Source of the DNA: a virus
Direction: 5' to 3' (one strand)
IMG/VR virus record: IMGVR_UViG_3300020438_000136
Coordinates: 1-33,625 of that record
DNA: 33,625 bases
Positions 1-33,625 of the stretch are shown in pieces. The notes below the pieces were generated by a model. It had not been told where the DNA came from. It ran no database searches and saw only the letters and a program-made list of their open reading frames with translations. Made by a program: the position numbers and the translations under genes. Numbering within the stretch: position 1 is the first letter of the stretch; every line of letters starts with the position of its first letter.

Positions 1-105
1 AATCGTAGAGATAAAGTATTAAGGAAGATGGTTAAATATGACCCAGAATTATATAAAGAAATCATCCAATATTTACAGGATAATAATTACTACAACCCTC
101 TCTAA
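1..105 (+). CDS. 3' end of an unidentified gene (partial)
   Basis: An open frame enters from the left edge of the window in frame 1 and ends at a TAA at 103-105, giving the last 34 residues of a protein. The tail is charged and then rich in Asn and Tyr, ending DNNYYNPL. It has an internal ATG at codon 10, but no ribosome binding site is evident there, so it is best read as the C-terminus of a longer gene. It lies 8 bases ahead of the next small ORF on the same strand, which suggests one transcription unit. I do not recognise the family. The function is unknown. Confidence 0.5.
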   Translation, partial: NRRDKVLRKMVKYDPELYKEIIQYLQDNNYYNPL

Positions 106-113
106 TTTACATC

Positions 114-290
114 ATGGAAACTAACAACGAAACTCTCAGACTACAGGCACTAAGTGTATTAGAAATCATAGAAGATGCAGTGGAAAATGTATGTGATACA
201 GAGTTAATTTCAGGAGAGAAAGTATGGACAATGATCTACGGATTAGCAGAAGCAAAGTTAGAAGAATTCCCTATAGATTACATAGACTAA
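114..290 (+). CDS. Small hypothetical phage protein (58 aa)
   Basis: The ORF runs from ATG at 114 to TAA at 288-290. The product is acidic and predicted mostly alpha-helical (METNNETLRLQALSVLEI...), with a conserved-looking centre LISGEKVWTMIYGLAEAK. There is no signal peptide or membrane segment. It follows the partial upstream gene by 8 bases on the same strand and is followed by a long non-coding region, so it is probably the last gene of that unit. The sequence resembles small unnamed proteins I associate with T4-like cyanophages, but I cannot name a family or function. The start has no good Shine-Dalgarno sequence, which lowers confidence slightly. Confidence 0.65.
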   Translation: METNNETLRLQALSVLEIIEDAVENVCDTELISGEKVWTMIYGLAEAKLEEFPIDYID

Positions 291-344
291 GTATTAACTA
301 ATAGCTGTTATATGGTTACTAAGTATATACTAAGAATTACACAG

Positions 345-378
345 TTTTCCACAGATAGCAAGTCTAATCTGTGGAAAA
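345..378. repeat. Perfect 12-bp inverted repeat of two DnaA-box-like sites
   Basis: TTTTCCACAGAT at 345-356 is repeated in inverted orientation as ATCTGTGGAAAA at 367-378, around a 10-base spacer. Each arm contains a complete TTTTCCACA motif. No T-run follows on either side, so it does not look like an intrinsic terminator. A protein-binding dyad is more likely. Confidence 0.75.
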
Positions 379-443
379 GTATTATTAATTGGGTTTAAAA
401 TGGTCTTATAAATATAGTTTGCTCTTTTATACTTTTCCACAAA

Positions 444-485
444 GGTGTTAATAAAGGGGTGTTAATATGTGGAGAAGGTGTTAAT
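444..485 (+). repeat. Three direct repeats GGTGTTAAT
   Basis: Identical 9-mers start at 444, 458 and 477, so they are spaced 14 and 19 bases apart. They alternate with DnaA-box-like motifs at 433-441 and 468-476. They could be binding sites for a phage-encoded protein. The number of copies is small and function is inferred only from the arrangement. Confidence 0.5.
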
Positions 486-635
486 TAGTAGAGATATTGT
501 GTGGATAAAGTATCATTCTTGTAGTGATCTTAGCGAGCAGTTTATCACACTTTGCCTCTTAAGTCTACCCCGCCGAAATAATATTTAACAGACACACAGT
601 TTATGTTAACAAACCGCAATATTACACAGTGGTTA

Positions 636-665
636 TTGACATTATGCGTGTAAATCTGTTATAAT
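636..665 (+). promoter_or_regulatory. Sigma70-type promoter P1
   Basis: A consensus -35 box TTGACA (636-641) and a consensus -10 box TATAAT (660-665) are separated by 18 bases. Initiation would fall near 672, just upstream of a DnaA-box-like motif (675-683) and the small ORF starting at 695. Such host-type promoters normally drive early genes in T4-like phages. The motif ATTACACAGT lies just upstream (621-630). Confidence 0.75.
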
Positions 666-694
666 AAAGTATAGTTTTCCACAACGTATTTCTG

Positions 695-853
695 ATGTCT
701 TATGCACACTTAGTAGGCACACAGAAAGCTTATACAATCACACTGAATCTGTCAGTCGAAAATGACTTTAATGCACGGCAAATTGACTTCGCTAAAGTAT
801 TCGAATTAAACGAATATGAACACTGTGATGTATACATTGAGGAAGTAAATTAG
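695..853 (+). CDS. Small hypothetical protein, probably early (52 aa)
   Basis: The ORF runs from ATG at 695 to TAG at 851-853. The product begins MSYAHLVGTQKAYTITLNLS and ends in an acidic tail (CDVYIEEVN). There is no membrane segment or recognised domain. The start lies about 23 bases after the predicted start point of the consensus promoter at 636-665, which supports early expression from a short leader. No strong Shine-Dalgarno sequence is visible, and a DnaA-box-like motif (675-683) occupies the leader, so DnaA or another factor could influence expression. It stands alone between two non-coding regions. The function is unknown. It could be one of the many small host-takeover proteins of T4-like phages, but nothing in the sequence shows that. 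Confidence 0.6.
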   Translation: MSYAHLVGTQKAYTITLNLSVENDFNARQIDFAKVFELNEYEHCDVYIEEVN

Positions 854-877
854 CTGGCAGTTAGTATTACTTAAGTG

Positions 878-906
878 TAACACAGTTCTTGACAGTTACT
901 GTGTTA
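878..906. promoter_or_regulatory. 9-bp dyad over a -35 box; candidate operator
   Basis: TAACACAGT (878-886) and ACTGTGTTA (898-906) form a perfect inverted repeat with an 11-base centre that contains the TTGACA at 889-894. A dimeric repressor bound here would cover the -35 box. The half-site ACACAGT also occurs at 339, 594, 624 and 1443. Confidence 0.55.
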
Positions 907-917
907 TATTATAGAAT
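889..917 (+). promoter_or_regulatory. Sigma70-type promoter P2
   Basis: TTGACA (889-894) is followed after 17 bases by TAGAAT (912-917), a one-mismatch -10 box. The predicted start is near 924. The next credible gene begins at 1182, so the transcript has a long leader. Other -10-like hexamers nearby (905-912) have spacers that are too short. Confidence 0.65.
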
Positions 918-1010
918 AGTAGTATACATTTAAGGAGCGTAATCAGCAGTGCGTTAAGTAACAACGAACGAATGCTAATATGCCATGCGTAGATGATGCG
1001 TATTTGGCAG

Positions 1011-1075
1011 GGTTAGGGGCGTTATGTTATATTGGGGGCGGCGGGCGTGTCTAAAAAAAGCAAGAGACCCTAACC
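1011..1075 (+). ncRNA. Possible structured RNA element in the P2 leader
   Basis: GGTTAGGG (1011-1018) can pair perfectly with CCCTAACC (1068-1075). The enclosed segment is G-rich and contains a smaller GTCT/AGAC pairing (1049-1052 with 1065-1068). It lies in the untranslated leader between promoter P2 and the gene at 1182. It matches no riboswitch that I can recognise. The long loop makes this tentative. Confidence 0.25.
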
Positions 1076-1181
1076 TACAGAGGTGACAAATCGAGAGAGA
1101 GATATCAATATAAAAAAAAATTCCCATGGCCAAAAACCGCCTTATTACTTCTTTCATACATAAAAAAATCCACGAGGGCTA

Positions 1182-1403
1182 ATGCAAGACGTAGACGACA
1201 CAACATACCACATTTACGCAAAGGAGAGATGTATATATTGTAATCTAAACCAAGAAGACTTTGAAGAGAAGTGGCAACTACTTAAGGTAATGATTGACCT
1301 TCTTGGTGGTGAGTATACAGTAGACGATTTATCATATATTAAACTCGCCCCTAAGATAGGCGTTGGAGGGCCAGGAAAAGTAATAGAGGAACATTCCTAT
1401 TGA
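1182..1403 (+). CDS. Small cyanophage-type hypothetical protein (73 aa)
   Basis: The ORF starts at ATG 1182 with a GAGGG ribosome binding site at about 1173-1177 and ends with TGA at 1401-1403. The product has the pattern MQDVDDTTYHIYAKERCIY, then EEKWQLLKVMID, then DLSYIKL, with a C-terminal EEHSY. This layout recalls a family of short unnamed proteins common in T4-like cyanophages. That is recognition from memory, not a search. It has no membrane segment or known catalytic motif. It is probably expressed early from the promoter at 889-917, through a leader of about 258 bases. Its stop codon overlaps the -35 box of the next promoter. Confidence 0.75.
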   Translation: MQDVDDTTYHIYAKERCIYCNLNQEDFEEKWQLLKVMIDLLGGEYTVDDLSYIKLAPKIGVGGPGKVIEEHSY

Positions 1404-1428
1404 CATATACATAGATTTGAATTATAAT
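1400..1428 (+). promoter_or_regulatory. Perfect consensus sigma70 promoter P3
   Basis: TTGACA (1400-1405) and TATAAT (1423-1428) are separated by exactly 17 bases, a perfect host-type promoter. The -35 box overlaps the TGA of the preceding gene. It would start transcription near 1435, about 15 bases before the glycosyltransferase-like gene, implying strong early expression of that gene. Confidence 0.8.
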
Positions 1429-1449
1429 AAATGAAGCGAGCTACACAGT

Positions 1450-2217
1450 ATGGCTAAAGGATTCAAAGTAAAAACGGTTGCACCAAAAACCCAAGAACCA
1501 ACATGGGATATTGATGCAATCAAAGCAAGAATGAAAGGTAAAGCAATAGTCTTCTGTTTACCAGGCAGAGGATGTTCTTATATCTTTTTAAAGAACTTTG
1601 TTCAACTATGTTTCGACATGGTTCAGAACGGAATGAGTATACAGATCTCACAAGATTACTCATCTATGGTAAACTTTGCACGTTGTAAGGTTCTCGGTGC
1701 AAATGTATTACGTGGCCCAAAACAGATACCTTGGGATGGTAAACTTACATATGACTATCAGTTATGGATTGACTCAGACATAGTGTTTGATACTAACAAG
1801 TTCTGGCAGTTATGCGATCTATCACTTGATAAAGACGGTAATGAGAAAGAGATTGCTGCTGGATGGTATGCTACAGAGGATGGGTCTACCACTTCTATTG
1901 CTCACTGGTTGGAAGAAGACGACTTCCGTAAGAACGGTGGTGTTATGAACCACGAAACCGTTGAGACAATGAGTAAGAGGAAGAAACCTTTCACATGTGA
2001 CTATACAGGTTTTGGATGGGTATTGATTAAGAATGGTGTATTTGAGAAACTTGAGTATCCTTGGTTTGCTCCTAAGATGCAAATCTTTGAATCGGGTGAG
2101 GTTCAAGATATGTGTGGAGAAGACGTATCGTTCTGTTTAGATGCACAGGATTGTGGTTATGATATTTGGGCCGACCCTCGTATTCGTGTAGGCCACGAAA
2201 AAACTCGTGTAATTTAA
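1450..2217 (+). CDS. Glycosyltransferase-like protein (GT-A type, 255 aa)
   Basis: The protein resembles GT-A-fold glycosyltransferases found in many tailed phages. The early LPGRGCSY segment (about residues 38-45) fits the nucleotide-sugar binding first strand. SSMVNFARCKVLG (about 71-83) fits the usual helix with R/N contacts. WIDSDIVFD (about 106-114) holds the DxD metal and sugar-nucleotide motif. GFGWVLI (about 188-194) and CGEDVSFC (about 218-225) match the acceptor loop and the catalytic acidic region, and the end ADPRIRVGHEK carries the terminal His common in these enzymes. There is no signal or membrane segment, so it is cytoplasmic. The sugar and acceptor cannot be told: modified phage DNA, virion proteins or host glycans are all possible. 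A perfect sigma70 promoter lies directly upstream, suggesting early expression. The Shine-Dalgarno sequence is weak. Confidence 0.75.
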   Translation: MAKGFKVKTVAPKTQEPTWDIDAIKARMKGKAIVFCLPGRGCSYIFLKNFVQLCFDMVQNGMSIQISQDYSSMVNFARCKVLGANVLRGPKQIPWDGKLTYDYQLWIDSDIVFDTNKFWQLCDLSLDKDGNEKEIAAGWYATEDGSTTSIAHWLEEDDFRKNGGVMNHETVETMSKRKKPFTCDYTGFGWVLIKNGVFEKLEYPWFAPKMQIFESGEVQDMCGEDVSFCLDAQDCGYDIWADPRIRVGHEKTRVI

Positions 2218-2220
2218 ACT

Positions 2221-2313
2221 ATGATGAATATTATAGCAGTGGTTGGATTGGGTGTTGTATTAGGCATCACCCTTGCAGTTTACATATTAAATCTTTATAA
2301 CCCACATGATTAG
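2221..2313 (+). CDS. Tiny single-pass membrane protein (30 aa)
   Basis: The ORF starts at ATG 2221, three bases after the stop of the glycosyltransferase-like gene, and ends with TAG at 2311-2313. Nearly the whole product is one hydrophobic helix (IIAVVGLGVVLGITLAVYIL, about residues 4-23), followed by a short polar tail NLYNPHD. The tight spacing points to translational coupling with its neighbour. The small size and composition fit the tiny inner-membrane proteins often encoded in early regions of T4-like cyanophages. Small photosystem-type subunits also have this shape, but I see no sequence match that would justify such a name. The function is unknown. Confidence 0.6.
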   Translation: MMNIIAVVGLGVVLGITLAVYILNLYNPHD

Positions 2314-2322
2314 GAGGAACAC

Positions 2323-2469
2323 ATGGCAGGAGCAGTAGGCGGTTTAAGTGGAGGAGACTTCATAGAAGCGACCCCGAAAAAAACTCGTCAAGGAAGGGGC
2401 AAACATACAAAATATACCGCTTCTTCTCGAAATAGAGCAAAGAAAAAATACCGAGGTCAAGGTAAGTAA
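2323..2469 (+). CDS. Small basic conserved phage protein (48 aa)
   Basis: The ORF starts at ATG 2323 after a strong AGGAGG-like ribosome binding site (about 2311-2317, overlapping the previous stop) and ends with TAA at 2467-2469. The product has a Gly-rich start (MAGAVGGLSGGDFIEATPKK) and a very basic end (SSRNRAKKKYRGQGK), so nucleic-acid or membrane-surface binding is plausible. I recall very similar short proteins in T4-like cyanophages next to the gp25 region, with no known function. It is the last gene before the strong terminator at 2488-2529, so it closes the upstream unit. Confidence 0.75.
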   Translation: MAGAVGGLSGGDFIEATPKKTRQGRGKHTKYTASSRNRAKKKYRGQGK

Positions 2470-2487
2470 ATTAAAAATAAAATATAT

Positions 2488-2529
2488 GGTGTCTAAATAG
2501 GTGCAAACGTGCCTTTAGACACCTTTTTT
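2488..2529 (+). terminator. Strong intrinsic terminator
   Basis: GGTGTCTAAA (2488-2497) pairs perfectly with TTTAGACACC (2514-2523). The inner bases GGTGC and GTGCC can extend the stem through wobble pairs around an AAAC loop. Six T residues follow (2524-2529). It ends the upstream early-type genes before the late structural module. The left arm also contains CTAAATA (2493-2499), a late-promoter-like motif. Confidence 0.85.
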
Positions 2530-2555
2530 AATACCATCGCATAACGGAGGTCACA

Positions 2556-2717
2556 ATGGAATCAAAAATGCTACGTGAGATAGCACACGATAAGATTACA
2601 CCAAAAAAGAGCGATAAGATGGAAACTGCTCAAGACTTTTATACTCGTTTATCAGATGAGGATGATGGCTTTGACTATGAAGTAGAGGCATATGAGGTGT
2701 TTACCGAATGGAAGTAA
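2556..2717 (+). CDS. Small acidic hypothetical protein (53 aa)
   Basis: The ORF runs from ATG 2556, preceded by a good GGAGG ribosome binding site at 2546-2550, to TAA at 2715-2717. The product is hydrophilic and acidic in its second half (LSDEDDGFDYEVEAYEVFTEWK), with a more basic first half (HDKITPKKSDK). No domain or membrane segment is visible. It lies alone between the terminator and the late promoter of gp25. It would be read either by transcription passing the terminator or from the late-type CTAAATA inside the terminator stem. The function is unknown. Confidence 0.65.
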   Translation: MESKMLREIAHDKITPKKSDKMETAQDFYTRLSDEDDGFDYEVEAYEVFTEWK

Positions 2718-2726
2718 TCAAACCTT

Positions 2727-2735
2727 AATAAATAA
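2727..2735 (+). promoter_or_regulatory. Late-type promoter of the baseplate module
   Basis: AATAAATAA lies 25-33 bases before the gp25 start and resembles the single -10 box (TATAAATA) used by the T4 late sigma factor gp55. There is no -35 box, as expected for late promoters. It sits at the entry to the structural gene run. Confidence 0.5.
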
Positions 2736-2759
2736 CTTATATTGTCTATATAATTCTTA

Positions 2760-3161
2760 ATGCCAGCACAGAGAGTCAGTAAAGGTTTTAAAGATGTAAG
2801 TATGTCATTTAAGTTTAACCCCTTAAGTGGCGATTTGATTACCCTAAGTAACGAAAATGCAATTGCACGTTCTGTACGTAATATTGTATTGACATCTCCT
2901 GGCGAAAAGATTTTTGATCCCGATTTTGGGTCTAATATAGGTGAAATACTATTTGAAAACATTGATGAAATAACTGCTGTCTCTATACAAGAAGAAATTG
3001 AGAACTCTTTAAGTAATTATGAACCAAGAGTTGAAATTATCGATGTAAATGTGAAACCAGACTATGATCAACATCAATTTGACGTTATGATCAGTTATAG
3101 AATTATTGGTGTAGACGTTCCTCCTACCCAATTAGAATTTGCCTTGCTTCCATCACGATAA
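2760..3161 (+). CDS. gp25: Baseplate wedge subunit gp25
   Basis: gp25 is the small baseplate wedge component that helps join wedges and start sheath assembly. At 133 residues it is the same size as T4 gp25 (132). It shows the GPW/gp25 family core: a region around residues 21-70 with LSGDLITL, NAIARSVRNIVLTSPGEK and FDPDFGSNIGEILFE, then a beta region (VEIIDVNVKPD...FDVMISYRI). The family is sometimes described as lysozyme-like, but its role in virions is structural. The start codon follows a late-type AATAAATA motif, and the TAA stop is directly followed by the ATG of gp6 with no spacing, which implies translational coupling. Confidence 0.93.
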   Translation: MPAQRVSKGFKDVSMSFKFNPLSGDLITLSNENAIARSVRNIVLTSPGEKIFDPDFGSNIGEILFENIDEITAVSIQEEIENSLSNYEPRVEIIDVNVKPDYDQHQFDVMISYRIIGVDVPPTQLEFALLPSR

Positions 3162-5090
3162 ATGTCACTTTTAAATTTTACTAGTCTGGATTTTGACCAG
3201 ATTAAAGATACACTTAAACAATATCTACAATCCAACTCGAATTTTACGGATTATGACTTCGAGGGATCAAACCTGTCAACAATTTTAGACGTTCTAGCGT
3301 ATAATACCTACATTACATCATACAATGCCAATATGATCTCAAATGAGGTCTTTATTGACAGTGCAACATTGAGAGAAAACGTAGTTGCACTCGCAAGAAA
3401 CATCGGATATGTTCCAAGATCAAGAAAAGCATCAAGAGCATCAATAAATTTCTCTGTAGAACCAGGAATCACTCCTCCACCTACTACAATTACGTTAAAA
3501 AAAGGCCCAGTTGTCTCTACTAACCAATTTGGTGGTCAATCTTACGTTTTTGGTTGCACAAAAGACGTTACAAAACCTGTAATTGATGGAGTTGCCTATT
3601 TTTATGATGTTGATGTGTATGAAGGCACTGTAGTTGATCAATCTTTCCCATATTCTACTCAGAATATCAATCAAAGGTTCATTTTATCGAATGCTGGCAT
3701 CGATTTAAGCACTTTAGAGGTGTATATACGACCAACTTCGACTTCTTCACTACTTTCAAGTTACACAAGGCAAGATAGTCTCTTTGATGCGGTTACTGGT
3801 AGTTCAATTACTGGTAAATCACTGATATATTACATACAAGAGATCGAAGATGAGCAATATGAGATCATTTTTGGTGATGGGATCTTTGGAAAAGCACTTG
3901 AAAACGGAAATATTGTTGAAGTTACCTATATGATCAATAATGGGCCTGATGCAAATGGTGTCAGTAACATGTCTTTCAGTGGAAAATGCACATATAATAG
4001 AAATGCGGTAGAAAACACTGTTACAAGTGGTATATCACTGGTTACGGCTGACACTCCATCTAGTGGTGGAGAGGCAATTGAGAGCGTAGATAGCGTTAAA
4101 AAGTATGCTCCACAGATTTACGGCACTCAGAACCGTGCTCTAACAGCAAATGACTATGAAATTCTGATTCCTAATAAAATTTATCCTGAAACAGAGTCAA
4201 TTTCCGTCTATGGAGGTGAAGAATTAGTTCCTCCACAGTATGGAAAGGTGTTTATTAGCATAAAACCACGAACTGGTGACTTTGTTCCTAACGCAATTAA
4301 GGAAAATATCAAAAGAGACCTCCGAAAATACTCTGTTGCAGGTATTGTTCCTGAAATATTAGACCTAAAATACCTATTTTTGGAAACAGACAGCAAAATT
4401 TACTACAATACAAGTTTGGCTCCCAATGCGATTCTTGTTTCTTCGACAGTTTTAAACAATATTAACAAATTGGCAGATTCTGCGGAGTTAAATAAGTATG
4501 GGGCAAGGTTCAAATATAGTAAATTTCTAAAAGTTATTGATCAAAGTCACGAATCTATCACTTCTAACATTACAACTGTTGAAATGAGACGAGATTTGAG
4601 ACTCGCAACTGACCAGTTTGCTGAATATGCTATTGATTTTGGTAACCAATTCCATATTTCTGATATGACTGGTTACAATCTTAGGTCTACTTCATTCAGA
4701 GTGTTAGATATTGTTAACGATGTTTACCTCTTTGACATACCTAATACTAATAAAAAGACTGGCACACTCGGATTATTCTCTTTAGACTCTCCAGGATCAA
4801 CTACTCCAACTATTGAAAGGAAAAATGTAGGTCTTATAAACTACGAAAAAGGTAGAATTACCTTAAATCCTATCAATATTGTATCAGGAAAGGAAAAGGA
4901 TAACCAACAAATAATGGAATTATCAATAATTCCTGAATCTAATGATGTTATTGGATTACAGGATCTTTATTTGCAACTAGATACTAGTAACGTAGAAATG
5001 GTTGTTGACGAAATTGCTTCTGGAGCAGATCCATCTGGTTCAACATATACAGTTACTCCAAGTTATACCGCACGGAAGATCGTACGATAA
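3162..5090 (+). CDS. gp6: Baseplate wedge subunit gp6
   Basis: gp6 forms the inner dimeric frame of the contractile-tail baseplate wedge, with gp25 and gp53, and is related to the J protein family. The length of 642 residues fits T4 gp6 (660). The N-terminus (LDFDQIKDTLKQYLQSN...FTDYDFEGSNLSTILDVLAYNTYI) and the following NSNMISNEVF-like helix and ARNIGYVPRSRKAS segment are typical of baseplate J/gp6 proteins. The later ENGNIVEVTY and YGTQNRALTANDYE parts also fit. It abuts gp25 upstream, and the giant gp7-position gene follows three bases after its stop. Confidence 0.93.
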   Translation: MSLLNFTSLDFDQIKDTLKQYLQSNSNFTDYDFEGSNLSTILDVLAYNTYITSYNANMISNEVFIDSATLRENVVALARNIGYVPRSRKASRASINFSVEPGITPPPTTITLKKGPVVSTNQFGGQSYVFGCTKDVTKPVIDGVAYFYDVDVYEGTVVDQSFPYSTQNINQRFILSNAGIDLSTLEVYIRPTSTSSLLSSYTRQDSLFDAVTGSSITGKSLIYYIQEIEDEQYEIIFGDGIFGKALENGNIVEVTYMINNGPDANGVSNMSFSGKCTYNRNAVENTVTSGISLVTADTPSSGGEAIESVDSVKKYAPQIYGTQNRALTANDYEILIPNKIYPETESISVYGGEELVPPQYGKVFISIKPRTGDFVPNAIKENIKRDLRKYSVAGIVPEILDLKYLFLETDSKIYYNTSLAPNAILVSSTVLNNINKLADSAELNKYGARFKYSKFLKVIDQSHESITSNITTVEMRRDLRLATDQFAEYAIDFGNQFHISDMTGYNLRSTSFRVLDIVNDVYLFDIPNTNKKTGTLGLFSLDSPGSTTPTIERKNVGLINYEKGRITLNPINIVSGKEKDNQQIMELSIIPESNDVIGLQDLYLQLDTSNVEMVVDEIASGADPSGSTYTVTPSYTARKIVR

Positions 5091-5093
5091 AAC

Positions 5094-8000
5094 ATGACAG
5101 AAAAAAGAGTTCAAATTAATAAGGTCGTAAAAGACCAACTACCTGGTTATGTCAAGGATGATAGCCCATTAGTTGGTGAATTTTTAAGTGCGTATTATCA
5201 AGGGCAAGAGTATCAAGGCGGCCCAATCGATATTATCAATAATTTAGACACGTATATACAATTAAACAAGTCAGGTAATTTGGTGGGGTTCACGACCCTT
5301 ATGAACCCCGTAGGGGAGTTTGATACAGAGATTAGTGTTAAGAGCACACAAGGGTTCCCTGATAACTATGGTTTATTAAAAATCAATGATGAGATAATAA
5401 CATATACTGGAATTGGAACTACTGCATTTACTGGTTGTGTTCGTGGATTTAGTGGAATTACATCATTTACTAATCCTGATGAACCTGAAGAATTCCTTTT
5501 CAATAATTCTAATGCAGCTGCACATCCTGTTGGTGTAGGAACTTCTGGTGGAATTGTAGAAAACTTAAGTATTTTATTCTTACGTGAGTTTTTAAAGAAG
5601 TCTAAAAAGCAATTTTTACCAGGATTTCAGAAAGATTTAAACACTTCTTTAAATCAACCACAATTTATTCGTCATTCTAAAGACTTTTATAATTCAAGGG
5701 GAACGGATGAATCCTTTAAAATCCTCTTTAAATCTCTTTACAATGAAGAAGTAGATGTTATTAGACCTGCTGATTATGTAATATCACCATCAGATGCAAA
5801 TTACAAGAAAACTCGTGATCTTATTGTAGAACCAATTCAAGGAGATCCTGCAGATTTAGAGAATAAGACACTTTTCCAAGATGCATTTGAAAATATTAGT
5901 AGAGCATATGCACCCGTATCAATGGTTGAAAGGATCAGAGTTGGTCTTTTAACTGATACTTATTTTAAAGTTAGTATTGATGATTCATTTGGAACGGGTG
6001 GAAGTAACGAATTATTATATGGTAGTTTTAAAGTTCATTCAAATACTAGAGCAGTTGGTATTGTTGGAGCTGCACAAACTTATATTGATGTTGATTCAAC
6101 TGTAGGATTCCCTAATTTTGGTGCTTTAACATTTAAATATAAAAATGGCACTACTGGAATAGCAACATATTCTTCAACTAATACTACTCAGTTCTTAGGT
6201 GTTAGTGGAATTACAACAACAATTAAAGATACTACATTAATTAAGCAAAACACATATGCATATGCTTTAGGTAAGGCAGACGCTACTGCTGGTGTTGCAA
6301 CAGATGGAATTAAGGTTAGAATTACTAGTGTTCTGAATGATGTAGAACTTCCAAATACTTTCTATCAGAGAAAGGGTTCTAAGATCAAATTAAAGTCATT
6401 AGGAAAGGTTGCACACGTTGATGATTTCAAGTCTAAAAACTGGATTTTCAATATTCAACCAAAATATGATATTGAGTCAATTACAGTTCAGGATGCAAGT
6501 AACAATACCTATGAAGTAACCACTAAAGACTTCCATAGAATACGTCTAGGAGACGTTACAACGATCCAAACGAACAATGCCACCCTAGACGGTGGATACA
6601 GCGTTACAGACGTTATTAGCAGCACTGTGGTAAGAGTTAGAGGAGCTGTAATAAGTAGTCTTTCTGCCGTTGTATCGATAACAAAAACATTAAGTAAACC
6701 AAACTGTGATGGAACTGATGTTGCAACAAATCATCAACATTTAAACATCTATGATGCGAATGTTCAAAACATTTACATGCAAGAAGTTGGATATGCACAT
6801 ACTTTATCTACAATAAAGAATTTAGTATCATCTAACTCCATTCCAACATTTTCAGATACTAATTTAAATCCAAGCACTCAGAAAATTAATCTTTCTGGAA
6901 CATTTAACGGTGGAGATATTATTATTGGTATTACTACTGGAACTAAAGATCATAATTTCTTTACTGGTGATGCAATTTACTATACACCACAAAAAGCTGC
7001 TAATGGAACAGTATCGAGTTTCCTCTTTAGTGAGGGATTATATTTTATTGAAAGAATTAACTCAAATGATATAAAATTAGCAAAATCTGTATCTAACTTA
7101 TATGATGGAAATTATCAGAAGATATCAGAAACCACTGTTCAAACTACAATCACAAATAATACGTTTGAAAAGTATGATTTCCATAATAAGCAGATTTTAC
7201 CTCAAAGTCTTCTTAGAGAATTTGATATACCTGTATATGATGGAAAAGAATACTCTACAAATATTGGATATAATGGTTTATTGATTAATGGTGTTGAAGT
7301 TTTAAGTTATAAGTCAAAAAATCTTGTATATTATGGAGATATTAAATCTATAGACGTTACTGGTGGTGGAAGATATTATGATGTTATTAATCCACCAGTT
7401 TTAGCTGTTAATGATGGTGTAGGTGTTGGTGCAACTGGATATGTTTCAACAAGAGGTAATTTCCAAGAAATTAGAATCTTAGATCCAGGTTTTGACTATG
7501 TTGAGGCTCCAACAATATCAATTAGTGGTGGAAATGGAACAGGTGCTAAAGCAGAATGTAAATTAGTTACAGTTCCACATGAAGTTGCGTTTAATGCTGG
7601 TTCTGGATCTCAAACTATAGCAATAACTAGTGATGATGATTATAATGTAGGATTTTTAACTTACCATAAGTTTAGAAATCATGAAAGAGTTGTTTATGAT
7701 ACAAAAGGGGAAAAATCATTAGCTGGTTTAGATACTGGTGCAACATATTATATTAATACTGATCAAAGATATGGTGCAACTGGTTTAACTACAATAACAA
7801 GTTGGACTGGTTATGCTGGAACAAGTTGGTATAATAATAAGACCTTAAGATTACATAGAAACTTAGATGATGCAGTTATTGGTGTTAATACTATATCATT
7901 TACTGGGTTTGGTGAAGGAAACCATGTATTCAGATCTTTAAATGGTAAAGCACAGGTAGGTAGTATTAATGTATTGGATTCTGGTGATGGTTATGAGAAT

Positions 8001-11000
8001 AAACTAAAGACTTGCGAACCAACTGGTATTAATACTGCACTTGATAGAATTACTATTGGTAATCATGATTATAAAACTGGAGAAATTATTAAATATAGCA
8101 CTGATCCTGTAGGAACAGCAATTCAAGGTCTTTCTACAGATAAAGAATATTATGTTTATGTTATAGATGAGAATACTTTTAAATTATCCACTGTTGGAGT
8201 TGGAACAACTGCAAAAGATTTTTATTTCAGAACTAAGCAATATGAAAATTTAAGATCAGTTGGTGTAGCAACTCATAGTTTCAACTATCCACCTATTGAA
8301 ATAAAAGTGGAAGGAATAGTTGGTATAAGTTCAATTGAAGGTAATGAATTTCAATGCATCCCTCAACCGCTTGTTAGAGGAGAAGTTACTTCCGTTCACC
8401 TAACAAATACTGGTGTTGGATATGGTGCTTCTGAAATTATGAATTTCAACAGGCAACCAAGAATTGACATGTATACTGGAAGAAATTGTGAATTACTTCC
8501 AATCGTTGCTAATGGTCAGATTATTGACGTTGCTATTAATAATAGAGGTGATTCGTATAATACTCCTCCTGCAATATCTATTGCTGGTGTGGGAACAGGT
8601 GCTAAATTGGTTCCTGAGATTGTTGGTGGGCAAGTTAGATCTGTTAAGATTATTCAAAGAGGTATTGGATATGGTCAATCTACTACAGCACTAACTGTAG
8701 AGGCAGCTGGTGAATTTGCTATTTTCCAATCAAATTTAAATACATGGCAAGTAAATGAAGTTCAAAAGAATTATAATAACATAGATGATTCGGATGTATT
8801 CATTGCTAAACCAACTCAACTAAGTCGTGGTTTACAGTGTTCTCATGCATACGCACCAAGAACTCTGAGAAAGATGGTCTATCAGAATGATGCTGAAGGT
8901 AATGCATTATATGGTGATAGAGATCTTACTCTTCTTAATGGCCAGACAGAAGAAAATAAAACAAGGCACTCTCCTATTATAGGGTGGGCATATGATGGTC
9001 TTCCAATTTATGGCCCTTATGGTTATGAAAAGAGCACTGGTGGTAATATAACCCAAATTAGATCTGGTTATTCAATCGACTTAAAAGCAAATAGACCTCC
9101 TACTAGTATTTTCCCACAAGAATTTTTCTTAGAAGATTTTACATGGAATACAAATACTGATGAGAAATATCTTGATGCTAATAATGGAAGATTTGGTATA
9201 ACTCCAGAATATCCAAAAGGAACATATGCATACTTTGCTACATTTGATACTACACCATTATCTGAGTCTGGTGATCCATTTAATGGATTTAAGAAACCTG
9301 CATTCCCTTATTTAATTGGTGACAAGTATTGGGCTCAACCAAATCAATTTAATAACTTATCTAAGAATAATCAAGATACGATTGACTTAAATGATACAAA
9401 ATGGGTTAGAAATACTGAACCATACGAACTACTACAAGATGATAGTTCATATGACTATCTAAAACAATCTTATAACTTTATTACACAAGAAGGTGAGATT
9501 GTATATGCTTCAGAGGGTTCTGTAGAAAAAGTTGGAATTGTTACTGGTGGATCAAGTTATAGAAATGATGATAAGGTTGTATTTGAAGAAAAAGTAGCTG
9601 ATAATTTTCAAACAGTTGCAAAAGTCTCTAAAGTTGTAGGGCCTGGAATTGGAACTATTGCTGTTACTAATACTAAGTTGTTTAATATTGAATTTTATCC
9701 AAGTAATGCAAATAGAGAGTTTATTGGTGTTCATACAACTCCAATTGGATTGCAAAATGGCGATAAAGTTTATGTTTCTGGAATGTCAACAACCGCATCG
9801 GGTCTTGGCAATAGAACCTATAGTATTGGTATATCATCAGCAAGACTTATAATTTCGCAAGGTATTGGAACTATAGGTGCAACTGGTTTAGTTACTTACT
9901 TTAATGTTGTTGGTAAATTACCTGCACCTAATGATTCTCTTAATAGAATTGCTTTAAGGGAAAATGATATTATTAAGGTTGGTTTAGGTACTATGCAGGA
10001 GGAAGTTAAAATCCTCAATATAGAATCTGGATCAAGAAGATTAAGAGTTTTAAGACAACAGAATAGCACTTCGGGTGTTGCTCATACTATTAGAACTGTT
10101 GTTGAAGAAAGACCTAGAGTATTCAGAATTGATGCTGGATTTACAACTTCATTTGAAGGTCTGGTTGATCAGGAGTATTATTTCAATCCAGTAGAAGCAG
10201 TTGGTATGGGAACCACTGCTGGGCCTGGTATTGGAACCACAGTTGCTTTCCAGAATCCAGGATCTGGTCTTACTCAGAAATTTATTCCAGCAAGATCAAT
10301 ATATCTTCCTAATCATAAGTTGAATACTGGTGATAGTGTAACTTATAATAGAAATACTGGTAATTCTATTGGGGTAGCGACTAATCGTGCAAATGCCTCA
10401 TTTACATCACCATCAATAAATCTTCCAGAAGGGGTACCATTATTTGTAGCAAGACTCAATCAAGATATGATTGGTTTATCAACTGTTAAAGTTGGTCTTG
10501 GAACAATCGGTGCAGATCCAGAAGATATTTACGTTGGTATTGCGGAAACAACTAAAAACCAAGGATTGCTATATTTTACTGGCATCGGAACTGGTGTATA
10601 CCATAGTTTAAAAGCAACATACTCTGAAACTGTAAAAGGTGCAGCAGAGAAAAATAAAATAGTTGTATCTACTGCAAATACTCATGGATTACGCCATAAT
10701 GATCAGGTTTATCTTACAGTTGATTCTGGTATTACAACTACTGTTCCAATCAAATATAATAAGGAAAATAGAAAAGTTATTGCTAGAACATTAACATTTG
10801 AAGCAACTGGTATTACAACTGCTACTGCAGAATCAGGTATACCAAATGCTATTGAGATTTTAGATCATGAAATGCAAACTGGTCAAAGAGTTGTTCATAC
10901 ATCATCCTCTCCTGCTGGTGGTTTATTAAATGAAGAAGAATATTTTGTTTATGTTATCAATAAAGATAAAATTCAATTATGTGGAAGTAGATTCCAATTA

Positions 11001-14000
11001 AGACAACCTAGACCAGCATTTGTAGGTATATTAACTGCCAGTGGTGGTGGAACACTTAATTTGGTTAATCCACCTTTGGAGTTCTATAAGAATGGAACTG
11101 TAACCTTTGATTTATCAGATTCTTCTCTATCATATACAGAAGTTGCAGATACTTTACCTGGTTTTGAATTTAAACTTTATAGTGATTATAATTTTGTTCA
11201 TGAATATGATGCAAATAATTTAGAAACAACATTTGAAGTAACTAGAAGTGGAACTGTTGGTATTGATGGTAAAGTGATTCTTAAAGTTAATCAATATACA
11301 CCAAAAATCCTTTATTATAACTTAGTTCCAACTACACAAGATAATAACCCAGATGTGAATAAAGAATTGGTATTGGATAAAGGAATTGAAGGAAATAATA
11401 CTATTTCAACAAAAGAAAGTCGTTATGCTGGAAACTATAAGGTTCTTGCAAATTCTGATAATACATTTACATATGATTTAGATAGATATCCAGAAGTTCC
11501 TTCATATACTGCTTCTGCAACAACAAAATTAAATTACGAAACAACTTCTAAGACTGCTTATGGGCCTATTGCAAATGTTGCCTTGGCAGATAAAGGAAAA
11601 GGATATACTAGATTACCTGGTATTACTACAGTCACCTCTGATGCGGGAACAGGTGCTATTCTAGAGGCATCAAGTAACTCTATTGGTGTTCCTAAGACTA
11701 CAAAGATTAATAATATTGGATTTGATTATCCTTCTGATTTTACTTTAAGACCTCAATCTAAACTACCACAAATTATTAAGATTTCAGCACTATCTGGTTT
11801 TGAGTCTATTGGTATTACTTCATATGGTAAAGGATATAATACTCCACCAGCACTTGTTGTTCTTGATGGTGTTGATAGAAGAAAGATTGATGATGTTGAA
11901 TTAAGATACAATTTAACAACTCCTGATGCACCAGGTTATGTTGATATTGTTCAAAACACTTATGGATTATCTAACGTAACACCATTTATTGTTCCTGTTA
12001 ACAATCCAAACGGAATTAGAGCTAAAGATTTTGAATATGATTCAGCGACTGATACTGTTTCTTGTGTTATGAAGACTGCATATAGTCTTCAAGAAGAATT
12101 TCCACTTAAAATTGGTGATAAAGTCTTTATTGAAAATGTTAGTGTTGGTGTTGGATCTACTGGTACTGGATATGATTCTCAATATTATGATTATCAATCA
12201 TTTGAGATAACAAAGGTTCATGAAAACTTAGGTAACGTTGGTGTTGTAACATATAGTCTTGGTGGTTTATTACCTTCTGGAGAAATTCCTGGTAATTATG
12301 TTGATGCACTATCATCTGGCGTATTGGTTCAATCTAAGAACTTCCCACAATTTGCTCCAGTTTTAAGACCTAACATCTTTAACGCTAATGAGACTCTTAG
12401 ATCAGAAACTAGTGTTGGCCCAGTTCAGGGTGTTGCATTTGAATATGATCCTGAAAGTAAGTGGTTAACTGTAGAAGCAGCAAGTGACTTTGAAGTTGGT
12501 AAACTGATAGAATCTTTAGAAACTGGTGCTAAAGGAACTGTTTCGGAAATTGTTCTTACATTTGATACCAATTTCAGTCTTGATTACTATTCAATTGTTG
12601 ATAATGGATGGGAATACCAAACAGGATTCTTAAATGATAGTTTACAGAAAATTCACGATAATGACTATTATCAGAGTTTCTCATATGCTATTAAATCTAA
12701 AGTATTCTTTGATAAGTGGAAGGATATTGTTAATTCATTAACTCACACTGCTGGATTTAAAAAATTCAGTCAACTTCAGGTTGAATCTGCTCTTCCTGCT
12801 GGTCAAGAGAGTTCAATGGTTGTTGGATTAGCAGGAACTGTTACTGGTATTATTAATATACAAAATTATGAGAGTGTTCATGAGTATAACAACTTTGACT
12901 TAGTTACGGAGAATATTCTTGACGCTTCTCCTGCAGAAGGTAATTTCTCTGATGAGATTACTTTCCAAAATAGAATTCTAATTGATTATGCTGAATCTGT
13001 CGGAAACAGAGTTTTAAAAATTGATGATATTAGTGATAAATTCAACAGTAATCCAAGACCTACACCTTGGTCTGAGGTTGCTAGGTATGACATTTCTAAT
13101 AACAAAGAGAATAGATTTATTGTTTATGTAAGAGATAGATTATTTACTGGAGAAAGGCAAATAATGATGGTTAACTCATTATTTGATCCAGTTAGTGGTC
13201 AATCAATGATTAACCAGTATGGATCTGTTGATACTCAGATTCAACTAGGTCAAATGGATAGTGTTGTTGATGGAACAGATGCTGTTCTTCAATTCCACCC
13301 AGTTAAGTCAGAGAAGAATAATTATAATGTTATTACCATGTCATATAACCTTGATGAATTGGGTTTAACTACTTCATTGACTGCTATTGGTAAAACAACT
13401 ATCGGTGAATCAACTGCACCTCCAAGCCCACTAGTTGCCATCGGTGTTTCAAATGTTATTGGTTATGGTGGATCAGAAGTTAAGATATGCACAGTTGGAA
13501 CAGCATCTACTACAGGAACTGCATTAACAAGTATTCCTGGTGTAGCAGGTGTTGGAACAGCACAATATGATCTATACAATCCTAGATCTGCAAAGATTAT
13601 TGTTTCTATTGCTACAAGTGAAGGTTCAGTTGAATATGATGAATTGAGTCTAATTGTTGGTACTGGAATGACTTCTTTTGAATTCCATGAGTATGGTCAA
13701 TTAGCAATACACAATAGAAGAGATAATCTTGCTGCACAACCATTAGGAACATTTAGACCATATATTGTTGGAGTAGGAACTACTGCTGCTGTAGAAGTTG
13801 GTTACACACCTAATGCTGGTATTGGAACTGCATGGATAAACACAATTACGATTGGTATTTCTTCAGAGACATTTACTGGAATTGGAACATATGATCTAAG
13901 AAATGCATCAATGATCGCTAAGTCAACCACAATTGCAGCTGCTAGTTCTCCTGCCACTGTAGGAATTGCTAGCTATGTTAACGATTATGATGGGGCATAT

Positions 14001-17000
14001 TGTATAGTTCAGATTGTAGATGAGACTAATGACATATATGAATTTGCAGAAGTAATGATGGTTGATGATGATAATAGAGTGTTCCTTACTGAATATGGAA
14101 ATTTAAGAACTGGTCTTGGTGCAACTGATTCACTAGGAACAATAGGTGGTTCTAGAGATACTGATGGATGTCGCACAGAATTGACATTTACTCCAAAATC
14201 AAATGTAGGGGTTAAAATTAAGACATTTATTAATGCACTTAGAGTTGAAGAAAACTCTTCTGAACCAGAATTAATTGAATTGAATAGTGGTTCTATTAGA
14301 AGTAGTTTTGATGTATATGAAGGAACATTCTATGGTGCAAGAACAGAATTTGATTGTTTACATAATGGAAATGAGATATTCAGAAAGAATTTTGATGGAA
14401 CAAGTACTGATGTTGTTAGTCTTACCAATGATACTATAGATCTTCCAAATCATTACTTTGTAAGTGGTGAAGAAGTAGTTTATTCAGTTAAAGCAGCAAT
14501 TAGTGGATGTTCTACAACAGGTATAGGAACCACTGGAGATGCGATTGGAATTGCTGCCACTTACTTTGCAGGTATTGGAGCAACCATTACATACTTACCT
14601 GAAAGTGTATTTGTATTTAAGAAAAGTGATAGTCAAATTCAACTTTGCAGATCTGCACAAGATGCACTAGTAACTCCAGTAAAACCAATAAATCTAACAT
14701 CAGTTGGTATTGGAACTTCTCATAGTATTACTGCTAAGTATGGAACTGAGAATGTTAGATCATTAATAGCGATTGATAATATGATTCAATCACCAATCGT
14801 TAATAGTGGTATAGCAGCATCATTATCACAACGTTTTGATAGAACAGAAGATATAGCTTACTTCACGGGAATAACGTCATTCCATAGTGGGGATGATATA
14901 AGAATTGGAGATGAAATAATGAAAGTTGTTGCAGTTGGCCCTACGGCTGGTGCTGCTAATGCTGTTAAAGTTAATCGTCATTGGATGGGAACTACTCTTG
15001 TAGGTCATGCTTCACATGCACCAATCAATAAACTTAGTGGTGACTTTAATATTATCAATAATACTTTATCATTCTCTGTTGCTCCATTTGGTGGAGAACC
15101 TCCTGTAGGATACTCAACTGCTACTCCTAATAATAGAGATTGGGTTGGTATTACAACTTACTCAAGTTTCAGTGGAAGAGTCTTTACTCGTTCTGGTGTT
15201 AAGGGATCTGATTATGATGCATATACTACAAATTATTTGATTGATAATCTTTCACCACAATTTGATGGTCAAGAAACGCAATTTGACCTTAAAGTTAATA
15301 AAGGAAATGTAACTGGTATTTCAACTCAGAATGGTTTACTTTTAATTAATGGTATATTACAAGGTGCTGGAAACTTTAATGATTATGAATTATCTGAAGT
15401 TTCTGGTATTACATCCATGACATTTACAGGTGCTGCTGCTTCTGTTGCATATGATCCAGAAACTGCATCTGTTCCTGTTAGTGGTAGAATAATTTCTGTC
15501 GGATCTACTGAAGGATTTGGATTACAACCATTAGTTGGTGCTGGTGCAACTATTCGATTTACTTCTTCTGGTATTGTTACTGCAGTAAGTATTGGTAATA
15601 GTGGTTCTGGATATAGAGTAATTCCTGGTCGTGCTGGTATTGCATCCAATTCTTCTATAAGTGGTGTTGGTATTGCTACTGAAGTTAAAGTTGGTGTTGC
15701 ATTATCATCTACTGGAACTCCATCAATTCAATATATTGGAACTGCTTCTGTAATTAATGGTGGTATCGTAAGTATTGCTGTTACAAACACTGATCCAATT
15801 CCAGGATTCCCTGGCACAGGGTCTTCTACGTTCGAAGCAATCATTGATCCTCCAACTCCTTATCAAGATATTCCACTTTGGTATAGTTCTTCTACACCAG
15901 GTGTTGGTGGAACTCAAGCAAGAGCTAATATTACAGTTAGTGCGGGATCAAGTGTAATTGACTTTGAGATTACTAATGTTGGTTATTCTTATGGAGAATC
16001 TCAAATATTAACAGTTCCTACCTCTCTTACAACTAGCGAACCATCAATTGTAGGTATCCCTACAGTTCAAGGTGGAACATTTAGAGAATTCCAGTTAACT
16101 ATTGAAAGAATTAAAGATGATGAGTTTAACATGTGGACTCTTGGAGAACTTGATGTTCTTGATGACTTCTCTAATCTATTTGATGGTGCTAGAAAAGCAT
16201 TCCCAATTACAGTTGGTGGTGATGGATATGCTATCCAAGCAAAAACTGGATCACCGATTGTCATTCAAGATACTCTAATTCTTACAATTAATGATGTTCT
16301 ACAAGTTCCTGGTGAAGGATTTACCTTTAGTGGTGGTGGAACAATAACCTTTAGTGAAGCACCTAAATCAGGTGATGTAATGAGATTCTTCTTCTATAGA
16401 GGAACTGGTGGTGAAGATGTAAAAGATAGAGATATTGTAGAAACAGTTAAACGTGGTGATGATTTAGTTCTTAAATATGATTCTGCATATAACACAAGAA
16501 CATTTGTAGAAAATGAAAGAACAGTTGTTGAAGTTAAATCTTCAGACCAAGTTGATACTAACCCATACTATGGTCTTGGTTTAGGTGATGATGATACTGA
16601 AGTAAGACCTGTAACATGGATTAAACAGACTGAAGATAAGATTATTGATGGTAGAGTTGTTCGTAAGGATAGACCTTTACAAGAACCTGCTATTCAACCA
16701 ACTGCATATTTAATTCAAACAGTTGGTGTGGGATCTACTACAATATGGGTAGATAACTGTAAACCATTCTTTGATCAAGAAAATGAAAACCCTGTTGATA
16801 GAGAATTCCAGAAAGATATTTTAATAGTAAATGCCAGTGCTCAGTATGATTACCTTGCAGGTGCTGCTGGAACGGCAATAGTTTCCATTGGTAATACAAT
16901 CTCATCTGTTGCTATTTCAACGGGTGGTAGGGGATATACAATCGCTCCTACGGTAAGTATCCAAACTCCTACTGGCGTAGGTGGAACTCCTCTCGCTGGT

Positions 17001-17759
17001 GTAGGCACTACTGCTAGAGCATTTGCTTCTGCATCAATCACTGCTGGTGTTGTTACATCAATTACTATTACTACTGCTGGTATTGCATATACCGCAGGTA
17101 AAGCACCACAAGTTCTAATTTCTCCACCAACATATATTAGAGAGGAAAATACTCTTGATTCTTATTCAGGAGATTTTGGAGTTGTGACTGGTGTTGGTAT
17201 ATGTTCAAATATATCTGACGCAAATGGAACAGCGATTGGGGTAGGAACTGCTGTAGTATTTGATCTTTGGATTCCTGATGAATCTGCTCTAAGAGATAGT
17301 AAGATTACAAGCCCTGATCCAATTTCAGTAAGTGGATTGCAAACAGGCTACTACTTTACTGTTAGCGGTTCCAATCTAGGTTCTGGTGTTACATCTGTAA
17401 ATATGGCAGGAACATATGTCGGTGTTGGAACAACTGCACTAGATAATATATACGAAGTCTCACATTATGTTGGAATAACCACAGTTGGATATGGATCTGA
17501 TAAGACTAACAGTTCACTAAGAGTCTTTAGTAGAGTGTTAAGTTGGAATGGTCTAGAGAATACTGTAGGATATTCAACCTTAAATCAAGGGATTAGTACC
17601 GCATTTATAGGTGACTATAGTTGGGGTAGACTTCAATCACGAGGTAGGATGATTTCTACTTCATATTCCGTGAATACAAACAACGGTGTTGTTGGAATTA
17701 AGACTGGTCCACAGATTAAGAGAAAAGCACCATTGAAGTTTGTAAATTATGTCGTCTAA
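5094..17759 (+). CDS. gp7: Giant baseplate wedge protein in the gp7 position (4221 aa) with YHYH-like domain
   Basis: The protein lies between gp6 and gp8, where T4 has gp7, the baseplate wedge initiator (1032 residues), but is about four times longer. The first roughly 250 residues look like the cyanophage gp7 N-terminus, with an IgG-like module at about 77-124 (FPDNYGLLKINDEIITYTG...RGFSG). A YHYH-like domain covers about residues 1255-1400, including HSPIIGWAYDGLPIYGP from 1292 and NGRFGITPEYPKGTYAYFAT up to about 1382. About thirteen GxGY beta repeats are scattered, for example near 750, 800, 1100, 1150, 1185, 2165, 2240, 3500 and 3940. Another repeat has the pattern H-x-tGd-V-x-Y...YFVYVIN-x-DKIQL. 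Near the C-terminus, LILTINDVLQVPGEGF and FSEAPKSGDVMRFFFY match a common phage module. There is no frameshift over 12.7 kb. Assignment as gp7 rests on position and the N-terminus. The other modules may act in host recognition. Confidence 0.75.
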   Translation: MTEKRVQINKVVKDQLPGYVKDDSPLVGEFLSAYYQGQEYQGGPIDIINNLDTYIQLNKSGNLVGFTTLMNPVGEFDTEISVKSTQGFPDNYGLLKINDEIITYTGIGTTAFTGCVRGFSGITSFTNPDEPEEFLFNNSNAAAHPVGVGTSGGIVENLSILFLREFLKKSKKQFLPGFQKDLNTSLNQPQFIRHSKDFYNSRGTDESFKILFKSLYNEEVDVIRPADYVISPSDANYKKTRDLIVEPIQGDPADLENKTLFQDAFENISRAYAPVSMVERIRVGLLTDTYFKVSIDDSFGTGGSNELLYGSFKVHSNTRAVGIVGAAQTYIDVDSTVGFPNFGALTFKYKNGTTGIATYSSTNTTQFLGVSGITTTIKDTTLIKQNTYAYALGKADATAGVATDGIKVRITSVLNDVELPNTFYQRKGSKIKLKSLGKVAHVDDFKSKNWIFNIQPKYDIESITVQDASNNTYEVTTKDFHRIRLGDVTTIQTNNATLDGGYSVTDVISSTVVRVRGAVISSLSAVVSITKTLSKPNCDGTDVATNHQHLNIYDANVQNIYMQEVGYAHTLSTIKNLVSSNSIPTFSDTNLNPSTQKINLSGTFNGGDIIIGITTGTKDHNFFTGDAIYYTPQKAANGTVSSFLFSEGLYFIERINSNDIKLAKSVSNLYDGNYQKISETTVQTTITNNTFEKYDFHNKQILPQSLLREFDIPVYDGKEYSTNIGYNGLLINGVEVLSYKSKNLVYYGDIKSIDVTGGGRYYDVINPPVLAVNDGVGVGATGYVSTRGNFQEIRILDPGFDYVEAPTISISGGNGTGAKAECKLVTVPHEVAFNAGSGSQTIAITSDDDYNVGFLTYHKFRNHERVVYDTKGEKSLAGLDTGATYYINTDQRYGATGLTTITSWTGYAGTSWYNNKTLRLHRNLDDAVIGVNTISFTGFGEGNHVFRSLNGKAQVGSINVLDSGDGYENKLKTCEPTGINTALDRITIGNHDYKTGEIIKYSTDPVGTAIQGLSTDKEYYVYVIDENTFKLSTVGVGTTAKDFYFRTKQYENLRSVGVATHSFNYPPIEIKVEGIVGISSIEGNEFQCIPQPLVRGEVTSVHLTNTGVGYGASEIMNFNRQPRIDMYTGRNCELLPIVANGQIIDVAINNRGDSYNTPPAISIAGVGTGAKLVPEIVGGQVRSVKIIQRGIGYGQSTTALTVEAAGEFAIFQSNLNTWQVNEVQKNYNNIDDSDVFIAKPTQLSRGLQCSHAYAPRTLRKMVYQNDAEGNALYGDRDLTLLNGQTEENKTRHSPIIGWAYDGLPIYGPYGYEKSTGGNITQIRSGYSIDLKANRPPTSIFPQEFFLEDFTWNTNTDEKYLDANNGRFGITPEYPKGTYAYFATFDTTPLSESGDPFNGFKKPAFPYLIGDKYWAQPNQFNNLSKNNQDTIDLNDTKWVRNTEPYELLQDDSSYDYLKQSYNFITQEGEIVYASEGSVEKVGIVTGGSSYRNDDKVVFEEKVADNFQTVAKVSKVVGPGIGTIAVTNTKLFNIEFYPSNANREFIGVHTTPIGLQNGDKVYVSGMSTTASGLGNRTYSIGISSARLIISQGIGTIGATGLVTYFNVVGKLPAPNDSLNRIALRENDIIKVGLGTMQEEVKILNIESGSRRLRVLRQQNSTSGVAHTIRTVVEERPRVFRIDAGFTTSFEGLVDQEYYFNPVEAVGMGTTAGPGIGTTVAFQNPGSGLTQKFIPARSIYLPNHKLNTGDSVTYNRNTGNSIGVATNRANASFTSPSINLPEGVPLFVARLNQDMIGLSTVKVGLGTIGADPEDIYVGIAETTKNQGLLYFTGIGTGVYHSLKATYSETVKGAAEKNKIVVSTANTHGLRHNDQVYLTVDSGITTTVPIKYNKENRKVIARTLTFEATGITTATAESGIPNAIEILDHEMQTGQRVVHTSSSPAGGLLNEEEYFVYVINKDKIQLCGSRFQLRQPRPAFVGILTASGGGTLNLVNPPLEFYKNGTVTFDLSDSSLSYTEVADTLPGFEFKLYSDYNFVHEYDANNLETTFEVTRSGTVGIDGKVILKVNQYTPKILYYNLVPTTQDNNPDVNKELVLDKGIEGNNTISTKESRYAGNYKVLANSDNTFTYDLDRYPEVPSYTASATTKLNYETTSKTAYGPIANVALADKGKGYTRLPGITTVTSDAGTGAILEASSNSIGVPKTTKINNIGFDYPSDFTLRPQSKLPQIIKISALSGFESIGITSYGKGYNTPPALVVLDGVDRRKIDDVELRYNLTTPDAPGYVDIVQNTYGLSNVTPFIVPVNNPNGIRAKDFEYDSATDTVSCVMKTAYSLQEEFPLKIGDKVFIENVSVGVGSTGTGYDSQYYDYQSFEITKVHENLGNVGVVTYSLGGLLPSGEIPGNYVDALSSGVLVQSKNFPQFAPVLRPNIFNANETLRSETSVGPVQGVAFEYDPESKWLTVEAASDFEVGKLIESLETGAKGTVSEIVLTFDTNFSLDYYSIVDNGWEYQTGFLNDSLQKIHDNDYYQSFSYAIKSKVFFDKWKDIVNSLTHTAGFKKFSQLQVESALPAGQESSMVVGLAGTVTGIINIQNYESVHEYNNFDLVTENILDASPAEGNFSDEITFQNRILIDYAESVGNRVLKIDDISDKFNSNPRPTPWSEVARYDISNNKENRFIVYVRDRLFTGERQIMMVNSLFDPVSGQSMINQYGSVDTQIQLGQMDSVVDGTDAVLQFHPVKSEKNNYNVITMSYNLDELGLTTSLTAIGKTTIGESTAPPSPLVAIGVSNVIGYGGSEVKICTVGTASTTGTALTSIPGVAGVGTAQYDLYNPRSAKIIVSIATSEGSVEYDELSLIVGTGMTSFEFHEYGQLAIHNRRDNLAAQPLGTFRPYIVGVGTTAAVEVGYTPNAGIGTAWINTITIGISSETFTGIGTYDLRNASMIAKSTTIAAASSPATVGIASYVNDYDGAYCIVQIVDETNDIYEFAEVMMVDDDNRVFLTEYGNLRTGLGATDSLGTIGGSRDTDGCRTELTFTPKSNVGVKIKTFINALRVEENSSEPELIELNSGSIRSSFDVYEGTFYGARTEFDCLHNGNEIFRKNFDGTSTDVVSLTNDTIDLPNHYFVSGEEVVYSVKAAISGCSTTGIGTTGDAIGIAATYFAGIGATITYLPESVFVFKKSDSQIQLCRSAQDALVTPVKPINLTSVGIGTSHSITAKYGTENVRSLIAIDNMIQSPIVNSGIAASLSQRFDRTEDIAYFTGITSFHSGDDIRIGDEIMKVVAVGPTAGAANAVKVNRHWMGTTLVGHASHAPINKLSGDFNIINNTLSFSVAPFGGEPPVGYSTATPNNRDWVGITTYSSFSGRVFTRSGVKGSDYDAYTTNYLIDNLSPQFDGQETQFDLKVNKGNVTGISTQNGLLLINGILQGAGNFNDYELSEVSGITSMTFTGAAASVAYDPETASVPVSGRIISVGSTEGFGLQPLVGAGATIRFTSSGIVTAVSIGNSGSGYRVIPGRAGIASNSSISGVGIATEVKVGVALSSTGTPSIQYIGTASVINGGIVSIAVTNTDPIPGFPGTGSSTFEAIIDPPTPYQDIPLWYSSSTPGVGGTQARANITVSAGSSVIDFEITNVGYSYGESQILTVPTSLTTSEPSIVGIPTVQGGTFREFQLTIERIKDDEFNMWTLGELDVLDDFSNLFDGARKAFPITVGGDGYAIQAKTGSPIVIQDTLILTINDVLQVPGEGFTFSGGGTITFSEAPKSGDVMRFFFYRGTGGEDVKDRDIVETVKRGDDLVLKYDSAYNTRTFVENERTVVEVKSSDQVDTNPYYGLGLGDDDTEVRPVTWIKQTEDKIIDGRVVRKDRPLQEPAIQPTAYLIQTVGVGSTTIWVDNCKPFFDQENENPVDREFQKDILIVNASAQYDYLAGAAGTAIVSIGNTISSVAISTGGRGYTIAPTVSIQTPTGVGGTPLAGVGTTARAFASASITAGVVTSITITTAGIAYTAGKAPQVLISPPTYIREENTLDSYSGDFGVVTGVGICSNISDANGTAIGVGTAVVFDLWIPDESALRDSKITSPDPISVSGLQTGYYFTVSGSNLGSGVTSVNMAGTYVGVGTTALDNIYEVSHYVGITTVGYGSDKTNSSLRVFSRVLSWNGLENTVGYSTLNQGISTAFIGDYSWGRLQSRGRMISTSYSVNTNNGVVGIKTGPQIKRKAPLKFVNYVV

Positions 17760-17762
17760 ATA
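17756..17762 (+). promoter_or_regulatory. Late-type promoter motif before gp8
   Basis: CTAAATA overlaps the TAA stop of the giant gene and lies 27 bases before the gp8 start. The same motif is found before gp15 and the fibre gene. It matches the T4-like cyanophage late motif as I remember it. Confidence 0.45.
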
Positions 17763-17788
17763 GATAAAAAAGTGTTACATTAGGTTCA

Positions 17789-19345
17789 ATGTCCGCAATT
17801 ATAACTGATCAAATAAGAATCTTGAACGCAAAGAATTTTGTGGCTGGTGTTTCTACCAACACAAATTCTTACTATGCTTTCGTAGGTTTACCTAATCCAA
17901 CAGGTATTAGAACTGACTGGGATACTTCACCCCCTTCTCCAGTCGATAGTTTTAATGATCTGAACGATTATTATGACAGTATGATTGCTGTTAAGAAGAT
18001 AACACCTGCAGATGTAAAACAAATTGTTCAAAAAAACCAGTGGAGTTCTGGTACTACTTACGATTATTATAGACAAGATTATAGTATAACTAATGCACCA
18101 AAAAACTCTGGTGGAACCACATTATATACTGCAAACTATTTTGTCGTTAATAGTGACTTTAAAGTTTACATTTGTTTACAAAATGGAACCACTCCTGAAA
18201 CTCCTGATGGTAAACCATCTCTTGATGAACCAACCTTTACAGACTTAGAACCAAGAATTGCTGGTACTTCTGGTGACGGTTATATATGGAAGTATCTTTA
18301 TACTATTAAACCTGCTGATTTAATTAAGTTTGATTCTACAGACTTTATGCCTGTTCCTGCGGAATGGAGCACAAATACTGCAGATAGTGCTATTAGAAAC
18401 AATGCTGTTGATGGTGGTATAAAAATTGTTGTTATTAAAAACAGAGGAACTGGTATAGGAACTGCTAACCAGACTTATACTAGAGTTCCAATTAAAGGTG
18501 ATGGTTTTGATGCAGAATGCACTGTTGTTGTTAACAACGATCAGCAAATAGAAAGTGTTACTATATCCAATGAAGGATATGGTTATACCTACGGTAACGT
18601 TGACTTATCTGCTGGATCTATACCAACTCCAACATCTCCACCTACTCTTGATGTTATCATTCCACCTCCTGGTGGTCATGGTAAAGATATATACCGTGAA
18701 TTGGGTGCAAGTAGTGCATTACTTTATGCAAGAATTGAAAATGATGCTGAGAACCCAGACTTTATAACGGGTAACCAAATTGCTAGGATTGGAATTATTG
18801 AAAATCCTCAAGTATTTGGTTCTACTCAGTTACTTACTTTGGATAAAGCAAGTGCTGCATATGCCTTAAGGTTGTCTGGAACTGGATATAGTTCTGTAAC
18901 ATTTACTCCTGATAGTTTAATTACTCAAACTGTTGGAACTGGTGTTACTGCTGTTGGTAAAGTTCTTGCTTATGATGCGACTACTGGAGTTCTAAAGTAT
19001 TGGCAGGATAGAACTATTGCTGGTTTTACTACAGTTGGTGTAGCACAAAGTGCCACAGCTGCTATCTATGGATATGACACAACAAGATTTACTTCCGATC
19101 CAACTGCGGGCGGTAATAGAATTATTGTTGGTGGTAGTTCTAATTTATCGATTAGCACTACATTTAGTGGTCTTTCTACCTCAATAAATAATAGAACATA
19201 TTACCTTGGTCAGTCATTCACTAAAGGATTGTCAAACCCAGAAATTAAAAAATATTCTGGAAATATGATTTATGTTGACCACAGACCAGCCATTACACGA
19301 TCTTCCAATCAAAAAGAAGACATCAAAATAATATTACAGTTCTAA
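17789..19345 (+). CDS. gp8: Baseplate wedge subunit gp8
   Basis: gp8 is a dimeric outer baseplate wedge component. The N-terminal part matches the T4 gp8 layout: an initial RILNAKNFVAGVS, a region around residues 60-110 corresponding to the wedge contacts (MIAVKKITPADVKQIVQKNQW), and the signature SGDGYIWKYLYTI (about 152-164), which parallels GDGYVWEYLFEI in T4. At 518 residues it is longer than T4 gp8 (334). The extra length is in the second half, where a GxGY-type repeat (IESVTISNEGYGYTYGNVDL, about 253-272) is followed by PPPGGHGKDIYRELGA and a beta-rich tail. It sits seven bases upstream of the next virion gene and behind a CTAAATA motif. Confidence 0.88.
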   Translation: MSAIITDQIRILNAKNFVAGVSTNTNSYYAFVGLPNPTGIRTDWDTSPPSPVDSFNDLNDYYDSMIAVKKITPADVKQIVQKNQWSSGTTYDYYRQDYSITNAPKNSGGTTLYTANYFVVNSDFKVYICLQNGTTPETPDGKPSLDEPTFTDLEPRIAGTSGDGYIWKYLYTIKPADLIKFDSTDFMPVPAEWSTNTADSAIRNNAVDGGIKIVVIKNRGTGIGTANQTYTRVPIKGDGFDAECTVVVNNDQQIESVTISNEGYGYTYGNVDLSAGSIPTPTSPPTLDVIIPPPGGHGKDIYRELGASSALLYARIENDAENPDFITGNQIARIGIIENPQVFGSTQLLTLDKASAAYALRLSGTGYSSVTFTPDSLITQTVGTGVTAVGKVLAYDATTGVLKYWQDRTIAGFTTVGVAQSATAAIYGYDTTRFTSDPTAGGNRIIVGGSSNLSISTTFSGLSTSINNRTYYLGQSFTKGLSNPEIKKYSGNMIYVDHRPAITRSSNQKEDIKIILQF

Positions 19346-19351
19346 AATACT

Positions 19352-22300
19352 ATGGCTCAACAAACTAATCTAAACGTTTCACCGTATTTTGATGATTTCA
19401 ATCCTGATGATAATTATCATAAGGTTCTGTTTAAACCTGGATATCCTGTTCAGGCAAGAGAGATAACTGGTCTCCAGTCAATTCTTCAAAATCAAATAGA
19501 GAAGTTTGGTCAGCACTTCTTTAAAGAGGGTGCTAAAGTAATTCCAGGAAACACTGCATATTCGCCAAAATATTATGCTGTAGAGTTAAACAATACTCAT
19601 CTAGGGGTTCCTGTAGATTTTTATATTAGTCAGTTAATAGGTAGAAAAATAATTGGATTGACAACAGGTGTAACAGCAATAATTAATCAAGTTATAACAC
19701 AACAAGAATCAGAAAGAGGAAATTTAACACTTTATATTTCATACATGTCATCTGGTGTTGAAGATTCTAATATTAGAGTTTTCGCTGATGGAGAACTTCT
19801 AACTGCTGATAGTGATATAATTTCAGGGCCTGAAAACAATGCATTTATACCATCTGGAGAATCTTTTGCATCATGTATAGCAAATAATGCAACAGCTACT
19901 GCTGCATCTTTCTCGATATCAAATGGTGTTTATTTTATAAGGGGTAATTTTGTTAATGTTGGTGATGAAACAATTATTCTAAGTCAGTATGGAAATTCTC
20001 CTAGTGCTAGAATAGGTTTAAGGATTAATGAAGATATTATAAATTCTGATGAAGATGAAACTTTAGCAGATAACTCCAAAGGTTTTAATAACTATGCTGC
20101 ACCAGGTGCTGATCGTCTTAAAATATCAACTTCACTTTATGCTAAACCATTAGATGATTTTAATGACTCTAATTTTATTGAATTAGCAGTTGTTGATGAA
20201 GGTGTTTTAAAGTCACAAAAGAAAAGAACTGAGTATAGTTTTATAGCCGATGAAATGGCTCGTAGAACTTATGAAGAATCTGGTGATTATAGTATTAGAC
20301 CATTTGATATTGTAGTAAAGAATTCTTTAAATGATGGAACGGGTAATAATGGTGTATATGAAGAAGGTGAGTTTACTCAACAAGGAACTCTAGCATCTGA
20401 TGATCTTGCAGTATATCAAGTAGGGCCAGGAAAGGCATTTGTCAAAGGATATGAGATAGAAACTATTAGTTCTACATATCTTGATGCACCAAAACCAAGA
20501 ACAACTAAAACATTAGAAAGTCAAGGAGTAACTTATAATACAGGAAACAATCTTCGTCTTAATAGAGTTTACGGAGCTCCAACTATAGGTATAGGAAATA
20601 CTTATATTATTAGTTTGAGAGATCAAAGAAGTGGTGATAATTCATTTAAAATGTCAGGATCTGAAATTGGTCTTGCTAGGGTTTATGATTATGCATTAGA
20701 ATCAGGTTCATATTCTACATCTAATTCTGATACAAATGAATGGGATATTTCATTATATGATATTCAATTAACAACAAGAGTAACTCTTAATGAGAATATT
20801 AATCTAACTGTTCCCACATATGTGAAGGGAAGATATAGTGGTGCTACTGGATTCTTGAAGAATGCTGTTAGTGAAAGCACTTCTTTAGAACTATATGATA
20901 AGCAAGGTGATTTCTTAAAAAATGAACCATTTGATTTTAATGGTGAATCAAATAATAGAGTTGCTATTGCTGTAACATCTTATGGAATGTCAGATGTTAA
21001 ACAACTTTATGGTGGCCCAGAATTGGGTAATGTTGGTGCTGCACTAAGTTTCTGTGCTGATATTAAACAAAAAGATCATTTTGTTTACGGTGAAGCAAAA
21101 ATAACAAAAATAGATAATGCTACAGGAATATGTACCGTTACCAGTGAGAATGAATTATTTCCAGGAATTTTAAAAATAAACAATATATTAGCATTTGGTG
21201 GTTTAGGAAATAATGAATCAACATTTGCAAGAATAACTGAGGTAGGAACATCTAGTGTTAAAATAACTGGTGTATCAACAGTAACAGGTCTTGTAGAAGG
21301 TGAAATTCCTTCAGCTGCTGATCTAGTTACTCCAAATCTAAGATTGGTTCAAACTCCTCTCGAAAGTGCTGCTGAGACATGTTTGTATACATTAATGCCA
21401 AGACCATTCGTTTCCGATGTTGATCTTACTGATGCTACATTAACTATTAGGAAATCATATTCTGTTGATGTTGCACTTAATCCAAATACTGGATTGGGTC
21501 AATTAAGTTCTGCATTAACTGCAGATACAAATGAATCTTTCTTACCTTTCGATGAAGAGAGATATATTTTCGTAAGACCTAATGGAGATGTTGTAGCACT
21601 TACTGATGACATGTTCCTGTTTACTACAGGAAATACAGTATTGCAAATTGAAGGTTTAGGATCTGCTGTAAATGGATGCACATTAGTTGCAACATTAACT
21701 AAGTCAAAACCAACTCCAAAAACTAAGAGGCAAAATAGAGTAAATGCAACTGTAATTAATAATTCTAGACTTTCTGGTTCTGGTATTGGTGCAACTACTT
21801 TAAATGATGGTTTGGTTTATGGTAATTTTGCATATGGAAATAGGGTTCAAGATGAAAGAATTTCTCTAAATCAAGCTGATGTTATTAGGATTCTTGGAAT
21901 ATTTGAATCCAATGATACTTCTACTGCATCTGCACCAAAGATGACACTAGCGTCATTAAATGGCCCTACTGGAAAAACTACTGATTTAATTGAAGGGGAA
22001 AGAATAGTTGGTGCTGATAGTGGTGCTATAGGGATCTATACCGAAAAAGTAACTGATGCTCAGATAACATATATTGTTCAAAATCAAACACCATTTGAAG
22101 AAGGTGAAGTAGTTACATTTGGCGAATCTAAAACACAAGGTCTTATTACAACCTTAGATAATCCTAGTAAAAATATTTCTGCAAATTATACATTTACCAC
22201 TGGGCAGAAGAATAGTTTTTATGATTATGGTTTTGTTACTAGAAAAACTAATGCAAAACCACCTAAAAAGGGATTGAAAGTATATTTTTCAAATGGATTC

Positions 22301-25300
22301 TATGAATCTACTGATGATGGTGATATTACGGTAAAAAATTCATATGATAGTTTTAATTATAGTAAGGATATACCATTTATTAATGGTGAATTAGTTACAG
22401 ATACTATTGATATTAGACCTAAAGTTGCTCCTTATACTGTAGTTGCTGGTACCAGATCTCCATTAGAATTCTATGGAAGGTCATTTACAACATCAGGTGG
22501 TTCTGCTAAGAATATTTTAGCTTCTGACGAATCTATTATTACCAATTTCTCTTTCTATGTTGGTAGAAGGGATAGAATTTTCTTGGATAAGACAGGTAAA
22601 TTCCAAATTCAATATGGAGAACCTTCAGAGAAGATGGAAACTCCTGTTACTGTTGAAGATGCCATAGAAATTGCTATGTGTGAAATGCCACCATACCTTT
22701 TCCAAACAAATAGAGCATCTCTAAACTTCATGAAGCATAAGAGATATCGTATGCAAGATATCAAGCGACTTGAAGATAGAATTAAAAATTTAGAATATTA
22801 TACTTCACTATCTCTTATTGAAACTGAAACTGCTAACATGTTCATTCCTGACGCTGATGGAATGAATAAATTTAAGTCAGGTTTCTTTGTTGATAATTTC
22901 ACTGGTCTTAAGACTCAAGAAACCCGTGGAATGAAAGTAAAAAACAGTATTGATACTGTTCGTAAGGAGTTAAGACCACAACATTATACAACTTCTATCG
23001 ATCTTCAAGCAGGGCCTGTAGAAAATGTTGATCCTGCTGCTGATCTTGCTTATCTAGATCCTGAAGGAACTAATGTAAGACGACAAGCAGATGGTGTCGT
23101 AACTCTTGATTATACTGAAGTTGATTGGTTAACTCAACAGTTTGCTACCAGAACAGAGAGTGTTACACCATTCTTGGTTAGTTTCTGGCAAGCAGCAGTT
23201 AAGATTTCTCCAAACTCTGATACATGGACAGATACTGCAAGGATTGAAGCAAAAATTGTTAAAGCGGAAGGTGACTTTGCTCAAACAATGGCAGATAACC
23301 AAAGAGAATGGGGTGTAGATCCACAAACTGGAATGAGCCCAATTCATTGGAATGCTTGGGAAACTACATGGACTGGATCAGAAACCAATAGTTGGACTAC
23401 AACAAGACAAGAAACTTCAGTTGGCCCTACAACTGAGACTATTGTTAAAGCAGGTTGGATTAATGGTGGTGATGGTGTAAACGAATCTAGACTGGATACT
23501 GTTACAACAACTACTACAGTTCAAGATACTCACTCAGAAACATTCAGAACAGGAACATCTACTAGAACAGGTATTAGAAAAATTGTTACAGAACAGTGGG
23601 ATAATGAGTCATTTGGTGACAGAGTTGTAAGTAGAGATGTTATTAATGTAATGCGTTCTAGAAACGTTGAATTTATAGTTTCTAAGTGCAAACCATTAAC
23701 ACAATTATATGCTTTCTTTGATGGAGTAAATGTTACTAAATTATGCACTCCAAAATTGATGGAAATTTCTATGGAATCTGGAACTTTCCAAGTTGGAGAA
23801 ACAGTTTTTGGAACTTTACCACAAGTAGGTATACAACCAGAAGGAACTGATGCTCCATTTATTAAATTTAGAGTAGCAAAAGCAGATCATAGATCTGGCC
23901 CATATAATGCACCAACAGAAACCTTTAAGAGAAATCCATATATTTCTCAAGTTGGTGCAACAGCACTTGAAACTTTCTTAGGAACACCAGGAACTGTTCA
24001 GGTTGCTTCTTCAAATGCTCAGTCTACTGAGATGCCAACAACTTACTCAGCAACATCTACTATATTGAACGTTGATACAAAATCATTAAGTGATCAACCA
24101 CAAGGTGATTTCTTTGGATTTGCTTGGTCTGGAATGACATTAAGAGGAGCAACAAGTGGTGCTCAAGCAGGTATCACTAACTTGAGATTAATATCAGATC
24201 TTGGTGCTAATTGTCTTGGAAGTTTCTATATTCCAAATCCAAATAGTGGAAATCATCCAAGATTTGAGACAGGTAAGAAATCATTAAGACTTATCGATAG
24301 TCCTATTAATGATAAGGATAATTGTGATACTTTTGGTGAAGATATTTACACTGCTGCTGGAACACTAGAAACAGTTCAAGAAACTATTGTTTCTATCAGA
24401 AATGCTAAAGTTGAAACTAGGCATGAAGAGGAATCAAGACCTGCTAGAGAACTTACGGGTTCAGGTGTGATTGGTTCAGGTGTTATTAATACTGATACCA
24501 GTACTGATAGTCAACCAATATGGTATGACCCTCTAGCACAATCATTCCAGGTAACCGAGAAAGATGGTGTCTTTATTACTAGTTGTGATATTTACTTCCA
24601 GACTAAGGATGACATGGATATACCCATGACATTCCAAATTCGAACGATGAAAGGGGGATTCCCGACGCAAAAAATATTACCATTCTCGGAAATTGTTAAA
24701 GCACCTGACGATATCACTGTGTCTCAAAATGGAACTCTTGCAACAAAATTTACTTTTGATGCTCCAGTATTCCTTGAAGGTGCTAATACTGAATATTGTA
24801 TATGTTTGGCATCATGGTCAACTAAGTATAAAGTATTCATATCAAGAATTGGAGAAGCTGATATACTGACTGATGAATTTATTTCTCAGCAGCCATATCT
24901 TGGATCTCTATTCAAGTCACAGAACGCTTCTACTTGGGATCCTTCTCAGTGGGAAGATTTGAAATTCCATTTCCGTAGAGCAGAATTTGAACAAAATGGA
25001 ACTCTAGAATTGTATAACCCTATTCTTTCAGAGGGTAATGCACAAGTTGCAAAATTAATGCCTAACTCTATTAATATTAATTCTAATAGAGTTAGAATTG
25101 GTATAGGAACAGCTCTTTCAGATACTGTTCTTCAGTTAGGAAATACAATTGCACAAGCAGCACATAATGATGGAGCAACTGCTCATACATCACCATCTAA
25201 TGCAACAGGTAATTATGTTGGAAATGCTGGTATTGCTACTGGCGATATGTCAGTTATTAATGCTGGTTTAGGTTACACTCCTGCTAGTGGTTCTTACGGA

Positions 25301-27055
25301 TTCACTGGTGTTGGTATGACTAACGTTACTGGAACAGGTGATTTTGTTACTGCTGATGTTCATATTGTTGATGGTACTGTTGGTGCTTGCACAGTTACAG
25401 CTTCTGGTAGTGGATACACTAAAGGTGATGTTTTGGGTATTGCAACTATTGGAAATAATAATGTTGGTAGAAATGCGAGATTATCTATTGTTTCTATAGG
25501 TAGAACAAATGAATTAATTCTTGACGATGTTCAGGGTAATTTTGCTCTAAATGGAAGACTAACATACACTAGTTCAATAACTGGTTTAACAACATCATTG
25601 AATACTCATACATCAGGTGGTATTTCTAGTACAACAGCTGAAAAAATCACTGTGGTAAATGATGGATTACACTTTAGTATAGATCATTTGAATCATGGTA
25701 TGCATCATGATACTAACAGAGTAGCGATTACAGATTCAGCATCTGACGTTCCTCCAACTAAATTGACATTACCATACAACTCAACTTCTACAGGATCAAT
25801 TGCTGTTGAAAGCACTAGTAATTTAGGAACATTTGAAAATGTTGCTGTTGGTGCAACCAACCCTGGCCTATTACAAATTGGTGAAGAAATTGTCAAGTAT
25901 ACTGGAGCATCTGGTGGTTCTATAACAGGAATAACAAGAGGATCTGGTAAGAAGAATTATTTAAAAGGAACACCAGTTCATAAGTATGAAATGGGTGGAG
26001 TTTCATTAAGTAGAATTAATAAAACTCATTTAATGAGTAATGTTACTGATACTGAACCAAGACCTATATCATTTGATCATTATACACTTAAGTTAGATCA
26101 AACTGGTAACACCTCTGGTGCTAATGAAGTATATTCAGTTGATAGAAGTTCTACTACTGCTTCTAGTTTCCCACCAATTAAATTTAATGAAACTAAATCT
26201 ACTGGTGGATATCACATACATGCATCTCAGAATATACCATTCCAAATGGTTGCACCAATGATCCATAACGTAACTGTTCCTGGAACTAATGTTACTGCAT
26301 CAATGAGAACTGTATCTGGAACAAACCTTGCTGATGGGTCTGGTAAAGGATTAGATTTACCATTTGTAGATAAGGGTTATGAAGCAATTACAATAAACAA
26401 AACAAATTATCTTAATTCTGCAAGATGTGTTGCATCAAGAGTTAATGAAACGAACAATCCAGTTCTTCAAAACTTCCCAGGAGATAGATCACTTGGTTTA
26501 ACGGTTAATTTGGCAACATCAAATACTCATTTGACTCCAATGATTGACCTTCATCGCTGTAATACAATTTTGGTTTCAAATAGAATTGATTCTCCTATTT
26601 CAAATTACAAAACAGATCCTAGAGTGAATACTCTAAAAGATGATCCTTCAGCATGTCAATACATCTCTAGAGAAAATGCATTAGAAAATCCTGCAACTTC
26701 CATTAAGATTATACTTAATGCTCATATTAATAAATACACAGACATTAGATGCTTCTATGCAATTAGTGCAACACCAGGATTTGAACCAACATTTATACCA
26801 TTCCCTGGATTTAACAATTTCAATAATAGAGGTCAAATTATTGAATTGTCTGAAAGTGATGGAAGACCTGACAAGTATGTGATTGATTCTGATATTGCTG
26901 CATTGGGTGGTGCTGCTGCTCAATTTAGAGAGTATACATTTAGCACTGAAAATATACCATCATTTAAATATTATAGAGTTAAATTTGTTCTTAGTGGAAC
27001 TGACCAAACATATGTTCCTAAAGTTTCTGACTTAAGGGTTATTACCCTAGCATAA
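19352..27055 (+). CDS. Large DUF4815-type virion structural protein (2567 aa)
   Basis: The N-terminus (YFDDFNPDDNYHKVLFKPGY, PVQAREITGLQSILQNQIEK, FGQHFFKEG) is the hallmark of DUF4815 virion proteins of marine phages. It sits where T4 carries gp9 to gp12, so a role in the outer baseplate or fibre attachment is likely. A helical segment near residues 1125-1160 (RYRMQDIKRLEDRIKNLEYY) is typical of the family and could be a trimer coiled coil. Further on are Thr-rich segments (about 1340-1420), GxGY repeats (about 1965-2040), the GEEIVKYTG...ITRGSGKK module (about 2147-2222), and a beta-rich C-terminus ending YYRVKFVLSGTD...VSDLRVITLA. No signal or membrane segment is present. It may be a fibre-network or tail-fibre adaptor. 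The exact T4 equivalent cannot be assigned. Confidence 0.82.
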   Translation: MAQQTNLNVSPYFDDFNPDDNYHKVLFKPGYPVQAREITGLQSILQNQIEKFGQHFFKEGAKVIPGNTAYSPKYYAVELNNTHLGVPVDFYISQLIGRKIIGLTTGVTAIINQVITQQESERGNLTLYISYMSSGVEDSNIRVFADGELLTADSDIISGPENNAFIPSGESFASCIANNATATAASFSISNGVYFIRGNFVNVGDETIILSQYGNSPSARIGLRINEDIINSDEDETLADNSKGFNNYAAPGADRLKISTSLYAKPLDDFNDSNFIELAVVDEGVLKSQKKRTEYSFIADEMARRTYEESGDYSIRPFDIVVKNSLNDGTGNNGVYEEGEFTQQGTLASDDLAVYQVGPGKAFVKGYEIETISSTYLDAPKPRTTKTLESQGVTYNTGNNLRLNRVYGAPTIGIGNTYIISLRDQRSGDNSFKMSGSEIGLARVYDYALESGSYSTSNSDTNEWDISLYDIQLTTRVTLNENINLTVPTYVKGRYSGATGFLKNAVSESTSLELYDKQGDFLKNEPFDFNGESNNRVAIAVTSYGMSDVKQLYGGPELGNVGAALSFCADIKQKDHFVYGEAKITKIDNATGICTVTSENELFPGILKINNILAFGGLGNNESTFARITEVGTSSVKITGVSTVTGLVEGEIPSAADLVTPNLRLVQTPLESAAETCLYTLMPRPFVSDVDLTDATLTIRKSYSVDVALNPNTGLGQLSSALTADTNESFLPFDEERYIFVRPNGDVVALTDDMFLFTTGNTVLQIEGLGSAVNGCTLVATLTKSKPTPKTKRQNRVNATVINNSRLSGSGIGATTLNDGLVYGNFAYGNRVQDERISLNQADVIRILGIFESNDTSTASAPKMTLASLNGPTGKTTDLIEGERIVGADSGAIGIYTEKVTDAQITYIVQNQTPFEEGEVVTFGESKTQGLITTLDNPSKNISANYTFTTGQKNSFYDYGFVTRKTNAKPPKKGLKVYFSNGFYESTDDGDITVKNSYDSFNYSKDIPFINGELVTDTIDIRPKVAPYTVVAGTRSPLEFYGRSFTTSGGSAKNILASDESIITNFSFYVGRRDRIFLDKTGKFQIQYGEPSEKMETPVTVEDAIEIAMCEMPPYLFQTNRASLNFMKHKRYRMQDIKRLEDRIKNLEYYTSLSLIETETANMFIPDADGMNKFKSGFFVDNFTGLKTQETRGMKVKNSIDTVRKELRPQHYTTSIDLQAGPVENVDPAADLAYLDPEGTNVRRQADGVVTLDYTEVDWLTQQFATRTESVTPFLVSFWQAAVKISPNSDTWTDTARIEAKIVKAEGDFAQTMADNQREWGVDPQTGMSPIHWNAWETTWTGSETNSWTTTRQETSVGPTTETIVKAGWINGGDGVNESRLDTVTTTTTVQDTHSETFRTGTSTRTGIRKIVTEQWDNESFGDRVVSRDVINVMRSRNVEFIVSKCKPLTQLYAFFDGVNVTKLCTPKLMEISMESGTFQVGETVFGTLPQVGIQPEGTDAPFIKFRVAKADHRSGPYNAPTETFKRNPYISQVGATALETFLGTPGTVQVASSNAQSTEMPTTYSATSTILNVDTKSLSDQPQGDFFGFAWSGMTLRGATSGAQAGITNLRLISDLGANCLGSFYIPNPNSGNHPRFETGKKSLRLIDSPINDKDNCDTFGEDIYTAAGTLETVQETIVSIRNAKVETRHEEESRPARELTGSGVIGSGVINTDTSTDSQPIWYDPLAQSFQVTEKDGVFITSCDIYFQTKDDMDIPMTFQIRTMKGGFPTQKILPFSEIVKAPDDITVSQNGTLATKFTFDAPVFLEGANTEYCICLASWSTKYKVFISRIGEADILTDEFISQQPYLGSLFKSQNASTWDPSQWEDLKFHFRRAEFEQNGTLELYNPILSEGNAQVAKLMPNSININSNRVRIGIGTALSDTVLQLGNTIAQAAHNDGATAHTSPSNATGNYVGNAGIATGDMSVINAGLGYTPASGSYGFTGVGMTNVTGTGDFVTADVHIVDGTVGACTVTASGSGYTKGDVLGIATIGNNNVGRNARLSIVSIGRTNELILDDVQGNFALNGRLTYTSSITGLTTSLNTHTSGGISSTTAEKITVVNDGLHFSIDHLNHGMHHDTNRVAITDSASDVPPTKLTLPYNSTSTGSIAVESTSNLGTFENVAVGATNPGLLQIGEEIVKYTGASGGSITGITRGSGKKNYLKGTPVHKYEMGGVSLSRINKTHLMSNVTDTEPRPISFDHYTLKLDQTGNTSGANEVYSVDRSSTTASSFPPIKFNETKSTGGYHIHASQNIPFQMVAPMIHNVTVPGTNVTASMRTVSGTNLADGSGKGLDLPFVDKGYEAITINKTNYLNSARCVASRVNETNNPVLQNFPGDRSLGLTVNLATSNTHLTPMIDLHRCNTILVSNRIDSPISNYKTDPRVNTLKDDPSACQYISRENALENPATSIKIILNAHINKYTDIRCFYAISATPGFEPTFIPFPGFNNFNNRGQIIELSESDGRPDKYVIDSDIAALGGAAAQFREYTFSTENIPSFKYYRVKFVLSGTDQTYVPKVSDLRVITLA

Positions 27056-27056
27056 T

Positions 27057-27281
27057 ATGGATTACGTTAAAGTAAAGGATCATTCAGATCTTGCAAGAGA
27101 TCCTAGAACTAATCAAATCATCAATACTAACACTGGTGATTATAATCAGTATGTAGCTCGTCGTAATGCAAAAAAGAAAGAAAAAAACCAAGTTCTTTCT
27201 GTTGAAGAAGATCTTGCTAACTTAAAGTCTGAAATGAGTGAAATCAAATCTCTATTAAAGGAATTAGTCAATGGCAAATAA
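27057..27281 (+). CDS. Small coiled-coil protein next to virion genes (74 aa)
   Basis: The ATG at 27057 lies one base after the stop of the DUF4815 gene, and the ORF overlaps the next gene by 11 bases, so it is tightly coupled in the late run. The product has a charged N-terminus, a very basic stretch (ARRNAKKKEKNQ, about residues 34-45) and a C-terminal heptad-patterned helix (VEEDLANLKSEMSEIKSLLKEL, about residues 49-70), which suggests a short coiled coil. I recall similar proteins beside structural genes in T4-like cyanophages. It may be a minor virion or assembly protein. The function is not known. Confidence 0.8.
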   Translation: MDYVKVKDHSDLARDPRTNQIINTNTGDYNQYVARRNAKKKEKNQVLSVEEDLANLKSEMSEIKSLLKELVNGK

Positions 27282-27663
27282 GAAAATCACTTTTGATCCA
27301 GAAGCTGGTGCTTCATATGCTGCTAATTTTACTATGCTTGGTGGGGCTAATTTTATAGCAAATTTTGAAGTTGTAGGAACATCAAATACGGCTTTCAATC
27401 TTGAAGGTTATTCTGGTTCATCTCAGATGACAAAAAGTGTTTCTATTGGATCTACTGGATATCCTGCAGCAACTTTTAGTGTTGGAATTACAAGTGCTGC
27501 TGACGGAAAACTTCAAGTTTCTCTAGGTGGAACACAAACTAAAACTATAGAGGAAGGTAGATATGTTTATGATGTCGTAGTGAGTTCTGGAAATACCTTC
27601 TACAGATTGGTGGATGGTAATATTCTGGTTCTACCTGGTATATCATCAATCTCATCCCTATAA
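27271..27663 (+). CDS. Putative small virion protein with beta-sandwich pattern (130 aa)
   Basis: The gene starts 11 bases before the previous stop (ATGGCAAATAAG overlap). The sequence is almost entirely short alternating strands: ITFDPEAGASYAANFTML at the start, then ATFSVGITSAADGKLQVSLGG, then GRYVYDVVVSSGNTFYRLVDGNILVLPGIS. This order (a polynomial-like strand set, a 'yDv...g...RLvdG.i.v.pgis' ending) recalls the small Ig-like or upper-baseplate domains of many tail proteins, where the ending is conserved. That likeness is by pattern only. It sits between the DUF4815 protein and the neck genes, so a virion role is likely. Confidence 0.75.
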   Translation: MANKKITFDPEAGASYAANFTMLGGANFIANFEVVGTSNTAFNLEGYSGSSQMTKSVSIGSTGYPAATFSVGITSAADGKLQVSLGGTQTKTIEEGRYVYDVVVSSGNTFYRLVDGNILVLPGISSISSL

Positions 27664-27666
27664 ATA
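27659..27666 (+). promoter_or_regulatory. Perfect T4 late promoter before gp13
   Basis: TATAAATA, the exact T4 late -10 sequence, overlaps the TAA of the preceding gene (27661-27663) and lies 21-28 bases before the gp13 start. A GAGG ribosome binding site (27673-27676) follows. It probably provides separate late transcription of the neck genes. Confidence 0.7.
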
Positions 27667-27686
27667 TTGATAGAGGTATAGTATAA

Positions 27687-28535
27687 ATGGCTCAACCAGC
27701 ATCAAGATCAGAACTCATTACTTACTGTAAAAGGCAGTTAGGTGCTCCTGTATTGGAGATTAATGTTGCTGATGAACAAATAGAAGATATTCTGGATGAT
27801 GCTATTCAGTTCTTTCAAGAGAGGCATTTTGATGGTGTCTATAATACTTTTTTAAAATATAAATTAACAGAGAATGATATAAAAAGAGGAAGATCTAGAG
27901 GTGAGCGTAGTGATAATGTTGGAGTAACAACTACAACTGCAACTGCAACTATTGATGGTGGCACTACTAGTTTTAGTTGGACAGAAACTGCTAATTATCT
28001 ACAAGTTCCACCAGAAGTTATTGGAGTGACAAAAATATTTCATTATGATGGATCTAATACTGTTACAAATAATATGTTCAGTGTTAAGTATCAGTTATTT
28101 TTAAATGACATTTATTATTGGGGTGCTACGGAATTACTAACGTATGCAATGACTAAGACATATCTTGAAGATATTAATTTTCTGTTAACTACCCAAAAAC
28201 AAATTAGATTTAATCAAAGACAAGATAGACTGTATATGGATGTTGATTGGGGAAATGTTACTGAAGGAGATTATATTGTTATGGATTGTTATCGAGCAAT
28301 GAATCCCAATGATTATTCAAGAGTTTGGAATGATTCATTTTTAAAAATGTATCTAACTGCTCTTGTTAAAAGGCAGTGGGGTCAAAACTTAATGAAATTC
28401 CAAGGAGTAAAACTTCCTGGTGGAGTGGAGTTAAATGGTCGTCAAATGTATGATGATGGAGAAAAGGAATTGGAAAGAATTCGTGAAATGATGTCTAACT
28501 CTTACGAACTTCCTCCATTAGATATGATAGGTTAA
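27687..28535 (+). CDS. gp13: Neck protein gp13
   Basis: gp13 forms the head-completion ring at the portal, with gp14, to which the tail attaches. The 282-residue length compares with 309 in T4. The N-terminus (SRSELITYCKRQLGAPVLEINVADEQIEDILDDAIQFFQERHFDG, residues 6-50) is the standard gp13 opening in T4-like phages. Later segments QIRFNQRQDRLYMDVDW and DYIVMDCYRAMNP...YSRVWNDSFLKMYLTALVKRQWGQNL are also characteristic. It has its own late promoter and ribosome binding site and is followed four bases later by gp14, matching T4 order. Confidence 0.93.
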   Translation: MAQPASRSELITYCKRQLGAPVLEINVADEQIEDILDDAIQFFQERHFDGVYNTFLKYKLTENDIKRGRSRGERSDNVGVTTTTATATIDGGTTSFSWTETANYLQVPPEVIGVTKIFHYDGSNTVTNNMFSVKYQLFLNDIYYWGATELLTYAMTKTYLEDINFLLTTQKQIRFNQRQDRLYMDVDWGNVTEGDYIVMDCYRAMNPNDYSRVWNDSFLKMYLTALVKRQWGQNLMKFQGVKLPGGVELNGRQMYDDGEKELERIREMMSNSYELPPLDMIG

Positions 28536-28539
28536 GATC

Positions 28540-29970
28540 ATGGCACTTAACCCATTTTTTCAACAGGGATCGACAGGAGAGCAAAATCTTGTTCAATCAT
28601 TAATCAACGAACAGTTGAAGATGTATGGTGTAGATATACACTATATGCCTAGAAAATATGTTGCAGAAAAATCAATATTAAAAGAAGTAACTCAATCTAC
28701 ATTTGATGATGCATATCCAATAGAAGCATATATCGATAACTTTGATGGTTATGGAGATAATCCAACCATGTTATCTAAGTTTGGTATTACGGCAACTAAT
28801 GAAGTAACACTGATTATTTCTAAAGAAAGATTTGAAACATATGTTTCACCTCTAATGAAGAATGAGGAGAATATAAAATTATCTACAAGACCTAAAGAAG
28901 GAGATTTAGTATATTTTCCTTTAGGAGATCGTCTGTTTGAAATTAAATATGTAGAGCATGAAAAACCATTCTATCAACTTAAGAATACTTATGTTTATGA
29001 ATTGCGTTGTGAGCTCTTCCGTTATGAGGATGAGGTTATTGATACTGGAGTTGATGAAATTGATGATACTCTAGAAGGAATTGAAGGTGCTGATGGTGAA
29101 GAAGTTCTCATTGGTTCTGCTGGAACACAGAAATTAACTTTAGTTGGAAGTGCTGTTCAGGCAACTGCTATTACTGGTATTGTAAATGGTGGTATTCAAC
29201 AAATATTCCTTTCAAATAGAGGTAATAGTTATACGTATGCTCCAAGGGTGGCTATATCATCTGCACCAGGTGGTGGATTAAGTGGTATAGCAACTGCAAA
29301 TCTACTTGGTGGAATTGCTGTTTGTTCAGGTGCTATTGATGATACTGCAAAACGAGTAGTTCAAAGTATCAATCTTATAAATCCAGGTTATGGATATACA
29401 AGTAATCCTCAAATAGAGGTATTTGGTGATGGAACAGGAGTTGCAGCAACGGCTAAGATGGAAAATGGAACTGTTGGTATTGTAACTATTAGTGCTGGTG
29501 GTTCTGGATATACTACGTCACCAACTATAACATTCACCGCACAGAATGGAATTTCTACAACAGGTGCTGCAGGAACAGCGATTATAAGTAGTGCGGGAGC
29601 AATAACTGCTATTCATCTAACTAATGCTGGTGCAGGATATACTGTTGCACCAGCAATTACTATTGCTTCACCAGGAAGTAGTGGAAGTGGAAACTACTCA
29701 TTTAATGAAACAGTTACTGGTAGTGTAAGTGGAGCTACAGCAAGAGTAAGAACTTGGAATGCTTCAACTAGTGAAATGGAGATATATAATATATCTGGTG
29801 CATTTAAAACAAGTGAAACACTTACTGGTTCATCTTCTGGAGCTGCTCATCTGATTAGGTTAATTGACCTAACTAATTTTGATGATGGTTTTGGTGAAAA
29901 TGATGAATTTGAACTTCAAGCAGATGCTATTTTAGACTTCTCTGAAGGTAACCCATTTGGCACACCCTAA
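28540..29970 (+). CDS. gp14: Neck protein gp14 with inserted GxGY repeats (476 aa)
   Basis: The first about 180 residues match gp14 of T4-like phages: ALNPFFQQGSTGEQNLVQSL, then MYGVDIHYMPRKYV, ILKEVTQSTFDDAYPIEAYI and FGITATNEVTLIISK. T4 gp14 has 256 residues, so this protein carries about 220 extra. The extra part (about residues 205-435) is a run of GxGY beta repeats (QSINLINPGYGYTSNPQIEV, VGIVTISAGGSGYTTSPTIT, ITAIHLTNAGAGYTVAPAIT) plus an SGATARV...SSGAAHLI module. The normal C-terminal tail then resumes (NDEFELQADAILDFSEGNPF). The repeats are thus an insertion between the core and the tail and would form a decoration on the neck. The gene lies between gp13 and gp15, as in T4. Confidence 0.9.
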   Translation: MALNPFFQQGSTGEQNLVQSLINEQLKMYGVDIHYMPRKYVAEKSILKEVTQSTFDDAYPIEAYIDNFDGYGDNPTMLSKFGITATNEVTLIISKERFETYVSPLMKNEENIKLSTRPKEGDLVYFPLGDRLFEIKYVEHEKPFYQLKNTYVYELRCELFRYEDEVIDTGVDEIDDTLEGIEGADGEEVLIGSAGTQKLTLVGSAVQATAITGIVNGGIQQIFLSNRGNSYTYAPRVAISSAPGGGLSGIATANLLGGIAVCSGAIDDTAKRVVQSINLINPGYGYTSNPQIEVFGDGTGVAATAKMENGTVGIVTISAGGSGYTTSPTITFTAQNGISTTGAAGTAIISSAGAITAIHLTNAGAGYTVAPAITIASPGSSGSGNYSFNETVTGSVSGATARVRTWNASTSEMEIYNISGAFKTSETLTGSSSGAAHLIRLIDLTNFDDGFGENDEFELQADAILDFSEGNPFGTP

Positions 29971-29973
29971 ATA
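29967..29973 (+). promoter_or_regulatory. Late-type promoter motif before gp15
   Basis: CTAAATA overlaps the TAA stop of gp14 and lies 22-28 bases before the gp15 start, the same placement as the motifs before gp8, gp13 and the fibre gene. Confidence 0.45.
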
Positions 29974-29994
29974 TAATACAATAGGTCTATAACT

Positions 29995-30999
29995 ATGTTT
30001 GAATATTTTTATAACGAAATACTACGAAAGACAATTATTTCCTTTGGTACACTTTTTAATGGCCTAACAGTTAAGCAAGAAAGTTCAACTGTGAAAGTTC
30101 CTTTGGCATATGGGCCTACTCAGAAGTTTTTAGCAAGATTAGAGCAAGCACCGAATTTAAGTCAAGCAACTCAAATATCATTACCAAGAATGTCTTTTGA
30201 GTTTACTGGATTGACTTATGATCCATCTAGAAAAGTTACAACAACTCAAACCATTACTGTAAAAGATGCAGATGATGGAACAGAAATTAAGAAAGTATAT
30301 ACTCCAGTTCCATATAATATGCAATTTGAACTTTCTATTATGGTAAAGTTGAATGATGATGGATTGCAAATAATAGAACAGATCTTACCATATTTCCAAC
30401 CACAATATAATTTAACAGTTAATCTTCTTTCTAGTATAAATGAGAAAAGAGATGTTCCTGTTATTTTAGAAAATATTACAATGTCAGATGATTATGAAGG
30501 AGATTATACTACAAGGAGAGTTCTTCTTTATACATTAAACTTTACTGCTAAGACATACTTATTTGGCCCTGTTTCTTCTGCATCCAAGGATATCGTCAAG
30601 TCTGTTTCTGTTCGTTATCTTGCTGGTGGTGCTAAGAGCACAGAAAGAGATGTTACTTATGCTGTTAAACCTAGAGCAATCAAGGATTACACGGGAGATG
30701 TTGCCACAAATCTTTCCGAAGATATTGATGCAGATGTAACTGAAATAAATGTTGATGATGCAACTGCCATTACTGTTAAGAAATATATTGAAATTGAAGG
30801 TGAAGAATTATATGTTTCTAAGATCACTGGTAATAAACTTACAGTTAAGAGAGGTCAAGATAAGACCGTTGCCACTGGTCATGTAAGAGGAACTGACATT
30901 AAAGGTATTGATTATACTGATAATGCAGAGGGTGTTGGTGTAGATACTGCAGCAATAGAGATGGGTGATGACTTTGGATTTGATGGTTCCTACTCATGA
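29995..30999 (+). CDS. gp15: Tail sheath stabiliser and completion protein gp15, extended C-terminus
   Basis: gp15 caps the tail tube and sheath and joins the tail to the head neck. The start MFEYFYNEILRKTIISFGTL parallels T4 gp15 (MFGYFYNSSFRRYATLMGDL), and the signature EQILPYFQPQYN (about residues 125-136) is shared with EQILPYFQPHFN in T4. The TTRRVLLYTLNF strand also fits. At 334 residues it is longer than T4 gp15 (272). From about residue 230 the sequence becomes a separate module (TEINVDDATAITVKKYIEIE, then ELYVSKITGNKLTVKRGQD, then TGHVRGTDI) that resembles parts of gp7 and the DUF4815 protein. The stop overlaps the gp16 start (ATGA), giving coupled translation. Confidence 0.92.
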   Translation: MFEYFYNEILRKTIISFGTLFNGLTVKQESSTVKVPLAYGPTQKFLARLEQAPNLSQATQISLPRMSFEFTGLTYDPSRKVTTTQTITVKDADDGTEIKKVYTPVPYNMQFELSIMVKLNDDGLQIIEQILPYFQPQYNLTVNLLSSINEKRDVPVILENITMSDDYEGDYTTRRVLLYTLNFTAKTYLFGPVSSASKDIVKSVSVRYLAGGAKSTERDVTYAVKPRAIKDYTGDVATNLSEDIDADVTEINVDDATAITVKKYIEIEGEELYVSKITGNKLTVKRGQDKTVATGHVRGTDIKGIDYTDNAEGVGVDTAAIEMGDDFGFDGSYS

Positions 31000-31418
31000 A
31001 GAAAACCAATCTAGATGATGCTTTTAATGTAGAGTCATCAATTGTTCCTGAAGAAACAACTGAGATAGTAGAAAAGAAAAAACCTGATAGACTTACTAAA
31101 AATGATATTGAAAAAGACTATGAGTATACTCGTGGTAATCTTTACAGTATTATAGAGAAAGGTCAAGAAGCAATTAATGGTATTCTTGAACTTGCACAGG
31201 ATAGTGAGATGCCAAGGGCATACGAGGTCGCTGGCCAGTTGATTAAGAGTGTATCTGATGCTACCGATAAGTTGATGGATCTTCAAAAGAAGTTAAAGGA
31301 TGTAGAAGAGGAGTCTCAACAAAAAGGCCCATCTACAGTCAATAATGCATTGTTTGTTGGTTCTACTGCAGAACTTCAAAAAATGCTTAAAGCTCAATTA
31401 CCTAAAGACTCTAAATAA
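30996..31418 (+). CDS. gp16: Terminase small subunit gp16
   Basis: gp16 recognises phage DNA and regulates the packaging ATPase gp17. The 140-residue length compares with 164 in T4. The acidic start (SSIVPEETTEIVEKKK) is followed by the family core: DRLTKNDIEKDYEYTRGNLY, SIIEKGQEAINGILELAQDS, EMPRAYEVAGQLIKSVSDAT, DKLMDLQKKLKDVEEE. This is the helical oligomerisation region found in T4-like small terminases. The C-terminus GPSTVNNALFVGSTAELQKM is also typical. It overlaps gp15 by four bases. The large terminase gene, which follows directly in T4, is not within the next 2.2 kb here. Confidence 0.92.
   Translation: MKKTNLDDAFNVESSIVPEETTEIVEKKKPDRLTKNDIEKDYEYTRGNLYSIIEKGQEAINGILELAQDSEMPRAYEVAGQLIKSVSDATDKLMDLQKKLKDVEEESQQKGPSTVNNALFVGSTAELQKMLKAQLPKDSK
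31411..31417 (+). promoter_or_regulatory. Late-type promoter motif before the fibre-like gene
   Basis: CTAAATA overlaps the gp16 stop (31416-31418) and lies 44-50 bases before the next start. A purine-rich GGGGAGAGG follows, but it is too far upstream of the ATG at 31461 to be an ideal ribosome binding site. Confidence 0.4.
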
Positions 31419-31460
31419 ATCAGGGGAGAGGAATCCCGAAGTATCTAACTTACTAATACC

Positions 31461-33625
31461 ATGTCGGACAAGTTGCCGTCGATTGATGACTTCTACGAGG
31501 AGTTACCATCAATTGATGAGATTATAAAAGAAGAAAAGGAATTACCTTCGGTTGACGAGTTCGTTGAGAAAGAGGAAGAAGAAATACCTGACACTGCACC
31601 TTGCTCTATAGAAGAAGAAGTAGAGCCACAAGATTTAACAGAAGTAATACGTCTTATAAATGATGTAAGAAAAGATATTCCAGATATTCCAGAGATAAAA
31701 TATTATGACGAACAATTAGAACAACTTACATCATATATTGAGGGGATAAAGGAAAGTATCCCTGAGATACCAGAGCAAAAAACATATGATGTAGAGATAG
31801 AGACTGTATGTAATTTAATTGATGAATTAAAGGAAGAGGTACGTACAAACGCTGCAGATATACCAGAGATAAAGTATTATGATGAAGAAATTGGCCGTCT
31901 TACTCATAGACTCAATAGTCTTCCAGAAATTAGACACTATGAAGGTAATCTAACATCTCTTAAGGAAGATATTCTTGCAGTAAAAGAATCTATTCCCCAG
32001 TTCCCTAAATGGGTAAATGAAGTTAATGAAGTTCCTGATTTTTCATGGATAGGAAAAACCTTTGGTGTTATTGATTCTGACTTTGTAAAAGTAAATGATG
32101 GTCTTGATTCTATTAGAGGTAGAATAGATCAAGAAATACAAGAGATTTCGGAAAATTTTGACCTTAAAGATTTTGAAAATAAGGTTGAATTTGAGAAAGT
32201 ATTTAATAATTTAAAGGAAACTAAGGAGAATATATACAAAGAATTAAGAGAAGCTGCTCTTAAGATCCATGAAACTAAACATTCTTTTAAGAATGATGAT
32301 AGATTATTAAAAAAACACATACTTAGTAAGTATAATGTTTTAAAGCAAAGGGTTGAAGAAGAAGTCAAAGAGTTTAATAGAAAGAATGATGCCACTAAAG
32401 ATCTATATGGTGGTTATTTTGAAGGTCTTACTCAGGAGATAGCAAATCTTCCTAAAGTAAAATATTATGATGAAGATATAGAAAAACTTAGTGGTGATGT
32501 TAAAAATCTAAAATCTCTTTATCTTATAGTTGATGAATTAAAAGAGAAGCAACAAGCATTTAAAAAAGAATTTAATGAAATAAAGGATTTACAAGAAGGT
32601 TTATTAAATGAACCAAACGATGAACCACAATCTGTTGATGGTAATAGTGACCCCTTAACTCCATTAGATAAGCAGTTCCCAAATCTCAAATCATTAGCAG
32701 ATCATTATAGGTTATTCATTAGTAGAACTCAGCAACAGATTGCTACTATTGGTGGCGGTGGTGCAGGTTTTATTAATGATCTTTCTGATGTAGAAGTTGG
32801 TAATACTCCTACTACTGGTGAAGTATTAATCTACAATGGAACAAATTGGGTTGGAATTGGAAGTACTTTAATATCAAGTGCTGATCAATCTTTAGATTCT
32901 GCATTAAAGGTTGGTAATGTATCTGGCATTGGAATGAGTGTTGGAGTTATTACTGCAACTAATGGTTTCTTTACTGGCATTTTAACAGCAACTGAATTAA
33001 ATTATGATAATGTTCAGAACATATATTCTACTGGTATTGTTACTGCAACCAAAGGAATACAACAGACTGGTTCAGAAGGTTTACATGTAACTGCTGGTGT
33101 ATCTACCTTTGTTGGATTAACATCTTGTTTGGGTGGTCTTAATGTTAAAGCAGGTTCAGCAAATACCTCATTAATTGTAGAAGGTAATGCTCGTGTACTT
33201 GGTGTATTAACAGTAGGTAGTGGTTCGGTTACTATTGATACTGATACAGTACATGTAGGAGCAGGAATAACACTTCATAGATCCACTGGTAATATGACCG
33301 TTTCTGGTATTATTACTGCTGGAGTATATCATGGTGATGGTTCTGGATTAATAGGTGTTGCGTCTACAGATAATATTAGTAGCGGAACAACGGCAAATCT
33401 TTATGGTGGATTGAAAGTTGGTTCAGCAGCAACAATAGCTACGAATGGTAATGCAACATATTCTGGTATTGTAACTGCTGCAAACTTTGTTGGTGGTGGT
33501 GCAAATATAACAGCATTAAGTGGATCTAATATTGCTTCTGGAACGGTTGCAGCTGCACGAGTTGCAACCCTAAACCAAGATACTACAGGTAATGCTGCTA
33601 CTGCCACTGCACTAGAAACTGCTAG
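31461..33625 (+). CDS. Fibre or stalk virion protein, partial at 3' end
   Basis: The frame opens at ATG 31461 and stays open to the window edge (721 full codons), so the C-terminus is missing. The N-terminus is acidic with three copies of a short motif (LPSIDDF at 5, LPSIDEI at 15, LPSVDEF at 28), perhaps docking peptides. Residues about 60-430 are strongly helical and coiled-coil-like, with five IPEIKYYD-x-x-[LI] type units near 75, 102, 133, 153 and 328. From about 430 it becomes fibre-like: FINDLSDVEVGNTPTTGEVL, IYNGTNWVG, repeated GIVTAT/GVITA segments, and GDGSGLIGVAS. The window ends in ATLNQDTTGNAATATALETA, a pattern common in phage tail fibres and T4-like structural proteins. It is probably a trimeric tail fibre or stalk involved in host recognition. 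The start has no close Shine-Dalgarno sequence. Confidence 0.82.
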   Translation, partial: MSDKLPSIDDFYEELPSIDEIIKEEKELPSVDEFVEKEEEEIPDTAPCSIEEEVEPQDLTEVIRLINDVRKDIPDIPEIKYYDEQLEQLTSYIEGIKESIPEIPEQKTYDVEIETVCNLIDELKEEVRTNAADIPEIKYYDEEIGRLTHRLNSLPEIRHYEGNLTSLKEDILAVKESIPQFPKWVNEVNEVPDFSWIGKTFGVIDSDFVKVNDGLDSIRGRIDQEIQEISENFDLKDFENKVEFEKVFNNLKETKENIYKELREAALKIHETKHSFKNDDRLLKKHILSKYNVLKQRVEEEVKEFNRKNDATKDLYGGYFEGLTQEIANLPKVKYYDEDIEKLSGDVKNLKSLYLIVDELKEKQQAFKKEFNEIKDLQEGLLNEPNDEPQSVDGNSDPLTPLDKQFPNLKSLADHYRLFISRTQQQIATIGGGGAGFINDLSDVEVGNTPTTGEVLIYNGTNWVGIGSTLISSADQSLDSALKVGNVSGIGMSVGVITATNGFFTGILTATELNYDNVQNIYSTGIVTATKGIQQTGSEGLHVTAGVSTFVGLTSCLGGLNVKAGSANTSLIVEGNARVLGVLTVGSGSVTIDTDTVHVGAGITLHRSTGNMTVSGIITAGVYHGDGSGLIGVASTDNISSGTTANLYGGLKVGSAATIATNGNATYSGIVTAANFVGGGANITALSGSNIASGTVAAARVATLNQDTTGNAATATALETA

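Follow-up and report, generated by a model that had tools for sequence, protein, structure and literature searches.

A conserved cluster of host-type DnaA boxes upstream of gene 25 in T4-like cyanophages as a candidate replication origin

Introduction

T4-like cyanophages belong to the most abundant viruses of the ocean. The replication origins of T4 use middle promoters and R-loops and not DnaA. The datA locus of E. coli serves as a DnaA titration site. In cyanophages, T4 middle genes are reported to be controlled without motA/asi, and those of S-PM2 and Syn9 are treated as being under the control of early and late promoters that overlap (PMC2984593). Thus, T4-type middle-promoter origins may be unavailable to cyanophages. 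For Syn9, a single theta origin has been predicted, unlike in T4, and no mechanism was given (review PMC2984593 citing Weigele et al. 2007). Apart from this prediction, an established account of replication start in T4-like cyanophages was not found in the literature searched. In cyanobacteria, TTTTCCACA is the DnaA box and dnaN is the usual neighbour of oriC (PMC4674748). Arrays of DnaA boxes are well known; for a family-wide, position-fixed array in T4-like phages no report was found in the literature searched. Likewise, DnaA boxes in T4-like cyanophages were not the subject of any paper found in the full-text literature searched, and a word search of the comparative paper PMC3037559 found neither "DnaA" nor "origin of replication".

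The box cluster in the window

The window, that is, the whole stretch of 33,625 nucleotides that was analysed, is a 33.6-kb virus fragment (IMGVR_UViG_3300020438_000136) that comes from a T4-like cyanophage and carries its baseplate module from gene 25 to gene 6. The closest named relative in this region is Synechococcus phage S-SM2, which agrees with the initial annotation of the DNA as belonging to a T4-like phage. Downstream of gene 6, positions 5094-17759 are occupied by a single ORF of 4221 aa, the product of which is probably a very large protein of the baseplate or of a fibre. From left to right, the locus has the following features:

345..353, + strand: DnaA box 1, TTTTCCACA, exact match
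370..378, - strand: DnaA box 2, TTTTCCACA, exact match, 25 bp from box 1
407..414, + strand: TATAAATA, late-promoter-like by sequence, inside an A+T-rich stretch
433..441, + strand: DnaA box 3, TTTTCCACA, exact match, kept in the relatives L008 and L016
444..485, + strand: three GGTGTTAAT repeats around the near-box (444-452, 458-466, 477-485)
468..476, - strand: near-match box, TTCTCCACA, not exact
500..508, - strand: DnaA box, TTATCCACA, exact TTWTCCACA
521..550, + strand: dyad element GTAGTGATCTTAGCGAGCAGTTTATCACAC (GTGAT...ATCAC), kept in 38 loci
636..665, + strand: sigma-70 promoter TTGACA-18-TATAAT, 12/12 consensus matches
675..683, + strand: DnaA box, TTTTCCACA, exact match, at the expected transcription start
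695..853, + strand: small ORF, 52 aa, PHROG 12516, a family of unknown function
889..917, + strand: second sigma-70-like promoter by sequence, TTGACA-17-TAGAAT
1069..1088, + strand: non-coding conserved 20-mer CCTAACCTACAGAGGTGACA, an anchor independent of the boxes

The initial annotation had described four TTTTCCACA motifs, one TTATCCACA and one near match (TTCTCCACA) in about 340 non-coding bases, with no perfect copy in the rest of the window. All of them were found at 345-683, and the five exact TTWTCCACA sites are the only ones in the 33.6 kb. The reading of TTTTCCACA as the cyanobacterial DnaA box was also in line with the literature (PMC4674748). The count against shuffled sequence that had been proposed as a check gave a mean of 1.35 sites per whole window in dinucleotide shuffles, compared with the five observed, all of which are clustered. 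About 0.014 sites are expected per 339 bp, and the scan-corrected Poisson probability is ~4e-10. One-mismatch copies occur at chance level across the window (29 observed, 29.4 expected) and the signal of the cluster therefore resides in the exact copies. Since the boxes lie between two small ORFs (114-290, 58 aa; 695-853, 52 aa), the stretch is non-coding, short chance frames aside. Neither Rfam nor a tRNA scan gave a match in the window.

The convergent pair 345/370 is kept in the relatives L008, L041 and L016 and in AG-345-O18, a marine virus contig derived from a single cell that has the same layout as the window. The late-promoter-like TATAAATA matches the pattern of the late promoter NATAAATA (PMC2984593), and a ATAAATATA block is invariant there across four relatives. 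The A+T content is slightly raised beside the boxes (74% at 370-449, 62-71% nearby). Units similar to the repeats around the near-box, consisting of a box and GTGTT, are spaced 21 bp apart in S-SM2. A hairpin near 1069 (GGGTTAGGG/CCCTAACC) was dropped from consideration because its 5' half is not conserved in relatives.

Conservation of the position among relatives

The window being a fragment and not a complete genome, the genome-wide density of the motif was assessed in relatives. A first set comprised 80 IMG/VR relatives retrieved via the neighbouring gene (window 1450-2217), two phages and the window itself. In this set, 53 exact boxes are present in ~125 kb upstream of the neighbouring gene and one in ~425 kb downstream. 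In 10 of 21 complete genomes (S-SM2, S-ShM2, Syn30, ACG-2014d, ACG-2014b, S-RIM44, S-RIM2, P-TIM68, S-SKS1 and Syn9), two boxes lie within ~300 bp of each other at a distance of 2-9 kb before gene 25. The remaining 11 of the 21 complete genomes lack an exact box pair before gene 25, and DnaA would therefore be dispensable or replaced in them. Thus, the expectation that relatives keep the motifs at this locus holds for the fixed position before gene 25 and fails for about half of the complete relatives, which are without boxes. No pattern of boxes with the named host was visible by eye.

In an unguided test, all 9-mers were ranked by how widely they cluster in the 10 kb preceding gene 25 of 11 cyanophage genomes. 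TTTTCCACA ranked first, being clustered in 8 of the 11, and it was clustered in none of 185 other 10-kb windows; a comparable density elsewhere, which would have spoken against the initial annotation, was thus not observed. Moreover, at loci picked by the 20-mer CCTAACCTACAGAGGTGACA, 79 boxes were counted within 1.5 kb upstream, compared with 4 within 5 kb downstream. At these loci TTTTCCACA by itself occurs 74 times; for 300 permuted 9-mers the median count was 1 and the highest 12. Of the 45 loci with full 1.5-kb flanks, 14 contain a box, and in 13 of the 14 there are at least two, which means that box presence per locus is close to all or none. A cluster produced by chance in A+T-rich non-coding DNA would be in keeping with the frequency of single exact boxes in whole phage genomes, where they are about as rare as a reversed control. 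However, the clustering before gene 25, the counts at the 20-mer and the Poisson estimate oppose this explanation, which was rejected because the position is conserved and to which we assign a practically negligible probability.

IMG/VR was also scanned for convergent box pairs without regard to their neighbourhood. The scan retrieved at least 119 stretches; among these matches listed, 85 encode Kyanoviridae proteins, 54 hold gene 25, and the 34 contigs without Kyanoviridae matches vary widely in G+C content. A gene for Kyano_Gp96 (PF23790), a protein of 113-115 aa and unknown function, accompanies the box locus in 45 of the 119 stretches among the matches listed, for instance at L131:13398-13736 and L006:2403-2747. 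Altogether, many marine T4-like cyanophages carry a DnaA-box cluster once per genome at a common position.

Likeness to host DnaA-box arrays

Boxes that share an orientation mostly start 11-12, 20-22, 31, 42 and 52-53 bp from each other, and convergent pairs are mostly separated by 14, 23-25 and 34-35 bp. Among 80 redundancy-reduced spacers, a 10.5-bp periodicity is apparent (R = 0.59), for which the p-value is indicative only because of shared ancestry. The flanks of the phage boxes are also biased, A-G being preferred before and G after the box (A-G-TTTTCCACA-G). In public cyanobacterial genomes, TTTTCCACA clusters have flanks and spacings equal to the phage ones, though the clusters were picked by a three-box pattern and spacings up to 39 bp were thus partly selected. 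Such a cluster is located within ~1.5 kb of dnaN in 7 of 17 of these genomes, and same-strand box pairs are present in 162 of the 194 genomes sampled from the class. The smallest, picocyanobacteria-sized genomes, which judging by size are probably of the hosts' kind, are mostly without exact same-strand pairs. Several small genomes of this size mix exact and one-mismatch boxes before dnaN, and the phage boxes have the exact consensus.

The phage array therefore has in common with the cyanobacterial oriC beside dnaN the box sequence, the extended context, the 11/21/31/42-bp spacing, the mixed orientations and the non-coding location. In contrast to oriC, it is found in a virus, adjoins neither dnaN nor dnaA, has no GC-skew minimum, is coupled to a sigma-70 promoter and is absent from about half of the relatives. 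A phage-encoded DnaA as the reader was discarded: the DNA-binding domain IV of DnaA was not found in 20 complete phage genomes, and host DnaA is thus the candidate reader. The strong resemblance in sequence indicates that host DnaA probably binds the array.

The exactness of the phage boxes, given the mixture of exact and one-mismatch boxes before dnaN in several small picocyanobacteria-sized genomes, would also suit a sink that ties up host DnaA, thereby stopping initiation at the host chromosome or favouring the phage. Like the array, datA is a DnaA-box cluster away from oriC. However, the cyanophage array is promoter-linked and phased, and titration, which is here a candidate function only, needs neither phasing nor a fixed position next to a promoter. 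Furthermore, four to six sites per genome is a small number unless many phage copies are present. We therefore judge a sink to be improbable.

A regulatory core with possibly exchangeable repeats

By a search allowing up to four mismatches over 18 bases, the dyad element was located in 38 loci; 17 of them carry one or more exact boxes, and 12 carry two or more. The element (GTAGTGATCTTAGCGAGCNNTNTATCACAC) is usually followed by a sigma-70 promoter at a near-constant distance of ~115-125 bp. Dyad and promoter are conserved more widely than the boxes; for instance, Bellamy and SynMITS9220M01 have kept both and are devoid of boxes. The 20-mer CCTAACCTACAGAGGTGACA is non-coding, occurs essentially once per Kyanoviridae genome (71 relatives) and has a sigma-70-like promoter of its own and a TATATAAAAA tract in front of it. 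It has no Rfam match, and its sequence was not found in the literature searched.

In box-less loci, a different sequence, TTGAGAAT, recurs within 1.5 kb upstream of the 20-mer; this applies to 10 of 49 loci, and downstream it applies to none. The box-less locus L543 has six TTGAGAAT copies at 22-25 bp, ~1.2-1.4 kb upstream of the 20-mer. Repeats of the TTGAGAAT/ATTCTCAA type at this spacing in L543 were also seen in L497, L570 and L036; their half-site resembles cyanobacterial Fur-type sites. Direct repeats at 21-25 bp, such as the box-GTGTT units of S-SM2 and the TTGAGAAT copies of L543, are also a feature shared with the iteron origins of plasmids and phages, from which the cyanophage locus differs in that no linked initiator gene was recognised.

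The presence of TTGAGAAT at the same place in box-less relatives implies that the array there can be read by something else. By extension, another phage or host protein might read the repeats in the window, their sequence coinciding with that of DnaA boxes. However, the flanks and the spacing closely fit cyanobacterial DnaA clusters, and such a reader is quite improbable. Because box-less loci repeat TTGAGAAT and the core is kept without boxes, these few loci suggest that a more stable regulatory core may carry an exchangeable binding array, of which the boxes would be one version. We tentatively propose that the Kyanoviridae origin is modular, with a fixed core (dyad, sigma-70 promoter and CCTAACCTACAGAGGTGACA) and an exchangeable array of either host-DnaA boxes or iterons like TTGAGAAT. 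If so, T4-like phages would have replaced the T4 middle-promoter origins by recruiting host DnaA.

Candidate replication origin or promoter switch

With medium confidence, we consider this Kyanoviridae region to be a host-DnaA binding array and most likely a replication origin or part of one. The reading is supported by the clustering, the fixed position, the helical phasing, the host-like context, the promoter and dyad element conserved beside the array, the lack of a DnaA domain in 20 relatives and the theta origin predicted for Syn9, a phage with the box pair. In the proposed mechanism, the phased consensus boxes would be occupied by host DnaA, which would help to open the A+T-rich stretch next to them. 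Transcription from the adjacent downstream sigma-70 promoter could assist unwinding or priming, after which the phage helicase and polymerase would take over. Since a box overlaps the promoter, bound DnaA could also time it. Binding, opening and replication start at the array are inferred.

A cumulative GC-skew analysis, also suggested initially, went against an origin: cumulative GC and AT skew of complete genomes gave it no support, and the GC skew neither reaches a minimum at the locus nor turns there with the right sign. At third codon positions the skew has a step, which is of the wrong sign, and effects of gene strand and gene content dominate. Moreover, a DnaA-trio motif after the box was not detected (mean 1.21, compared with 1.20 in shuffles). 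The missing skew minimum and DnaA-trio, the merely slight rise in A+T content and the box-less half of the relatives weaken the origin reading. The initial proposal of an unusual DnaA-type origin or DnaA-responsive switch is partly supported: the oriC-like spacing and context favour it, and the GC skew and the box-less relatives do not.

The locus resembles ori(uvsY)/oriF of T4 in that it lies near gene 25 of a T4-like phage and has a promoter adjoining an A+T-rich stretch. However, uvsY follows gene 25 in the T4-like control and the cyanophage array precedes gene 25, and equating the two by synteny was rejected because they are on opposite sides of gene 25. Syn9, a member of the same phage family, has a box pair at 52565/52589, and the present locus may therefore be the origin predicted for this phage, which lowers its novelty.

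Alternatively, host DnaA could repress or activate the sigma-70 promoter at 636-665 with no replication start at this site, so that early phage transcription would respond to the host cell cycle. This explanation ranks next after the origin, since several lineages have a box on or beside the promoter: in the window, box 675 overlaps with the expected start of transcription, the corresponding box of L008 falls within the promoter spacer, and S-ShM2 has two boxes directly before the ORF. The wider conservation of promoter and dyad also fits. However, the majority of the boxes are 130-300 bp away on the upstream side of the promoter, multi-box phased arrays are closer to oriC than to an operator, and the driven gene (52 aa, unknown function) varies between lineages. 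A promoter switch without an origin is therefore rather unlikely, though origin and DnaA-responsive switch are both possible and not mutually exclusive.

Conclusions

One short conserved locus of the host-DnaA type can now be offered for direct testing. Its sequence suggests that cyanophages may borrow host DnaA to start copying or to switch on their DNA. If true, the start of phage replication or transcription would be linked to the cell-cycle state of the host.
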